64,000 bases of DNA. It comes from Carboxylicivirga sp. M1479 (GTDB lineage: Bacteria > Bacteroidota > Bacteroidia > Bacteroidales > Marinilabiliaceae). The stretch covers positions 1 through 64,000 of the forward strand of contig NZ_VKDE01000010.1 in assembly GCF_007097485.1 (NCBI RefSeq), given 5' to 3'. Shown here one piece after another: positions 1-64,000 of the stretch. Within the stretch, counting starts at the first letter, position 1; the number at the start of each line of letters is the position of its first letter. The notes under the pieces are model-generated. The model saw nothing but the letters and a program-made list of their open reading frames with translations, was not told where the DNA came from and searched no databases. A program made the position numbers and the translations under genes.

Positions 1-238
1 CGGGCTTCAATTTAAAGAAAATGCTCAATAGAATTAAAGAGCAGATTCTTTTTACCCTTTTTCAAATGTTAAATGATTGGGAAGTACTTCTTTTGAAAAT
101 TGTAGCTCATCAAAATACAAGGGTTTTTAAGGTTTGACTAGTTAAGTCATATTAAACTCAAAGTAAATTCGATTTTAGTTGAGTTTAGTGTGGGTTAAGT
201 GTGAGGTAGCTATAAGATTAGTAGCGGGATAGTATAAC
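1..238. other. Intergenic left edge, no gene supported
   Basis: AT-rich sequence with no convincing reading frame. A short open stretch at positions 1-30 that ends in TAG could be the tail of a gene lying to the left, but it is too short to judge. No RNA gene or repeat was recognised. Confidence 0.4.
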
Positions 239-262
239 AAAGGCTCCACATTGGGAGCCTTT
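239..262 (-). terminator. Terminator of the metal operon
   Basis: A perfect 9-bp inverted repeat (AAAGGCTCC at 239-247, GGAGCCTTT at 254-262) lies just downstream of the last gene of the minus-strand operon. The U-tract on the minus strand is short, so strength is uncertain. Confidence 0.7.
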
Positions 263-288
263 ATTATATAAATCAGGATACTGTTGCA

Positions 289-621
289 TTAGCAAGCTCC
301 ACAGCATTTGGCCTTTTTAGTCGTACAATCGCCCTCTTTTACCTCTTCCGCTTTAAACTCTAACTTCTCGAATGCTTTAACCAAGCTTTCCTTGTTTGTT
401 TTATCCTCACGGTACTTCACAGTTACCGTTTGTCCTTCAAAATCAACATTCAAATCCTTCACGCCCTTTTCAAAAGGAATATTCTTAGTGATTTTGTTTA
501 CACAACTCTGGCAGTCCATTTCTACTTTATAAGTAACTTCACTTACCTTCTTCTTTTTATCCTCGGCATAAGTACTTATTACAAACAATGCCATTACAGC
601 TAATACTAATAATTTCTTCAT
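289..621 (-). CDS. Exported HMA-domain metal-binding protein
   Basis: A 110-residue protein with a signal peptide (residues 1-19), so it is probably periplasmic. It has one heavy-metal-associated fold. The metal motif MDCQSC (Cys37, Cys40) follows the first strand, as in copper chaperones and P-type ATPase N-domains. The C-terminus carries a second Cys cluster (Cys99, Cys106, Cys107, Cys110), which is unusual for a plain HMA domain and suggests extra metal binding. It lies 22 bp downstream of a TonB-dependent receptor on the same strand and ends at a terminator, so the two are probably cotranscribed. Known for the family: binding of soft metals such as Cu(I) or Hg(II). Inferred: it receives or buffers metal imported by the receptor. 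The metal is not determined. Confidence 0.85.
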   Translation of the reverse strand: MKKLLVLAVMALFVISTYAEDKKKKVSEVTYKVEMDCQSCVNKITKNIPFEKGVKDLNVDFEGQTVTVKYREDKTNKESLVKAFEKLEFKAEEVKEGDCTTKKAKCCGAC

Positions 622-643
622 GACTATTTATTATTTAATGTTA

Positions 644-2902
644 TTACTCTCTATCAATTGAAAAACGAAGACCAAAATACACCCGTCGTCCCATAATTGG
701 TCCCCATATTAATGAACTATCAAACTCATCACCAAAAGGATCGTCACCTGCGATTATCGGTTCATCCTGCTTAAAATCACCAAGGTTCTCAACTCCCACA
801 TAAACATTCCATTTGCGGAAATAACGTGTGATTTGCGAATTTACAATCTGATAAGCATCAAATGAACTTGGTCGCTGATACTCCACAGGGTTAGCCTCAG
901 TGGAAGGAACACGTCCCTTTCCATTAAACTGGGTAGTAAAGTCGAACTGCCACTTCTTTAATGGTGTCGAATAGGATAAATTCACTAATCCCTTGGTTCT
1001 ACTTATCAATGGCCTGTCCAATAGTTCGCCATCGTAAGTTGCTTTAACATCATTTAAACGCCAGGCAGCAACAACATCCATCCCCCTTAGCAACTCGTAC
1101 TTCCCTTCAAGTTGGAAATTATTGGCATACGACTTACCATTCAGATTATAGAAATACACAGCATTAACACTCTGATCGGCATCTACAATTAATTGATTCT
1201 GAAAGTCCGTTCGGTAATACTCTGCATTTAAGGTCAGCTCTTTCCCTGCAATGTTAATGTACTGGGTGATATTAGCACCATAATTCCATGCCTCTTCCTG
1301 GTCCAGGTCATTCGCAATATTAATATCTCTTGAGCTCGCCAACAGATAGCTATTTTCTGCCAGTACATTAGGAGTACGATAGCCTTTACCAGCCGAAGCT
1401 CTTAAAATAGTATTTGGCGCAATGTTATACTTTGCATGAATACGAGGCGTAAACAAGGTTCCAAAATTATTATGAAAATCGACTCTACCGCCTGCAATTA
1501 CCGTTAAACGTTCAGGTAAGGAATAGGTATATTGAAAATAGGCGCCTGGCACTACTTCTTGACGATTGAGCTCTTGCTTATTGTCAGGCTGCTGAAAGTC
1601 AACAATCAACACCTCATCGAACTCATCGGATTGAAAACTGACTCCGGTACTAAACTTATTGTTATCATTACCAATTACCGATTGAAAGATAAGGTTGGCA
1701 TATAGCGAACGTTGCTGGGCATCATACTGTTTTCGTCCATAGAATGAGTTCTGCTCATGAAAAGCATAGTTAGCAACCAATGCTAAACTAGACACCTCAT
1801 CATCGAAAACATAACCCGCCTTGTAAAACCCTTCGTATCGGCGTGTATCAATATTGATACCATACAACTGCTCTGGCGTGCCAATATTTTGATCACGTGG
1901 TTGACTACCTTCAAAGCCCATTTGTCCACCCAAGCGATTCTCATCTAAAACTTTGATGCCAATTTGTGATGTAAAACCATTCTTATTATTGTAATCCCAT
2001 CGGTTGATAAAATTCAATTGCTTCAATAAAGGCTCATCACGAAAACCATCATCGTTATCATCGGTTGACTTTTGGTCTTCTGAGTAATGCGCCAAGATTG
2101 CTGTTGTCCATTTATCATTTATATGGATAGAACCGTTAACATTACTCTCCCATCGTCCTGTATTATTGGCATACACATTCAAAAAGAATTTCTCAGAGTT
2201 AACCGGCTTTTTATATTCCACGTTAATCTGTCCGGTTAATGCTTCGTACCCATTGATAACTGTTGCTGTTCCTTTTGAAATTTGAATGGACTCCATCCAT
2301 GCTCCAGGTATATAATTTAAACCGTACAAAGTTGCTAAACCTCTGAAATTAGGAATGTTCTCAGTCATCATTTGCACATAATTACCTGACAGACCTAATA
2401 ATTGTATTTGTTTTGCTCCTGTAGCAGCATCGGCATACGAAACATCAACCGATGCATTGGTTTCAAAACTCTCACTTAAGTTACAACAGGCTGCCTTGCA
2501 TAATTCGGCACCTGTAATATTCACTTTTGTTAGTGGGTCGATGCGCGACATGTGGGAACCTGCTTTTTTACCAGCTACTAAAACCTCATCTAACTGATCG
2601 CTTTCTAAAACAACGTCCAGGAAACTATTATTGGTGATAAGTAATGTATCTGCTTTATAACCGATGTAACTAATGACCAGCTTTGTATTACCTGCCTTTT
2701 GTTCAATTTTAAACTGTCCGTTAAAATCGCTTACTGTACCACTTTGAGTATTGGCCCAATATACATTGGCACCAACTAACTCGGTAACAGTTCCTTTGTC
2801 ATTTGCTTTTACAACACCAGTTAATTCAATACTGACTTGCGCAAACACTGTAGCGCCGACTGAAAACAGCAGTATTATTATTAAAAGAAATCTATTCATC
2901 AT
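644..2902 (-). CDS. TonB-dependent receptor, probably metal-related
   Basis: A 752-residue outer-membrane receptor. It has a signal peptide (about 1-21), a carboxypeptidase-like regulatory domain (about 24-100), a TonB-box-like segment near 104-110 (LDEVLVAG), a plug domain and a C-terminal beta-barrel ending in aromatic-rich strands (final residues VYFGLRFSIDRE). The plug contains an unusual Cys cluster, ELCKAACC (Cys135, Cys139, Cys140). The neighbours are an HMA metal-binding protein 22 bp downstream and a Cys/His-rich exported protein 132 bp upstream, both on this strand. Known: such receptors import bound metals or siderophores using TonB energy. Inferred: the substrate is a thiophilic metal or its complex, possibly copper, rather than a sugar, because no SusD partner is present. 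Translation may start at either of the two leading Met codons. Confidence 0.85.
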   Translation of the reverse strand: MMNRFLLIIILLFSVGATVFAQVSIELTGVVKANDKGTVTELVGANVYWANTQSGTVSDFNGQFKIEQKAGNTKLVISYIGYKADTLLITNNSFLDVVLESDQLDEVLVAGKKAGSHMSRIDPLTKVNITGAELCKAACCNLSESFETNASVDVSYADAATGAKQIQLLGLSGNYVQMMTENIPNFRGLATLYGLNYIPGAWMESIQISKGTATVINGYEALTGQINVEYKKPVNSEKFFLNVYANNTGRWESNVNGSIHINDKWTTAILAHYSEDQKSTDDNDDGFRDEPLLKQLNFINRWDYNNKNGFTSQIGIKVLDENRLGGQMGFEGSQPRDQNIGTPEQLYGINIDTRRYEGFYKAGYVFDDEVSSLALVANYAFHEQNSFYGRKQYDAQQRSLYANLIFQSVIGNDNNKFSTGVSFQSDEFDEVLIVDFQQPDNKQELNRQEVVPGAYFQYTYSLPERLTVIAGGRVDFHNNFGTLFTPRIHAKYNIAPNTILRASAGKGYRTPNVLAENSYLLASSRDINIANDLDQEEAWNYGANITQYINIAGKELTLNAEYYRTDFQNQLIVDADQSVNAVYFYNLNGKSYANNFQLEGKYELLRGMDVVAAWRLNDVKATYDGELLDRPLISRTKGLVNLSYSTPLKKWQFDFTTQFNGKGRVPSTEANPVEYQRPSSFDAYQIVNSQITRYFRKWNVYVGVENLGDFKQDEPIIAGDDPFGDEFDSSLIWGPIMGRRVYFGLRFSIDRE

Positions 2903-3034
2903 TATTTGATTAGATCAACCCGACACAATTTTATGTGAACGAGCTTTAATTTAGGTTATTAATCCTTTAAGGTTAATTGGTTAAAATCACCTAAAACCCC
3001 TCTATAACAGAGAGTTTCTAACAAATTGTATGAA

Positions 3035-3499
3035 TCATAAGCGAAAAACGCAATTCATCGCTGGCGAAGGCTCGTCAGGAATATTCTGAATTACGTCGGC
3101 AAAAAGTAGTGTTGAACCATTAACAGTCACCAAAAGGTCGGCAACAACAGTTGTCGAATGAAATAAATCAATCACCTCGGCGATAAACTTAAAATCGGCC
3201 ACTTGTGTCTGCCCTTCAAAGGAAGCCTTTTTAAATTGGTGCTTACAAGTGTCTGTATCGGTATTGTGATGTATGTGTTTTCCTTGTTCGTGAGAGCATG
3301 AAGTACATGCATTCTCGCACGAACAGTCTTCGCAAGCATGATCGTGCGTATGAAGTGTGGTAATGATTCGTGCGATGGTTTCACCCTCTTCACAACCTAC
3401 ACATTGATGCTGAAAGATGTGCACCCCTAATACCGATGGTACAAATGCCATCAATAGAAAGAAGCTTATCGCCCTATATTTCAACTTAAATGTTTTCAT
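3035..3499 (-). CDS. Cys/His-rich exported protein, putative metal binding
   Basis: A 154-residue protein when started at the ATG at 3499. A longer frame from 3514 would add five residues ahead of the signal peptide and is less likely. After a hydrophobic signal sequence, residues about 25-85 hold many Cys and His residues (HQCVGCEEG, HTHDHACEDCSCENACTSC, HIHHNTD), a composition that can chelate metal. The C-terminal third has no such residues. I recognise no named domain. It lies upstream of the receptor and HMA protein on the same strand, so it may be the first gene of the same metal locus. Inferred role: periplasmic metal binding, sensing or storage. The Cys/His motifs are seen directly; the function is inference. 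Confidence 0.65.
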   Translation of the reverse strand: MKTFKLKYRAISFFLLMAFVPSVLGVHIFQHQCVGCEEGETIARIITTLHTHDHACEDCSCENACTSCSHEQGKHIHHNTDTDTCKHQFKKASFEGQTQVADFKFIAEVIDLFHSTTVVADLLVTVNGSTLLFADVIQNIPDEPSPAMNCVFRL

Positions 3500-3565
3500 G
3501 CTACTGCAAAACAAATAAAATCTGCCTACATGAACAAAATTTTAACAAATGATTTACATCACTCA

Positions 3566-4591
3566 CTATTCGATAGACTTGCCATCCCAGCCACTTATTC
3601 GAGCTAATATCCACCACATAGCATAGGCTTTACGGTTGGATATAACATGTTGAGTGGTATGGTTTCCGAATACAACTTCTCCTTTGGGTTCAATTTTATT
3701 TTCGTAATAATGAGTTCCTAAAACATGACTATTCTGCCAATCGTGATAATAATTGCCACTCCCACCATTGGCATTTGCATATTTTTCAGAGTAGCCATCG
3801 TCACTGGCATCATCCCAATAGATATCGTTCATACAATGTGTGTCAATACTATAGTAGTCGAGACATAACAATTTATTTTTCTGACAATAGGCATTAACAA
3901 TAGCTGCTTGTTGCTCAGGGTAGCCATCTCCCAGGTTTAAGTTTTTTCGAGCATGACCGGTCATAAACACAAAACACACCGGAACCCTTCTTTGCCCATC
4001 CCCATTTCCTATTTTTGATCCTCCGCTTCCATACTCATCAATCAAGGTTTGCATTCCCGGCAAGTAAACACCTTCTAAATCATGATGCCTAATACTGCAC
4101 CATGCCCACATCACAACATTTATTTCAGCATTTAGCGGATCATCTAAATAGTTACGGGTGGCTTGAATAAAAGCTGTTTCTTCTCTACTTAAATCAGAGG
4201 CATCAGTACCCTCTTCTGCATACTTTTGTATGACATAATCATTAACATCCAATTTATCGGGCTGTTTGCCATAGCGCGTTATTCCAAATAATTTTTCATC
4301 CCCATCTTTATAATCTTGTAAACCATATAAACCATAGCTAACATGCGTGCCGTGCGATGTATGCTGATAGGCAACACGCAGATTATTTCGTGCTAAATCA
4401 ATATAAGCCTGTGGAATTGCTCTCAGCACTTCTTCATTTGCCACCCTATAGTCAGCAATAAAATCATCACCTTCAATAGGCTTCACGCTAAAGGCATAGT
4501 CTATCGCTATCGGGTTTTCAGACTCCTTGCTATCATTACCAGTACAGCCAAGTACTGCTATCAGAATTACAAAACACACAATTGACTTCAT
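3566..4591 (-). CDS. Secreted lipoprotein of unknown function
   Basis: A 341-residue protein with a lipoprotein signal (LIAVLGC, lipid Cys at 16). The body has conserved-looking motifs: YQHTSHGTHVSYG (about 74-86), NVVMWAWCS (about 158-166) and VCFVFMTGHAR (about 205-215). I associate this pattern (HxSHG, WxWC, FxxMTGH) loosely with a family of secreted proteins of hydrolase-like fold, but I cannot name it. No enzyme function is claimed. The neighbours are the metal locus downstream on the same strand and a repeat-filled gap upstream, so it is probably a single-gene unit. It could be an esterase/SGNH-like protein or a non-catalytic binding protein. Confidence 0.7.
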   Translation of the reverse strand: MKSIVCFVILIAVLGCTGNDSKESENPIAIDYAFSVKPIEGDDFIADYRVANEEVLRAIPQAYIDLARNNLRVAYQHTSHGTHVSYGLYGLQDYKDGDEKLFGITRYGKQPDKLDVNDYVIQKYAEEGTDASDLSREETAFIQATRNYLDDPLNAEINVVMWAWCSIRHHDLEGVYLPGMQTLIDEYGSGGSKIGNGDGQRRVPVCFVFMTGHARKNLNLGDGYPEQQAAIVNAYCQKNKLLCLDYYSIDTHCMNDIYWDDASDDGYSEKYANANGGSGNYYHDWQNSHVLGTHYYENKIEPKGEVVFGNHTTQHVISNRKAYAMWWILARISGWDGKSIE

Positions 4592-4726
4592 TGTTAATCT
4601 ATTTAATTTCCATGAAGATATTTAACTTTAAAAGGATAGTCAAGCCGAAGTAATTATAACACGGCAATCGCCCATTAAAAAACTTTTACGCGAAACTCTT
4701 CTCTTAAAGAGAACAGAACTTGATTT

Positions 4727-5022
4727 TGCTCGAGCCACAAGGGCTTTTACTTTAGTTCACAAAGCCTATTAAAAGCGTTCATGATTTCCGCTTTGCTCCA
4801 ATTCTTCCTTCAGACGAAGAGAGTAAACAAAGAAGCCCGCCGACTGCACCACTCGCTTACCCACTAGTTTCTTTGTTTTGAGACAGAAAGAACTCCCTAC
4901 GTTCATACAGCTTTAGTTCACTAAAGCATATTTAAAAAGGTGTTCATGATTTTCGCTATGCTCCAATTCTGTCTATTCAAAATCAAAGAAAAGCGGGTCC
5001 CAAGCTACGTTGCTGATGTCGG
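4727..5022. repeat. Dispersed repeat, copy A
   Basis: This copy shares three blocks with copies B (5106) and C (29930): the GAGCCACAAGGGCTTTT block near 4733, the GACTGCACCACTCGCTTACC block near 4844, and the end block CAAGCTACGTTGCTGATGTCGG near 5001. The middle is longer than in B and contains an internal duplication of a phrase around GTTCATGATT (4778 and 4948). No open frame spans it. Confidence 0.65.
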
Positions 5023-5105
5023 ATGCGTATCATGAAACCTTGCAAGTTTAAATGCGATTGCCGAAGGAATTATAATAGGGCAAGCGCATTTAAGATTTAT
5101 ACCTT

Positions 5106-5296
5106 TGCTCTAGCCGCAAGGGCTTTTCATTTTTGGCAACAGCCCCAAAAACGGAAACAAAAAAGGCCGCGACTACACCACTCGCTTACCCAATAACTCA
5201 ACGCTTCGGGAAAAATTTAAAGATTTGCAGCTTCGAGCCAAATTTTTCTACCCTCCACTTATGAGATTGGGTACCAAGCTGCGTTGCTGAGGTCGG
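5106..5296. repeat. Dispersed repeat, copy B
   Basis: It is in the same orientation as copy A, about 80 bp further on. It aligns nearly end to end with copy C at 29930-30116, sharing ACCACTCGCTTACCCA, AACGCTTCGGGAAAAATTTAA, a CAAATTTTTCT block and the end block ACCAAGCTGCGTTGCTG. Copy C differs by scattered substitutions. It appears non-coding. Confidence 0.7.
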
Positions 5297-5388
5297 TTGA
5301 TTTACAGCTTTGTTTTAAATGCGATTGCCGAAGGAATTAAAATCGATGGATCGTAATTATTCAAAGAAACATCTACTTTTGAGCTCTG

Positions 5389-6576
5389 ATGGCAGACTTA
5401 TATATATACAACCCCACCTGCGATATGGCAATTGAGAACGGCACCAATAGCTTCATGCCATCGCGTTTGCTCACGCAGTTTGAACACGACATCAGCCCAC
5501 TCATGGCTTTTCTTGGGCAAGAAGATGACTATGTATTATACACTGGCGATGGCTACCATCAATTCTCAGATTTTTGGTTACAAGTAAACAAACGCTTGCC
5601 ACAAGCCATTAATCAATCACAATTCAAAAACCTGGAGTTTAAAAGTGTTCAACCATGGGGATGGAGTCAGCTCATTCACAATCGTTACAAACAAAGCTCG
5701 CTACCAAAATCGCACATCCCTGTTTTTTCTAATGGAGCTAACTACCAACAATTCTTTAGTCGCAAAACAAGTCTTCAACTCATTGAGGAATTAAATACAC
5801 AGGAGCTTCATCATTTTGTTTCAATACCACAACTTCCACAAACTGTTGAAACAATTGAGGCCATAAATGACTTACTTCATCTACACCCAAAGGGGATTAT
5901 TCTAAAAACATTGTGGAGCTCATCGGGTCGTGGTTTACTGTTTATACGTAAGGAGCTACACCTGAGCAATGGCATGAACTGGATTAAGGCTCAAATAAAA
6001 AAGCACGGAGCCCTAATTGCTGAACCCATATATAATAAGGTACAAGATGCTTCACTCCAATTTACTATTGATAGAGGTGGCTCCTATCATTTTTTGGGTA
6101 TTAACTATTTTGATGCCGACCAAGAGGGGCATTTTAGCAAGGAGTACATTCATACACCCTATGAAATATTTGAGCAATTGCCAACTGACGATGTCTGGAT
6201 ACTGCAAACAGCTCAATCGCTAATGAAAAGCATGCAAGCTTTGAACCTTCATCATCATTACCATGGCCCCATTGGTGTGGACACAATGTTTATTAAGGAC
6301 ATCAATGGCGACTTGCGTTTTTACCCCTTGGTGGAAGCTAACATCAGACACAACATGGGCTTGGTCAATTTATCTATCAAGAAACTGATTGCTTCATCGA
6401 GCAAAGGCACATGGCAAATTACTCAGTTTGATAAAGGTGGAGCTGTAGATTTTTTGGAAGAGCACTTGCAAAAACACCCAGTAAGCATTCAAAATAACAA
6501 AATTACAAAAGGCTTCTTCCCACTGACTCCATTTACCACGAACACGCGTTTTGCTGCTTGGGGATTGGTTGAGTAA
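5389..6576 (+). CDS. ATP-grasp-like protein of unknown substrate
   Basis: A 395-residue cytoplasmic protein without signal peptide or membrane segments. The N-terminal third (YIYNPTCDMAIENGTNSF) is not recognised. The centre and C-terminus look like an ATP-grasp fold. A Lys in ILKTLWSSSGRGLLFI (about 172-187) fits the nucleotide-binding Lys plus glycine-rich loop. The segment LVEANIRHNMG (about 314-324) fits the metal-binding E-x-N-x-R pattern. ATP-grasp enzymes join a carboxylate to an amine or thiol using ATP. The acceptor here is unknown, and no biosynthetic partner lies nearby. It follows the repeat gap and precedes the DUF1566/sulfatase locus, and appears to be a single gene. The ATP-grasp call is inference from motif pattern. 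Confidence 0.7.
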   Translation: MADLYIYNPTCDMAIENGTNSFMPSRLLTQFEHDISPLMAFLGQEDDYVLYTGDGYHQFSDFWLQVNKRLPQAINQSQFKNLEFKSVQPWGWSQLIHNRYKQSSLPKSHIPVFSNGANYQQFFSRKTSLQLIEELNTQELHHFVSIPQLPQTVETIEAINDLLHLHPKGIILKTLWSSSGRGLLFIRKELHLSNGMNWIKAQIKKHGALIAEPIYNKVQDASLQFTIDRGGSYHFLGINYFDADQEGHFSKEYIHTPYEIFEQLPTDDVWILQTAQSLMKSMQALNLHHHYHGPIGVDTMFIKDINGDLRFYPLVEANIRHNMGLVNLSIKKLIASSSKGTWQITQFDKGGAVDFLEEHLQKHPVSIQNNKITKGFFPLTPFTTNTRFAAWGLVE

Positions 6577-6681
6577 AAGACCCAATCTGTAGATAAGAGC
6601 TTTGTTTGTATTGATATGATTTAGACACCTTATTAATCTGTTTTACATTTGAGTAATCGTTCATACTTAAATAGGAGCAGC

Positions 6682-7872
6682 ATGCGAAACACATATCCCT
6701 CAATTCTTATCCTCGTGATTATTGGGCAGTCACTTTTTGCTCAATCATTACCCTATCCCATTGTTGATACAGGTGTTACTACATTTTACGATGATGTATC
6801 CATTATAACAAAACCCAAAGAGGGTAATGCTTTTTTTGGTCAGGATGCCAATTACACAGGAAACCAAGCCTCCTATAACAACAACGGCAATGGCACTATT
6901 ACCGATAATATAACAGGTCTAATGTGGGCCAAAGATATGGGTGAGAAGATGACTTACGAACAAGCTTTTACGAAAGCAGAGCAATCAAGACTTGGTGGAT
7001 ACAGTGATTGGCGCGTTCCTACCATCAAAGAACTTTATTCGCTAATTCAGTTTACGGGTCAGCTAAAACGTGGCAATGCACACAAGTTATACATCAACAC
7101 CGAATACTTCAACCAGCCTTTGGGCGATACTTCAAAAGGAGAGCGTGAAATAGATGCACAAACATGGTCGGCCACACAATATGTAGGCAGCACCATGCGC
7201 AAGAGCAAGACTGTTTTTGGCGTTAACTTTATTGATGGTCGTATTAAGGGCTACCCCAAGTTTAACCGACGAAAAAAGGAGGACAACAAATTATATGTTC
7301 GTTTGGTGCGCGGCAATACCTCCTATGGCAAAAATGAGTTTATAAACAATAACAATGGTACCATTAGCGACAAAGCAACGGGTTTAATGTGGCAACAAGC
7401 CGATGACGGCCAGGCTCGCAATTGGGAAGACGCACTTGCCTATGCCGAAAGTGCAGACATAGCTGGTTACACCGACTGGCGTTTACCTAATGCGAAAGAG
7501 TTACAAAGCATTGTTGATTACACACGATCGCCACAAACAAGCAAGTCGCCAGCCATTGATGCACTTTTTAGCACTACATCGATTAACTATCCGGATGGAA
7601 GCAAGGGGCATTATCCATTTTTCTGGAGCAGCACCACCCACCTCGACGGGCGTAACCCTTTTGCCAGTGCTGCGTACATAGCATTTGGCGAAGGCCTTGG
7701 AAAGATGCACGATAAAGTAATGGATGTGCATGGCGCTGGATGCCAACGAAGCGACCCAAAAACTGGTAAACCTGCAAACTATCCTCAATACCACGGGCCA
7801 CAAGGCGACATTAGGTATGTGTATAACTATGTAAGGCTTGTGCGAACGATAAAACCAACAAATAATGATTAA
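6682..7872 (+). CDS. DUF1566 (Lcl-type) surface protein
   Basis: A 396-residue exported protein. The start is the ATG at 6682, preceded by AGGAGC. A TTG 33 bases upstream would place a polar tail ahead of the signal peptide and is rejected. After the signal peptide (cleaved near SLFAQS) come two DUF1566-like units. Each has a GLMW motif, a DWR(V/L)P motif and a later WS(A/S)T motif: GLMWAKDMG with DWRVPTIKEL, then GLMWQQADD with DWRLPNAKEL. The protein ends in YVRLVR, typical of this family. DUF1566 domains occur in exported proteins such as the Legionella collagen-like adhesin C-terminus; their biochemical role is poorly known. The stop codon overlaps the sulfatase start by 8 bp, indicating translational coupling. 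A paralogue follows at 9272. Confidence 0.85.
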   Translation: MRNTYPSILILVIIGQSLFAQSLPYPIVDTGVTTFYDDVSIITKPKEGNAFFGQDANYTGNQASYNNNGNGTITDNITGLMWAKDMGEKMTYEQAFTKAEQSRLGGYSDWRVPTIKELYSLIQFTGQLKRGNAHKLYINTEYFNQPLGDTSKGEREIDAQTWSATQYVGSTMRKSKTVFGVNFIDGRIKGYPKFNRRKKEDNKLYVRLVRGNTSYGKNEFINNNNGTISDKATGLMWQQADDGQARNWEDALAYAESADIAGYTDWRLPNAKELQSIVDYTRSPQTSKSPAIDALFSTTSINYPDGSKGHYPFFWSSTTHLDGRNPFASAAYIAFGEGLGKMHDKVMDVHGAGCQRSDPKTGKPANYPQYHGPQGDIRYVYNYVRLVRTIKPTNND

Positions 7873-9158
7873 AACATGTTATTTCCGATTAATAAGCTTC
7901 CTCATAGTAAGCACTTTGTTAATCGCTTGCTCCGACGAAAGCAATACACCTCAAGCAGATGATGACGATGCCACCAATTATCCTAATATCCTATTAATAA
8001 TAGCCGATGACATGGGGCTCGATGCTACGCCAGGCTATAGCGAGGGCGTTCAAAAACCCAATATGCCCAACCTCGATCGTCTTATTTCATTGGGTATAAC
8101 CTTTGACAATGCATGGGCTTACCCACTTTGCTCGCCAACACGCGCAAGTATATTAACTGGTAAATACGGATCTCAAACAGGTGTACTCAGCGTTGAAAAC
8201 GCTGCTATTTCAAGTGACGAAATCAGCATCCAAGCCTACCTCGATGCGAACACAAGCTCCAACTATGCACATGCTCACTTTGGCAAATGGCATTTATCAA
8301 AATTTAATCAAACAAGTGCTCCCAACGACCTTGGCATTGGCTATTTTGCAGGCCAAATGCAGGGTGGTTTGCTAGACTATCATAGTTGGGACTTAAACAT
8401 TAATGGAACAACAGAAGCTTGTAACGAATACCATACTACTAAAATTACTGAGCTAACAATTGACTGGATAAACCAACAGACGCAGCCATGGTTTTGCTGG
8501 CTGGCCTATTCGGCACCTCACACGCCTTTTCACTATCCACCAAGCGAAATGCACAGTCAGGATGAAAACGAGGGAAGTGATTTATCGATGTACTTGGCCA
8601 TGATGGAAAGCATGGATTACCAGATGGGACGCTTGTTCGACTCCATGGATGAAACCACTCTTGCCAATACGATCATCCTATTTATAGGCGATAACGGCAC
8701 CGAAAAAGCTGTTTTGCAAGCTCCCTACCGAGGCAGAAAAGGCAAAGGCTCTCTTTATCAAGGTGCCATTTATTGCTGCGGGCAAAGGCGTTACACGACA
8801 AAATGTACGTGATGCCAACCCAATTAATACCACTGATTTTTTTGCAACCATTGCCGAGTTAGCAGGAGCAGATCTTACAAATTATCAGGATGGATACAGT
8901 TTTAAAGAACTGCTATCAAGCGAAACAACAAGTAAACGCCAATATAACTTTAGTGAAATTGATCATGGAGATAATTATCGTTACGCCATTAGTGATGGTA
9001 CATATAAACTCATAAGCAATAACGACAAGGATGATGAATTATACAATTTAAGTGATGATCCTTACGAGACCAATGATCTTTTTAACAGCACCAACACCAA
9101 TGATCAACAAGCTATCATTCGCTTAACTAGCGAAGCCAATACCCTTACCAACAATTAA
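7865..9158 (+). pseudogene. Lipoprotein sulfatase, broken by a frameshift
   Basis: The two halves of one sulfatase lie in different frames. The N-terminal part (7865-8812) has a lipoprotein signal (LLIAC, Cys22), the metal-binding NILLIIADDMG segment and the catalytic motif CSPTR (Cys89), whose Cys is converted to formylglycine in active enzymes. It also has the HFGKWH segment and the distal IGDNGTE motif. The frame then leaves the family sequence in the run LYQGAIYCC near 8755-8775. The rest resumes in another frame from about 8763 (VPFIAAGKGV to the DDPYETNDLF tail). Relatives usually read like YEGGIRVPFI here, so loss of about 11 nt (or 2 mod 3) explains the break. It overlaps the upstream DUF1566 gene by 8 bp. 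Unless recoded, or a sequencing error, the product is inactive. No sulfatase-maturing enzyme is in the window. Confidence 0.85.
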
Positions 9159-9271
9159 AACAAAACACCATGAAACGACCATGTCAATTTGATTATCCAA
9201 ATTTTCACACAGGAGGATTATAAAATTTACATGAGATTTCCATATGACAATTGAAAGCAAATTATAACCAT

Positions 9272-10516
9272 ATGAAGAATATATTTTTATTTATCGCCCT
9301 ATTTTCACTTGCCTTAAGCGCTTGCGAGGATAACTCCCCATCCGAAGATGATGGAAATAACCATAAGGATCTTGACCTTACAATGACCTATGCCATTGTT
9401 GACACCAAACAAACTACTTTTTATAATAATAGTACGGAGATGAGTTCTTCTCCTGAAGCGGGAAGCACTTTCTACGGACAGGACGCCCAGCATACGGGTA
9501 TTCAAGCATCATACACCTCCAACGCCGACGAAACCGTTACGGACAACAATACTGGATTAACGTGGGAGAAAGGCTATCAGCGCTTAACGCATAGTGAAGC
9601 ACTGGCCTATTTAAACGAGAAAAACACTGGCACATATAACGACTGGCGCATTCCAAGTATTAAAGAACTCTACTCCTTAATGCAATTCAATGGCACCGAC
9701 GTGAGCAGTGCAGACATGCATGTGCAGCCACCAAGCACGGCCATACCGTTTATTGATGATAACTATTTCGACTTTGATTATTTCGCCAATGGCGACCGTG
9801 CAATTGACGTGCAGTATTACAGCAGCACCAAGTACACAGGCCTTACCATGAATAACAGCGAAAGTTTGTTTGGCCTCAATGTGGCAGATGGCCGTATAAA
9901 AGGATATCCATATGTCTCGCGTGGTGTTGAAAAAGACTACTCGGTGAAGTTGGTTAGAGGCAACCCAGAATATGGCATTAATGATTTTGTGGATAATAAG
10001 GACCAAACCATTAGCGATAATGCCACCAGTTTAATGTGGACAAAAAATGACAGTGGTGAAGCTATGGAATGGGCAGATGCATTGAATTGGGCACAAACAA
10101 TGAACAGCAATATGCACCTTGGTTACAACGATTGGCGCGTACCCAATGCCAAAGAATTACATAGCATTGTCGATTACTCACGCTCGCCGCAAGCCACCAA
10201 CACGGCAGCCATCGATCCTATTTTTAACACATCAAAAATAAACGTTGAAGGTGGTTTAGAGGATTACCCATTCTTTTGGAGCAGCACTACACACTTAAAC
10301 ACACAATCAGCTGCATCAGCCGTCTATATTTGCTTTGGAGAGGCATTGGGCTTTTTTCCGGAAGGATCAACAAACCCAATTGATGTACACGGAGCAGGGG
10401 CACAACGGAGTGATCCTAAAAAAGACAATGGTAAAGATTATAGCGCTGGCCATGGCCCCCAAGGCGATGTGGTGCGTTTTGCCCATTATGTTCGCTTAGT
10501 TAGAGACATTCAATAA
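9272..10516 (+). CDS. DUF1566 (Lcl-type) lipoprotein
   Basis: A 414-residue paralogue of the protein at 6682, here with a lipoprotein signal (LALSAC, Cys18). The start is the ATG at 9272; the TTG at 9251 would only prepend polar residues. It has two DUF1566 units: GLTWEKGYQ with DWRIPSIKEL, then SLMWTKNDS with DWRVPNAKEL. It carries the WSSTTHL motif and the terminal YVRLVR. The acidic linker after the lipid Cys (SPSEDDGNN) fits a surface-exposed Bacteroidota lipoprotein. It is separated from the sulfatase by about 110 bp and followed by a terminator, so it closes the DUF1566-sulfatase-DUF1566 unit. Function is not known. Surface binding or recognition alongside a sulfated-substrate enzyme is inference from context. 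Confidence 0.85.
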   Translation: MKNIFLFIALFSLALSACEDNSPSEDDGNNHKDLDLTMTYAIVDTKQTTFYNNSTEMSSSPEAGSTFYGQDAQHTGIQASYTSNADETVTDNNTGLTWEKGYQRLTHSEALAYLNEKNTGTYNDWRIPSIKELYSLMQFNGTDVSSADMHVQPPSTAIPFIDDNYFDFDYFANGDRAIDVQYYSSTKYTGLTMNNSESLFGLNVADGRIKGYPYVSRGVEKDYSVKLVRGNPEYGINDFVDNKDQTISDNATSLMWTKNDSGEAMEWADALNWAQTMNSNMHLGYNDWRVPNAKELHSIVDYSRSPQATNTAAIDPIFNTSKINVEGGLEDYPFFWSSTTHLNTQSAASAVYICFGEALGFFPEGSTNPIDVHGAGAQRSDPKKDNGKDYSAGHGPQGDVVRFAHYVRLVRDIQ

Positions 10517-10540
10517 GGATTCACTTCTATAATATATAAG

Positions 10541-10579
10541 AGCTTGCATGGTCAACATCGACTGTGCAAGCTTTTTTTT
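10541..10579 (+). terminator. Rho-independent terminator after DUF1566 gene
   Basis: Perfect 8-bp arms AGCTTGCA (10541-10548) and TGCAAGCT (10565-10572) are followed directly by a run of T, which is a classical intrinsic terminator 24 bp past the stop codon. Confidence 0.9.
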
Positions 10580-10790
10580 AGTCCATTACACAGCTTACCA
10601 CCTTGCCAATCCTCTTCACCTTTTCAGGGGGGAAGTACCACCGCTAGGTGGGGATGGGGGTTAAACATCAATGTCAATATACTAGAGCTAAGCCTACATA
10701 TTATCGATGACAAGCAACAAACATGAGTTAACAACTATCAGAAGACAGCTATGAAATACCACAATCTTTATTTCATATTGAGCTAGTAAA

Positions 10791-10863
10791 ATGCCGTAAC
10801 ACAATCTAACTGGCTTTCGAAATGAATGCTCTAAAACCTATTTTGATTAGTAAACTGTATTAA
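10791..10863. repeat. 72-bp dispersed hairpin element, copy 1
   Basis: It begins ATGCCGTAACACAATC and ends TTGATTAGTAAACTGTATTA. The same element recurs at 20750-20823. The two ends are imperfect inverted repeats of each other (AATGCCGTAAC against AATACGGTTTAC), so the whole unit can fold as a hairpin, as in MITE or REP-type elements. No open frame. Confidence 0.7.
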
Positions 10864-10927
10864 TCAATAACCACCCCGCCTTTGGCACCCCTCCTTATAA
10901 AGTAGGGGAATGATTTACACCCACTAA

Positions 10928-11189
10928 ACCCTTGGGGATAATCACTATCCCCAAGGGGCGAGACTTGATCCCCATGGGGCACGGCTTTGGAACCATGGGG
11001 ATAACTGTTTGCCCCAACAAAAGAAGCTTGCGCCCCATGGGGCAAGGAGCAATCCCCATGGGGATGACGATGCGCCCCATGGGGATTGCTTTAAAAAACT
11101 AGGGGCGAACCCTTTGCCCCTAGGGGATAATGATGCGCCCCCAGGGGATAAAGCCTCGCCCTATGGGGATCATGTCTCGCCCCCATCTA
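10928..11189. repeat. Array of 13 palindromes at exact 21-bp period
   Basis: Ten-base cores of the form CCCCATGGGG start at 10928, 10949, 10970, 10991, 11012, 11033, 11054, 11075, 11096, 11117, 11138, 11159 and 11180, always exactly 21 bp apart. The C4 and G4 arms are largely kept. The central two bases vary (AT, AA, TT, TA, CA), and the 11-bp spacers vary strongly but tend to begin AT or C and end AT or CG. Units 5, 9 and 13 have one degenerate arm. The period equals two helical turns and also seven codons, so weak heptapeptide frames run through both strands. None has a convincing start or signal. A DNA- or RNA-level role, or a decayed repeat, seems more likely than a protein. Confidence 0.9.
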
Positions 11190-11402
11190 AAGTTTCTGAC
11201 TAATTGCAGCACACTACCCCCATTTTACTGTGTAAAACAGCAAAAGCCTTGTAGGATAAATTACCCCATTCATCGATAAATAGTAGCACCCTGTTGATTC
11301 TAGTTTATAAAGCAAGCTGACAATGATACATTTGATAACAGAAATAAAGGAAGTAGCACTACTTAACGTCTAACTTTTGTAAACATTAAAAAATTAAATA
11401 TC

Positions 11403-11789
11403 ATGAAATCATTTTTAAACATTAGCAAAGTACTTTTAGTTATCATCACTTTTGCATTGAGCACTTCTGCCATGGCACAAAGACAAGGCGGACAGCGCAA
11501 CAATGGGCCACGCATTCCCAATGAGCAGCAAATCGAAAAGATGATTCAAGAATTAGAAAAAGAATTATCGTTGAGCGAAGAGCAAAGCATTAAGGTGCAA
11601 GCGGTATACACAGCTCACTTTAAAAAAATGGAAGAGAAAACTAAAAATGGTCGTCCTGATCGTGAGGAAATGCAAGAAATGCGTGCTGACTTTGAGAAGG
11701 ATGTGAATGAACATTTGACAAAGGAGCAACAAGTCGCTCATGCTAAACTACTAGAAGAACGTAGACAGCAACGCAAGCAAAAAAGGTAG
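11403..11789 (+). CDS. Spy/CpxP-like periplasmic protein
   Basis: A 128-residue exported protein. A signal peptide (cleaved near AMAQ) is followed by a charged, helical segment. It contains two LTxxQ-like motifs, LSLSEEQ (about 55-61) and LTKEQQ (about 105-110), which mark the Spy/CpxP family, and ends in a basic tail. Spy and CpxP are small periplasmic chaperones or stress sensors in other bacteria. In Bacteroidota, similar proteins often sit beside signalling genes. The next gene, a small membrane peptide, starts 6 bp after the stop, and the VTC/DUF4956/CotH genes follow on the same strand. A promoter-like TTTTGTAAACA lies about 25 bp upstream. The role as chaperone or envelope-stress monitor is inferred. 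Confidence 0.75.
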   Translation: MKSFLNISKVLLVIITFALSTSAMAQRQGGQRNNGPRIPNEQQIEKMIQELEKELSLSEEQSIKVQAVYTAHFKKMEEKTKNGRPDREEMQEMRADFEKDVNEHLTKEQQVAHAKLLEERRQQRKQKR

Positions 11790-11795
11790 ACTACA

Positions 11796-11951
11796 ATGAA
11801 AGTAAAACATTATTACCGAAGTTTTGCTCTCATTTATGTGATGGTGATCCTGCTCATAGCAGGACTCATCATCGCCAGTGCCGGCTGCACTCAGCATATT
11901 ATTAGTAAACACACCTCCTGTTTACGCACCGAAAGACCACATCCCCGATAA
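11796..11951 (+). CDS. Small membrane peptide or short lipoprotein (51 aa)
   Basis: This frame starts 6 bp after the Spy-like gene. It encodes a basic N-terminus (MKVKHYYRSF), a strongly hydrophobic stretch of about 20 residues (residues 11-29) and then AGC at 29-31, which could be a lipobox (ASAGC), followed by a short basic tail. The topology fits a single-pass inner-membrane peptide or a tiny lipoprotein. No homologue is recognised. Tight spacing to the upstream gene and a good hydrophobic profile support translation, but the length makes chance hard to exclude. Confidence 0.45.
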   Translation: MKVKHYYRSFALIYVMVILLIAGLIIASAGCTQHIISKHTSCLRTERPHPR

Positions 11952-11955
11952 GCTA

Positions 11956-12061
11956 TTATACCGATTACTATTCAAAATGCGCCTTTCGTTCGCTTCACTC
12001 CTAAAAGCACTATGAATATGTATCGGCATTATACCAGCGCATTTTAATATTTAATTGGTAT
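11956..12061. repeat. Inverted-repeat element with ATACCRATTA ends
   Basis: The left end ATACCGATTACTATTCAAAA followed by TGCGC is mirrored by GCGCATTTT then AATATTTAATTGGTAT at the right end. This is an imperfect inverted repeat of about 27 bp around a roughly 50-bp centre. It fits a small non-autonomous element. The ATACCAAT terminus recurs elsewhere in the window. Confidence 0.5.
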
Positions 12062-12086
12062 TATTTAATCCTATATCCCATTTCAT

Positions 12087-12830
12087 ATGCAATTACCTTT
12101 CAACCAAAGCATCCAACTAAAAGACATAGAAGGTGTAAAGCTTATGAACCGTGTAGATACAAAATACTGGTTTCACAACAGCAAATTGCACGAGATTCTG
12201 GAAGATGCCAGCCAGTATTATTATATACTTGAAATTGAAAACAAGCAAGTACTCTCTTATTCAACCACCTATTTTGATACGAATGAGGACAGCATGTATC
12301 GAGCACATCATAACGGGCATTTAAATCGCTACAAAATTCGCCAACGTACTTATATCGATTCCGACATTTCTTTTATTGAAATAAAGCATAAAACCAACAA
12401 AGGCAGAACCATTAAAAATCGCATTTCAACCACTGGTAAGCAGCTTACTTTTAACGAAAAAGAGCAACATTTTTTAAATGACAACTGCCCTTTTGTAATT
12501 CAGGATTTACAACCAGCCATTCGTAATTCATTTCAACGAATTACCCTCGTTGGTAAAAACTTTGACGAACGTTGTACCATTGACATCAATCTTGAGTTTG
12601 AATGGGAATGCAGCAATACAGCGCTTGCCGACCTGGCTATAGTTGAGATTAAAACCGATGGACCGCCTGTCAACTCTAAATTATCGCAGATATTAAAAAA
12701 CAGAAACATTAAAAAGTCAGGATTCAGCAAATATTGTATTGGTCGAACACTAAGCGACAAACACCTAAAGCACAACGCCTTTAAACCTAATATTAGACGA
12801 TTAAGAAAAGCACTTAATATCTACAACTAA
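12087..12830 (+). CDS. VTC-domain (polyphosphate polymerase-like) protein
   Basis: A 247-residue soluble protein matching the VTC domain. Early residues include LMNRVDTKYWF (about 19-29). A basic RYKIRQRTY segment (about 85-93) is followed by FIEIKHKTNKGRTIKNR (about 99-115), giving the alternating acidic and basic residues that line the tunnel of the family. A late EIKTDG segment supplies another acidic site. In yeast, Vtc4 makes polyphosphate from ATP in this fold. Bacterial relatives sit beside DUF4956 and CotH genes, as here, where their substrate is not settled. The DUF4956 gene follows after 14 bp, so the two are cotranscribed. A nucleotide- or phosphate-polymer-related activity is inferred. 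Confidence 0.85.
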   Translation: MQLPFNQSIQLKDIEGVKLMNRVDTKYWFHNSKLHEILEDASQYYYILEIENKQVLSYSTTYFDTNEDSMYRAHHNGHLNRYKIRQRTYIDSDISFIEIKHKTNKGRTIKNRISTTGKQLTFNEKEQHFLNDNCPFVIQDLQPAIRNSFQRITLVGKNFDERCTIDINLEFEWECSNTALADLAIVEIKTDGPPVNSKLSQILKNRNIKKSGFSKYCIGRTLSDKHLKHNAFKPNIRRLRKALNIYN

Positions 12831-12844
12831 GAAATCACACACAT

Positions 12845-13558
12845 ATGATTACTGAAATACTTTCACAATTCAACACAGAAGCGATTGGGGATGTCGCTAA
12901 TCAATTGCCCGATTGGGAAGATAGCTTCCGCTTATTAGGCGTTAAACTCATTAACCTAAACGACTTTACCGAGCTTTTGTTGAGGCTTCTGATAAATACC
13001 GTTTTAATTTTTACTGTCGTTCATTTCATGTACGCCAAACGAAGTCGACGTAAAGATTTTTATTTCAGCTTTATGGTAATTGGGGTTATTGTGTTCCTGC
13101 TATGCTTTTTACTTAGCAACGTAAAGTTGGAACTGGGTTTTGCACTTGGTTTGTTTGCCATTTTTGGCATACTCCGCTATCGAACCGATGCCATTCCAAT
13201 CAAAGAGATGACGTATTTATTTGTTGTTATCGGCATATCAGTCATCAATGCCCTATCGAATAAAAAGGTGAGTTATGCCGAGCTGATGCTAACCAACATG
13301 GTAATAATCGCAGGACTTTGGTATTTAGAGAAACGCCTTGCCATGAAACAGGAACTTTCGGTGCAACTAACCTACGAACACATCGAAAACATCAACCTGA
13401 ACAAACACGATGAGCTACTCGAAGACATGACGAAAAGAACTGGCATCAACATCAGCCGGTTCGAGATCAATAAAATAGATTTTTTACGCGACGTAGCCGA
13501 CATCACGCTGTATTACAATGCCAACAACATTAAAGCCAAGGAAAATGAGCAAGCTTAA
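12845..13558 (+). CDS. DUF4956 integral membrane protein
   Basis: A 237-residue protein with about four membrane helices (residues about 42-62, 71-91, 95-110 and 124-165). They are followed by a cytoplasmic tail rich in charged residues. The FALGLFAIFGILRYRTDAIPIKEMTYLFVV stretch, with its FGILRYR core, is the hallmark of DUF4956. Function is unknown. The domain is repeatedly found next to VTC-domain and CotH genes, and this gene sits between them. Its end overlaps the next gene (DUF2490) by 14 bp, so translation is probably coupled. Inferred: it is the membrane component of a VTC-dependent system, moving or anchoring its product. Confidence 0.85.
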   Translation: MITEILSQFNTEAIGDVANQLPDWEDSFRLLGVKLINLNDFTELLLRLLINTVLIFTVVHFMYAKRSRRKDFYFSFMVIGVIVFLLCFLLSNVKLELGFALGLFAIFGILRYRTDAIPIKEMTYLFVVIGISVINALSNKKVSYAELMLTNMVIIAGLWYLEKRLAMKQELSVQLTYEHIENINLNKHDELLEDMTKRTGINISRFEINKIDFLRDVADITLYYNANNIKAKENEQA

Positions 13559-14192
13559 TAAATATCTGATCATGGTTATTGTCATTGGCTGCATGTGGGC
13601 TCCATTATACGCTCAAGACATTGACAATACTTTTCAAACCCGTACCGAGTTTAAGCTGAGTTATAAACTATCGAAAAAATGGAAGATTCAGGCCACACCC
13701 GAACTAAGGTTAGATGACTCGTTTAGCATTGATAAGTATATAATTGAACTAAAAACGATTTATAATCCTTTTAAAAAGCTAGCCTTGGGTGCCAGCTACC
13801 GATTTGTTGCTAATACAAGAGAGACAAAACCCACTGAATACATACAGCGCTATGCCTTTGATGCCAAATACAATTTTAAATTTGACAGGTGGAAACCTTT
13901 GCTGTGCTTACGCTACACCAATTACTCTGAAGATGATGCCGATGGTGAATTTTTACGTTACAAGGCAGGTGTAGAATACAACATACGCAAATGCAAACTA
14001 AGCCCGTTTGCTGGTGCCGAACTCTTTCATGAATTTAATAATCAGGAACTTTTTAAAGTACGTTACTCATTGGGCAGTGATTATAAGTTAAGTAAAAAAC
14101 ACGCCATTAGCGTGGCCTATAAACTTGATTATTACATGCAAAAATTCGAGAACAAGCACATCCTTTACTTTGGTTACAAATTCAAATTATAA
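13545..14192 (+). CDS. DUF2490 outer-membrane barrel protein
   Basis: A 215-residue exported protein. The ATG at 13545 gives a proper signal peptide (cleaved near PLYAQ); an upstream ATG at 13518 would add nine polar residues within the DUF4956 gene. The mature part alternates aromatic and polar residues with repeated strand-turn patterns (YKLSKKWKIQATPELRLDD and so on). It ends in a YFGYKFKL strand, typical of small outer-membrane beta-barrels of the DUF2490 family. It overlaps DUF4956 by 14 bp and precedes CotH by 12 bp. Inferred: an outer-membrane channel or structural partner in the VTC-DUF4956-CotH system. Confidence 0.8.
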   Translation: MSKLNKYLIMVIVIGCMWAPLYAQDIDNTFQTRTEFKLSYKLSKKWKIQATPELRLDDSFSIDKYIIELKTIYNPFKKLALGASYRFVANTRETKPTEYIQRYAFDAKYNFKFDRWKPLLCLRYTNYSEDDADGEFLRYKAGVEYNIRKCKLSPFAGAELFHEFNNQELFKVRYSLGSDYKLSKKHAISVAYKLDYYMQKFENKHILYFGYKFKL

Positions 14193-14204
14193 AAATCATC
14201 TATT

Positions 14205-15656
14205 ATGCATATCTCAAAAAACAACTTACTTGGCCTACTATTTGGTCTATTAATATTGGTCAGTGCCTGCAGAGAAGACAGTGCGATTGCACCTGAAAGT
14301 GAATCTGAGCAGGATGAAGAAGAAGTGATTGTAGACCCGGAGACATATCCCGATTGGAGCGATGAAACACACAGCAAAAGTGCAGAACTGAACTATGATA
14401 TAGTATTTCAACAAGATGCGGTATTACGCATTGACCTTAAAATAAGTGATAGCAATTGGTCGCAAATGCAAAGCGACTTGGCAACTAACCTTGGAAGTAC
14501 TGGTGGAGGCCCTGGTGGCGGAGGTCCAGGTGGTGGAGGTCCAGGTGGTGGCACAAGCCCTGGAGATACTGATTTTGATCCTATTTGGGTGCCTTGTTCT
14601 TTTACCTTTAACGATACAGAGTGGTACAACGTTGGCGTTCGATACAAGGGTAACTCAAGTTTAAAATCGGCCTATCAGTCAGGCAACCAAAAACTATCGT
14701 TCAAACTCGATTTTGATGAATTTGAAGATGATTATCCTGCTTTAAAAAACCAACGATTTTATGGGTTTAAACAGCTCAACCTCAACAATAATTTCGATGA
14801 TGCATCGCTTCTGCGCGAGAAAGTTGCTTCCGATTTATTTAGGCAGTTTGGACTTGTATCTGCGCAAACCAGTTTTTGCGAGGTTTATGTTGATAATGGC
14901 TCAGGCCCACAATACTTCGGCTTATACACCATTGTTGAGGAGATGGATGATACCGTTGTTGAAACACAACTTAGCGATTACAGTGGCAACCTTTACAAGC
15001 CCGATGGTGATGCAGCCAGTTTTGCTAACGGTACTTATGACAATGGCGAAATGGAAAAGAAAAACAACGAAGAAGTTGGAGACTACAGCGATATTAAAGC
15101 CCTATACTCCACACTTAATTCATCAACACGCACCAGTAATGTAGAACAGTGGAAGAGTGAATTGGAAACGATATTTAATGTAGATGGTTTTATGCGGTGG
15201 CTAGCGGCCAACACCACTATACAAAATTGGGATACCTATGGCCGAATGACCCACAATTACTATTTGTATAACAACCCAGCTAACAATTTACTTACCTGGA
15301 TTCCGTGGGACAACAACGAAGCTTTTCAGGAAGGTAAACAAGGTGGTGCTTTAAGCTTTTCAATGAACGAAGTTGCTAGCAACTGGCCCTTGATCAATTA
15401 TCTGATGCAAATACCAGAGTACGAAAACATGTACAAAGGCCACCTCGAGGATTTTGCCGATAAGGTTTTTATTCCAAGCGAAATGAATACGCTTTACAGC
15501 AAGTATTACGACTTACTGAAAGAATATGCTTATGCAGAACGCAGCACACATTCATTTATAAGTAGTAACAGTGCTTTTGATAATGCCATAGAAGAACTAA
15601 ATAATCATGTTCAGAGTCGCAACGATGCACTATCTGAATATTTAACTATTGATTAA
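14205..15656 (+). CDS. CotH-family protein kinase-like lipoprotein
   Basis: A 483-residue lipoprotein (lipobox LVSAC, Cys22) with an acidic linker. CotH domain features include VRYKGNSSLKSA (about 147-158), QLNLNNNFDDASLLREKVA (about 189-207), the LYTIVEEMDD segment and WIPWDNNEAF (about 367-376). A glycine-proline tract of repeated GGGPG units (about 101-116) is inserted before the first core strand. CotH in Bacillus is an atypical protein kinase of the spore coat. Bacteroidota homologues are exported, and their substrates are unknown. It is the last gene of the VTC-DUF4956-DUF2490-CotH run, with a strong terminator just after it. Surface location and phosphotransfer activity are inferred from family and lipobox. 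Confidence 0.87.
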   Translation: MHISKNNLLGLLFGLLILVSACREDSAIAPESESEQDEEEVIVDPETYPDWSDETHSKSAELNYDIVFQQDAVLRIDLKISDSNWSQMQSDLATNLGSTGGGPGGGGPGGGGPGGGTSPGDTDFDPIWVPCSFTFNDTEWYNVGVRYKGNSSLKSAYQSGNQKLSFKLDFDEFEDDYPALKNQRFYGFKQLNLNNNFDDASLLREKVASDLFRQFGLVSAQTSFCEVYVDNGSGPQYFGLYTIVEEMDDTVVETQLSDYSGNLYKPDGDAASFANGTYDNGEMEKKNNEEVGDYSDIKALYSTLNSSTRTSNVEQWKSELETIFNVDGFMRWLAANTTIQNWDTYGRMTHNYYLYNNPANNLLTWIPWDNNEAFQEGKQGGALSFSMNEVASNWPLINYLMQIPEYENMYKGHLEDFADKVFIPSEMNTLYSKYYDLLKEYAYAERSTHSFISSNSAFDNAIEELNNHVQSRNDALSEYLTID

Positions 15657-15667
15657 TCGGGGAAGCG

Positions 15668-15715
15668 ACAAGTTATCTGATCCAGTCATTTGTACTGATC
15701 GGATAGCTTGTTTTT
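15668..15715 (+). terminator. Terminator after the CotH operon
   Basis: Arms of 14 bp (ACAAGTTATCTGAT at 15668-15681 and ATCGGATAGCTTGT at 15698-15711) pair with two G-U wobbles and run into five T. This separates the CotH operon from the two-component genes. Confidence 0.85.
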
Positions 15716-15770
15716 AAAAGTGAGGCCATCCCAAAACGGCATTTCTTGGCTGAATCCATATATTTGTAAC

Positions 15771-16871
15771 ATGTCTAGCAGCAATAAACACCAAACCTTT
15801 CGCCATGCCGAACACATTATTTTGGCAAGCATCTGGATTATCATCCTGGCTTCTCCTGTTTTTTTCATAGATGGCGACAACACCCCCTGGGCACCCAAGT
15901 TACTGAACACATGGAGGAGGCTAATGCCTTTTATCTTGCTTTCGCTCGTCAATCATTTTGTGTTGGTTCCTTTTCTTTTATTTAAAAAAGGTAAGTGGCT
16001 GTACTTTTTAGCAGGCCTGCTAACCACCATTACTTTTGTTTTAGCCAGCCAGGAACTACACTCCACCAAGCGATTAGAACCGCCTCAAGCACGACACCAG
16101 GTTGGCCCACGCCATAGACCTAACCAAAGACCTGAACACTCCAGACCATTAGAAGCACACGGTAAGGAACCAAGAGGAATACCACCGCAAGTCAACTCGC
16201 TGTTACTAGGTATCCTTATTTTAGGTTTTGGTAGCGGCCTGCGACTTGCCTTTCGATGGACCCGACTGGAACAAGAACGTGAGGTATTGGAGAAAGAGAA
16301 AGTAAAAAGTGAACTCGCATTTTTGCGTAACCAGGTGAGCCCTCACTTTTTTATGAATACACTCAACAACATTCACTCGCTCATCGACTTTGATACTACC
16401 GAAGCTAAAGATTCCATTATCCGCTTGTCAAAACTGATGCGTCACTTGTTATACAATTCCGAAGCAGAGCGCATCCACATTAACAAGGAGATGGATTTTA
16501 TCCGCAATTATGTTGATTTAATGAAACTGCGTTATTCCAATAAGGTAGACATCCGCTTAAATATTGACGAACAACTACCCGATGTAAAAATTCCACCTTT
16601 GCTTTTTACATCGTATGTTGAAAATGCCTTTAAGCATGGCATCAGTTACCAGCACCCCTCGTTTATTCATATGAGCATCTTTTCGAAAAACAAGGAGTTG
16701 GAATTCAGCATACGCAACTCAAATCATCGCTCAGAAGCCATTGTAGGGGAATCGGGTATTGGAACAGAAAACGCGCGTAAGCGACTGGACATACTTTATG
16801 GTAACAACTATAAATTACAAGAAGACTGTGTTGATGACGCTTACATTGTAAAACTAAATCTGCCATTATGA
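15771..16871 (+). CDS. LytS/YehU-type sensor histidine kinase
   Basis: A 366-residue membrane kinase. The ATG at 15771 is preferred because the region upstream overlaps the terminator. There are four hydrophobic segments in the first 170 residues. Between the third and fourth lies a Pro/Arg/His-rich loop of about 55 residues (HRPNQRPEHSRPLEAHGKEP), unusual in composition. A coiled linker (WTRLEQEREVLEKEKVKSEL) leads to the His_kinase domain with the phospho-acceptor in QVSPHFFMNTLNNIHSL, then a HATPase with SYVENAFKHGISY and GIGTENARKRL. It overlaps its response regulator by 4 bp. The signal is unknown. Proximity to the VTC/CotH operon suggests that it may control that operon, but this is inference. 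Confidence 0.88.
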   Translation: MSSSNKHQTFRHAEHIILASIWIIILASPVFFIDGDNTPWAPKLLNTWRRLMPFILLSLVNHFVLVPFLLFKKGKWLYFLAGLLTTITFVLASQELHSTKRLEPPQARHQVGPRHRPNQRPEHSRPLEAHGKEPRGIPPQVNSLLLGILILGFGSGLRLAFRWTRLEQEREVLEKEKVKSELAFLRNQVSPHFFMNTLNNIHSLIDFDTTEAKDSIIRLSKLMRHLLYNSEAERIHINKEMDFIRNYVDLMKLRYSNKVDIRLNIDEQLPDVKIPPLLFTSYVENAFKHGISYQHPSFIHMSIFSKNKELEFSIRNSNHRSEAIVGESGIGTENARKRLDILYGNNYKLQEDCVDDAYIVKLNLPL

Positions 16872-17581
16872 TTAGATGCATAACAATAGATGACGAGCCT
16901 TTAGCTTTAAAGCAAATAGCATCATACATTGATAAAACGCCATTTTTAGAGCTTTGCGGTCAGTTTGATAACGCCATTGAAGCCATTGATTTTATAGCCA
17001 ACAACGCTGTTGACCTCATGTTTGTGGATATAAACATGCCCGATTTAAATGGGATGGATTTTGTTAAAAGCTTATCGAATGCACCCAAGGTAATATTTAC
17101 CACCGCCTATAGCGAATATGCTCTTGAAGGCTTTAAGGTTAATGCCGTTGATTATTTACTAAAACCGATTGCCTATGCCGACTTTTTAAAAGCCGCATCA
17201 AAGGCCAAAGACATTTACTTTTCAAACGCCAACAAAAGCGAAAGCATAGGCCATGGTGATGATTTCCTGTTTATAAAATCGGAATACAAAGTACTTCGCA
17301 TCAACTACAGCGACATAAAATACATTGAAGGCATGCGCGAATATGTGCGCATCTACCTGGATAAAGATGCTCCTGTAATGGCATTAATGAGCATGAAAAA
17401 AATTGCAGACCATCTCCCTGAGGAGCAATTTATGCGCGTACACCGCTCCTACATTGTAAACCTTAACAAAATCACTTGCATTGAGCGCAACCGCATTGTT
17501 TTTGACAAAACATTTATCCCTATTAGTGATCAATACAAAGAGGCTTTTCAAATATTTTTAGATGAACGCTTTTTAAAGTAA
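16868..17581 (+). CDS. LytTR-family response regulator
   Basis: A 237-residue regulator. The receiver domain (1-120) carries the acidic pocket (Asp8, Asp9), the phosphorylated Asp54 in MFVDINMPDLNG, the TTAYSEYA signature and the conserved Lys in VDYLLKPI. The LytTR DNA-binding domain (about 135-235) has FIKSEYKVLRI, YIEGMREYVRIYL and MRVHRSYIVNLNKI. The family binds imperfect direct repeats upstream of target genes. It starts inside the kinase stop codon (ATGA overlap) and ends at a hairpin, so the pair is one transcript. Its targets are not visible in the sequence. Confidence 0.93.
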   Translation: MIRCITIDDEPLALKQIASYIDKTPFLELCGQFDNAIEAIDFIANNAVDLMFVDINMPDLNGMDFVKSLSNAPKVIFTTAYSEYALEGFKVNAVDYLLKPIAYADFLKAASKAKDIYFSNANKSESIGHGDDFLFIKSEYKVLRINYSDIKYIEGMREYVRIYLDKDAPVMALMSMKKIADHLPEEQFMRVHRSYIVNLNKITCIERNRIVFDKTFIPISDQYKEAFQIFLDERFLK

Positions 17582-17584
17582 TAC

Positions 17585-17631
17585 CAATTGTTTTTCAAAG
17601 AGAGCTTAAGCGAAACGTTGAAAAACAATTG
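17585..17631 (+). terminator. Hairpin following the response regulator
   Basis: A perfect 14-bp inverted repeat (CAATTGTTTTTCAA at 17585-17598, TTGAAAAACAATTG at 17618-17631) begins 4 bp after the stop codon. It lacks a following T run, so it may act in RNA stability rather than as a strong terminator. Confidence 0.6.
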
Positions 17632-17922
17632 TAAATGCCGTTTTATCAATAAAGAGGTTTAGTCAAACGTAGTTTGAGATAAGGCTCATTATTTAATCGA
17701 TTAGTTAGTTTTTCACCCTTCATTTTTGGCTATCTTCCTTTCCCCACTCGAAATGTAATTTCGACAGTACCGTGGCCTCACAAAACAGGGTATTTCATTG
17801 CTGCCTTTCGTTACAAATTATATTTATCCAAAGAAATATCCTATGATCCCGCCTTTCAATCATGTCAATCGCATTTAAACGTTGAACCCCTTTAGGATTC
17901 TATAATTGAGAATTTTTATTTG
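17632..17922. other. Non-coding stretch before the hairpin run
   Basis: AT-rich with no gene. An inverted copy of the TTAAATGCGATTG motif lies at about 17865-17878, and a weak hairpin at 17883-17900. An ATACCAAT end at 17581-17588 is mirrored by ATTGGTAT at 18101-18108, so the whole block may be a single inserted element. Confidence 0.45.
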
Positions 17923-18063
17923 CCCCAGATTTTATCTGGGGTTATTCTTATTCAACCACGTGTGGTTGATGGTGATAAATCCTGAAAAGGATTTAATATT
18001 AACCCTGCATGGAATGCAGGGGGTATGATATATACCTTTTTAATAACAACCACAAAGTGGTTG
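17923..18063. repeat. Run of five perfect, unrelated stem-loops
   Basis: The stems are CCCCAGAT/ATCTGGGG (17923-17941), TCAACCAC/GTGGTTGA (17952-17969), TAAATCCT/AGGATTTA with a GAAA loop (17976-17995), CCCTGCAT/ATGCAGGG (18003-18021) and CAACCAC/GTGGTTG (18047-18063). The first four are spaced about 25-28 bp centre to centre. Each stem has its own sequence but perfect complementarity over 7-8 bp with 2-4 nt loops. No open frame covers the run. Confidence 0.85.
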
Positions 18064-18134
18064 AATCTTAAATGCAATTGCGGTGGCCTTTCAATGTAGT
18101 ATTGGTATAACTAAGCTGATTCACTACCAATCAA

Positions 18135-18176
18135 CAAAGCCCCCTAATAATAAAGGAGGCTTTGTTTTGTTCTTTT
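18135..18176 (+). terminator. Terminator-like hairpin between convergent units
   Basis: The arms CAAAGCC (18135-18141) and GGCTTTG (18158-18164), extended by further pairs, are followed by TTTTGTTCTTTTTT on the plus strand. It lies between the plus-strand two-component unit and the minus-strand gene at 18185 and may serve both. Confidence 0.7.
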
Positions 18177-18184
18177 TTCCAAAC

Positions 18185-18376
18185 TTATTTTTTAAACAAC
18201 AGCAAGGCAGAATAAGTAGCTACACCCTGATCGGAGTGGCCACTAAACTTCACATCTATTAAATTTTCGGTAGTGATGCCCTCTTTATTGATAAACTCAT
18301 TGATTTGGTCATCTAATGACTGATCAAAATCGTCGGTTCCTGTATATTGAAAATGTTTAGTCTGTACTTTATTCAT
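18185..18376 (-). CDS. Small Cse60-like protein
   Basis: A 63-residue acidic cytoplasmic protein. The C-terminal half, IDVKFSGHSDQGVATYSALL, resembles the small family named after the Bacillus sporulation protein Cse60, whose function is unknown. The N-terminal half (DQSLDDQINEFINKEG) is consistent with a helix. It is a stand-alone minus-strand gene next to a terminator-like hairpin. A sporulation role is not implied in this phylum. Confidence 0.65.
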   Translation of the reverse strand: MNKVQTKHFQYTGTDDFDQSLDDQINEFINKEGITTENLIDVKFSGHSDQGVATYSALLLFKK

Positions 18377-18476
18377 AACACCTTATTTAAAATTCCACAT
18401 CATTTTCTTACTCCTACGTTAAGAGTGCTATTTTGATTCAAAAACCGAATCAATTTTTGACGAAATGATCAATTGC

Positions 18477-19472
18477 TTATTGCTGTAACTCCATCCAGTT
18501 TATGAAAGCACTAAAATCGCCCTGATGAGCTGCCACCCAAGTTAAGACTTCGGGATTAAATTTTCCACTATTAATAAAGTAACTAAACGACTCTGCATGT
18601 CCGGCAATGTATAGTTGTTTAAAAAAATCAACATAATGAATATCAAAGAAATCCATCTCGCCAGTTTGTTCTGTTGCTAACATTTCTAACAAAGCCATGG
18701 TTTGATTAACCATTTTGTATGGTTGATCGGGGTTATTGGCTGTCGCCTCCTGCGCTATGGCATTAAGTTTTGATTCAGCCACTTCTAATCCCGATTGCTG
18801 ACTATGTTTACTTACGGGCACTATTCTCTTAGGCTTTTGAATCATGGCCACATGCCATCGTACCTGCAGGTCCTCTAACAAAACACCTTTCTTCGCTTCA
18901 TCGGTTTCTAAAAGCAAACAGTAGTATATTGGCAACATACTTTTCAGCACTTCGTCTTGTTGCTTTTTAATGGCCGATAACATCAGATGACTGGGTAAGT
19001 GCGACTTATTCATGCTAAGCACTTTTACAAGTGCTTTCTCTGCCTCCCCGGCTTCTTTCATGCGCCAATAACTTTCGGCAATATTATACAGCAACAAATA
19101 CTCGTTTGGGTATTTCTTCAGTGCTTTATTATACTCTCTAATGGCCTGCTTTTCATTACCATTCTCATTTAATACAGCACCATAAATAAGTAAGGCTTCC
19201 AGGTAATACTCCCCTTTAAAAGACATCACACTACGGCTATAATGTAAGGCCTCGTCGTAATCCTTAATGGTTAAAAAGGTATAGGCCAATTCGTATTGAG
19301 CTTCAATACATTTTTTATCTGATGCCAGTGCTTGCTCGTACTTGCTAATGGCATCGTTGTATAGTTCATGACCAAACAAAGCCTTTCCTTGTCTCATCAA
19401 TTTATCTACTTCACTTTGCTGAGCCTGTACATTAAAAAAGCCCATCAGTAACAACACAATTAAATATCTCAT
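18477..19472 (-). CDS. TPR-repeat exported protein
   Basis: A 331-residue protein. The ATG at 19472 gives a clean signal peptide (LIVLLLMGFFNVQAQ); the frame extends upstream, but the extra 18 residues are polar. Tetratricopeptide repeats occupy about residues 20-165 (for example LYNDAISKYEQALASDKKC and YDEALHYSRSVMSFKGEYY). The C-terminal half, with a Lys-rich linker, is not recognised. TPR proteins act as scaffolds for complexes; the partner is unknown. It follows the DUF4837 gene by about 100 bp on the same strand and may share its transcript. Confidence 0.75.
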   Translation of the reverse strand: MRYLIVLLLMGFFNVQAQQSEVDKLMRQGKALFGHELYNDAISKYEQALASDKKCIEAQYELAYTFLTIKDYDEALHYSRSVMSFKGEYYLEALLIYGAVLNENGNEKQAIREYNKALKKYPNEYLLLYNIAESYWRMKEAGEAEKALVKVLSMNKSHLPSHLMLSAIKKQQDEVLKSMLPIYYCLLLETDEAKKGVLLEDLQVRWHVAMIQKPKRIVPVSKHSQQSGLEVAESKLNAIAQEATANNPDQPYKMVNQTMALLEMLATEQTGEMDFFDIHYVDFFKQLYIAGHAESFSYFINSGKFNPEVLTWVAAHQGDFSAFINWMELQQ

Positions 19473-19569
19473 GCTGTAATGATAGACTTTTATTCTTATT
19501 CCATCAAACAAATTCAATAAGCGCAAGGTGTTTAACGCTTGTTAACACAAGTATCCCCCTCAGCAGTCA

Positions 19570-20586
19570 TTAATTTACCTGAAGTGTTTTGAGCACGGCT
19601 TCCACTTCTCTCATATAAACCCCTTTCTTTGGTTTTGCTGGTGCATAAACATAGCCACTTAGCATTAACAATTGGTTATTCTCTTTATCCTGATAGAAAT
19701 AGTCGATGAACGGACCTCCCATAAAATCGCCTTGCACCTTCCATAAACCTCTTAATTCGGTCCATTGTCGGTTAGCAAACTTTGTTTTTTTAACCGATAC
19801 AGGGTATTGTTCTTCGGTTGTCATAAACGAACCTTTATTTTCGCCTGGTATTTGTTTGCGCAAAACATTGTTTCGGAATTGCAGCAACTTATGCGCATTA
19901 ATCTCGCCCAATGAATCGAGCGGACATTGATACACGATGACACCCAATTGACTGCCTAAACGCTGGGCATCGAGCCATGAAAATTGGCCGTTTGATTTTT
20001 TCAGTTTAAAACCCTTAGGAAAAAACATGGTGAATGGATACGTATTTTGCACATGCAGCACGGCCTCGGGCTGGTATAACTTGGTATAGGAATCGGCCAT
20101 TGAAACAATGTCGTTATTATAAAAAAAACCTTTGATGGTTGGCCACTTCTGATTCAGCATAACCTGCATTTCCTCTGGAGATCGGGCAATTAGCTCCACT
20201 ACACTTTGGTCCTGAGCCCACTCCTGCTTTCTATACTCAACTTTATTCTCCTTTATCCTCGGACGAATCTGCAGCAATATCACATTTCGATAGGTGCGAA
20301 AGTGGCGCTCGAACTGAGCAAAACCAATGTGTGTTTTCTTAAACAATACTTCTCCCTGTGGTAAAGCAGGAAACTCATCGTTTAATAAGGTCTTTAACAG
20401 TTCGCCTGAACTGCCATTCCAATATTGGTCATCCATAACCACTAACAGTTCTCCAGGTGATCCAATAGCTCTGGGTTTATATTCCGACGCTTGATCGGCA
20501 CAAGCTGCTACACCTACAATACTTGCTACCGCAACAATAGCCAAAAACCACACTCCTCGATTAATTTTATCAAAATAGTTTCGCAT
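19570..20586 (-). CDS. DUF4837 lipoprotein
   Basis: A 338-residue lipoprotein with the lipobox VGVAAC (Cys29). The segments SPGELLVVMDDQYWNGSSG (about 43-61), GFAQFERHFRTYRNVI (about 89-104) and MGGPFIDYFYQDKENN near the C-terminus match DUF4837, a family common in Bacteroidota with no known function. Its length is as expected. It is anchored in the envelope. The TPR gene lies downstream on the same strand, and a 72-bp repeat and a TonB-like gene lie upstream. No catalytic residues can be assigned. Confidence 0.85.
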   Translation of the reverse strand: MRNYFDKINRGVWFLAIVAVASIVGVAACADQASEYKPRAIGSPGELLVVMDDQYWNGSSGELLKTLLNDEFPALPQGEVLFKKTHIGFAQFERHFRTYRNVILLQIRPRIKENKVEYRKQEWAQDQSVVELIARSPEEMQVMLNQKWPTIKGFFYNNDIVSMADSYTKLYQPEAVLHVQNTYPFTMFFPKGFKLKKSNGQFSWLDAQRLGSQLGVIVYQCPLDSLGEINAHKLLQFRNNVLRKQIPGENKGSFMTTEEQYPVSVKKTKFANRQWTELRGLWKVQGDFMGGPFIDYFYQDKENNQLLMLSGYVYAPAKPKKGVYMREVEAVLKTLQVN

Positions 20587-20749
20587 AACATTAGATTTTT
20601 AAGAGTGAAACAACGCCGATTGAAACAATTATAATTGCTAAATCTTTAGGCACAGATGAAACAAAACTATTAAGTTCAACCGGCGCTGATTCTATATATA
20701 GACTGGTTTGAAGAGTTATACCACTTTAAAATTAAATTGCACTGGTATA

Positions 20750-20823
20750 ATGCCGTAACATAATCAACATGGCTTTAGAAATGGCATGCACTAAAGACAC
20801 TCATTGATTAGTAAACCGTATTA
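20750..20823. repeat. 72-bp dispersed hairpin element, copy 2
   Basis: It matches copy 1 at 10791 with scattered changes, including ATGCCGTAACA, TGGCTTT.GAAATG and GATTAGTAAACCGTATTA. Its right end overlaps the stop codon of the TonB-like gene at 20821. Its near-palindromic ends could fold in the 3' end of that transcript. Confidence 0.7.
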
Positions 20824-21489
20824 TTCTAATACAAAGTTCACGGGGATGGTAAACGCCACTCTAACGTTCTTATCACGCTGTCTCCCTGGTGTCCAATTGG
20901 GCATGGCATTCACAACTCTCATTGCTTCGGCTGATAAGTTAGCATCCGGACTGCGTGCAACACCAACTTCAACTACTTTACCGGTTTCATCAACAACAAA
21001 TGAGATATACACCTTACCCGTTACGCCTGCCTCAGCACATATTGTTGGATACCTTACATTGGCGGCAATGTACTTTAACAAAGCTGATTCACCACCAGGG
21101 AAAACAGGCATTTTCTCCACACGATGAAAAGTTCCCATTGTCACTTCATCTTCCTCAATCATATCAGGTATCACTACGGGTTCGCCTAAATCTTCCGACT
21201 CAAAAACAATAGGGTCTTCCAATATCACTGTCTTGTCATCAACCAAAATCAAATCGATCAACATCTTTGGTTTTGGCAATTCCTTTTTAGGCTCTTCCAT
21301 TTTTACTAGTGGCGCCATATCTTCCACCTCTGTATATGGGTCATCAAACACGGGTAATTCAATTGACTTCGAAGATGATCCCCATTCGAAAGCAGCTAAT
21401 GAAGCTCCCAAAGCGATGATTAAACCTACTTGAAAAAAGACACTACGTTTGCGTTCTAAATCCGCATGTTTATATTTTTTTACTTTCAT
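20821..21489 (-). CDS. Energy transducer TonB, paralogue 1
   Basis: A 222-residue inner-membrane protein. A basic cytoplasmic start (KVKKYKHADLERKRSVFF) leads into one membrane helix (about 18-36). A periplasmic linker rich in Glu/Pro/Lys follows, then a C-terminal TonB domain with FPGGESALLKYIAANVRYP (about 131-149), GKVYISFVVDETGKV and the end NFVLE. TonB with ExbB/ExbD transmits proton-motive force to outer-membrane receptors. No exbBD genes are in the window, so this is an accessory copy. It is separately transcribed from its paralogue at 21905, with a terminator between them, and shares an upstream hairpin at the same distance. Confidence 0.9.
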   Translation of the reverse strand: MKVKKYKHADLERKRSVFFQVGLIIALGASLAAFEWGSSSKSIELPVFDDPYTEVEDMAPLVKMEEPKKELPKPKMLIDLILVDDKTVILEDPIVFESEDLGEPVVIPDMIEEDEVTMGTFHRVEKMPVFPGGESALLKYIAANVRYPTICAEAGVTGKVYISFVVDETGKVVEVGVARSPDANLSAEAMRVVNAMPNWTPGRQRDKNVRVAFTIPVNFVLE

Positions 21490-21671
21490 GACGATGTGTT
21501 TAAGAGGTTAATACTTTCTGTTGCTACTTGTAATTCAAGGGGCGTTCCACTTTTAATAATTATTCAAAATCGACGAACACAAACAAATGTATCAACCTTA
21601 TTTTATGATACTTAAAGAACTCATTGTTTTTCCTCATTAACTTCTACCCTAATTTTAAGGGCTTAAAATTT

Positions 21672-21685
21672 CGCCCGCATGGGCG
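21672..21685 (-). promoter_or_regulatory. Hairpin/operator upstream of TonB paralogue 1
   Basis: The sequence CGCCCGCATGGGCG lies 183 bp upstream of the start at 21489. A near-identical CGCCCACATGGGCG lies 182 bp upstream of the second TonB gene. Matching position and sequence suggest a shared regulatory element. Confidence 0.5.
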
Positions 21686-21704
21686 TTTTTGATCAGACTG
21701 TAGG

Positions 21705-21780
21705 GCACAAAAAAGCCGATGCTCCTTGTTTCGTATTTACATTCGAAGTTTGCAGGGTCGTGCAGGAGACATCGGCTTTT
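21705..21780 (-). terminator. Terminator of TonB paralogue 2
   Basis: Long arms (AAAAGCCGATGCTCCT near 21711, AGGAGACATCGGCTTTT at 21764-21780) with one bulged base enclose a loop of about 37 nt. On the minus strand the stem ends in a run of six T. It lies about 125 bp beyond the stop of the gene at 21905. Confidence 0.75.
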
Positions 21781-21904
21781 GTTCTGAAAAATTATATTGA
21801 GAACGTTTTCTCAATCTTTGAAATAGATTACCAAAAAACCAGTAAGCTATTTTGTATAAACTACCTAAATAAACATTACTTAATACAATGATTAAACATA
21901 GTTA

Positions 21905-22585
21905 CTATTGCAACTTAAAATTCACAGGAACAGTGTAAGAAACTTTCACATTTCTTCCGCGCTGTTTTCCTGGTTTCCATTTTGGCATTGATTTAACAAC
22001 ACGCACTGCTTCTCTCTCTAAATTTGGATCAACACCACGGTATGCTTGTACGTTTACAACATTACCTTTCTCATCAACAACAAATGAAACACTCACTCTT
22101 CCCTGTACACCATTCTCCTGACAGATAACAGGATACTTCACATTTTTTGAGATAAAACGAAATAACTCCCCTGAACCTCCGGGAAATTCGGGCATTTCCT
22201 CCACCACAATAAAAATCTGTTGGTCATCGTCTTCTTCCTCAACGCTAAGGTTTGACAAATCCACTTCAAAATCCTGATCTAATTCTGTGTCTTCAATTTC
22301 TAACTCTTCATCCAAATCCACGTCATTATCTACAATATTCAGAAGATCGTGTGCTTTTGGAGGCGGAGGAGGCGGTGGTGGTTTAATCTCTTCGCGACGC
22401 GTTATGGGTGGAGCTTCTTCCTCAAGTATCTCTTCATCGATAGGAACAAAACCACCTAAACCTGTGTCTACACTACTCCATTCAAAAGCTACCAAAACCA
22501 CTCCAAGGGTTACCATGAGTCCGATTTGAAAAAACAAAGTACGCTTGCGTTCCAAATCAGCTCGTTTACTTTTCTTAATTTCCAT
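21905..22585 (-). CDS. Energy transducer TonB, paralogue 2
   Basis: A 226-residue TonB-like protein closely related to the one at 20821. The N-terminus is nearly identical (KSKRADLERKRTLFFQIGL), followed by one membrane helix. The linker contains an eight-proline run (about 71-78) followed by an acidic stretch (DEELEIEDTELDQDFEVD). The C-terminal domain has FPGGSGELFRFISKNVKYP, GRVSVSFVVDEKGNV and the end NFKLQ. The proline and acidic linker would span the periplasm. The two copies probably arose by duplication and may serve different receptors. The window contains four TonB-dependent receptors. Confidence 0.9.
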   Translation of the reverse strand: MEIKKSKRADLERKRTLFFQIGLMVTLGVVLVAFEWSSVDTGLGGFVPIDEEILEEEAPPITRREEIKPPPPPPPPKAHDLLNIVDNDVDLDEELEIEDTELDQDFEVDLSNLSVEEEDDDQQIFIVVEEMPEFPGGSGELFRFISKNVKYPVICQENGVQGRVSVSFVVDEKGNVVNVQAYRGVDPNLEREAVRVVKSMPKWKPGKQRGRNVKVSYTVPVNFKLQ

Positions 22586-22766
22586 AGGCTAATTATTTTG
22601 AGGTTTATTGTTTGCTCCTACCTAAAGCCAAGGAGCGTACCAAAAACACTTCTATGTAAATTCAAGCCCTCAAACAAAACGGCTTAAACCCTACTGGCAT
22701 GACACTTACACCAAGCCTACTATTTGAAATACCAATTAAATTAATACCACCAAGCTTTAATAAACA

Positions 22767-22780
22767 CGCCCACATGGGCG
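22767..22780 (-). promoter_or_regulatory. Hairpin/operator upstream of TonB paralogue 2
   Basis: CGCCCACATGGGCG has 5-bp arms, like the element at 21672 and at the same distance (182 bp) from its gene start. It also lies 75 bp upstream of the divergent sigma-54 activator gene and could affect both. Confidence 0.5.
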
Positions 22781-22854
22781 AAAACAACGGCATTGTCCTT
22801 TATAAATCTTATTTTTACGCCGTATAAATCATAGCACACTAATTATAGTATTTA

Positions 22855-24630
22855 ATGCCAATTCAGGACGAGCAACTATCATACGATCATGTTATAAGTG
22901 AAGCACTGAGTTTATTTGTTCAGAACATGGACAAAGCTATTTTTCGTATAGTGCTTGTTGGCGAACAAGGCCTCATACAACAGTTGTATGGTAATTTATC
23001 GTTCCCGAAGAAATACCAATTGGCAAAGGGACAAAACTGGACTTTAATAAGTGAGCGCATAGAGTGGGAAAATACGGCTCAAACACAAGGTATCATTAGC
23101 CTCGGCAAATCAGCCTACAACCTGGTTAAATATCAACACAAGGCCAATTCCAACTTCCCCTTTAAGCTATTTTTGATCTCATCAATTGATATTGATCTGC
23201 CCTGGATAAACATGGCCGTATCGGGCATACACACAAGCATACAAGCACAACTTCAAGGAGCATCCATGCAAAAACAAATGGATGATACGCATCAGTTTAC
23301 TTTTGCCATGATGAATGCGCTTAAGGTGGGAGTAATCTCTGTAAGCACAAGTGGTAAAATTAAATATGCTAATAATTTAGCCTGTCAATGGATTAACATC
23401 AGAAGACGTGAATTATTAGAGATACCCATCAAAAAACTAATTGCAGGATGGAATAACATTTATCAAATAGTTAGCTCAGGGGAAAAGTTTATTAATGAAG
23501 AGATCGCCATTAATACGGCTGACAAGAAAATCAAATTCAACGTAACGGTTACTCCAATTCTTGATCAGGAACAGGTAAAGTTAATTGGTTTGGTAATTGC
23601 CATTCGTGAACTTGAAAATGTATACCATCTCGTAAACAAATACACGGGTATGCAAGCGCGTTTTACTTTTAAGGATATTATTGCCAAAAGTCAAAAGATG
23701 CGCAAATTAGTTGATTACGCCAAAACTATTTCCGACAGTCCATCAACCATATTAATAGAGGCAGAAAGCGGGACTGGTAAAGAGGTGTTTGCCCAGAGCA
23801 TACACAATGCCAGCAGCCGTCGCGACAAAGGCTTTGTTGCCATTAATTGCGCTGCCATAAGCGACAACCTAATCGAGAGCGAGCTATTTGGTTATGATGA
23901 TGGGGCGTTTACAGGAGCTAAAAAAGGTGGCCATCCAGGTAAATTTGAATTGGCCGATGGTGGCACCCTTTTCCTTGATGAAGTAGGCGACATGAAGCAG
24001 GAAGTTCAAGTGAAACTACTGCGAGCCATACAGGAAAGCGCCATTACACGCCTTGGAGGCGAAAAAAACATACCAGTTGATGTGCGTATTATTGCCGCCA
24101 CCAACAAAAACCTAAAAGATGAAGTTGATAAGGGAAACTTTCGTTTAGATTTATATTACCGCCTAAGTGTTATTCCTCTTAAAATACCTGCTTTAAAAGA
24201 GCGAATGGAGGATTTACCATCTCTTATCCGTTTCTTTTTAAATAAAAAATCAATCCGCCTGCAAAAACAAGTTCCTCAAATACGCTACTCCACCCTGCAA
24301 CAGTTCCTAGACTACGATTGGCCAGGTAATATACGTGAGTTAGAAAATGCCATTGAGCAGTACATGATTTTGGATGGTGATATTTCGTTTGAAAACATAA
24401 AAGAAAAAAACAGGACAAGTACCCAAACGAACAAACTGCATAAGGATGCTACTATCGCAGCCAATTCTGCTACACCACTTGTTTCTGTTCAAGCAATGGA
24501 ACGGCAACTCATCATCACTACCTTACAACATTTTAAAAATAACATGTCTCATTCAGCCAAATCATTGGGCATTAGTAGAAACACATTATACCTAAAGGTC
24601 AACAAGTACAACATACCTATCAAGCAATAA
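22855..24630 (+). CDS. PAS-containing sigma-54 activator next to hydrogenases
   Basis: A 591-residue cytoplasmic enhancer-binding protein. The N-terminal 140 residues are an unrecognised sensory region. A PAS domain lies at about 145-255 ([20 protein letters not shown]). The AAA+ domain (about 275-500) has Walker A ESGTGKE (about 304-310), the sigma-54 contact loop GAFTGA (350-355), Walker [12 protein letters not shown] and the arginine-finger region. A Fis-type helix-turn-helix lies at the C-terminus ([18 protein letters not shown]). It lacks a receiver domain, so it senses a ligand or redox state directly rather than a kinase. Three putative 17-bp binding sites begin 3 bp after its stop codon, ahead of the hydrogenase genes, which makes it the likely activator of that operon. 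Confidence 0.92.
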
Positions 24631-24632
24631 AC

Positions 24633-24699
24633 TGTCCTGTTTTAGTTCATTGTCCTATTTTAGGACTGCCAATTTGAGCGCGTGTCCTTATTTGATACA
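24633..24699 (+). promoter_or_regulatory. Three putative enhancer sites for the sigma-54 activator
   Basis: Related 17-mers start at 24633 (TGTCCTGTTTTAGTTCA), 24651 (TGTCCTATTTTAGGACT) and 24683 (TGTCCTTATTTGATACA). The middle one contains the perfect palindrome GTCCTA-TTT-TAGGAC; the others keep the left half well and the right half partly. They lie about 75-140 bp upstream of a -24/-12-like promoter, the usual distance for upstream activator sites. Confidence 0.7.
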
Positions 24700-24773
24700 C
24701 ATGCCGAAATCCACAGCCAAAGGCATTGGAGAATATTTTCTTTATTAACTGACTATCTGCTTTTTATTAAGAC

Positions 24774-24791
24774 TGGCACACTCCTAGTTAT
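24774..24791 (+). promoter_or_regulatory. Putative sigma-54 promoter of the hydrogenase operon
   Basis: TGGCACACTCCTAGTTAT has a perfect -24 box (TGGCAC) and correct 10-bp spacing to a weaker -12 element (TAGTT in place of TTGCW). It lies 24 bp ahead of the first gene's start codon and downstream of the enhancer-like triplet. Confidence 0.55.
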
Positions 24792-24814
24792 ACGATGATG
24801 CAAACACAAGCATC

Positions 24815-25081
24815 ATGGAAGCATCAATCACACACAAAATTCTTATTTGCCTGGGCAGCTCATGCCACTCGCGTGGAAATGCTGAAAACCTAAAAATAAT
24901 TCAAGACTTTGTAAAGGAGCGCGACATTGCAACGGCCATCGACTTTAGAGGCCATCTGTGTAATGAATTATGCAAACGCGGTCCCGTGATAGAAATTGAT
25001 GACCATGTTTTTGAAGAAGTGACCCAAAGTAACTTACCGTCTATTTTACGTTCACATTTTGATAAGGCAACATGCATCTAA
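24815..25081 (+). CDS. Thioredoxin-fold [2Fe-2S] ferredoxin (NuoE-like)
   Basis: An 88-residue protein with the four-Cys pattern of thioredoxin-like 2Fe-2S ferredoxins: LGSSCHSRGNAEN near the N-terminus, and GHLCNELCKRGP (two Cys four residues apart) in the middle. The first pair is reduced: Cys12 and Cys17 in ICLGSSC. Such subunits pass electrons between NAD(P)H modules and hydrogenases. It is the first gene after the sigma-54 promoter and overlaps the next gene, a sensory-type hydrogenase, by 10 bp. Inferred: an electron donor or acceptor for that protein. Confidence 0.8.
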   Translation: MEASITHKILICLGSSCHSRGNAENLKIIQDFVKERDIATAIDFRGHLCNELCKRGPVIEIDDHVFEEVTQSNLPSILRSHFDKATCI

Positions 25082-26787
25082 AACCAATATATACAGAAAC
25101 CAACGACTGTAAAGATTGCTATAAGTGCATACGCGAGTGCCCAACAAAGGCAATTAAAGTGACTGACAACAGAGCCTCGGTCGTTGATTCTTTGTGCATT
25201 TATTGCGGACATTGTGTCGCCATTTGCCCAAGTAATGCGAAGAAAGTAAGAGATGGTATTTCACGAGCGAAACAGTTATTAAAAGAAAAGGAACAAGTTT
25301 ACGTATCCTTAGCCCCATCGTTTACCGCTGAATACGGTAATCAATCCAAAGGATTATTAAATGCGATACAGCAACTTGGTTTTACGGCTATTTCTGAAAC
25401 TGCCCTTGGTGCCCAAGAAGTTTCTAAACAAGTTAGTAACTACCTAAAGATTCGTCAAACAGGCGTATATATTTCATCGGCATGCCCTGTGGTGGTTGAA
25501 TTAATACGCAAGTATTATCCCGAGCACACCATGGCCATTACTCCTTATATGTCGCCAATGCTAACTCATGGTCGTATGCTAAAACATTGGTATGGCGATA
25601 ACATTGGCGTTGTATTTATTGGCCCTTGCATCGGAAAAAAATGCGAAGCCGATGACTCCGATTTAATTGATGTATCCTTAACCTTTAAGGAGTTAAACGA
25701 TTGGTTGGAATCAGAAAACATTCAAATAAACAACAACTCAAGTAGCGATGTGAACTTTCAACCCTATCAAGCCAAAGAAGGAGTTATCTATCCCTTGGAT
25801 GGTGGCATGGTAGAAACCATTAAACAAGAAAACAACAGCGGCGAAAGTACTTTTATGAGTTTTACGGGACAAAACATGGTACGAAACGCCCTCAACAACA
25901 TCGACCAGTTAGGCAAGGATGCCCCATTATTTCTTGAACTATTAGCTTGTGAAACAGGCTGTTTAAATGGGCCTGGCATGAGTTGTAACTCTAACATTGC
26001 CAGCAAGCATTTAAACATTCAGTGCAATTACACTCAACGCCAAAGTTGCTCATCCAACACCATTCTTGAGGAACCTAGCTATAATATTGAACGTGACTTT
26101 TTCAACATCGAAACAGTTGAAAGCAAACAGTTTAAAGCCGACGAAATAAAATCGGCATTGCAAAGCATTGGTAAAAACAATGTTAGCGATGAGTTAAACT
26201 GTAGTGGCTGCGGTTACGATACTTGTCGTGATTTTGCGCTTGCCCTGCTTAATGGTAATGCCGAAACTGCGATGTGCGTATCATACATGCGAATGGTAGC
26301 ACACCACAAGGCAACCATTTTGCTTCAGAAAATTCCATCGGGGGTGGTTATTATCGATGACAATTACAAAGTACTGGAGATGAATGCCAACTTTGCCCGT
26401 TTATTGGGAACCGAAACTGAAATGTGTTACGAAGCCAATCCAGGCATGCGCGGTGCTGATTTAGACAAGTTAGGTTCATTCACAAAGCTATTTCGAACAG
26501 CGCTTTTAACGGGCAAGGAATATTACGACTTACCAGTTGTGGAAAATGATAAAAGCCTGCAGCTCTCCATATTTAATATTCAAAAGCACAAGTTGGTTAC
26601 AGGAATCATACAAAGTGCCCAACAACCTGAATTCAGAAAAGAAATAATAGAGAAAAGAACACGAGAGGTAATCAACAAAAACATGGAGACGGTACAAAAA
26701 ATCGCTTTCCTGCTGGGAGAAAATGCCTCCTACACCGATTCACTATTGAACTCTATTTTAGACTCGCAAAACCAGGATAATGCATAA
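25072..26787 (+). CDS. Sensory-type [FeFe]-hydrogenase with PAS domain (HydS-like)
   Basis: A 571-residue protein. Two 4Fe-4S clusters lie at the N-terminus (Cys13/16/19/23 and Cys42/45/48/52). The H-cluster domain follows (about 75-310) with motif L1 as SSACPV (Ala137-Cys138), L2 as GPCIGKK (Cys186) and L3 as LLACETGCLNG (Cys293, Cys297). Next is an extra Cys cluster (Cys377/380/385/402), then a PAS domain (about 415-520). The catalytic proton-relay Cys of L1 is replaced by Ala, while the four H-cluster ligands are kept. This combination is known for the putative sensory group C enzymes, which have low activity. It overlaps the SpoIIE phosphatase gene by 8 bp. Inferred: it senses H2 or redox state and signals through the phosphatase. 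Confidence 0.9.
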   Translation: MHLKPIYTETNDCKDCYKCIRECPTKAIKVTDNRASVVDSLCIYCGHCVAICPSNAKKVRDGISRAKQLLKEKEQVYVSLAPSFTAEYGNQSKGLLNAIQQLGFTAISETALGAQEVSKQVSNYLKIRQTGVYISSACPVVVELIRKYYPEHTMAITPYMSPMLTHGRMLKHWYGDNIGVVFIGPCIGKKCEADDSDLIDVSLTFKELNDWLESENIQINNNSSSDVNFQPYQAKEGVIYPLDGGMVETIKQENNSGESTFMSFTGQNMVRNALNNIDQLGKDAPLFLELLACETGCLNGPGMSCNSNIASKHLNIQCNYTQRQSCSSNTILEEPSYNIERDFFNIETVESKQFKADEIKSALQSIGKNNVSDELNCSGCGYDTCRDFALALLNGNAETAMCVSYMRMVAHHKATILLQKIPSGVVIIDDNYKVLEMNANFARLLGTETEMCYEANPGMRGADLDKLGSFTKLFRTALLTGKEYYDLPVVENDKSLQLSIFNIQKHKLVTGIIQSAQQPEFRKEIIEKRTREVINKNMETVQKIAFLLGENASYTDSLLNSILDSQNQDNA

Positions 26788-27967
26788 CAAGCATTTTAAC
26801 ATAGAGGCTGAACTATGCCAAGAAAGAAAGGCACATCAGAATGTTTGTGGAGATGCATGTGAATCACGCAAATTAAAGGAGGAAGACCGCCTTATCACGG
26901 TTTTATCAGACGGCTTAGGATCAGGCGTAAAGGCTAACATATTAGCTACCATGACAACCAGCATGGCCTTGCAATTTACTGCTAAGAACGATCCTCTGGA
27001 GCGCACCTCTGAGTTTATTATGAAAACACTGCCTGTGGATTCAAAACGCCAGATAAGCTACTCCACTTTTAGCATTATTGACATCAACTGCTTTGGCGAT
27101 GCCAGTATCGTGGAGTATGACAATCCTCCTGTGTTAATTTATCGCGAGGGACAGTTTATTAAGTTGGATCAACAAGCAAAAACAATTAGTCGGCCCGATT
27201 CATTAGCTGCTAAGGTTTTGTATTCGCATATTAAATTACAAAAAGAAGACCGCATTATAATGCTCAGCGATGGCATTACTCAATCGGGAATGGGTAAAAT
27301 ACAAACCCCTTTTGGCTGGGGAACAGATGGTTTGCAATTATTCATACAACAAACCATTAAGAATAACCAGCATATTTCGGCGCGCCAACTGGCACGTAAA
27401 ATAATGCAGCGTGCTAAAGCTAATGATGCCGATCAGTTTAAAGATGATGCCACTTGTCAGGTTATTTACTGTCGTGAGCCCCGAAAACTCATCATGGCGT
27501 CGGGACCTCCTTATTACAAGCACTGCGACAGCATGCTGGCAGAGCGCATTGACTCCTTTGATGGTCGAAAAATCATATGCGGCGGCACAACTTCTAAAAT
27601 TATTAGCCGTGAGCTAAATCGACAAATTAGCATTGAACTGGACAACTACCAACCCGAGCTGCCACCAGTAGGCAACATGGAAGGCGTTGACTTAATAACC
27701 GAAGGTATACTCACGCTCGGTAAAGTATCATCCATATTAGAAGAGCTTACCAGCAACACCATTAAAGCAAGCGGCCCTGCTGAAAGCATGGTAAAAATGC
27801 TATTGGACAGCGACTCGATACTCATTTTAGCGGGCACACAAATTAATAATGCCCATCAGGATCCTAATCTTCCAGTTGAGTTAGAGATAAGACGAAACAT
27901 CATTAAAAAGATAGCATCCATACTCGAATATAAGTTTTTAAAAAACATTGAAATAGAATATTTATAA
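26780..27967 (+). CDS. SpoIIE/PP2C-type phosphatase of the hydrogenase operon
   Basis: A 395-residue cytoplasmic protein. The N-terminal 235 residues form a PP2C/SpoIIE domain with metal-binding motifs LSDGLGSGVKAN (about 39-50), DNPPVLIYREGQ and LSDGITQSG (about 162-170), and a DDATCQVIYC end. The C-terminal 160 residues carry repeated conserved-looking motifs (ICGGTTSKIISREL, GVDLITEGILTL, ILAGTQINNAHQDPNLP) that I do not match to a named domain. The start overlaps the sensory hydrogenase stop, implying coupling. Known: SpoIIE-type phosphatases dephosphorylate serine on anti-sigma antagonists. Inferred: it relays the hydrogenase signal; the target is unknown and no anti-sigma gene lies nearby. 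Confidence 0.88.
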   Translation: MHNKHFNIEAELCQERKAHQNVCGDACESRKLKEEDRLITVLSDGLGSGVKANILATMTTSMALQFTAKNDPLERTSEFIMKTLPVDSKRQISYSTFSIIDINCFGDASIVEYDNPPVLIYREGQFIKLDQQAKTISRPDSLAAKVLYSHIKLQKEDRIIMLSDGITQSGMGKIQTPFGWGTDGLQLFIQQTIKNNQHISARQLARKIMQRAKANDADQFKDDATCQVIYCREPRKLIMASGPPYYKHCDSMLAERIDSFDGRKIICGGTTSKIISRELNRQISIELDNYQPELPPVGNMEGVDLITEGILTLGKVSSILEELTSNTIKASGPAESMVKMLLDSDSILILAGTQINNAHQDPNLPVELEIRRNIIKKIASILEYKFLKNIEIEYL

Positions 27968-27980
27968 GCCTTAGCCAACT

Positions 27981-28250
27981 ATGATAACATCAATAAAATA
28001 TAAGGTGCAAATATGCTGCGGAACCATGTGCTACATCATGGGAGGTGCTGAGCTACACTTGCTAAACGAGAGTTTGCCGTCATCATTAAAAAACAAAGTG
28101 AGCGTTGAAGGCATTCCTTGCTTTGGCAAATGCGACAAACATGAAAAGTCGCACCCCTGTGTGCTGATCAATGGCCAAGTACTTAACAATGCATCAACTC
28201 AAAAAATAGTAAACCACCTACTAACTATCGAACAAAATGACCTATTATAA
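27981..28250 (+). CDS. Thioredoxin-fold [2Fe-2S] ferredoxin, second copy
   Basis: An 89-residue protein with the NuoE-like signature CCGTMCYIMGGAEL (Cys11, Cys12, Cys16) and a second Cys pair in GIPCFGKCDKHEK, followed by PCVLINGQV. It differs clearly from the copy at 24815. Its stop overlaps the start of the catalytic hydrogenase gene by 14 bp, so it is likely the dedicated electron-transfer partner of that enzyme. The reaction partner (NADH, ferredoxin) cannot be told from the sequence. Confidence 0.8.
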   Translation: MITSIKYKVQICCGTMCYIMGGAELHLLNESLPSSLKNKVSVEGIPCFGKCDKHEKSHPCVLINGQVLNNASTQKIVNHLLTIEQNDLL

Positions 28251-29694
28251 TAATGCAGTTATAACCAAACGAGAGCTCCTTGTCCGCTTGATACAACAAT
28301 TGGATAACGATACTTTACTGGAGAAAATTGACCGCATTCCGCTTGAAATGCGTCCTCGCACCAATTCGCCCATTCGCTGTTGTGTGCATAAAGACCGAGC
28401 GGTAATAAAATACAAAATAATGGCTCTTTTGGGTTTTAACATTGCCGATGAAACAGATGAATTGGCACCCTTAAGAGATTATGCCGAGCAAGCTTTAAAA
28501 GGCTATACGCAAAATGGCAACTTCTTAACCGTTGTGGATGAAGCATGCAGCTCGTGCGTACAGGTTAATTACACCGTTAGTAACCTTTGCCAGGGGTGTG
28601 AGGGACGACCATGTCAGGTTAACTGTCCCAAAGATGCTATTATGGTAATTAATGGCAAAGCCAATATTGACCACCAGAAATGTGTGAACTGTGGCATTTG
28701 CCAAAAAGCATGTCCGTTTCACGCCATTGCCTACTTGCCTGTTCCTTGTGAGGAATCATGCCCAGTTAAGGCCATCCGAAAAAATGCCGATGGAATTGAA
28801 GAAATCGATTTTGATAAATGCATCCATTGTGGCAAGTGCATGACGGCTTGTCCTTTTGGCGCCATCTCTGAAAAATCACAGGTATTAAACCTCTATTACA
28901 ACATAAAGCATCAATCGGAGAAAACAGTAGCCATGGTAGCGCCGGCCATACTCAGTCAATTTAAAGCCAGTTCATCGCAAATACTTAACAGCATAAAAGC
29001 CATCGGTTTTGATGAAGTAATAGAAGTGGCTGAAGGCGCCAACATGACCACCGACCATGAGACACAAGAATTGTTAGAACGATTGGACAAGGGTGCTTCT
29101 TTTATGACCACCTCGTGCTGCCCATCTTACATCCAATTTACCGAAAAACATGCTCCCGAGTTAAAACCTTTTGTGAGCGATACGCCATCGCCAATGGCGT
29201 ATACTGCGCAATTGGCGAAGGATCGTTTTCCAAATTACAAAGCTGTATTTATTGGCCCTTGCTTAGCCAAACGCTCAGAAGCCTATACCAATGAAAATAT
29301 TGATTACGTTATCACTACCGAAGAGCTTGGAGCTATGTTTGCGGCACTAAAAATTGATCTGGTTAAAACCGACATTACACAAGATCTTGATCCAGTAGTG
29401 CGCCCCGAAAGTAGAGCTTATGCGGCGGTTGGTGGTGTTACCAATGCTATTAAAACTGTTTTATCCAATGATCATCAGTTAAAAACAGAATTGATTGATG
29501 GCATTGACAAAAAGAGCATTCGTTTGCTTAAAACCTTAGCTAAGAAAAACGTAAGCGAGGCGGCATTTTACGAAGTTATGGCTTGTGATGGAGGCTGCAT
29601 CAATGGCCCTGTTAACGTAGCTCCTTTAAAAGTTAGCCAAAACAAACTTAAAAAAGCTATTCAGGAGATTCAGCCTGAAGAAGCTGTGATTTGA
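28237..29694 (+). CDS. [FeFe]-hydrogenase, catalytic type
   Basis: A 485-residue cytoplasmic enzyme. A Cys-rich N-terminal region (Cys48, Cys49, Cys104, Cys107) precedes ferredoxin-like clusters (CQGCEGRPCQVNCP at 118-131, CVNCGICQKACP at 149-160, CEESCP at 171-176, CIHCGKCMTACP at 195-206). The H-cluster domain has an intact L1 TTSCCPSY (Cys294, Cys295), L2 IGPCLAKRSE (Cys342) and L3 YEVMACDGGCINGP (Cys450, Cys454). Keeping both L1 cysteines implies proton relay and real H2 turnover, unlike the sensory homologue at 25072. The architecture fits the ferredoxin-linked group B type. It is the last gene of the operon, with a terminator about 80 bp downstream. Maturation enzymes must be encoded elsewhere. 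Confidence 0.93.
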   Translation: MTYYNNAVITKRELLVRLIQQLDNDTLLEKIDRIPLEMRPRTNSPIRCCVHKDRAVIKYKIMALLGFNIADETDELAPLRDYAEQALKGYTQNGNFLTVVDEACSSCVQVNYTVSNLCQGCEGRPCQVNCPKDAIMVINGKANIDHQKCVNCGICQKACPFHAIAYLPVPCEESCPVKAIRKNADGIEEIDFDKCIHCGKCMTACPFGAISEKSQVLNLYYNIKHQSEKTVAMVAPAILSQFKASSSQILNSIKAIGFDEVIEVAEGANMTTDHETQELLERLDKGASFMTTSCCPSYIQFTEKHAPELKPFVSDTPSPMAYTAQLAKDRFPNYKAVFIGPCLAKRSEAYTNENIDYVITTEELGAMFAALKIDLVKTDITQDLDPVVRPESRAYAAVGGVTNAIKTVLSNDHQLKTELIDGIDKKSIRLLKTLAKKNVSEAAFYEVMACDGGCINGPVNVAPLKVSQNKLKKAIQEIQPEEAVI

Positions 29695-29775
29695 TAGAGT
29701 CGTAGATGAATAGCCATTGCTAACGAGCAATAGTAGCGCCATTCATTTATTTTTATACATTCCTTTTGGTTATAA

Positions 29776-29815
29776 GCCCGTTCGGATTCCACATGCCGGA
29801 CGGGTTTATTTTTTT
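29776..29815 (+). terminator. Terminator of the hydrogenase operon
   Basis: A stem of CCCGTTCGG (29777-29785) and CCGGACGGG (29796-29804) with one wobble pair is followed by TTTATTTTTTTG. A second small stem (ATTGCT/AGCAAT, about 29715-29730) lies upstream. Confidence 0.85.
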
Positions 29816-29929
29816 GTTTCATCCGCAAATTATGGTAATGGTTCTATGGCGTCATTAAATTTAAAGTGACTACATACATCAGGAGTAACACCTCCCACAG
29901 CAAACACATTTAAGAAATTGTTTTCACAA

Positions 29930-30116
29930 CTCAAGCCGTTGAGGCTTCCCCTTTTTGCCTCCAGCTCAAAAAGAGGAGAAAAAAGCCGCCGACTGAAACA
30001 CTCGTTTACCCATTATGTCAACGCTACAGGAAAAATTTAATGAATTACAGCTTGGTATCAAATTTTTCTTCCCTTCGCTTATGCCAATGGGCCCCAAACT
30101 ACGTTGTTTATGTCGG
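29930..30116. repeat. Dispersed repeat, copy C
   Basis: The same family as 4727 and 5106. Shared blocks include ACTCGTTTACCCA, AACGCTACAGGAAAAATTTAA, CAAATTTTTCTTCCC and the end AAACTACGTTGTTTATGTCGG. It is more diverged from A and B than they are from each other. It sits between the hydrogenase terminator and a convergent gene, and is non-coding. Confidence 0.65.
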
Positions 30117-30163
30117 TAAGCTGAGAACAAACTACCACTAATATTTTTAATACGAATACTGTG

Positions 30164-30595
30164 CTACACTTCTTCGCCAGCCAACCATTTAAATATTTTG
30201 CCAAATGAAATTAACCAATTCTCTTTTTGAATGGCATCCAGCTCACCTTTATCAAGCCAAACACCTTTACAGTAGCCACAATGATCAATAATCACTTTCT
30301 TGTCACGTGGATGCACTACTTTCTGTAAGCGCTGATGTAGATTGCAGGATGGGCAGGCTAAAGGTTCAAATTGCTCTTTCTTTTTAGGAATATGTCGAAT
30401 CTCAACGAAGGTTGGCTCAATTACATTCTCAATTTGCGCCAACTCACCTTTATCAAACCAAGCACCTCCGCACGAAGGACATTTATCAATTTCTATACTA
30501 ACATTAACATCTTTGATGGAACTCACTTGTAATGGCGTTTCGCACCTTGGACAATTCATATTTCTTATTTTATAATTATGTGCTAAATCTTTCAT
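30164..30595 (-). CDS. Tandem zinc-ribbon (zf-TFIIB) protein
   Basis: A 143-residue protein with two zinc-ribbon units. The first is MNCPRCETPL to CPSCGGAWFDKGEL (Cys15/18 and Cys38/41). The second is LACPSCNLHQ to CGYCKGVWLDKGEL (Cys80/83 and Cys106/109). The WFDKGEL/WLDKGEL endings are the signature of the zf-TFIIB family in bacteria. Function is unknown, perhaps nucleic-acid or protein binding. The start may be at 30595 or at the internal ATG at 30556, just before the first Cys pair. It lies about 55 bp downstream of the NtrC-type regulator on the same strand. Confidence 0.85.
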   Translation of the reverse strand: MKDLAHNYKIRNMNCPRCETPLQVSSIKDVNVSIEIDKCPSCGGAWFDKGELAQIENVIEPTFVEIRHIPKKKEQFEPLACPSCNLHQRLQKVVHPRDKKVIIDHCGYCKGVWLDKGELDAIQKENWLISFGKIFKWLAGEEV

Positions 30596-30650
30596 TGTAC
30601 TAGTTCTTAGTCAGACTTCCACTATATTTCTCATTCAGATAAATACAAAC

Positions 30651-32033
30651 TTATTCTTCGATCCCTTTTACAATGCCAATTCCAAACTTTTTAATCTTAC
30701 GTTTCAAAGCATCTCGACTGATCCCCAATAAAACAGCTGCTTTCGTCTGGTTAAGATCCGTCTTTTTCAAAGCCTCCTCAATCAATTGCTGCTCATGCTC
30801 TTCAATATTTAAACTACCATTTGACGATGGCACAACAGTTCCCTCTCCACGCAATGGAAAATCCTCAGGCTGCAAAGTATTATTCTCCGATAATATCATC
30901 GCCCTTTCTACCATGTTACGTAACTCACGCACATTCCCAGGAAATTTGTAGGCAGACAGCTTTTTCACAAGCGCTTCCGAGATATTGGGCACTGACTTAC
31001 GCTTTTTCAGAGCAATACTTTTAACAAAGTGATTTAGAAGTGGTAGAATATCCTCTGGGCGCTCACGCAAAGGTGGGATGTTTATTTCTATGGTGTTAAT
31101 CCGATGAAACAGATCAATGCGAAATTGTTTCTCACCTATTAACTCTTCAATGTTTTTATTGGTGGCTGAAATAATACGCACATCAACCGGAATTTCTTTG
31201 TTGCTCCCCACTCGTTTTATCTGATTCTCTTCAATAGCTCTTAGCAGCTTAGCTTGTAAGGCATATGGCATATCGGCAATCTCATCTAAAAACAAAGTAC
31301 CCTTATTGGCCATTTCAAAGTAACCTTTCTTCTCGTCGCGCGCATCGGTAAAGGCTCCTTTTACATGGCCAAAAAACTCACTTTCGAGCAAAGACTCGGG
31401 AATTGCAGAACTATTAACAGGGGCAAACACTTGCTTTTTTCGTGGGCTGCCAAAATGTATTATGCGCGAAATAATTTCTTTACCAGTGCCGTTTTCGCCC
31501 GTTACCAATACATTAACATCACCATCTTCAGCAGCTTTAAGAGCCATTTTTAAAACATTCTTAATTTGCGGACTATCACCCACAAAATCTTTCTCTATCA
31601 TCCCCTCCAACTCCTTGGAAACAAGTGCACGTTGATTTTCAGCTTTTTCTAACTTCGACTGCATCAACAAAAACTTTTCGGTGCGCTCAATGGCCAACTG
31701 AATATCCATTATTTGAAATGGTTTGCGTATAAAATCAGACGCTCCCTGGCGCATAGCCTGAATAACCATATCCATATCACCATAACCACTAATCATGATA
31801 ATTTCTAAGTTTGGATATTCTTGCTTTACCTTTTCTAAAATATCCAGTCCGTTCATGCCTGGTAACATCACATCCAAAATTAGAACGCCTGGTTGCTTCT
31901 TTCTCAGCAATTCAAAGCCCTCGTTGGGTGTATTAGCGGTATAAACAGAAAACTTTCGTTTTTCAAGATGATATTTTAGTTTTTCAGTGATCCGTGATTC
32001 ATCATCAAGTATCAGCACTTTTAAATTATCCAT
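30651..32033 (-). CDS. NtrC-type response regulator (sigma-54 activator)
   Basis: A 460-residue regulator. The receiver has Asp10, Asp11 and phospho-acceptor Asp54 (LILDVMLPGMNG). The AAA+ domain has Walker A GENGTGKE (179-186), a GAFTDA loop (226-231) and GTLFLDEIADMP. A Fis-type helix-turn-helix lies at the C-terminus (NQTKAAVLLGISRDALKRKI). The loop reads GAFTDA instead of the usual GAFTGA, which contacts sigma-54; the variant occurs in some activators. It lies 10 bp downstream of its kinase on the same strand. The regulated promoter is not obvious. Repeated GTTTACAA motifs in the divergent region at 34168-34296 are candidates. Confidence 0.92.
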   Translation of the reverse strand: MDNLKVLILDDESRITEKLKYHLEKRKFSVYTANTPNEGFELLRKKQPGVLILDVMLPGMNGLDILEKVKQEYPNLEIIMISGYGDMDMVIQAMRQGASDFIRKPFQIMDIQLAIERTEKFLLMQSKLEKAENQRALVSKELEGMIEKDFVGDSPQIKNVLKMALKAAEDGDVNVLVTGENGTGKEIISRIIHFGSPRKKQVFAPVNSSAIPESLLESEFFGHVKGAFTDARDEKKGYFEMANKGTLFLDEIADMPYALQAKLLRAIEENQIKRVGSNKEIPVDVRIISATNKNIEELIGEKQFRIDLFHRINTIEINIPPLRERPEDILPLLNHFVKSIALKKRKSVPNISEALVKKLSAYKFPGNVRELRNMVERAMILSENNTLQPEDFPLRGEGTVVPSSNGSLNIEEHEQQLIEEALKKTDLNQTKAAVLLGISRDALKRKIKKFGIGIVKGIEE

Positions 32034-32043
32034 GTATTTGGCT

Positions 32044-34134
32044 CTATAATTTATCTGCTGGTGGCAAAAACACCAACATTGTTGTTCCTTTTTTTGGCTT
32101 GCTCTCTACTTCTATGCGTCCGCGCATTTCGTTAATTAAACGGTACGAAATGGATAAACCCAAGCCCGTACCTTTACCTAACTGTTTACTGGTAACAAAG
32201 GGAAGAAAAATGTCGGTCTTTCGATTGGGCGAAATTCCAACCCCGTTGTCTCTTATTTTCAAACACACTTCCTCGTTTAAAAAAGATGTTTCAATACTCA
32301 CTTTCATCTGCAGCATTTCATCGCTCTTCCGTTGTTCCTGTACAGCATCTCTGGCATTGGACAATAAATTATGAATTACCTGTTCTAATTTGTGCGGATT
32401 CCCCAACACACAAGGCAAATCATCAGACAAGGTACTGGTTAAAAGAATGTGATGATTGGCATATTGGCTTCCAATCATGGAAGTAGCTGCTCTTACACAA
32501 TCGCTTACATCAAACTCTTCTTCCACTTCGTCTTTTTGTCCGCTGCTAAAAATACGAATATGATCAACTATCTGACGCACCCTGATAATGTCTTCAAATA
32601 TTTCATCAACTGATTTTTGCAAAAACGGCTCATTTGGTTGTTCCTCGGCAAGCTCATACTTAATACTTTCAGCTGATAAAGAAATATTTTGCACAGGCTG
32701 GTTTATTTCATGTGCTATACCCGCTGCCAACTCTCCCAAAGAAGTTAAGCTACTTTGGTGCATAATTATCTGCTGTTGCTCTTCCTGCTTTTTTAAGGCG
32801 GCCGAAATGCGTTGCTCCAAATTCTTATTCTCTTCCCCTTTTAAGTAATAGCGATAGTAAATAATAAACACAAGCAGCGCCATAATAACAATGGTAAAAC
32901 CGAAGGACAAGCGCCAACGAACAAGGTTTTCTTTGTCAAGTTCAAGCAGGTAATTCTTATTTTTTGTTTGCAGAATTTCATTCTCACGTTGTTTCTCTTC
33001 CAAAGCCTGAAGCGCAAGAGCATCAACAAAATTCGCAATATTCTCCTCCATTACCATAGCCTCTGACAAGTCAGAGTGCATAATGCGGTATTCATAGGCC
33101 TTAACAAAATTGCCTTGTGCCTCGTAAGCCTCAGACATAACCAGATAATTATCTCGTAACAAATCATTGGCATCAACCTCTTTGGCTAATCGGATGCTCT
33201 TCTTATAACTTCTAATAGCCGTTTTGTGCTTATTTTGCTTGGCATCAATCATACCAATTCGCATCAGGCTCATCGCTGCTTCCCAATGATCATTTTGCTC
33301 TATCTGCATCTTCAAAGCATCCTGATAAAAAGCATACGAACGTTTTAAATCCCCCTTAGAAAAATAGGCATTGGCTATGTTACTTAATAAAATAGAAGTA
33401 CTACGCTGATCGCCACGTTCCTCTAACATATGCTGCATGCGGGTAAAATAGATTAATGCCGTATCAAACTCCTTTTGATAAAACCAAATTTGTGCAATCT
33501 GATCCAACAAGCGAATAAGTTCTCCTTTCGAATCTGCTCCCTCCCCTTCTTCAATGATCTTCAGCGCCTTTTCATAAAACCTTAAGGCCTGCGGGTAATC
33601 AGCAATATTTTTGTAGACATCGGCCATGTTTTTATAAGTCTCAGCTACCTTATCCCAGTTCTGTTCCTTAATATATAGGTTTAATGAGCGCTTATAGTTT
33701 TTCAAGGCTTTTTCTGACTGACTAAGCCTGAAGTAGGTTGATGACAAGGTGGACATACTTTGATTATCGCCCATTGAACGATACTCAGATAATGATTTAC
33801 GATACGAATCAAGTAAACGCTCATAATCATTTACAAAATAGTACCCCATGCCTAAATTGTTATAGGCCTCTGCTTTACCTCGTTTATCATCAATTCTACT
33901 AGCCACTTGCAAAGCCTTCTCTCCATATTTGATTGCTCGCTGTGGGTCGGTGTAAATATGTGATTTTGATAAACGATTATAAATCTGAACTTGCTCCTTG
34001 GTAGAAGCATTGGGCAATTTCTTTAATAACTCTTCGCTGGTTTCGTCTTGTGCCCATAAACTGGGCATTATTAATAAACATATTAACAGGTTGAGTACTG
34101 AAAGGGCTTGTTTTATTGGAAGATTTGGAGACAT
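32044..34134 (-). CDS. TPR-containing sensor histidine kinase
   Basis: A 696-residue protein. A signal sequence or N-terminal helix (about 8-28) is followed by at least six TPR units (about 50-360), which would lie in the periplasm. One membrane helix follows (about 410-430), then a coiled coil (EENKNLEQRISAALKKQEEQQQ). The HisKA region carries the phospho-acceptor His475 in GELAAGIAHEINQPVQN. The HATPase domain has the N-box HNLLSNARDAV, KIRDNGVGIS and GTGLGLSISYRL. It is paired with the NtrC-type regulator 10 bp downstream. The periplasmic TPR sensor suggests that it detects a protein or peptide partner; the signal is unknown. Confidence 0.92.
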   Translation of the reverse strand: MSPNLPIKQALSVLNLLICLLIMPSLWAQDETSEELLKKLPNASTKEQVQIYNRLSKSHIYTDPQRAIKYGEKALQVASRIDDKRGKAEAYNNLGMGYYFVNDYERLLDSYRKSLSEYRSMGDNQSMSTLSSTYFRLSQSEKALKNYKRSLNLYIKEQNWDKVAETYKNMADVYKNIADYPQALRFYEKALKIIEEGEGADSKGELIRLLDQIAQIWFYQKEFDTALIYFTRMQHMLEERGDQRSTSILLSNIANAYFSKGDLKRSYAFYQDALKMQIEQNDHWEAAMSLMRIGMIDAKQNKHKTAIRSYKKSIRLAKEVDANDLLRDNYLVMSEAYEAQGNFVKAYEYRIMHSDLSEAMVMEENIANFVDALALQALEEKQRENEILQTKNKNYLLELDKENLVRWRLSFGFTIVIMALLVFIIYYRYYLKGEENKNLEQRISAALKKQEEQQQIIMHQSSLTSLGELAAGIAHEINQPVQNISLSAESIKYELAEEQPNEPFLQKSVDEIFEDIIRVRQIVDHIRIFSSGQKDEVEEEFDVSDCVRAATSMIGSQYANHHILLTSTLSDDLPCVLGNPHKLEQVIHNLLSNARDAVQEQRKSDEMLQMKVSIETSFLNEEVCLKIRDNGVGISPNRKTDIFLPFVTSKQLGKGTGLGLSISYRLINEMRGRIEVESKPKKGTTMLVFLPPADKL

Positions 34135-34167
34135 ACTTCAAAGATTGTTGCTTAAAAGTAGGAAACA

Positions 34168-34296
34168 TTTTGTAAACACACTCTTGAGTACTCTAAAAGT
34201 TTACAAAGCAGATAAAACAAGCACTGGCTTTTTACAAATATTAACACTGCGACTTTTATCATGTTTTCATCTATACAAAGTCATTGTTTACAAGTA
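34168..34296. promoter_or_regulatory. Repeated GTTTACAA motifs between divergent genes
   Basis: TTTGTAAAC (34169-34177) and GTTTACAAA (34199-34207) form an inverted pair 21 bp apart, and TTGTTTACAAG recurs at 34284-34294. They lie between the histidine kinase and the divergent outer-membrane gene and could bind the neighbouring response regulator. A similar TTTTGTAAACA occurs ahead of the Spy-like gene near 11374. Confidence 0.35.
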
Positions 34297-34348
34297 GTTC
34301 GAGATCTATTTTTGCCAAAAATTAAAGGATTACTGAACAGGGAACAGA

Positions 34349-35122
34349 ATGAAAAATTTACTATTAATTGCTTTGTTAGCGCTTGTATCGCAACAGCTAC
34401 TATCACAGAACAACCTTAGTCTCGACTGGGGAAACACAAGCAATTATATTGCTCATGGTAGAACTTTAAGCGCTAACCAATCGTGTTTTCAGCCTGGTGT
34501 CTATTATAGCATCGACAAAGGTCCAACTATTATGGCTTGGTTTAGCTTACCCTATGACCGTAATTTTAAAGCACTTGACGAATGGGATATCATTGTTAAT
34601 CACAATGTTAAACTATTTGATGCCGAACAGACCTGGAACATTGATTTACATGGCTATGTAAACTACTGGTACCTACCTGTTAACGAAGAATCTGACATTC
34701 AAAATTTTTATCAAGGGATGAAATACAATGCTGGTATCCATTTTCCGTTTGTTTTGTCTGACAATTCAAGTTTTTCAATGACAACTGGATATGACTTTTA
34801 TTACTACCATCAACTAGGGCGTGATATGGGCATACGAGCAGCTGGAATACATGAATTTTTAATAAAATTTAACAAAACATATAAAAAAGTTAGCTTAGGA
34901 GCTAAGTCTGTGATTAGCAACAACCAAGGAGCTGTTAGTTATGCTATAGAGCCAGGATGGGCATTCTTTTCGCAACATTTGTCATGTTCCTACAACTTTA
35001 AGCTAGTAACTTTGTCAGCTGGTATTAATTACCAACATACGCTTGATGCCTTAATACCAACAGGTATAGACAAAAACTTCACTTGGTTTTCGTTTAATAT
35101 AGGCAAGAGCTTTCAATTGTAA
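34349..35122 (+). CDS. Outer-membrane beta-barrel protein, unknown
   Basis: A 257-residue exported protein with a signal peptide (cleaved near LLSQN). The mature part is rich in aromatic and alternating polar residues (YIAHGRTLSANQSCFQPGVYY, YDFYYYHQLGRDMG) and ends in FSFNIGKSFQL, as expected for a small outer-membrane barrel. No family is recognised with confidence. It is transcribed divergently from the TPR kinase and followed by a strong terminator. It is a candidate target of the adjacent two-component system, by position only. Confidence 0.75.
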   Translation: MKNLLLIALLALVSQQLLSQNNLSLDWGNTSNYIAHGRTLSANQSCFQPGVYYSIDKGPTIMAWFSLPYDRNFKALDEWDIIVNHNVKLFDAEQTWNIDLHGYVNYWYLPVNEESDIQNFYQGMKYNAGIHFPFVLSDNSSFSMTTGYDFYYYHQLGRDMGIRAAGIHEFLIKFNKTYKKVSLGAKSVISNNQGAVSYAIEPGWAFFSQHLSCSYNFKLVTLSAGINYQHTLDALIPTGIDKNFTWFSFNIGKSFQL

Positions 35123-35173
35123 TTTCTTTTCATACCTAGCAAAGGTTAGGTTAATAATGGTGATAAAGGTGTA

Positions 35174-35204
35174 GAGTTGGTTCTGGCGAGCCAACTCTAT
35201 TTTT
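35174..35204 (+). terminator. Terminator of the outer-membrane gene
   Basis: GAGTTGG (35174-35180) pairs with CCAACTC (35191-35197) and is followed by TATTTTTTT. The right arm abuts the stop codon of the convergent folK gene, so the structure may serve both directions. Confidence 0.85.
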
Positions 35205-35577
35205 TTGCCCAAACTTGTGCTACCAGTTCTTGTAAAAAATCACGGGTATAATAATCGTCATCCGTAATTTTATTATTATACATTACAATATCTAAATCAA
35301 TCTCTCTGGGTCCAAACTTAGGGCGCGATCTATCCCTTCCTAGTTTATCCTCAATCAACTTTAGTTGTTCATTGAGGTTCTCGTAGGTGCTATCGACACT
35401 TAACAGCACTACGGCGTTTGCAAAGTCGTTTTGATCACTTATACCAATGGGCTTGGTAGTTAATACTTCCGAAACCTTAAGTACTGTGCCAAGCGTAGCG
35501 AGTTCTGTGAGAGCCAAAGGTATGTACCTTTCACTATCGATGTTTGAGCCTAAACCAATAATTGTTTGAATTTCCAT
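35197..35577 (-). CDS. folK: 6-Hydroxymethyl-dihydropterin pyrophosphokinase (FolK), short form
   Basis: A 126-residue protein from the ATG at 35577, giving MEIQTIIGLGSNIDSERYI. The GLGSN start and the signature DRSRPKFGPREIDLDIVMYN (about 86-105) identify HPPK, which adds pyrophosphate from ATP to 6-hydroxymethyl-7,8-dihydropterin in folate synthesis. At 126 residues it is shorter than the usual 155-165 and lacks the typical C-terminal region with HPRMxER, so it may be a reduced or altered form. It follows folB by 2 bp, and both lie in a pterin operon with an SDR and a GAF gene. Confidence 0.8.
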   Translation of the reverse strand: MEIQTIIGLGSNIDSERYIPLALTELATLGTVLKVSEVLTTKPIGISDQNDFANAVVLLSVDSTYENLNEQLKLIEDKLGRDRSRPKFGPREIDLDIVMYNNKITDDDYYTRDFLQELVAQVWAKK

Positions 35578-35579
35578 GA

Positions 35580-35930
35580 TTATCTCCTTGCCGATAAACA
35601 TATTGATACACTTTCCGAAAATCGCAATGCATGGAGTTTATCAATCTCTACCTCTGCCGAAAGTACACGATCATATTGCATTAACGAATCAAGTACCATA
35701 CGTACCAATGCTTCCAATAAATTAAAGTGGCTATTTTCGACTTTTTTAATTACTTCCTTGGTGATTGTACGGTAATCAAAGGCATCCTCGGGTTTATCAC
35801 TTAACTCCTCTGGACCTGATTGATATTCGATGGAAATATTTAACATTAAATCTTGACGCTTACCTATCTCATGCGGATTAAATCCCACATAACTTCGTAG
35901 CAACAGATTTTTAATTCGTAGCTTACCCAT
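35580..35930 (-). CDS. folB: Dihydroneopterin aldolase (FolB family)
   Basis: A 116-residue protein with the family's size. It starts with IRIKNLLLRSYVGFNPHEIGKRQ-like residues (LRIKNLLLRSYVGFNPHE) and continues through DYRTITKEVIKKVENS to the Glu/Lys-bearing C-terminus VEIDKLHALRF. FolB aldolases cleave dihydroneopterin to the FolK substrate. The close relative FolX epimerises the triphosphate, and the two cannot be separated with certainty here. Adjacent folK supports a folate-pathway role. It lies 34 bp downstream of the SDR gene. Confidence 0.8.
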   Translation of the reverse strand: MGKLRIKNLLLRSYVGFNPHEIGKRQDLMLNISIEYQSGPEELSDKPEDAFDYRTITKEVIKKVENSHFNLLEALVRMVLDSLMQYDRVLSAEVEIDKLHALRFSESVSICLSARR

Positions 35931-35964
35931 AGTATAATATTTGGTCTAAGGGTAGAACGATTTA

Positions 35965-36684
35965 CTAAACTAAATGTTGACCAGCATCACAATTGATAAT
36001 TTGCCCTGTCATATTTCTATTCTGGAGAATAAAGTCAATGCTAGCTTTTATATTACCAACAGATACTACCTCTTTTAATGGAGTATTATCAACGACTTGA
36101 TTAAAGTAATCTTGCCCCTTGCCCTCGGGTGGCAACACGGGTCCTAAAGCAATACCATTGAAACGGATTGATGGGGCCCACTCCAGAGCAGCCATTTTAG
36201 TGTACTCTGCCAGCGATTTTTTGGACAACAAATACATAGCATGAGTCGATTGATTCGTATAAATAGCCGTATCCAAAAGTGTTATAATATTGCCGTTATC
36301 TTTATGTTGACAATACACTTTATCTATTTCGATAGGCGCAAAAAGATGAATAGCCATCATCTCCTCCATTAAGCTAGGATGGCTTTTTAGGAGCGTAGCT
36401 TTATCATAGCGGCTAGCATTATGAATGATGACATCAGGATAGCCGTGAACACTAAATATATCCTTAATCTGTTTCCCAACAGTTTTCCAATCAATCAAAT
36501 TAATAGAAACAAGATTAAATAACTGCTTGGGATAATTAATTCTCAACTCCTTTATGAGGTTTTCTCCAGCTTGCACACTCGTGTTAACATGAACTATTAC
36601 ATCATAACCATCCTCCGCAAAACTACGGGCCAAGGCTGCTCCCACCCTTTGTGCCGCTCCCGATATGAAAACCTTTTTATTCAT
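35965..36684 (-). CDS. SDR-family reductase, FolM-like
   Basis: A 239-residue Rossmann-fold oxidoreductase. The dinucleotide motif is SGAAQRVGAALARSF (about 8-22), the NNAS-equivalent is IIHNASRYD, and the catalytic YxxxK lies in AMYLLSKKSL with the preceding Thr/Ser region LLDTAIYT. Sequence style and position beside folB and folK resemble the dihydromonapterin/dihydrofolate reductase FolM. A pteridine-reducing role is inferred from context. The start codon shares one base with the stop of the GAF gene (TAATG), so the genes are translationally coupled. Confidence 0.75.
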   Translation of the reverse strand: MNKKVFISGAAQRVGAALARSFAEDGYDVIVHVNTSVQAGENLIKELRINYPKQLFNLVSINLIDWKTVGKQIKDIFSVHGYPDVIIHNASRYDKATLLKSHPSLMEEMMAIHLFAPIEIDKVYCQHKDNGNIITLLDTAIYTNQSTHAMYLLSKKSLAEYTKMAALEWAPSIRFNGIALGPVLPPEGKGQDYFNQVVDNTPLKEVVSVGNIKASIDFILQNRNMTGQIINCDAGQHLV

Positions 36685-37145
36685 TAGCTATAAATTAGTG
36701 CAACAATTTTCTCAAGCCCCATCTTATCGGCTTCATCAAAAGAACCATATTCTTTGCTATCAACATCTAATACAGCCACAACTTCGTTATTGGCATTAAA
36801 AACGGGTACCACAATTTCAGAATTACTTGCTGATGAACAAGCAATATGACCAGGGAAATCATGTACGTTGGGTACAACAACAGTCTCTTTCGTATTTATT
36901 CCTGCCCAGCACACGCCTACATCTTTTTTAAGTTTTAAACAGGCAACTGGTCCCTGGTATGCACTCACTAACAAATCGCCATCTACCAGCTCATAAAAAC
37001 CAGTCCAATAATAGTACGAAAACTTATGGTGCAGTATGGCATTAATAGTAGCCATGCGCGAAGTAGGGTTATTTGTCGCCTTTACCAATTCTTTAATTTG
37101 TTCGTAAATACGATCGTAACGTTTTGCTTTACTTTGTTCATTCAT
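36684..37145 (-). CDS. GAF-domain free methionine-(R)-sulfoxide reductase-like protein
   Basis: A 153-residue soluble protein from the ATG at 37145; the frame extends upstream, but those residues are not family-like. The GAF fold carries the motifs YWTGFYE, VGVCWAGINTKETVVVPNV and FPGHIACSSASNSEIVVPVF of the fRMsr family. The enzyme reduces free methionine-R-sulfoxide using Cys residues located in the GVC and HIAC motifs, both present. It starts the pterin operon by position. Why a methionine repair enzyme sits with folate genes is unclear, and no functional link is asserted. Confidence 0.82.
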   Translation of the reverse strand: MNEQSKAKRYDRIYEQIKELVKATNNPTSRMATINAILHHKFSYYYWTGFYELVDGDLLVSAYQGPVACLKLKKDVGVCWAGINTKETVVVPNVHDFPGHIACSSASNSEIVVPVFNANNEVVAVLDVDSKEYGSFDEADKMGLEKIVALIYS

Positions 37146-37326
37146 GCGATTATAATTTCTTTTATTTGTCAGATAGAACTCCCAAATAAATACAATCAAT
37201 GCACTGTGTGCAATTTTATTGATTGAATTTACATTGCTGTTTCATTTGATTATCTTTTAATTCTCAGGTGCTACTTTTAAATATATACAATCATTACCGA
37301 TTGCGACAAGTGCTTGTAAAAAATAA

Positions 37327-37359
37327 AAACCGGTGCAAATTACAAAATTACACCGGTTT
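37327..37359 (-). terminator. Terminator of the ECF sigma factor gene
   Basis: Perfect 9-bp arms AAACCGGTG (37327-37335, offset by one) and CACCGGTTT (37351-37359) are followed on the minus strand by TTATTTTTT. They lie 22 bp past the stop codon. Confidence 0.88.
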
Positions 37360-37380
37360 CTAATCCTATATTGTCGTTAA

Positions 37381-37881
37381 CTAGTAGTCTTTAAGCATCT
37401 CTTGTAGTTTTTTACGTGTAAAGAAAATCCGACTTTTAACTGTACCAATTGGCAAATCCAGTTTATCAGCAATTTCTTTATACTTGAAACCTTGGGTATG
37501 CATCTTAAACGGCACGCGAAAATCATCATCCAATCGTTCTACTTTGGAATTCATCTCCATTACGGCGTAAACGTTTTCAGGCGTTTCGGATGCGTAATTC
37601 TTTTTATATGCTGCGCGCATGGCATCTTCAGCAGAATCAAATGTATTTCGGTTCTTTTGATTACGTCGATAGTTGTTTATAAACGTGTTTTTCATGATGG
37701 TAAACACCCAAGCTTTGAAATTGGTATTGTTCACAAATTGCTCGCGATATGTTAGTGCTTTTAAAGTAGTTTCTTGCAATAAATCACGTGCATCATCATC
37801 ATTGGCAGTTAAGCTTAAGGCAAAATACAATAGCTTATCTTGCATACCTAGTAGTCGTTCGTCAAATTGTATAGCGGTCAT
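37381..37881 (-). CDS. ECF-family RNA polymerase sigma factor
   Basis: A 166-residue sigma factor. Region 2 (about 10-80) has DARDLLQETTLKALTYREQF and FKAWVFTIMKNTFINNYRR. Region 4 (about 112-165) has VPFKMHTQGFKYKEIADKLDLPIGTVKSRIFFTRKKLQ. This is the sigma70 r2/r4 arrangement with an ordinary linker. No anti-sigma gene lies next to it. It may be controlled elsewhere or act in a general Bacteroidota stress response. It is a monocistronic unit with its own terminator. Targets are unknown. Confidence 0.92.
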   Translation of the reverse strand: MTAIQFDERLLGMQDKLLYFALSLTANDDDARDLLQETTLKALTYREQFVNNTNFKAWVFTIMKNTFINNYRRNQKNRNTFDSAEDAMRAAYKKNYASETPENVYAVMEMNSKVERLDDDFRVPFKMHTQGFKYKEIADKLDLPIGTVKSRIFFTRKKLQEMLKDY

Positions 37882-38094
37882 AGTGTTGTGTTTTATCTCA
37901 TTACTTATTTCTTGAACAAATATAATTCAAAATACAATCCCACACAATAGTTTAAGATGTTTTTATCTTTTTATATTTTAATATTCTAAATAAATATCAG
38001 CCTAATCATCTAATAAATAGGCAATCCGATACATAAATAATGTTCAATCTAAATAATAAAGAATTCAACATGATTGTAGTCATTGCTAAACAAA

Positions 38095-38119
38095 AAGAGG
38101 CACCTAAAAGGCGCCTCTT
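38095..38119 (-). terminator. Terminator of the T9SS Asp-box protein gene
   Basis: The stem AAGAGGCACCT (38095-38105) pairs with AGGCGCCTCTT (38109-38119) with one mismatch and is followed on the minus strand by TTTGTTT. It lies 25 bp past the stop codon. Confidence 0.85.
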
Positions 38120-38143
38120 CTTACTTATGTCTTCAACTCACTA

Positions 38144-41100
38144 TTACTTTATAATGAGTTTTTTCTTATAAACATTACCATCAATAGTAACCGCTACAAT
38201 GGCCATTCCTTTGTATTGCTGTGTTAGATTGATTTGAGTATTCCACTGATCAGAACCCTTGTGATAATCCTGAACAATTACCGGCTTACCTGCTGCATTG
38301 TACACCACAACTGAGACTGATCCTCTATCTTCTGAATTGATAGATAAATTAACATACTCTGATGCTGGATTTGGTCCAAGTTCAAATACAAAATCTTCTT
38401 TCTCATCAAGATTTAATGATGTTCCTTTTTCCTGAATAATCAAATCATCAATCACCCATCCCCATCCTGTTGCATTAGCGTCAGAATACATTCTAAAGCG
38501 AATCAGTATTACATCACCCGGATCAAAAACATCATGTAAATTAATGGTATGATCTTCAAATAAACTTACAGAGTTTGGCTCTTTATCAATATCCTCATAA
38601 GCATTGGCCGCATCAGCAAAATCACTCCACTTACTCGACCCATTAACATCATATCCATCCAATAGTGGCACCCAATTAATCCCATCTCCTGTAGCTTCGA
38701 CAATCACATAATCCCAAAACTCATCATCACCAAAAACAGTACCAGCTTCACCAGGCTCAACCAAAGCAATATCGCGGTATGACATGATAGCATCTTCACG
38801 GTTATCTGTTACGATAATTGGATAATCAAGCGTGTAAATCATATCTGATGCTTCGCTGTATGGATGCGAAGTATGAATTGCCCAATCATCAAAAAGTTCG
38901 GAAGATATACTAAATCCAGATCCTTTAAAATCATATTTACGATTAGAGAACGGGTTCATGTACTTCTCCACAGCTTCCTTGTAATTAGGATTTAACATCC
39001 AAATGTAATTTGATATCTGCTCTTCGGCACCATTATACGCAACCAAATTACACGAAACTTCTGCCTTTGAAATATCAATATCAAGAGTTTGACTCATCAC
39101 TCCCGGCTCCACGTCAGCAAAAGTCTCAATCAAGCTCTCATCAACAAAAAGCTCAACCTTATCATAAGCTTTGAAGAATTCAAATTCAAAGTTATAACTA
39201 CCTACAGGCGCTTTGGCAGCTCGGTTAATAACAGGCGCTTTATCAATTGTAATTTGCGGAATATCAAGCGTCCATACACCTAACCCATGGGTTCCTACAA
39301 TTAATTGTTGACCTACAATTTTCATATCCCAAATACAAACAGCCGGGAGACCGTTATCGGCGTAATGCCAATTTTGACCGCCATCAGTCGATTCAAAGAT
39401 CCCGATCTCAGTTCCAGCCCAAATTATATTGGTATCATAAGGCATTACAATTAGAGAATACACTGCAACATCAGGAAAACCATTTGTGCTTTTATCATTT
39501 TCAAAAGAAGTAATATCAGTCCATGTTTGACCCAAATCATCACTGTATATAATTTTTGGATGAGCAGCTTTTGCAAAGGTTACGAAAACACCGTTCTCAT
39601 TCTTTGGATGTGCTACAATATCTGATACGAACGAAGCAACTCCACCAGCCTTAGGCACTGCGCTATATGACTTACCGCCATCACTAGACAAGGCCAATGT
39701 ATTCTCACTTGAAATGGCATTTCCGGCCCATACATATTTGCTGTTGACAGGACTAACGGCCGTGTGCGGGTTGCTACTTCCGTAATTCCATGTTTCAGCA
39801 GGCATATTGGTAAGCACCCAATTTCTTCCGAAATCTTGTGAACGCCATACTCCAGAAAGGCCACCAACTAATAACATATTAGGGTTGGAAACCTCATTGG
39901 TTATACGCGTTACAAATGGAGCATCGTCATCAAGATCGCCAATTTGAGCATCATTCCACGATGCACCACCATCGTGTGTATATTTGATTTCATTATTATA
40001 CAATGAAATGGCTATTTTATTAGCATCGTTACTGCACCATGCAGTTTCAAATCCATCGCCACCTAATGCCGATGCCCACACGCTATTTTTTTCGGGGTCT
40101 TCAGGTGATAACCATGTACCATTATCTTGTGTTCCTCCAATGTAGATATCTTTTTCAGGATGACGAGAAATACCATAAAACTGCGTGGTTACATAACCAG
40201 AAATTCTGGCTGACCAATTTACACCTCCATCATCGGATATAAATACACCACCATCGTTACAATTAACAATACGAAATGGATCACCAACATTCTCAACAAT
40301 GTGCAGATTATGGTGATCTGCATGTGAATAATTAGGCTCACTCGAAGGCCACCAAACGCTAATTTCCTGAGATGATATTTTTGTGCTTACCAAATCATAA
40401 TTATCGAGAAAAACATTACTCGCTGGTACGTTATTGACATCCCAGGTATATCCATTGGCTAAAACAGGATAAAGGCTTACAATTCTATTATGCGTAATAC
40501 CTCCTTCAACAGTAATTTCCGTTAATGGCGCCCCATCTACATACTCAGCTGAATGAACATAAATTTGCTCCATCGTTTCATTACCTAAAGAAAATTTACC
40601 ATCATTATCATGATCCCTAAAAGAAACCATCATCTGTAAACCAGTAGCCTTATCAACCACTTTAAAAGGAACAGAAACATAATCTTCATATGTAAATAAA
40701 GTGGCTGTTGGATTAACCAAATCTGATGTTGTTGTAAATCGGTGTGCCATTTGCGAAACACCTGTTCCAAAAGAAATCTCAACATCGGTATACAAAGTCG
40801 AATTATCTGACTCTACTTTTATAGCTCCGGCCTGATATTGTCCTTGCATTGATTTCCATGCCAGAAAATCTGCTCCATTATTTTTAAAGTCATATACACT
40901 GCTAGGTGTACCACTTGATGATGCACCCAACGTTACTTCATGGAGATTTAGTCCTCCTACAAATAACTTATTCTTATCCGTAGGGTGTGCTACCAGGGTA
41001 TTGTTATACCACCCTTGCCCTGAAAGAAATTCAATTTTTGCACTCGGCTCTGTCGAAATCCAATTGTCGCCTCCATCCTTTGATAGTAGAAGATTCGATT

Positions 41101-42079
41101 CTTGCGTTAAAGCAAAAACATACTCGGGGAAATTTTTCGAAATTGCCAGCTCAATTCGGCCTTCTGTTATCTCTTTTACCTTACTCCAGGTTTCACCACC
41201 ATCTACACTGGCAATAATACCAATACCATTTTCCGCAGCAAATTGGATTGAATAATCGTTGGGATGACAAATTAAGTCCTGCACTTTTCCACTTGAACCA
41301 TATTTCTTAGTCCATGTAACACCTCCATCAACACTTTTAAATACTCCGGAGTTAGTTACGGCAACCAATATATCTTCATCATCGTAATCAACTGCAATTC
41401 TGTTGACGTATTTAAAATCATCGTTATCGATTGTAGCCACTAATTGAGTCCAGCTATTACCCCTGTCTGTTGACTTAAAAATGCCATTTCCTTTAATCGC
41501 ATCAAGATTACCGAATCCTTCGCCAGTTCCGGCATACAGAACCTCGTGATTAGATGATGCCATTACTAAAGAACTAACTGAAAGATTGGGCCAATCAAGT
41601 GTTAAACATGCCCAGCTATTACCTCCATCAGCAGATTTCCATACGCCACCACCTACAGGGCCGGTAAATAAGGTGTTACCTGTTGCATCATCCGGATCAA
41701 CAATCAAACCACGTGTTCGACCACCAACATTACCTGGTCCTCTTTCTTTCCAATCAAGTGCAGCAGCACTTTTTAAATGACTGCGTCGTAATTTGGCACT
41801 CTTCAATTCATCAAGAGCATTATTTATACTATAATTCGAAGACGGATCTCCACCTGTCTTTAGTAAATGAATATATTCCAAATACTTGTCAGGCTTATCT
41901 TGTTTGGCATAACCGTTTGCTCTTCGGCTTACCTTTTCATTGATTTGCTGCTGAATTAAATACTCAGAAGTCTTAGCATCTTTGTGATATGTGCTAGTTG
42001 GGGAAGTAGACTGCCAGAGATAAAAAGCTCCTACGCTTAATGACAGTAGCAAAAATGAATAAATGTAGTGTTTTCTCAT
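38144..42079 (-). CDS. T9SS-exported Asp-box (sortilin/BNR-like) protein
   Basis: A 1311-residue exported protein. A signal peptide lies at the start (IYSFLLLSLSVGAFYLW). Many Asp-box repeats of form S-x-D-G-G-x-x-W occur in two blocks (about 150-340 and 600-940), for example KSADGGNSW, KSVDGGVTW, ESTDGGQNW and SDDGGVNW, giving beta-propellers of the VPS10/sortilin type. An insert of about 200 residues (about 410-600) separates the blocks. The last about 80 residues (NPASEYVNLSINS to YKKKLIIK) form a type IX secretion sorting domain, which anchors or releases proteins at the cell surface. The likely role is binding or cleaving an extracellular ligand; no protease or sialidase active site is evident. 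Upstream the start follows an AAACCTTTAGT leader shared with the SusC genes. Confidence 0.88.
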   Translation of the reverse strand: MRKHYIYSFLLLSLSVGAFYLWQSTSPTSTYHKDAKTSEYLIQQQINEKVSRRANGYAKQDKPDKYLEYIHLLKTGGDPSSNYSINNALDELKSAKLRRSHLKSAAALDWKERGPGNVGGRTRGLIVDPDDATGNTLFTGPVGGGVWKSADGGNSWACLTLDWPNLSVSSLVMASSNHEVLYAGTGEGFGNLDAIKGNGIFKSTDRGNSWTQLVATIDNDDFKYVNRIAVDYDDEDILVAVTNSGVFKSVDGGVTWTKKYGSSGKVQDLICHPNDYSIQFAAENGIGIIASVDGGETWSKVKEITEGRIELAISKNFPEYVFALTQESNLLLSKDGGDNWISTEPSAKIEFLSGQGWYNNTLVAHPTDKNKLFVGGLNLHEVTLGASSSGTPSSVYDFKNNGADFLAWKSMQGQYQAGAIKVESDNSTLYTDVEISFGTGVSQMAHRFTTTSDLVNPTATLFTYEDYVSVPFKVVDKATGLQMMVSFRDHDNDGKFSLGNETMEQIYVHSAEYVDGAPLTEITVEGGITHNRIVSLYPVLANGYTWDVNNVPASNVFLDNYDLVSTKISSQEISVWWPSSEPNYSHADHHNLHIVENVGDPFRIVNCNDGGVFISDDGGVNWSARISGYVTTQFYGISRHPEKDIYIGGTQDNGTWLSPEDPEKNSVWASALGGDGFETAWCSNDANKIAISLYNNEIKYTHDGGASWNDAQIGDLDDDAPFVTRITNEVSNPNMLLVGGLSGVWRSQDFGRNWVLTNMPAETWNYGSSNPHTAVSPVNSKYVWAGNAISSENTLALSSDGGKSYSAVPKAGGVASFVSDIVAHPKNENGVFVTFAKAAHPKIIYSDDLGQTWTDITSFENDKSTNGFPDVAVYSLIVMPYDTNIIWAGTEIGIFESTDGGQNWHYADNGLPAVCIWDMKIVGQQLIVGTHGLGVWTLDIPQITIDKAPVINRAAKAPVGSYNFEFEFFKAYDKVELFVDESLIETFADVEPGVMSQTLDIDISKAEVSCNLVAYNGAEEQISNYIWMLNPNYKEAVEKYMNPFSNRKYDFKGSGFSISSELFDDWAIHTSHPYSEASDMIYTLDYPIIVTDNREDAIMSYRDIALVEPGEAGTVFGDDEFWDYVIVEATGDGINWVPLLDGYDVNGSSKWSDFADAANAYEDIDKEPNSVSLFEDHTINLHDVFDPGDVILIRFRMYSDANATGWGWVIDDLIIQEKGTSLNLDEKEDFVFELGPNPASEYVNLSINSEDRGSVSVVVYNAAGKPVIVQDYHKGSDQWNTQINLTQQYKGMAIVAVTIDGNVYKKKLIIK

Positions 42080-42098
42080 ACTAAAGGTTTAATATAAA

Positions 42099-42506
42099 TC
42101 AATTGGGTTTTGTCGTTGTTTGTAATGTACGTACGTTAATGTAATAGTGTTTCATTCTATCATTAACACTTTGGTCTACAGAACTAACACCTGGCCTAGC
42201 GCGAACTTCTAGATTCTCGTTATCTACCCATTTAACTTTGGCATCATTTTTTTGTTCTTTGTAAACCAGTTCTTGTTTATCTACATTATAAATGCCAAAT
42301 GAAAGCGCATTAACAGGCATTTTATTATCTTTTTTATTTGTTAAGCTAAATAATGCAAAGCTCTTATTATCATTAAATTCAACAACAACACCTTCGCCAA
42401 AATAGCCTTTAGCTATTTCTTGTATATCGTTTACATCACTATTGTTTTTAATACTCTGGCATTGCACAAATAAAAGAATGACAATACCTATATTTAACAG
42501 TTTCAT
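42099..42506 (-). CDS. Small lipoprotein, unknown function
   Basis: A 135-residue protein from the ATG at 42506, giving a lipoprotein signal ending LFVQC (Cys16). The frame extends 33 bases upstream but would add polar residues. The mature part is a charged beta-rich sequence (FGEGVVVEFNDNKSFALFSLTN and LEVRARPG). No family is recognised. It lies 19 bp upstream of the large T9SS protein gene on the same strand and is probably cotranscribed with it. Function is unknown. Confidence 0.65.
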   Translation of the reverse strand: MKLLNIGIVILLFVQCQSIKNNSDVNDIQEIAKGYFGEGVVVEFNDNKSFALFSLTNKKDNKMPVNALSFGIYNVDKQELVYKEQKNDAKVKWVDNENLEVRARPGVSSVDQSVNDRMKHYYINVRTLQTTTKPN

Positions 42507-42640
42507 ATTAATTAGTTTAGATAATAACCACGGGCGCATAAAGGTAGAAAAATAATAGAAAGTAGAAAGTGAGAATATCTTAGCTATTCGAATAGTAATA
42601 TTCTAAAAGATGAACTCTTCTTTTATCAACTCAACCTACT

Positions 42641-42699
42641 AAATATAAAAACATTGATTATCAAAGTATAATAACAAAAAAATCAATGTTTTTATATTT
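42641..42699. other. Perfect 19-bp AT-rich inverted repeat
   Basis: Arms AAATATAAAAACATTGATT (42641-42659) and its reverse complement (42681-42699) flank a 21-nt loop. It lies between the M16 peptidase stop and the small lipoprotein gene. The exact pairing is notable, but on the minus strand the U-run falls inside the loop side rather than after the stem, so it is not a standard terminator. Confidence 0.8.
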
Positions 42700-42736
42700 T
42701 CTCATACCTTCTTAAAAATATACAGGCAAAACCTTT

Positions 42737-45643
42737 TTAGTCGGTAAAGATTTGATTCATTCTAATACTTTTAACCTTACCAAATTCACTCAACGATTTT
42801 ATATCCACTTCATTCTTATTTCCAACGATAGCAATAGAAATTGGCAAACCTTTTACATTCTCATTATAAAAAGCAACAATATCATCAAATGACATTTCTT
42901 CATAAACGGGTTTATAAATCAACCCAGGATCCTCCTCATATCCCCGTTTTTGCCATTGCTCAATATTCTGACTTAAATACCTGAAAGATGGTTTCCCAGA
43001 CCCTGATTTCTGTACCAAGTAATTTTTGATATTATCAATTCGTTCTGGCTTCAAAGGCATGTCATTTATTAGTTTCAAATATTCGTTCAGTGCATTTTTA
43101 GTATTATCTGATTGAGTTCCTATATATCCTACTAAAGCCGTTGGAGAACTTTGTATAGGCAAAGAAATGTAATTAGCATTTGCAGTGTAAGCGAACGATC
43201 TTAATTCACGTAGTTCTTGCGCTACAATACCATTAAAGCCACCACTAAAGTATTGATTAAACGCTTCGATATACGGCTCTTGCTTTAATTGATAATCGTT
43301 CGAACGAATATATAGGTATATGTCACTTTGAGATGCTTCTTTATTATGCACAAAATAAATCGTCTTATCTGCATGCTCAGAAAATGGTATAACATTAGGT
43401 GATGTAGACTTTTTTAAGTCGGAGGGGAATGCAAGACTCGATACTAAACGGCTTTTCAATTCATCAAACGGTGTTGTACCCACAAAATGCACACTGGTTT
43501 CGAACTGTGTTGCTTTTGTAAACTCTGCAGCCAAAGAACTTAAGGTAAATGCCTTTATTTCATCGGAAGACAAACGCTCCAGCATGGGTGAATTTTCACC
43601 ATACAATAAGTAGTTTCTTAAAGCTTCAACCTGGCTATCCTTATCTTTCTTTTCAATGCTTCTGCTGCCAATTGTCCCTCCAATTAATCGACTCATCTGC
43701 TTTTCATCCAACTCAGGTATTATGTATAGTTTGGATAACAAACGACAAGCATCTTCAAGATTATTCTCATCCCCAGTTAGTATTACATAGGTATAGTTTG
43801 CATCATTATAGAAGCGATAAACACAACCTAGACTACTGAACTCTTTTTTAATTTGATGAGCTTCAAATTGTGCCATGACGCCTGCTGAATTCATTAATGA
43901 TGAGGCTAAGCCAATTGCCGGTATATCGCGACTTCCTGCACCAAACTTAATGGTCATACTAAAAACATCATTTGCTTTATTTGGCGTATAAAACAGCTTC
44001 ACCCCTGGTGCCAAATCCGAGGTCTTAATGTCATTTTGAAAATCAACAAATGAAGATTTCACCTCATTTAATGGAATGTTCTTAAAGCTTTGAGCAAATA
44101 CCGAACTTTTGCCTGTTGCGGGTACAATTGGTTCTAGCTTAGGCTTTTTTATTACCTCTCCTTTCGCTGGGCTTCCTTCCATACTATAAAAAGCAAGATA
44201 ATCATCACCTAAATATTTTTTCGCCACCCTAATCACATCCTCTTTTGAAATAGACTTAACCTTTTCTGGGTAGTCAAGAAATTCATTAATTGATTTATTA
44301 TTAACAAAAGCCTTACTGCATATCAGACCGATAATTTGTGGTGACTCAAGAGCTAGTTTATACTCATTGATCTGATTAGTTTTAACAGCATTTAATAACC
44401 AGTCACTTACATTGCCATCGATCATTTTATTTAATTCTTTCTCAATAATCTTATGGATGACATTTACCGATGTAAACTTATAGGTATTTAAATCGAATGT
44501 AGGAACGGCTGAAATATTAATACTTCCTCCATATTTTCGAGTATCTGCACCCACATTAACATACTGAATATCGCCATCTAATACATACTTATCAAGCACA
44601 CCCGTTTGATTGTTATTTGAAAGAATTTCACAAAGCAAGTCTAGGGCAACTTCGTCCTCATCTCCAACTTTTATGCCTTCATATATCCAAAAAGCTTGAG
44701 GGAAAGGGGTCATTCTCACATTCTTCTTCACCTTGCCATCAAAACTTTTTTGTTGATAAACCTTGTCTTGAGGCACTTCTTTTGTCTGCCATGTACCAAA
44801 ACTTTTTTCAATCAATGGCTTTACAGCTTCAATATCAATATCACCTGAAAGGACTAATGCCATATTACCAGGCACATATTGGGTATTATAAAAATCGATC
44901 ACATCTTTTAAAGATGGGTTTTTCAAATGATCAGTGTAGCCAATTATACTTCTTCCATAAGGATGTTCTTCGCCATAAACCGCTGCACTCAATTCGTCCA
45001 TTAAGGCCGAAAAAGGATCATCAGCGTACATATTCTTTTCTTCATAAACATTTTCTAATTCCGCTTGAAACCCTCTAAAAACAGGATTTTGAAACCTTGC
45101 AGAGTATAGCTCCAACCATCTCTCTACATTGTAAGATGGAAAAGAATTATAATAAGATGTTTGATCATAACCCGTTCCAGCATTCAAGCCCGTACCCCCA
45201 ATACTCTGCACCAGATTACTGAATTCATTATTTATTGTATACTCGCCTGCTTTTAATGATAGTTCATTTATTTCTTTTGAAATCTCTTTTTTTCGTTCCG
45301 GCTCTTCAGATTCTCTCATCTCTTCAAATAATGAGATTATCTGATTATAAAATACTTTTTCAGCCTCCCAATTGGTAGTACCCAATTCTTCAGTTCCTTT
45401 AAACAGCACATGCTCTAAATAATGTGCTAAACCTGTTGATTGGATTGGTTCGTGGTATGAACCAGCTTTCACCGTAACACTTCCAAAAACGTTAGTCGCT
45501 TCAGGATCTTCATACAAAATAACAGTTAATTCGTTATCTAGTTTATAATGCTCCAGCTTTCCGGGTAGTTCTTCAGCTCTATTAATAATTGGCATACATA
45601 AAAGTACTATCAGCCAATAGAAGGTTAGTTCTTTTTGTCTCAT
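42737..45643 (-). CDS. M16-family zinc metallopeptidase (pitrilysin type)
   Basis: A 968-residue exported peptidase with a signal peptide (cleaved near NRAEELPG). The zinc motif HYLEH (His74, Glu77, His78) in the inverted HxxEH form is followed about 75-125 residues on by the third-ligand region (ENVYEEKNMYADDPF). Four M16 half-domains fit the length. The C-terminal half is the inactive partner, as in pitrilysin-type enzymes. The enzyme cuts peptides of moderate size; export suggests a periplasmic or surface role in peptide use. It lies upstream of the small lipoprotein and downstream of the SusC/SusD genes on the same strand, but a terminator (45725) separates it from them. Confidence 0.92.
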   Translation of the reverse strand: MRQKELTFYWLIVLLCMPIINRAEELPGKLEHYKLDNELTVILYEDPEATNVFGSVTVKAGSYHEPIQSTGLAHYLEHVLFKGTEELGTTNWEAEKVFYNQIISLFEEMRESEEPERKKEISKEINELSLKAGEYTINNEFSNLVQSIGGTGLNAGTGYDQTSYYNSFPSYNVERWLELYSARFQNPVFRGFQAELENVYEEKNMYADDPFSALMDELSAAVYGEEHPYGRSIIGYTDHLKNPSLKDVIDFYNTQYVPGNMALVLSGDIDIEAVKPLIEKSFGTWQTKEVPQDKVYQQKSFDGKVKKNVRMTPFPQAFWIYEGIKVGDEDEVALDLLCEILSNNNQTGVLDKYVLDGDIQYVNVGADTRKYGGSINISAVPTFDLNTYKFTSVNVIHKIIEKELNKMIDGNVSDWLLNAVKTNQINEYKLALESPQIIGLICSKAFVNNKSINEFLDYPEKVKSISKEDVIRVAKKYLGDDYLAFYSMEGSPAKGEVIKKPKLEPIVPATGKSSVFAQSFKNIPLNEVKSSFVDFQNDIKTSDLAPGVKLFYTPNKANDVFSMTIKFGAGSRDIPAIGLASSLMNSAGVMAQFEAHQIKKEFSSLGCVYRFYNDANYTYVILTGDENNLEDACRLLSKLYIIPELDEKQMSRLIGGTIGSRSIEKKDKDSQVEALRNYLLYGENSPMLERLSSDEIKAFTLSSLAAEFTKATQFETSVHFVGTTPFDELKSRLVSSLAFPSDLKKSTSPNVIPFSEHADKTIYFVHNKEASQSDIYLYIRSNDYQLKQEPYIEAFNQYFSGGFNGIVAQELRELRSFAYTANANYISLPIQSSPTALVGYIGTQSDNTKNALNEYLKLINDMPLKPERIDNIKNYLVQKSGSGKPSFRYLSQNIEQWQKRGYEEDPGLIYKPVYEEMSFDDIVAFYNENVKGLPISIAIVGNKNEVDIKSLSEFGKVKSIRMNQIFTD

Positions 45644-45724
45644 AAAATTAAGTTTAGGTGGTAAAAATGTTTAAACAATAAAAGTACCTCTACTAGAACA
45701 CTAGTAGCTTGAATCACATAATAA

Positions 45725-45748
45725 AAGCCCGAACTCGCGCTCGGGCTT
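45725..45748 (-). terminator. Terminator of the SusC/SusD-1 operon
   Basis: Perfect 8-bp arms AAGCCCGA (45725-45732) and TCGGGCTT (45741-45748) are followed on the minus strand by TTATTAT. They lie 28 bp past the lipoprotein gene stop. Confidence 0.85.
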
Positions 45749-45775
45749 ATCGCAAATATTGTTACTCAGTTCGTA

Positions 45776-46531
45776 TTATGGTAGTGTTAATATTTCATTA
45801 TAGATACCAAACGAGCCTAAATCTGGCACGTAATGAAGTAAGTCCATATCTAAATTCTTCCCATCAACAGAGCCTTCTCCTGAAACGTAAATATCTCCAT
45901 AATCACCATGAATCCATGCACGCTGTCCGCTAACTTCTATTTCATCACCATCAACAAACACTTCAACCATATAACCATCTCCGTAAAAGTCGGCTTTATA
46001 GATTGCTTGGGTATCCCCCACTAATCCTTCAACATCAACCTCCCAAGAACCACCAAATATTTCAGAAGTAAAAGTACCTTTACCTAAAGGTGTAAATACT
46101 CTCTTTTTGGTTACTTTAAGTTCAGAGTTGCTATTAAAAACAAGTGCATTTTCACCAACTAAAGTTAGTTTAATTGTGTAGGTTTTAAAAGGATCTAATG
46201 CTGATAAGTCAGAAACTGATATCTCAACTGCTGTTTCCATTACGCCTTGTTCAAAAACAAAGTCACTATTTACTAATTGAAACAGGCCATTGTCTTCCTC
46301 TGCCAATTCCATCTCCACAGAAATGGTCGTTCCTGCATCTTCTTTTAAATAACGTGCAATAGGGCATTCAACCACTAGGTTCCCGTCGCTAACTTCTAAG
46401 CCTTCTATTACTTTTTCGGGAAAATAAACATTATCTAAATCAGCTCCAGGAATAACCGGCCCTTTGTTTTCTTGGTCACAAGCACTCAGCGCTACCAAAA
46501 ACATGACTGCATATATATATATTCTTCTCAT
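45776..46531 (-). CDS. SusCD-associated surface lipoprotein
   Basis: A 251-residue lipoprotein (LVALSAC, Cys18). The first half is a beta-rich domain (VSVEMELAEEDNGLFQLV, TYTIKLTLVGEN), with spacing reminiscent of DUF1735-type modules that accompany SusD. The second half has FTSEIFGGSWEVDVEGL and a short aromatic pattern (GDGYMVEVFVDGDE). No catalytic motif is seen. It follows SusD by 32 bp, in the same operon as the SusC at 51325. Such proteins commonly bind the same ligand as the transporter at the surface. The ligand is unknown. Confidence 0.7.
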   Translation of the reverse strand: MRRIYIYAVMFLVALSACDQENKGPVIPGADLDNVYFPEKVIEGLEVSDGNLVVECPIARYLKEDAGTTISVEMELAEEDNGLFQLVNSDFVFEQGVMETAVEISVSDLSALDPFKTYTIKLTLVGENALVFNSNSELKVTKKRVFTPLGKGTFTSEIFGGSWEVDVEGLVGDTQAIYKADFYGDGYMVEVFVDGDEIEVSGQRAWIHGDYGDIYVSGEGSVDGKNLDMDLLHYVPDLGSFGIYNEILTLP

Positions 46532-46563
46532 ATGTTTTCTTTTAAAAGGTTATTCAATAAATG

Positions 46564-48144
46564 CTACCAAGGGTTTTGATCCATATCCTGATCCATTGCC
46601 TCATTTCCATCAAACTCAGCCTGAGGAATAGACATTACCCAATCAGGGCACATTGGATCTAAGGTACCGATACCACTTATTAAGTTCGAATGATTCGAAC
46701 CCGTAAAATCACGTGTAAAACCAGTTTTAGTTCTCTTAATATCATAAATACGAGGATGCTCACCCCATAATTCAATCCTCTTTTGTAAGAAAACTTCATC
46801 TAATAAAGTAACACTACCAACCGAAGGGGTTGTTGGGCCATTATCATCATTTGTTGTTAAAGTATTTGCATCACTTAAACTACTAATGTCGTAACCAGCG
46901 ATACGCTCGTCCATTAAATCAGCTAACAACTGACGCGCCTCTCCATAGTTAGTCAACATACAAGCTGCCTCAGCCATAATCAACATCATTTCTTCGTGAC
47001 GCATAAAAACATAATCACCAGCACCTGTGGATTGATTCTTAAACTGGAATTTAAACTGATTGTAACTTAGCTGCGTTCCTGTAGGTTGTTCATCCTCTGA
47101 AGGAATAGCTCCATTCCACCAATCCTTGCGAATGTCGTTATCATCAACTTGTTCATAAAGCCAATTACTTACACACACTCTCGATTTAAATGCATAATAA
47201 TCTGAAGCACTCGCATCCATGTGACCAAACAGTCCGGCACGTCCAGCACCAGGAACCTGATCGTCGATCACTTCGAATCCCCACAACACTGACTTATTAG
47301 AAATATCATTAAAAGCATAGCCACCTTTAATATCTGCTTCTGAAATCATGACAGTATTTCCAGTCAAAGCTTCTTTTGCTGCATCATAAGCATCTTGCCA
47401 ACGCTGCTGCTCAATCATTATCTGAGCTTTTATACCATTAGCTGTATAGTAATCGATATTAGAAATATGAACTTTTTCAGCTGCTTTATCGGGATTAAGA
47501 CGTACAATAGCACTATCAATATCCGCATTTACTTGATCATAAACTTCTGCTAAAGTACCTCTTCCTTTACCTTCTGTATCAATGGTTGTTGGTTCGGTAT
47601 ATATTGGCACACCAGGTAAACTTTCGTTACCAACATAAGTTTGCTGATAGAATCTGGCTAAATTAAAGTAACAGAAAGCACGTAAAGCAAAAGCTTGCCC
47701 CATCAATGAGTTCACCTTTGTTGGTGCACCTGATAAAGTTTCTTTCGATGCCAATATTGAATTTGCATTTGTTATCAAGGTATAATAAAAATTCCATGTT
47801 GAATATGGGCGACCTGAAGTATGCGTATAATCTGACTTCACCTGATATTTATAATCGTAGTAAAACCAACCACTACCTTGTTCGTTCTGCACCATATCTT
47901 CGGCCATTAATCCGCCACAATGCATTAAGGCAACATGACCAAATTGCTCATGTTCCCATCCTCCACCCCAGCCGGTTTGGTACATGGCTCTATATAGTCC
48001 ATTAATGGTACTCATTGCTTTATCCACATCTGAAAAAAGCTCTGGACCTGAAGCCTGATCCGTCGGAAATGTATCCAAGTTGTCTTCACATCCAATGAAA
48101 GAAGCAACAAGAAAAACTGCTATTAAAAATTTATATAATTTCAT
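46564..48144 (-). CDS. SusD/RagB-family surface lipoprotein, pair 1
   Basis: A 526-residue lipoprotein (SFIGC, Cys19) starting EDNLDTFPTDQASG, the usual SusD opening. TPR-like helices and the RagB/SusD fold follow, with FALRAFCYFNLARFYQQTY (about 152-170), GRGTLAEVYDQVNADIDSA and the C-terminal LQKRIELWGEHPRIYDIKRTKTG. It caps the SusC barrel and delivers substrate. It lies 13 bp downstream of SusC pair 1. The substrate is unknown, since no degradative enzyme is in the operon, although an M16 peptidase lies downstream. Confidence 0.95.
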   Translation of the reverse strand: MKLYKFLIAVFLVASFIGCEDNLDTFPTDQASGPELFSDVDKAMSTINGLYRAMYQTGWGGGWEHEQFGHVALMHCGGLMAEDMVQNEQGSGWFYYDYKYQVKSDYTHTSGRPYSTWNFYYTLITNANSILASKETLSGAPTKVNSLMGQAFALRAFCYFNLARFYQQTYVGNESLPGVPIYTEPTTIDTEGKGRGTLAEVYDQVNADIDSAIVRLNPDKAAEKVHISNIDYYTANGIKAQIMIEQQRWQDAYDAAKEALTGNTVMISEADIKGGYAFNDISNKSVLWGFEVIDDQVPGAGRAGLFGHMDASASDYYAFKSRVCVSNWLYEQVDDNDIRKDWWNGAIPSEDEQPTGTQLSYNQFKFQFKNQSTGAGDYVFMRHEEMMLIMAEAACMLTNYGEARQLLADLMDERIAGYDISSLSDANTLTTNDDNGPTTPSVGSVTLLDEVFLQKRIELWGEHPRIYDIKRTKTGFTRDFTGSNHSNLISGIGTLDPMCPDWVMSIPQAEFDGNEAMDQDMDQNPW

Positions 48145-48157
48145 AATTTGGGCTATT

Positions 48158-51100
48158 TTAGAATTTTACATCAAGTCCAATAAGTGTAGTTTTCACCGGC
48201 GCATACACAAAGTCTGTTGAGCCAGAGAAGTTGTATTGAGGATCCATTCCATCAAGATGTGAGAATAACGCCAGGTTATCCATTGTAAGATAAATACGTA
48301 CTTTTTCCAGTCCGATACTTGCTCCAATGTTCTTAGGAAGTGTATATCCTACAGTTATATTCTTAATTGCGAAATATGAAGCATCAATCAAATCAGCGTT
48401 CGTTTGTGCTCTATCGAACCCTGTTCCATTTTCAATTCTTGGAACATCAGTAATATCTCCTGGTTGTCTCCAAGCTCTCGAAATGTTTTTATGATAGTTT
48501 GCTCCAACGTAAGTCGGATTCATCAAACCACGGTATACGCCATCAAATACCTCTCCACCTACTGAAAAAGTTGTTAAGAATGAGGCATCGAAATTGGTGA
48601 AAATTTTAAAATCACTTCCAAACGAACCATAAAAATCAGGTATACGACTTCCCATTATCTTACGAGAATTAACAGCCTCATTTTTACTATCCGAAACTGA
48701 ATACACCATATTTCCGTCGGCATCTTCTTCAAAAACATGATAAAGCTGAGCTCCAGTTGTAGGATCAACACCTGCACTCTCTGACAACCAGAAAGAGTTG
48801 ATTTCTTCACCTACTTTATTAATACGGGTACCGGAAATAATCTGATCTTTCTCACCGTCAAGCTTTAAAATCTCATTATGAACGGTAGATAGGTTCACAT
48901 TAGCAAACCATTCAAAGTTAGTTGACTTAATAATATCAACTGTTGTACTAAATTCGAAACCTCTGTTGAGCATCTCACCAACGTTATCCCAATAACTTGC
49001 AAAACCAGTTGAAAGTGGCATTGGTTTCTGCATTAACATGTCAATCGTTTTACGATTATAATATTCTAAAGAGAAGTTGGCTCTATTAAAAATACGTGCC
49101 TCTACTCCTATATTAAAGTTCAGATTCTCTTCCCACTTAATATTTTCATTACCCAGTGATGCCAATCGGGCACCTCCAAGTGTTGAGTTAGGAACGTCAA
49201 GATTATACAATGACTGCCACGCATAAAAGTTATTAGTTGTTGTTGTACTGATGTTGTCGTTTCCTTGCAATCCATAACTCGCTTTTAATTTCAAGTTATC
49301 AATCCATGAAACACCATCCATAAAACTTTCTTCTGATACACGCCATGACGCACCAACCGACCAGAAATTACCCCAGCGATTGTCTTTATGGAAACGTGAC
49401 GATGCATCAGCACGGAAACTAGCACTGAAATAATAACGATCCATAAAATCATAGGTTAAGTTCGTGAAGTATGACTCAATAGCATAGTTATCTTCAAACG
49501 ATGTCAAATCAACAGTAGTCGTTCCTGGAGCCAATTCAACAATTCCAGGGAAAGGAAAGCCAGTTTTCGTACCTGTCATATAATTATACTTATAGGCATA
49601 ATTTTCATGACCTAACAGTACATTTAATTTACTCTGACCAAACTCTTTTTCATATCGAACTAACTGATTCCAGGTATAAGCAAAGGTTCTAGAGGTTACT
49701 TTATTTAATCTACCATTGGAGCTAACATAGTTTCCAAAGTCCGGATTATAATAACTGAATTGATTTCTTGTTACGTAATCAAACCCAAGGTTGGTTACTA
49801 CACTTAAGCCTTTTACTGCCTTAGCAATACCATCACCAAGTAAATCAATATGGAAACGTCCGGAAACATTATCATACTTAACTTTACTTTCATCTTCATA
49901 TAGGGTTGCTACTGAGTTAAAATTTGGCTGAGCACCACTAGGGCGGTTAATACCATAGTCGAACTGTTTGTCTCCAGTTTCTGATAACACAAGACTTCCA
50001 TCTCTATCGCGCACATAAACGGGATAAATCGGAGCCATAAACTGAGCCGAATACCAAACATTTGAAGTAGAAGAACCTGTTGAAGCTAAATAATCCGTGT
50101 TCGTTTGTGCGAAGTTAATACTACCGCCATACTTAAACCACTCCTTAGCATCTACCTCAGCACCAACACGACCTGAGAAACGTTCAAAATTTGTATTCTT
50201 CAATAAGCCTTCTTCGCTTAAATATGCAAACGACGAAAACATTCTAGTTTTCTCAGTACCTCCATTAACAAGAATTTGATACTCCTGACGAACGGCATTT
50301 TCATTGGTTACTTCGTCTAACCAGTCACTTTCGAATGCACGTGTGGCATTTGGATTTACCAGTCCGGTTGCTGGATCAATGAGTTCACCTACTGGCATGC
50401 TATAAAAGTTATACTGCTCGTCAACTCCAAAGATTCCTGTACTACTTCCCATTTCATCAACGGCCATTTGACCTGCTAGCGATGGATCAACACCATCCTG
50501 ATAGATGAATTGATTTTTGTAACCATGGTAAACAGCTTCAATGTACTCATCAGAATTCAATGTTTCATAAGGTTTCACAGCTCTATTGGCAAAACCATGT
50601 GATACTTTAAGCTCAACTGATGTTTTACCTTTTTTACCTTTTTTGGTAGTTATTAAAACAACACCGTTAGCACCTCGAGAACCATATAAAGCACCAGCAG
50701 AGGCATCTTTCAATACAGTTACTGACTCAATATCACTATTGCTAATAGCATTAAGGTTACCATCATACGGAACACCATCAACAACATACAGCGGATCATT
50801 ACTTGAGTTAATAGAGCCGAACCCGCGAATTCGAATAGAAGCACCAGAACCTGGCTGACCAGATCCGGAAGTAGTTTGAACACCAGCAATTTGGCCATCA
50901 ATAGCTTTAGTGACATTTGCCGCTACACGTTTTTCTAATTTTTCGGCAGCAACAACTTCAGCTGATCCTGTAAATGATTCCTTTTTAGCTGTACCGTAGG
51001 CAACAACCATAACTTCACCTACATCAACAGCATCACTTTGCATCGCAGCATCAATATTCGTTTGCCCTGTGTAGGCCACTTCTTGCGAGGTCATACCTAC

Positions 51101-51325
51101 AAATGAGAATACGATAATGCTAGCATCATTGGGAACTGATAGGTTATAGGTACCATCGGGTGTGGTAACGGTACCAATTGTAGTTCCTTTTACAAAAACT
51201 GAAACGCCTGGTATTGGATTACCATCAGAAGCGTCAGTCACAGTACCGGTTAAATTCGTGGTTTGAGCAAAAGTTTGCCAACCAAGCATAACCATAAGCG
51301 AAAGTGCAAATAGTACTTTCTTCAT
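48158..51325 (-). CDS. SusC/RagA-family TonB-dependent transporter, pair 1
   Basis: A 1055-residue outer-membrane transporter. It has a signal peptide (to TFAQ), a carboxypeptidase-like regulatory domain (about 22-100, TGTVTDASDGNPIPGVSV), a TonB box (EVMVVAYGTAKKESFTGS), a plug with SusC signature (SSNDPLYVVDGVPYDG), a VLKDASAGALYGSRGANG segment and a large barrel ending in VKTTLIGLDVKF. It forms the channel under SusD at 46564. The N-terminal 100 residues are very close to those of SusC 2 and 3, while the barrels differ. Transcription probably begins at the TACATTTG box at 51375. The start is preceded by the AAACCTTTAGTCT leader. Confidence 0.96.
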   Translation of the reverse strand: MKKVLFALSLMVMLGWQTFAQTTNLTGTVTDASDGNPIPGVSVFVKGTTIGTVTTPDGTYNLSVPNDASIIVFSFVGMTSQEVAYTGQTNIDAAMQSDAVDVGEVMVVAYGTAKKESFTGSAEVVAAEKLEKRVAANVTKAIDGQIAGVQTTSGSGQPGSGASIRIRGFGSINSSNDPLYVVDGVPYDGNLNAISNSDIESVTVLKDASAGALYGSRGANGVVLITTKKGKKGKTSVELKVSHGFANRAVKPYETLNSDEYIEAVYHGYKNQFIYQDGVDPSLAGQMAVDEMGSSTGIFGVDEQYNFYSMPVGELIDPATGLVNPNATRAFESDWLDEVTNENAVRQEYQILVNGGTEKTRMFSSFAYLSEEGLLKNTNFERFSGRVGAEVDAKEWFKYGGSINFAQTNTDYLASTGSSTSNVWYSAQFMAPIYPVYVRDRDGSLVLSETGDKQFDYGINRPSGAQPNFNSVATLYEDESKVKYDNVSGRFHIDLLGDGIAKAVKGLSVVTNLGFDYVTRNQFSYYNPDFGNYVSSNGRLNKVTSRTFAYTWNQLVRYEKEFGQSKLNVLLGHENYAYKYNYMTGTKTGFPFPGIVELAPGTTTVDLTSFEDNYAIESYFTNLTYDFMDRYYFSASFRADASSRFHKDNRWGNFWSVGASWRVSEESFMDGVSWIDNLKLKASYGLQGNDNISTTTTNNFYAWQSLYNLDVPNSTLGGARLASLGNENIKWEENLNFNIGVEARIFNRANFSLEYYNRKTIDMLMQKPMPLSTGFASYWDNVGEMLNRGFEFSTTVDIIKSTNFEWFANVNLSTVHNEILKLDGEKDQIISGTRINKVGEEINSFWLSESAGVDPTTGAQLYHVFEEDADGNMVYSVSDSKNEAVNSRKIMGSRIPDFYGSFGSDFKIFTNFDASFLTTFSVGGEVFDGVYRGLMNPTYVGANYHKNISRAWRQPGDITDVPRIENGTGFDRAQTNADLIDASYFAIKNITVGYTLPKNIGASIGLEKVRIYLTMDNLALFSHLDGMDPQYNFSGSTDFVYAPVKTTLIGLDVKF

Positions 51326-51374
51326 AGACTAAAGGTTTAAAAATTAATAATTGTGATAATTGTTAGTTTCAAAC

Positions 51375-51382
51375 CAAATGTA
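51375..51382 (-). promoter_or_regulatory. Bacteroidota -7 promoter box of SusC pair 1
   Basis: TACATTTG on the minus strand fits TAnnTTTG and lies 50 bp ahead of the start codon. The surrounding sequence (GTTAAAAAATATG upstream, TTTGG downstream) is conserved ahead of SusC pair 2 at the matching position. Confidence 0.65.
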
Positions 51383-51814
51383 ACAATACTTTCTATTTTT
51401 TCATATTTTTTAACACTATTCCGACAGACTTTTACTTATTTATGTTCAAATATTGAAAAATTTCAAGGCAAAAGGCACCTTTTCATGTGTATCATGCTTT
51501 TAAATCACACATTTACTTGGCTTTTTATATTACTTATAATTGCAGCCCAATAAATAGGTGTGTAATTTTTAACATTCTACTATTACCCACAAATAGATAA
51601 TAAACTCTAACAATTAATTTGGAAGCAATGAAATAATAGGTAAGAGAGGGAGATTAACGAAACTTGAAACCAACAAGGATCGTATTTAAGTCGTATATAA
51701 GCCAATTACTCTTTACGTATTAACTCAAATTATTATTTGGACGCATGTACTGAACAAGATTACAAAAGATAAAATCGCATCAGAATAAGCAACATACTAT
51801 AAAAAGATTTATAA
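51383..51814. other. Intergenic region between SusC 1 and the SusCD 2 terminator
   Basis: About 430 bp with low complexity and no gene I can support. It lies upstream of the SusC 1 promoter and may hold regulator sites, but no clear inverted or direct repeat was found. Confidence 0.45.
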
Positions 51815-51820
51815 AATAAA

Positions 51821-51846
51821 AAAGCTCGACTAAATAGCCGAGCTTT
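51821..51846 (-). terminator. Terminator of SusCD pair 2
   Basis: The arms AAAGCTCG (51821-51828) and CGAGCTTT (51839-51846) are perfectly complementary with a short loop. On the minus strand a T run follows. They lie 22 bp past the SusD 2 stop. Confidence 0.87.
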
Positions 51847-51867
51847 AAAATAATATGAATACCAGAA

Positions 51868-53487
51868 TTAATACTTATTCTGGTCGTCTTCTGTTAAGTT
51901 TGGATTCGCATCAATTTCCATTTGTGGAATCTTCCAAACCCACTTTGGATTATCTGATGGTCTATCCTGCTTAAAACCATTCTGGTAAAGCACTGAAGAA
52001 GCACCAGAACCTGTTTGGTCAAGAGGATCATTCCAACGAATATGATCGTGGAAACTAAAGCCTTCACCCCATAACTCTACGTGACGTTGGAATTTCACTT
52101 CAGCCATTAAGGCATCTTGTGTACCAAAAACAGAAACATCGTAACTTGGATTTCTTTCAGTACCTAATACAGCTAAAGCTGCCTGAGCCTCAGTAACCAT
52201 GTTCAACATTGCATATGCTTCTGCCTCGATAAGGTACATTTCTGAAGCACGCATAAAAATCACATCATCCGGATCAATTGTTCCACCATTTGCATTTAAG
52301 AACTTCACTGACATATACGGGTGAGTGTGGTGACCTGATGTCATGCGATACTCTGTTTGAATTGCAGCCTTTGCAGCTTTAAATTCCGCATCAGTATCAT
52401 AATTAGGATCAGTCTCATAACTTCCACCCCAGCCATTAGATGCATTTTTATTACTATTAGGAGCAGTAGGCAACCACAACTTTGTTCTGTAGTCAGTAGC
52501 TGGTAATGCATCGTAAATAGCATTATTAATCATCTTAGGATTACCTCTATTCTGGCTACCGTTAAAATTGGTACCTAGGTAATAAAAGTAAGCTGCATAG
52601 TAATTCGTTTCTGAATCAATTACATGACCACCCCAAATTACTTCCGGTAAGTTATATGAATTAAACCCACTTAAATAATCAGCCTCATTCATTAAAGAAT
52701 AACCCTTGCGAGCTTCAGCAGCTGCACTTGCAGCTACAGCCCAATCACCTTTTGATAAAGCAATACGTGCTTTTATACCATAAGCCGCATTTTGTGAGAT
52801 ATGCGAATTATTATTTGGAGCAGTAGCATCAGCTAAATATGAAATAGACATGTCGATGTCTTTTTCAATCTGGTCGTAAATTGCTTGAACTGACGAACGT
52901 CCTTCACTAGTGTAAGGAGCCTCAGTTGTAAACAATAACGGCACACCAGGCTCTGTGCTAGGGTCTGCGCTTATCAAATAACCTTTTGCATACGTCATTA
53001 CCAATTGGTGGTATGCCCAAGCTCTATAAGCATGCGCTTGACCTAAAATATTAGACATAAAAGCATCCACTGGCATTTGAGCCTCTTCCACCTTGTTAAT
53101 GATAGAGTTAGCACTTGCAATAAAGTGGTAACGCTGGTACCAAACATTACGAGGTGTTGTATAAGTGGCACTAATGTGTGTTTGCCATTGTAAATCAGAA
53201 CGCATCCAACCATTACCTGGTGAAGAGTGAATAACATTACCTCCCATAGCATCATATGATGGTAAGAAGTGACTCTGACCAGTTCTTGACCAAGAAGCTC
53301 CTTCAAGAGGTGACTGAGAATACATCTGACGATGTAAGCCATTAAGGATCAGCATCATGTTATCCGGAGATGACAATGCTGCTTCTGCAGATATTGAATC
53401 CGTTGGAGTTGTCTCAAGGAAGTCTTTCGAACAACCTGAAAATATGACCAACACAGCAATTAAAGCTAAAAATATATTTCGTTTCAT
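51868..53487 (-). CDS. SusD/RagB-family surface lipoprotein, pair 2
   Basis: A 539-residue lipoprotein (IFSGC, Cys19) with the SusD opening SKDFLETTPTDSISAEAAL. Typical segments are GQAHAYRAWAYHQLVMTYAKGY (about 149-170), RSSVQAIYDQIEKDIDMSIS and the end FQRHVELWGEGFSFHDHIRW. It is the binding lid of the SusC at 56702, 26 bp upstream. It differs enough from SusD 1 and 3 to imply another ligand. No enzyme gene accompanies the pair; a terminator follows directly. Confidence 0.95.
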   Translation of the reverse strand: MKRNIFLALIAVLVIFSGCSKDFLETTPTDSISAEAALSSPDNMMLILNGLHRQMYSQSPLEGASWSRTGQSHFLPSYDAMGGNVIHSSPGNGWMRSDLQWQTHISATYTTPRNVWYQRYHFIASANSIINKVEEAQMPVDAFMSNILGQAHAYRAWAYHQLVMTYAKGYLISADPSTEPGVPLLFTTEAPYTSEGRSSVQAIYDQIEKDIDMSISYLADATAPNNNSHISQNAAYGIKARIALSKGDWAVAASAAAEARKGYSLMNEADYLSGFNSYNLPEVIWGGHVIDSETNYYAAYFYYLGTNFNGSQNRGNPKMINNAIYDALPATDYRTKLWLPTAPNSNKNASNGWGGSYETDPNYDTDAEFKAAKAAIQTEYRMTSGHHTHPYMSVKFLNANGGTIDPDDVIFMRASEMYLIEAEAYAMLNMVTEAQAALAVLGTERNPSYDVSVFGTQDALMAEVKFQRHVELWGEGFSFHDHIRWNDPLDQTGSGASSVLYQNGFKQDRPSDNPKWVWKIPQMEIDANPNLTEDDQNKY

Positions 53488-53513
53488 ATTTATCTATTTT
53501 TACAATTTAATTC

Positions 53514-56500
53514 TTAGAATGAAACATTAACACCCATAGAGATCACTCTTGCAGGATTATAATCGTATCCATCAGGTGTACCAGCTAAGTTGTACTGAGG
53601 ATTTAATCCTTTACGTGCACTTGAAAGGAATAAATTTTCACCAGTTACGAACACTTTCAAATGACCAATACCAGCATTTTTAACAAATGCTTGTCTGAAA
53701 GTATATGATAAGTTTACATTCTTTAATGCGATGTAAGAAGCATCCGTTAAATAACGTGTTGACATTGTTTGATTAATTAACGAATTACCATTCTCCATTC
53801 TTGGAACATCGGTAATATCACCTGGATTTTTCCAAGCTCTTGCCATATCAGGGTGTAAAGATTCACCATATTCACCTTCGTGCATCATGTTGGCATATCC
53901 GTAATCAAGAATTTCTCCTCCTACACCATAAGTAAACATGAAGTCTAATGCGAAGCCTTTATAACTCATACTATTACGTATAGAACCAAAAAAGTCAGGC
54001 TGTGAAGTAGCTCCGGTATATCCTTTACCTGCATCATTGTAATCTTCAACAGTTACATATTCACCAGTAGTTTCATCAACTTCTCTTTCAAAATTTCCAG
54101 TTGGCAAACCTTCTTCAGTTTCAGTTTCTACCCAATTATAATACAATGGCATACCGTTGTCAGGATTAACACCTGCATAATCGTAAATAAAATACTCGTA
54201 ACGGTTACGACCTTCGGCCCAACGTTTAGAACCTGTAACAACAGGATCAGGTATCTCTGTAATTTCAGCATTAAGCGTGGACACCTGTAAATATAGATCC
54301 CAGTTAAAATCAGATGTACGGAAAATAGTACCCGTAAGTCCTAATTCCAATCCTGAATTAACCATTGTTGCAATGTTAGCAGGCTTCTCACTTAAACCAT
54401 TTGATAATGGAATTGGTACATTGTACAACAAGTCAGAAGATGTTTTATTCCAATATTCAATAGAACCATCAATTCTTCTGTCGAGAACTGCAAATTCTAA
54501 AGCGACGTCATACGATTCACTTGTTTCCCAAGTTAATTGCTCATTTCCTAAGTTCGACCAATAAATACCTGGCTCACCAGCGTTAGGATAAAGTGCATAA
54601 CGCGGCTGAGAGATATAAAAATCACGATTTCCATCACCGTCTAATAATGCATCCTGACCTACTTGACCAAATGAAGCTCTTAATTTTAATTTATCAACCC
54701 AAGAAATGTTTTGAATAAACTGCTCTTGATCCATTCTCCAAGAACCACCAAGTGAAAAGAAGTTACCCCAACGAACATCAGATGAAAATACAGAAGAACC
54801 ATCACGACGGAATGAACCACTTGCATAATACTTGTCGTTAAAGTTGTAGTTGGCACGAGCAAAGTAACCTTCAGTACGTTTATCTGAAGAATAGCCAGAT
54901 AAATCAGATACTTTAGAGAAGTTATCAAATTCGTAGATACCTGTTGCTGTTTGCGTATTTTTCATTCCACCACTACCGGTGTAATGACGATCAAAACTCT
55001 CATGACCTAAAGTTATATCGAAGTTATGACCTGTTTCAAATCGCTTATTATACATTAATAATTGAGCAAAGTTCTCAGTTGTTCTTCGGTAACGATCCTC
55101 ACTATAACGTCCGCCTGGAGCTCCATCACCCACAACGTTGTTCTCATATTCTTTATTAATATAATCCTGAACATCTAAACCATATGTCATTTTAGCTGTT
55201 AGACCATCCATAATAAAGAATTCTGCATAATATCTAGAGATAAGCGTATTACGCTTTGTGATATCACTATTCCAAAGAGTTTCAGCAACTGTATGACGAC
55301 CGACTAAAGAAGGACGAGCAGCAATATCATAATCAGGATAACCTTCACCTAAGTCATATTGTTTCTTTCCTGCTTCATCCAAAATATAATCCCCCGTTGT
55401 TGGGTCTATTACATATACTGGATAAATAGAACCAATGCTTTTAGCGAAAAAGAATGGGTTAGCATAACTAGTACCCCTTGACTGAGGCCCTGATGTTTCA
55501 CTCATTGCAGCATTTAAACTACCACCTAATTTCAACCATTTTTTTGGCTGGAAATTACCTTTCAGTAAAGTTGTTAAACGATCATATGCACTGTTAATTA
55601 CATAACCTGTCTCATCCAAGTATGAGGTTGAGAAGTACACATCAGCCTTATCATTACCACCTGAGATATTAATAGAATACTGCTCACGCTTACCTTTTTG
55701 AGTAAGAGCATCGTACCAATCTAAGCCTTTAGCATTTACCTGTGCATTCGGATTTAGAACTCCGTTAACATCAACAATCTGATCATTAGGGACATTAAAT
55801 GGATTGTAGGCCAAACGATCAGCAATTTTTAAAGATGCTTCCAAAGCAGGATCACCAGTAAACTCATCATCCTCAATCAAAGCTCTTTTGTATCCTTGGT
55901 ACATTAATTCATAATACTGACCAGGATTAGCATAGTCGTAATTAGGTATCGCCTGAGAAATTACCCCATAATTAGCAGCTACATTTACTTTAATACCTCC
56001 ATCTTTACTCTTACCGCCTTTGGTTGTTATTACCACAACACCGTTAGCAGCGCGCGAACCATAAAGCGCAGTAGAGTTAGCATCCTTTAGAATGGTCATC
56101 GATTGAATATCCTCAGGATTAATGTTATTTAATCCACCTTCATACTGCACACCATCAACAATAAACAAAGGATCGGTAGTACCATTAAGTGTTCCAACTC
56201 CACGAATAATAATATCTGGAGAAGAACCTGGCTGACCAGATGAAGACATCACCTGAACACCAGTAGCATTACCTTCAATCGCTTGAACGGCAGAAGTAAC
56301 TGCTCTGGACTCTAAATCTTTGGCGCCTACAACAGATGCAGAACCCGTAAAGGCTTCTTTTGTTGTAGTACCATAAGCAACAACCATTACTTCACCTACA
56401 TCAACAGCATCGCTTTGCATTGAAGCATTAATAGTTGTTTGCCCATTAAATGCAACTTCTTGAGATGTCATTCCTACGAATGAAAAAACAATTGTGGTTG

Positions 56501-56702
56501 CGTCATTAGGAACAGACAAATTGTAAGTACCGTCGGGAGTTGTAACTGTACCAATGGTTGTTCCTTTTACAAAAACTGAGACTCCAGGGATCGGACTACC
56601 ATCCCCCGCATCAGTAACTGTTCCGGTTACATCTGTAGTTTGTGCAAAAGCCTGCACACCCATAATAACCAAAACCGAAAGTGCAAATAGTACTTTCTTC
56701 AT
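53514..56702 (-). CDS. SusC/RagA-family TonB-dependent transporter, pair 2
   Basis: A 1062-residue transporter with the same plan as SusC 1. The signal peptide (to AFAQ) is followed by a regulatory domain nearly identical at the protein level to SusC 1 (PIPGVSVFVKGTTIGTVTTP) though the codons differ at many synonymous sites. The TonB box is EVMVVAYGTTTKEAFTGS, and the plug has TTDPLFIVDGVQYEGG. The barrel ends in ARVISMGVNVSF. It is a partner of the SusD at 51868. Its promoter box TACTTTTG (56754) and AAACCTTTAGTTT leader match the arrangement of SusC 1. Confidence 0.96.
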   Translation of the reverse strand: MKKVLFALSVLVIMGVQAFAQTTDVTGTVTDAGDGSPIPGVSVFVKGTTIGTVTTPDGTYNLSVPNDATTIVFSFVGMTSQEVAFNGQTTINASMQSDAVDVGEVMVVAYGTTTKEAFTGSASVVGAKDLESRAVTSAVQAIEGNATGVQVMSSSGQPGSSPDIIIRGVGTLNGTTDPLFIVDGVQYEGGLNNINPEDIQSMTILKDANSTALYGSRAANGVVVITTKGGKSKDGGIKVNVAANYGVISQAIPNYDYANPGQYYELMYQGYKRALIEDDEFTGDPALEASLKIADRLAYNPFNVPNDQIVDVNGVLNPNAQVNAKGLDWYDALTQKGKREQYSINISGGNDKADVYFSTSYLDETGYVINSAYDRLTTLLKGNFQPKKWLKLGGSLNAAMSETSGPQSRGTSYANPFFFAKSIGSIYPVYVIDPTTGDYILDEAGKKQYDLGEGYPDYDIAARPSLVGRHTVAETLWNSDITKRNTLISRYYAEFFIMDGLTAKMTYGLDVQDYINKEYENNVVGDGAPGGRYSEDRYRRTTENFAQLLMYNKRFETGHNFDITLGHESFDRHYTGSGGMKNTQTATGIYEFDNFSKVSDLSGYSSDKRTEGYFARANYNFNDKYYASGSFRRDGSSVFSSDVRWGNFFSLGGSWRMDQEQFIQNISWVDKLKLRASFGQVGQDALLDGDGNRDFYISQPRYALYPNAGEPGIYWSNLGNEQLTWETSESYDVALEFAVLDRRIDGSIEYWNKTSSDLLYNVPIPLSNGLSEKPANIATMVNSGLELGLTGTIFRTSDFNWDLYLQVSTLNAEITEIPDPVVTGSKRWAEGRNRYEYFIYDYAGVNPDNGMPLYYNWVETETEEGLPTGNFEREVDETTGEYVTVEDYNDAGKGYTGATSQPDFFGSIRNSMSYKGFALDFMFTYGVGGEILDYGYANMMHEGEYGESLHPDMARAWKNPGDITDVPRMENGNSLINQTMSTRYLTDASYIALKNVNLSYTFRQAFVKNAGIGHLKVFVTGENLFLSSARKGLNPQYNLAGTPDGYDYNPARVISMGVNVSF

Positions 56703-56753
56703 AAACTAAAGGTTTTAAATTAATAATTACATGTTAATTGTTAGTTTCCGTGC

Positions 56754-56761
56754 CAAAAGTA
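56754..56761 (-). promoter_or_regulatory. Bacteroidota -7 promoter box of SusC pair 2
   Basis: TACTTTTG on the minus strand fits TAnnTTTG, about 52 bp ahead of the start codon. The flanks (GTTAAAAAGTATG, AGTATTGT before it) match those of SusC pair 1. Confidence 0.65.
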
Positions 56762-57061
56762 ACAATACTTCCTAATTTTTCATACTTTTTAACAGTCTTG
56801 TTGGTGACGCAAATCATGTTTTAAAGCAGTTGTAACAAACATTAACTTTCATTCGGCTTCCAATATCATTTCGTAACGTATTTGTACTCTTTCACTAACA
56901 TTTAAACAACCATAATACCTCAATTGCCTATGGAGCGTTAATTTTTAATAAAAAAATTTAAAAAAATCACTTTTGATTAGTATCCTCCACGACTATTTCC
57001 ACACTTTGTATAGCATAAATTCAATGAATGATGAACGAAATCAAGACTAGGCACATGCAAC
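56762..57061. other. Intergenic region between SusC 2 and the SusCD 3 terminator
   Basis: About 300 bp, AT-rich, no gene. The part nearest SusC 2 continues the conserved promoter context. No repeat or RNA structure was recognised in the rest. Confidence 0.4.
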
Positions 57062-57066
57062 AAAAA

Positions 57067-57089
57067 AGGGCCACTCAATGAGCAGCCCT
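57067..57089 (-). terminator. Terminator of SusCD pair 3
   Basis: The arms AGGGC (57067-57071) and GCCCT (57085-57089) with an inner CTCA/TGAG pairing are followed by a T run on the minus strand. They lie about 41 bp past the SusD 3 stop. Confidence 0.8.
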
Positions 57090-57129
57090 AAAAATCAATA
57101 TTTCTATTGACTGGATTTAACACGAACTA

Positions 57130-58599
57130 TTATGGATTTTGATCTTCTTCATTAATTTCACTATTCGCATCCAATTCGTTTTGCGGAATTTGATAAATAA
57201 AGCGATTGTCGTTTGCAGGCACTTGCTTTATTACTGTCGCATGATGATTTGTTGACTTTGTTCTATCCAAAGCTTCGCCGCGACGTATCATATCAAGAAA
57301 TCGCTTGCCTTCACCCCAGCACTCAATTCGCTTCTGAAAATAAATTTCTTCTTGCAATGATCGTCCAGAAGTTGTTGCACTATATTCCGGATTACGTGTT
57401 TTCATAACCTCTTCCAATGCAAGCTTAGCACCAGCCTCGTTTTTATTAAGTAACATGGCCTCGGCTTTTAAGAAATACATTTCGGCAACTCTATAATATA
57501 TATAGTCAGCTTCAAAACCACCAACATCGGCAAATTTTGAGCAAACTTTATACGTTACGCCTTCAACAACTTTATCCTGAAACCATTTTGAGCGCTCATC
57601 ATTTTCATCAACACCATCGATCAATTCACTGGCAACTTCTTTATATTGAGACAAACCTCCAGCATATCCTGCGCCATAAGGGTTGATATGACTTGGGAAT
57701 GAAGCATAGAAAGTACACGTTTCGGCGTTGATACGCGATCCCCATAACACTTCATTCATATCAACACTATTAAAACCATTGTGTACCTCTGAACCAGATA
57801 ACAATGTACCGCCCTGCATGGCCAAGTCGCAATACTTCACAACCTCATCCCACTGATTCGGGTAATCATCAACAAAACTGATGACATTAGCCAAAATAGC
57901 TGCAACAGCATATTCGTTTAACTCTTCGGGTTTAGCTTTACCAGCGCCTTTTAGTAAATCATAGGCTGATGTTAAGTCGGCAATAATTAAGTCATACACA
58001 TCAGCAACAGGCTGACGAGCAGCTAAGACTGCATCTTCGGTATAAATAGGTATACCAGCCGCATTCTTATCAATGCTATAAGGGTGCTGGTAACGATTAA
58101 TCAAACCAAAGTAAGAATATCCGCGTGCTGCATAAGCCTGGCCTAAGATATTCTTGTGCTCATCGCTTAACTCAACCGTTTCTTCAGCTGGCTTTAACAA
58201 TGTAATTGCATTATTTGCTCCTCGTATTAATTCGTAATAAAGCGCCCAACAACTACGTGGTCTTCTGTAAGCAGCAGCTCTGTTATCTAATCGATAATCA
58301 AAAACAAACCAACCATTATTATAAGCTATATCGTCGGTCATCATATCAGAACCAAGCTCCATGGCTTTCACACCAAAATCATCATGACTGGTTCTGTACT
58401 TAAACATATCGGTATAAATACCAGCCACGTTGGCTTTAGCAATTGACACAACGGCACCTGGGTCGGTCACCAACAAATCATCAATCTGCTCTTGAGAGGC
58501 TCTATCGGTTGGCTCGTGATTAAAAAATTCATCGGAGCATGCGGTAAACATACCCAGCAAACCAAGCATCAAGAATATATGTATTCTATGTAATTTCAT
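57130..58599 (-). CDS. SusD/RagB-family surface lipoprotein, pair 3
   Basis: A 489-residue lipoprotein (MFTAC, Cys21) starting SDEFFNHEPTDRASQ. It contains ILGQAYAARGYSYFGLINRYQHPY (about 151-174) and ends with YFQKRIECWGEGKRFLDMIRRGEALDRTK. It is shorter than pairs 1 and 2. The partner SusC starts at 61775 and the two genes are 11 bp apart. The substrate is unknown. Confidence 0.95.
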   Translation of the reverse strand: MKLHRIHIFLMLGLLGMFTACSDEFFNHEPTDRASQEQIDDLLVTDPGAVVSIAKANVAGIYTDMFKYRTSHDDFGVKAMELGSDMMTDDIAYNNGWFVFDYRLDNRAAAYRRPRSCWALYYELIRGANNAITLLKPAEETVELSDEHKNILGQAYAARGYSYFGLINRYQHPYSIDKNAAGIPIYTEDAVLAARQPVADVYDLIIADLTSAYDLLKGAGKAKPEELNEYAVAAILANVISFVDDYPNQWDEVVKYCDLAMQGGTLLSGSEVHNGFNSVDMNEVLWGSRINAETCTFYASFPSHINPYGAGYAGGLSQYKEVASELIDGVDENDERSKWFQDKVVEGVTYKVCSKFADVGGFEADYIYYRVAEMYFLKAEAMLLNKNEAGAKLALEEVMKTRNPEYSATTSGRSLQEEIYFQKRIECWGEGKRFLDMIRRGEALDRTKSTNHHATVIKQVPANDNRFIYQIPQNELDANSEINEEDQNP

Positions 58600-58610
58600 T
58601 TTTGTAATGT

Positions 58611-61600
58611 TTAAAAGTTAACATTCAAGCCAAAAGAGACTGTTCTAATAGGCGCATAATTAAAGCTTGTGTTTGAGCCACTAAAGTATTGGCGCGGGTC
58701 CATACCTGATCGCTTACTGAACAACAACACATTATCAGCAGCAAAGTACACTCGCAACGATTTAACATGTAAATCATTTAACAGCTGAGCTGGAAAAGTA
58801 TATCCCAATGTGATGTTTCTAATATTAAAATAAGAAGCATCAATTAAGAATCGATCTGACTGCTGATTAGCATCCTGATAATTCTCCTCCAAACGAGGCA
58901 CATCGGTATTTGGATTGTCTGGGGTCCATGCATTATTGATATCTGTATGCCAGTTTGTACCCAAACGGCCAGCATGCATTAAACCTGCATAGTTCCCATC
59001 ATATACCTGACCGCCAAATTGAAAATTGGTTACGACAGATAAATCAATGCTCTTATAGGTAAATGTGTTATTCCAAGATCCTTGAAAATCGGGCAATGAC
59101 GAACCGCTAATCTCGCGAGAATCAGAGCTACTTACCTGCTCATAACTATCGGTTTTAACTTTTACCTCGTTGCCTTCTTCATCCACCGAATTCATCCAAT
59201 ACAAAGCCGAGCCTGTTTCAGGATCAACACCTGCCCATTGGTTCAAATAAAAATCGTAAATAGAACCGCCAACAGTTAATATTTTATTACCCATCACAAT
59301 TCCATTCTCTACCTTATCAGCAGGAAGACTCGTTATTTCATTTTTATAATGCGTACCAAACAAGGCCATGTTCCATGTGAAGTTATTATTGCGAACAATA
59401 TCGTAAGCCACATTAAAGTCAATACCTTCGTTTTTCATATCAGCGATATTCTCAGGAATATAGGCTATACCCGATGACGTTGGCTGAGGATTATTAAAAA
59501 GAAGGTCAGAAGTAGCCCTATTGAAATACTCAAACTCAAATCTTAAGCGATTATGAAGAGCCGTTAACTCAACCCCAACATTTAAGTTCTTGCTTACTTC
59601 CCAGGATAAATCTTTATTTCCTTTGTAAGCTAATGAAAGACTCACTTCGCCATTGTTGTTAACCACATCGTACATATCCTTGTATGGATAATATACGGTA
59701 TTGCTATTGGTATCAAGTATCCCATCATTTCCTTGTACACCATAAGATCCTTTTAACTTTAAGTTGTCGACCCAAGTAACCTGACTCATAAACTCCTCTT
59801 CGCTTACTCGCCACGATCCACCAACAGACCAAAAGTTACCCCATCGGTTATTATCATGAAACTTTGATGAACCATCGGTTCTGAAACTAGCAGAAAAATA
59901 ATAGCGATCTTTAAAATCATAGTTTACCTGAGACAGGAAACTTTCGATTGTGTGGCGATTGGCATAAGATGTTAAACCAACCATATTTACCCCGTTATTA
60001 AACTCATGATTATCAGGGATGAAAAAGTTAGTTTTCTCACCATACAACTGTTTCATTTCGTAGTTATACGATTCGTGACCAACTAAGGCTGAAATCGAGT
60101 GCTGACCAAATGATTGATTATACTTTAGCAGTTGATTAATGGTTGTTGTTTGGTAACGATTACCCCATTTTTGTGAACGACCGTTAACATTAACTGCATC
60201 ACCATTTAGTGGGCTATAGAAAACAGATCGATTGAGGTTACGAAGGTCGTAAGCCATATTAGCCGTAATGTTGAAGTGCTGTAAGAAATCTACAGATAAG
60301 TAAGTACGATTACTAAAACTATCTTCAACACGATTATTTAGATCATAAGCCGACATGGCTGCAGGGTTCTGACGAGCACCGTATACACGCCCCGAAGTCC
60401 CCTCCATTGTTTTATCTCCAAAATCGTACATCACTTCACCCGTTGGACTATATTGTTTATTTCCATCGGCATCGTAGATATAAACTGGATAGATAGGTGC
60501 CACATTCTGCGTAAACATAAATGGGTTAGAAAATGAATTTCCTGATGATGTTTTAGGTGCATCCTGCTCTCCTCGGGCATACGATAAGTTCGAACCAATC
60601 TTAATGTGTTCAGTAATCTGATAGTCGAGGTTACTTCTTAAAGAAAAACGTTCAAATGACGAACCCCTAATAATACCTTCATCATTTAAGTAACCCAAGG
60701 AAATATAGTGCGTTGTTTTTTCTGATCCTCCACTAATATTCAGGTTATACTCCTGTCGCTTTCCATTGTTAAAGGTCTCATCTTCCCAATTATCATTATA
60801 AAGATAAGATGCGCTTGTTACGGTTCCATCGGGCATAACTACTTGTGTATCATCTACACCTCTATAAGGATTATAGCCACCTAAACGATTGATCAAATCA
60901 TTAGACGCTTCAACACCTGCTTCCTCAAGCGTATACTCGTCTCCTGCATAAAATCCATTGCGATAGGCCTCCCATGCTTTTCCAAAATACTGCCCAGGAT
61001 CAGTATACACATCGTAGGCCGGCACAGCTCTGGAATTAACTCCCACGCGAGCATCAAATGAAACACGAGTCTCTCCTTTTTTACCTTTTTTAGTGGTAAT
61101 CATGATAACACCATTGGCACCACGCGAACCATAAAGAGCAGCACTTGCCGCATCTTTTAAAACCGTTAACGATTCAATATCTTGCGGATTAATTGCATTC
61201 AACTTACCATCATAAGGTACACCATCAACCACGTACAATGGCGAGCTGGAAGCATTAATAGAGCCCACTCCCCGAATTCGAATAGCAGCATCAGATCCTG
61301 GCTGACCACTTGAGCTTACCACCTGCACTCCTGAAGTAGTTCCTTCCAGTGCTTTGGATACCGATGAGGTTTGCATTTTTGCAATTTGCTCCCCACCTAC
61401 AACAGATGCAGAACCAGTAAATGATTCTTTTTTTGCAGTACCGTAAGCAACCACCATCACTTCTCCCACATCGATTGCATCGCCTTGCATTACAGCATTA
61501 ATAGTTGTTTTACCATCAATTACAATTTCTTGCATGGTCATACCAACAAACGAAAAAACAAGAGTTGTTGCATCTGCTGGCACTTCAAGATTGTAGGCTC

Positions 61601-61775
61601 CATCCGGCATTGTAATGGTTCCAACAGTTGTTCCTTTGACAAAGACTGACACACCTGGAATGGGACTTCCATCACTTGCATCAGTCACAATTCCGGTCAA
61701 GCTAGTGGTTTGTGCAATCAACGATTGCAAACCAAGCATAACCATTAACGAAAGTGCACATAGTACTTTCTTCAT
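58611..61775 (-). CDS. SusC/RagA-family TonB-dependent transporter, pair 3
   Basis: A 1054-residue transporter. The signal peptide (to LIAQ) precedes the regulatory domain (TGIVTDASDGSPIPGVSV), the TonB box EVMVVAYGTAKKESFTGS, the plug segment ASSSPLYVVDGVPYDGK and a barrel ending IRTVSFGLNVNF. It shares more with SusC 1 than SusC 2 over the N-terminal domain. The AAACCTTTAGTCT leader directly precedes the start codon. Its promoter box is less clear than in pairs 1 and 2; TATTTTAG at about 61824 on the minus strand is a possible -7 element. It is transcribed away from mutS. Confidence 0.96.
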   Translation of the reverse strand: MKKVLCALSLMVMLGLQSLIAQTTSLTGIVTDASDGSPIPGVSVFVKGTTVGTITMPDGAYNLEVPADATTLVFSFVGMTMQEIVIDGKTTINAVMQGDAIDVGEVMVVAYGTAKKESFTGSASVVGGEQIAKMQTSSVSKALEGTTSGVQVVSSSGQPGSDAAIRIRGVGSINASSSPLYVVDGVPYDGKLNAINPQDIESLTVLKDAASAALYGSRGANGVIMITTKKGKKGETRVSFDARVGVNSRAVPAYDVYTDPGQYFGKAWEAYRNGFYAGDEYTLEEAGVEASNDLINRLGGYNPYRGVDDTQVVMPDGTVTSASYLYNDNWEDETFNNGKRQEYNLNISGGSEKTTHYISLGYLNDEGIIRGSSFERFSLRSNLDYQITEHIKIGSNLSYARGEQDAPKTSSGNSFSNPFMFTQNVAPIYPVYIYDADGNKQYSPTGEVMYDFGDKTMEGTSGRVYGARQNPAAMSAYDLNNRVEDSFSNRTYLSVDFLQHFNITANMAYDLRNLNRSVFYSPLNGDAVNVNGRSQKWGNRYQTTTINQLLKYNQSFGQHSISALVGHESYNYEMKQLYGEKTNFFIPDNHEFNNGVNMVGLTSYANRHTIESFLSQVNYDFKDRYYFSASFRTDGSSKFHDNNRWGNFWSVGGSWRVSEEEFMSQVTWVDNLKLKGSYGVQGNDGILDTNSNTVYYPYKDMYDVVNNNGEVSLSLAYKGNKDLSWEVSKNLNVGVELTALHNRLRFEFEYFNRATSDLLFNNPQPTSSGIAYIPENIADMKNEGIDFNVAYDIVRNNNFTWNMALFGTHYKNEITSLPADKVENGIVMGNKILTVGGSIYDFYLNQWAGVDPETGSALYWMNSVDEEGNEVKVKTDSYEQVSSSDSREISGSSLPDFQGSWNNTFTYKSIDLSVVTNFQFGGQVYDGNYAGLMHAGRLGTNWHTDINNAWTPDNPNTDVPRLEENYQDANQQSDRFLIDASYFNIRNITLGYTFPAQLLNDLHVKSLRVYFAADNVLLFSKRSGMDPRQYFSGSNTSFNYAPIRTVSFGLNVNF

Positions 61776-62290
61776 AGACTAAAGGTTTTAAATTAATAAT
61801 ACTATTTGATTGAATTTTCGCGACTAAAATAGTATTACTATCATTATTAATACCAATATCTCATATGATAATAGTCATCTTAATTTTCTTTTCCTTTTTA
61901 ATAATTATTTATATTGACACAAAACAACTATAATCACAACAATACAAATACGTATGAAATTGAAATAACCCAAATGTACTATGCATAACAAATCGTCAAC
62001 ACACATTAAATCCTGCTTTCAAACGGATCTAATTCATAAGGAAACAAAACTAGTCCTAAGCACACATCTAACGCCAATACAACTTTCTTTATTAAATCCA
62101 CATGTTGGATCATTTTTAGAAATGAGATTTATTTCTAAAATAAATTCACTCAAGTATCAACTATCACCTTTCGTTTTTCAAGCTATAAATTCTACTTTTG
62201 GAAGCTGTATTGATAAGAGCAAGATTGAATAGTTATTTACAGTCTATTCTACCTCCAGTACACAACTAGGATACATTTAAAAGATAGACA
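61776..62290. other. Divergent intergenic region between SusC 3 and mutS
   Basis: An AT-rich region of about 515 bp. An 83-codon open frame on the plus strand (61981-62232) has no recognisable motifs, start signal or family; it is left unannotated as unlikely but not excluded. Promoters for both neighbours should lie here. No repeat was found apart from an ATACCAAT at about 61850. Confidence 0.4.
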
Positions 62291-64000
62291 TTGGCTAAAA
62301 CTAAGAAAACACCCGTGCAGACTCCATTAATGAAGCAGTATTATAGCATTAAGGAAAAGTATCCGGATGCCATATTATTATTTCGAGTTGGTGATTTTTA
62401 TGAAACATTTTCAGACGATGCTATAAAGGCTTCGCAAATACTAGGTATCACGCTTACCAGAAGAGCCAATGGCGCTGCCTCGTACGTTGAATTAGCAGGT
62501 TTTCCGCACCATGCCTTGGATACATACCTACCCAAGCTTGTACGAGCAGGCGAAAGGGTAGCCGTATGTGACCAGCTGGAAGATCCTAAAATGACCAAAA
62601 AAATTGTAAAACGAGGTGTTACAGAACTGGTAACTCCCGGAGTAGCCATCAACGATAATATACTTGAGCACAAGGAAAATAATTTTTTGGCCAGCATACA
62701 TATTGATAAAAAAGTGGCAGGTGTTGCTTTCTTAGATATATCAACTGGAGAGTTTTTAACTGCCGAAGGGTCTTTTGAGTACATTGATAAACTCCTTACC
62801 AATTTCAAACCTAAAGAAGTACTTTTTGAAAAAGGTAAACGCAAGGAGTTTGAACAGCATTTTGGCGATAAGCTTTACACCTATGCTTTTGACGATTGGG
62901 CATTTGCCCCTGAATCGGCTCACGACAGACTACTTAAGCATTTTGAAACAAATTCACTCAAAGGGTTTGGGGTACACAACCTAGCCTATGGTATAACAGC
63001 AGCAGGTGCTATCATCCATTATCTAGATTTAACACAACACCACAAAGTTCAGCACATAAGAACACTTGGTCGTATAGATGAAGACAAGTATGTGTGGCTC
63101 GATAAGTTTACCATTCGCAACCTGGAGCTTTTTGGTTCCTTAAACGAAGGTGGCAAATCATTAACTGATGTGATTGACTGCACCATAAGCCCTATGGGAT
63201 CGCGCATGCTTAAACGCTGGATAGCACTTCCGCTTAAAGATGTGAAACCAATTGAGGATCGCCTTAGTGTTGTTGAGCATTTTTTTAAAGAGCCAGAGCT
63301 AAAAAGTGAAATAGTTGAAGAGCTACATTCAATAGGCGACCTAGAGCGTTTGGTGGCTAAAGTAGCAGCAGGCCGCATAACACCACGGGAACTCGTGCAA
63401 TTAAAAACAGCTTTATTCGCAATTGAGCCCATTAAGGAAAGTTGCCTGAGAAGTAATAATGAACATCTTCGTCATATAGGCGATCAATTAAACGCTTGCT
63501 TAACTATTCGTGAGCGCATTCATCGTGAAGTTGAAATCGAACCACCAACACTCGTTGCCAAAGGTGGAGTTATACAAACAGGTATTAATGAGGAGTTGGA
63601 TGATCTCAGAAAAATTGCCTTTTCGGGAAAAGATTACTTAGCCAACCTACAGCAGCGACTCAGCGAAGAAACCAACATACCAAGCATTAAAATTGCCTTT
63701 AACAACGTTTTTGGCTACTACATTGAAGTTAGAAATACCCATAAAGACAAGGTGCCCGAAGAATGGATTCGAAAGCAAACCTTGGTTAATGCTGAACGTT
63801 ACATTACTGAGGAGCTAAAAGAATATGAATCAAAAATACTAGGTGCCGAAGAAAAGATACAAGCAATTGAAGTACGATTATACAACGAACTAATCATTGC
63901 TGTTTCTGAATTTATCTCGGCTATTCAGCTCAACGCCATATTGCTTGCAAAAATTGATGTTCTTATTTCATTCAACAACCTGGCAACCGTTTCAAAATAC
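62291..64000 (+). CDS. mutS: DNA mismatch repair protein MutS, N-terminal part
   Basis: The first 570 codons; the gene runs past the window end (full length about 870). The start is read as TTG at 62291 because [18 protein letters not shown] matches the family N-terminus; the next ATG (62330) would drop this stretch. The mismatch-contact motif GDFYETF (Phe-x-Glu) follows at about residues 36-42. The connector and core domains follow, including the [10 protein letters not shown] and [13 protein letters not shown] segments and the clamp region ending [19 protein letters not shown]. The C-terminal ATPase with Walker motifs lies outside. Known role: MutS binds mismatches and recruits MutL. It is divergent to SusC pair 3. 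Confidence 0.93.

Follow-up and report, generated by a model that had tools for sequence, protein, structure and literature searches.

What holds thirteen short palindromes at a constant distance from one another in an intergenic region of Carboxylicivirga sp. M1479, and is this array read as DNA, as RNA or as protein? The array lies in a stretch of 64,000 nucleotides that was analysed as a whole (hereafter, the window), and the starts of its ten-base cores follow 10928+21k, with k running from 0 to 12, which confirms the constant 21-bp pitch reported in a preliminary description of the same DNA (Table 1). The answer that we favor is a conserved cis-acting scaffold of double-stranded DNA that is read half-site by half-site, probably by the protein of a linked gene; binding and function are inferred, and we give this reading about an even chance of being correct.

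Seven of the cores in the window are perfect CCCCNNGGGG palindromes, and most spacers between cores have AT at one end and CG or TG at the other, as judged by eye. The array begins 412 bp past the end of one gene, which we take to be DUF1566-like, and ends 214 bp ahead of a small and presumably Spy-like gene. Two 250-bp segments covering most of the array have a G+C content of 0.52–0.55, compared with 0.33–0.47 in the other segments of positions 10000–12000. Other repeats were observed in the window and in two further stretches, L006 and L007. A 109-bp non-coding stretch at 11955–12063 of the window recurs at L006:145–251 with 91.7% identity and represents another dispersed repeat of this genome, and a 15-bp tandem repeat at 14501–14551 encodes Gly-rich (GPGGG) repeats within the open reading frame 14205–15656. 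A recent dispersed repeat of 155 bp is 98.7% identical at L007:4089–4243 and L006:7791–7945, and the open reading frames at L007:3235–3937 cross long direct repeats (ETQRHGG... in translation) that apparently form a separate tandem repeat family.

Table 1. The window array and its thirteen units (positions in the window; no strand is assigned to these features)
Feature	Coordinates	Basis
Whole array, 13 cores of 10 bp at 21-bp pitch	10928..11189	pattern; same-genome homologues; scan for open reading frames of the linked family
Unit 1 core ACCCTTGGGG, end unit; left arm different in all three copies, excluded from the arm count	10928..10937	
Unit 2 core, perfect	10949..10958	pattern and copy comparison
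Unit 3 core, perfect	10970..10979	pattern and copy comparison
Unit 4 core AACCATGGGG; deviant left half-site AACC, same in C1 and C46	10991..11000	copy comparison
Unit 5 core CCCCAACAAA; deviant right half-site CAAA, same in C1 and C46	11012..11021	copy comparison
Unit 6 core, perfect	11033..11042	pattern and copy comparison
Unit 7 core, perfect	11054..11063	pattern and copy comparison
Unit 8 core, perfect	11075..11084	pattern and copy comparison
Unit 9 core AAACTAGGGG; deviant left half-site AAAC, same in C1 and C46	11096..11105	copy comparison
Unit 10 core, perfect	11117..11126	pattern and copy comparison
Unit 11 core, perfect	11138..11147	pattern and copy comparison
Unit 12 core CCCTATGGGG (CCCT); sole arm base of units 2–12 that differs from C1 and C46	11159..11168	copy comparison
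Unit 13, end unit, left arm only (CCCCCATCTA)	11180..11189	

A search of the 5.44-Mb genome with a two-unit pattern at 21-bp pitch, allowing up to two mismatches, gave 27 places per strand (none with the reversed control) and identified four arrays, namely the window array (C2) and arrays starting at C1:193035, C46:62518 and C37:107520. The genome contains 38 CCCCNNGGGG sites, 32 of them in the four arrays and six elsewhere, which equals the six matches of the reversed control pattern. Isolated cores are thus no more frequent than expected by chance and, with no sign of a regulon built on single sites, this candidate was ruled out. The figures of four arrays and 38 sites refer to the CCCC type, the one counted across the genome.

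Three of these arrays, C1, C2 and C46, align without gaps over 235–238 bp with 84–88% identity (blastn), and their homology stops at the array ends, apart from a further 27 identical bp shared by C1 and C46, among them the stop codon of the gene adjoining C46. When units 2–12 were compared, the arms differed at one of 88 positions between C2 and C1, one of 88 between C2 and C46 and none of 88 between C1 and C46. For the same three pairs, the counts were 9, 6 and 10 of 22 for the central NN, 6, 5 and 6 of 44 for the spacer ends, and 27, 26 and 18 of 77 for the spacer middles (Fisher p for arms versus spacer middles 1.1e-9, 2.9e-9 and 3.3e-7, respectively). The half-sites are therefore under purifying selection, including the inner deviant ones AACC, CAAA and AAAC, which are identical in all three copies despite 23–35% divergence of the spacer middles and hence represent conserved signals rather than decay. 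The preliminary description had regarded the loss of single arms in units 5, 9 and 13 as decay; those three changes are real, but units 4 and 12 were missing from its list (unit 1 is also changed), and in units 4, 5 and 9 the three copies have the deviant arms in common, with the end unit 13 lying outside the comparison. Its description of the spacers as variable holds only in part, since their middles are 65–77% identical among the three copies and their ends show the AT and CG or TG preference seen by eye.

Related arrays have a patchy distribution. The exact two-unit CCCC pattern was found in five of 60 relatives, including the source genome, and, with no mismatch allowed, in two genomes out of a sample of 393 from the order, again counting the source genome (control, none). 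A looser three-unit pattern with three mismatches matched five of 71 genomes of the family, with one match (G030) being an unrelated repeat, and its reversed control matched a single genome, G014, four times per strand. In a collection of 84,980 species we identified 19 stretches with the CCCC pattern, including 13 arrays of at least four loosely scored units in Carboxylicivirga, Marinilabiliaceae JC017, Saccharicrinis UBA6048, Draconibacterium, and Bacteroidetes, Spirochaetes and Spartobacteria metagenome-assembled genomes (MAGs); the other six stretches have two units only and are chance-like. Absence from all relatives, which the preliminary description would have taken as a sign of a local expansion, is not what we observed, as related arrays occur both in relatives and in other phyla. 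Among 16 Bacteroidota CCCC arrays, examined with 150 bp on either side, a single off-register unit was detected, in L096; the matches listed at offset 274 of two other arrays, as well as those listed inside arrays, are one-base rereadings of C or G runs. The pitch drifts in the Spartobacteria array (L110). The best orthologues of the genes flanking the window array are only about 50% identical in sister species. In viral contigs, 66 stretches contain the two-unit CCCC pattern and appear to be G+C-rich chance matches or other repeats; three viral contigs (L036, L058 and L076) carry other 21-bp tandem repeats with C/G-rich cores and no relative of the linked gene described below. One further stretch, L128 (G167:C114), ends, apparently together with its contig, inside a near-identical CCCCTTGGGG array, suggesting that such arrays may break assemblies and be undercounted.

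Listing the neighbors of 18 arrays revealed the same small gene beside five of them, in C46, JC017b, bin.700, one Draconibacterium and the spirochaete. Its product of about 104 amino acids is predicted to be all-helical. With a protein model, this gene was found in eight of 71 genomes of the family, in a single one of 395 genomes sampled from the phylum (the source genome) and in seven of eight array-bearing genomes tested. The Spirochaetes MAG (G850) has 17–18 family matches, some of which are fragments, and the Spartobacteria MAG has two. Eleven of the 12 genomes first found by their CCCC array carry the gene, a set in which four species-collection records were merged with genomes of relatives by identical array sequence and from which six genomes with two-unit chance matches were left out. 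Since the gene was first noticed in five of these 12, the independent count is six of seven, with G006, G008, G167, D. aestuarii, D. mangrovi and the Spartobacteria MAG being positive and G010/A043 negative. The array class is thus linked to one small all-helical protein family, which itself evolves under purifying selection (dN 0.13–0.20 in six pairs; dS 1.6–3.1 in four of them and not computable in two). Open reading frames of this family are absent from the whole window, so the window array is gene-less, and from the surroundings of C1 (11 kb) and C37 (9 kb).

No convincing family was found for the gene product. Its best Pfam match is PEX14-like_2nd (E 0.00013), seen in two of 40 members and below the cut-off where shown, and the best matches in other libraries have E values of 0.0015 (NCBIfam), 0.0019 (PADLOC), 0.003 (PHROGs, four proteins scanned) and 0.1 (PDB); these genes are therefore probably annotated as hypothetical. 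The AlphaFold model is all-helical without any strand and includes a 57-residue helix (mean pLDDT 94.5, pTM 0.64), and Foldseek searches of PDB and of viral models gave nothing at an E value of 0.001 or below. A recognized DNA-binding domain was not found in the protein, and no homologues of the gene were detected in plasmids, phages (searched with one family member) or viral contigs. Autoregulation through a core upstream of the gene was considered and ruled out, as no own-core site was found there at 27 loci (mean rank 0.54). A search for a conserved 5' leader gave only group-specific motifs. A GC-rich hairpin-like element (GGCCACC...GGTGGCC type) lies just 5' of five Draconibacterium-group genes (L100, L101, L178, L183 and L187) and is perhaps an attenuator. 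The family matches of G850 include a second subfamily (IGFCE... start), and some arrays of this genome lie 5' of the gene.

We further analyzed the flanks of 41 gene loci from three phyla, distinct in their first 60 residues, by comparing lags of 12–45 bp over 450 bp. Lag 21 was among the top two in 33 of the 39 3' flanks of at least 300 bp, and the top two were 21 and 42 in all 33. Random pieces of the window and of viral contigs had this pair on top in 22 of 1499 cases and lag 21 among the top two in 276 of 1499, a background that is probably due to codon periodicity; in the 313 pieces from the window alone, the corresponding numbers were one and 30. On the 5' side, lag 21 reached the top two in 11 of 41 flanks, which is partly background. 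Four of the six 3' failures (L105, L193, L196 and L198) have their array 5' of the gene, and the other two (L175 and L180) have no clear array. Among genomes of the spirochaete phylum, the small gene was found in four of 247, one being the already known MAG. In the other three, nine loci were chosen by protein alone, of which three pass the lag rule (L202 and L205 on the 3' side, L207 on the 5' side), L201 passes at 42 bp only, four fail and one has too short a 3' flank, indicating a weaker association of gene and array in these distant members.

The gene-linked arrays have 5–18 units with a mode of 12, and 28 of 31 have 9–15 units. Their consensus cores vary by locus and include CCCC-GGGG, GACC-GGTC, TTACC-GGTAA, CAACC-GGTTG, GTACC-GGTAC, GCAA-TTGC and AAGAT-ATCTT, with weak dyads only at some loci. 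In the source genome, the gene loci C46 and C1:24421 do not share a core, and in G852 each of five loci has one of its own (CCCC, TTACC, AAGAT, GTACC and TTTTT). D. aestuarii has two CCCC arrays (L093 and L103), yet the arrays beside its two genes have AAGAT and CAACC cores, suggesting that an array can outlive its cognate gene or do without it. Core similarity correlates with protein similarity (Mantel r 0.261, 30 arrays, 3 of 2000 permutations), a weak correlation that is partly expected from common descent and CCCC-based sampling. In several arrays a second half-site was seen by eye at fixed positions, namely TTTT/AAAA with CCCC in Draconibacterium, ATTC with CGGC in G008, and TACCC with ATCTT in L173 and L183. 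In the six pairs formed by four of the six Draconibacterium-group CCCC arrays, the arms differ at 12, 22, 25, 33, 36 and 40 of 112 positions (11–36%) and the spacer middles at 45–62 of 98 (46–63%). The pair closest in arms, L109 and L100, has nearly the same order of half-site types despite 60 differences in 98 spacer-middle positions, and L093 follows the same order with apparently one extra whole unit. A conserved order of two half-site types, assigned by a simple threshold, is a lead to follow in this group.

The copies without a gene, the end of the C1, C2 and C46 homology at the array ends, the 27 bp, with a stop codon in them, that C1 and C46 share, and the patchy occurrence over phyla might also be explained by a selfish repeat that is not autonomous and depends on the linked gene or a different enzyme for its movement, with arms conserved because the mobilizing protein reads them. 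We consider this rather unlikely, as no transposase or recombinase family is present among the Pfam and NCBIfam matches of 40 members (E up to 0.01), the genome has only four arrays of the CCCC type, the one that was counted, and the gene-less copies retain their arms after 23–35% spacer divergence. It is unlikely, too, that a general host factor binds the arrays and the linked small protein does something else. Orphan arrays whose genome has no gene with the corresponding core, together with the lack of a recognizable DNA-binding fold in the linked protein, are in line with such a factor, but one factor hardly explains different cores within a single genome, as at the five loci of G852, or a gene–array linkage that extends over three phyla.

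Palindromic arms may instead form tandem hairpins in a transcribed RNA, for example a sponge or an antitoxin-like RNA. The window array taken as a DNA strand folds far below its dinucleotide shuffles (z -10.34) and, as RNA, also better than its spacer-shuffled versions (z -4.79 on the + strand and -2.84 on the - strand), and arrays are mostly 3' of the gene, all of which would suit a transcript. However, the same RNA comparison over 13 arrays and both strands ranges from the -4.79 of the window array to +3.88 for C37, and therefore RNA structure is not conserved. The preliminary description had asked whether arms co-vary. In 31 of the 41 gene loci, selected for a clear dyad and sufficiently informative columns (359 units in total; the window array is outside this set), arm covariation across the dyad did not exceed that of shuffled arrays at any of seven distances, and half-sites of different units showed no complementarity (z -0.90 to 1.04 at offsets 1–6, compared with -2.41 within the same core). 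Deviations tend to occur together inside a half-site (phi 0.219, n = 279), but one half of a core deviates independently of the other (phi -0.005, n = 373), which makes hairpins unlikely and suggests that the arms behave as separately read half-sites for protein binding to double-stranded DNA rather than as stems. Terminator-like hairpins between gene and array at 14 of 40 loci, the exact pitch, which hairpins do not need, and the absence of Rfam matches at gathering score in the window also argue against an RNA array, and we regard it as quite improbable. A giant hairpin of the window array, formed by complementary spacers in its two halves, was considered separately and dropped, because other arrays fold no better or even worse than their spacer-shuffled versions (C37 again at z +3.88).

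A pitch of 21 bp corresponds to two turns of B-DNA, which fits the reading of half-sites on double-stranded DNA. The helically phased, protein-organized array suggested by the preliminary description remains the best fit to the exact pitch, the constrained arms and the lack of covariation in the 31 gene-linked arrays, to which the window array does not belong. A local tandem expansion without function, reminiscent of the near-identical tandem copies in L105, L169, L172 and L188, is very improbable given the related arrays in other genera and phyla and the selection on arms. The coding origin in heptads (xPHGDxx), considered in the preliminary description because 21 bp equal seven codons and, like a coding remnant, compatible with the long open frames that cross some arrays, is hardly credible and was rejected, since a stop interrupts C46, another one immediately precedes C1, where a start is also missing, all six frames are closed in 11 of 29 gene-linked arrays, and in the heptad frame the arm wobble positions are constant and the second codon position in NN is variable.

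Among known systems, the element appears to work most like REP/RAYT pairs and partition or iteron arrays, although the tested defining features of each were not found. Similar to REP elements and BIMEs with RAYT transposases (REPtrons), as outlined in PMC2817692, it combines short intergenic palindromes, a linked gene family co-evolving with the palindromes and gene-less copies elsewhere. It differs from the REP/RAYT systems outlined there in that no IS200/IS605-like tyrosine transposase is among the family matches given above, in the position of the array (3' in 33 of 39 flanks and 5' in four of the other six) instead of two inverted palindromes flanking the gene, in the 38 CCCC cores, 32 of them in four arrays and other cores uncounted, instead of more than 100 copies per genome, and in having about 12 units at exact pitch with half-sites of about 4–6 bp (PMC2817692). 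CRISPR arrays combine identical repeats with unrelated spacers and cas genes; the spacers here are related between copies and within several arrays.

Iterons and partition centromere arrays such as parC/ParR place about a dozen helically phased sites beside the gene of a small protein. Our arrays resemble parC/ParR in phasing and linkage alone and differ in the all-helical protein model, which has no strand, no ribbon-helix-helix and no PDB match with E up to 0.001, as well as in the inverted half-sites of each unit, the different core at each locus and the location on what are, as far as seen, chromosomal contigs. No consistent partner gene for a filament or ATPase was noticed in an unsystematic listing of the nearest ORFs of 18 arrays. 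In type III toxin-antitoxin systems, a repeat array yielding a structured RNA lies 5' of the toxin gene. One small gene with a tandem-repeat array and, at some loci, a terminator-like hairpin in between is a shared layout, whereas the predominantly 3' array (33 of 39), the lack of arm covariation and the absence of any toxin family among those found set the element apart. CsoR regulators are small helical proteins whose operators are single sites, not arrays. A CsoR-type operator with G-tracts in a pseudopalindrome, as presented in PMC3902906, is similar to our CCCC cores; it differs in that our sites form arrays, that no CsoR family is among the Pfam, NCBIfam and PDB matches, and that other loci have quite different cores. 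PARCELs, as far as PMC2996958 characterizes them, are coding tandem repeats of 25-residue units with dyad symmetry and patchy distribution; the latter two features are shared, whereas our 21-bp units are non-coding and 11 of 29 arrays lack any open frame.

Returning to the double-stranded DNA scaffold, each 21-bp unit would offer two inverted half-sites, so that about 12 units would present about 24 half-sites on one face of 250–300 bp. The linked protein, or a complex containing it, may bind its own array and build a size-limited, phased nucleoprotein structure, within which the second half-site class would mark fixed positions. Arrays could be copied independently of the gene, with the window array being a putative gene-less duplicate of the C46 type that has been kept under selection. 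As a first guess, such a nucleoprotein might anchor or condense its locus; tethering, partition, silencing and its own propagation are further candidate roles. The G010/A043 genome, which has an array and no gene, counts against the scaffold. No published description of such arrays was found in the open-access PMC literature (subscription journals being outside its scope), and since the family libraries also gave no match, the element appears to be new. The related arrays with their own half-sites beside small-protein genes in several phyla suggest a protein-plus-DNA-scaffold element of a new kind. In its full form, to which we assign slightly less than an even chance, this would be an undescribed two-part element of at least three phyla, in which a helical protein of about 104 amino acids is paired with a private array of about 12 two-turn units with inverted half-sites of two letters in a conserved order, each locus evolves its own orthogonal alphabet, one genome can hold many independent protein–scaffold pairs, and arrays can be copied elsewhere as addressable tethers.

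Apparently decayed palindromes can be selected signals. If the scaffold reading is true, these loci would represent a new class of bacterial protein–DNA scaffolds with natural, perhaps orthogonal, pairs. They would also provide a toolbox of phased scaffolds and, as a natural experiment, show how DNA specificity and an array of about 24 half-sites change together.
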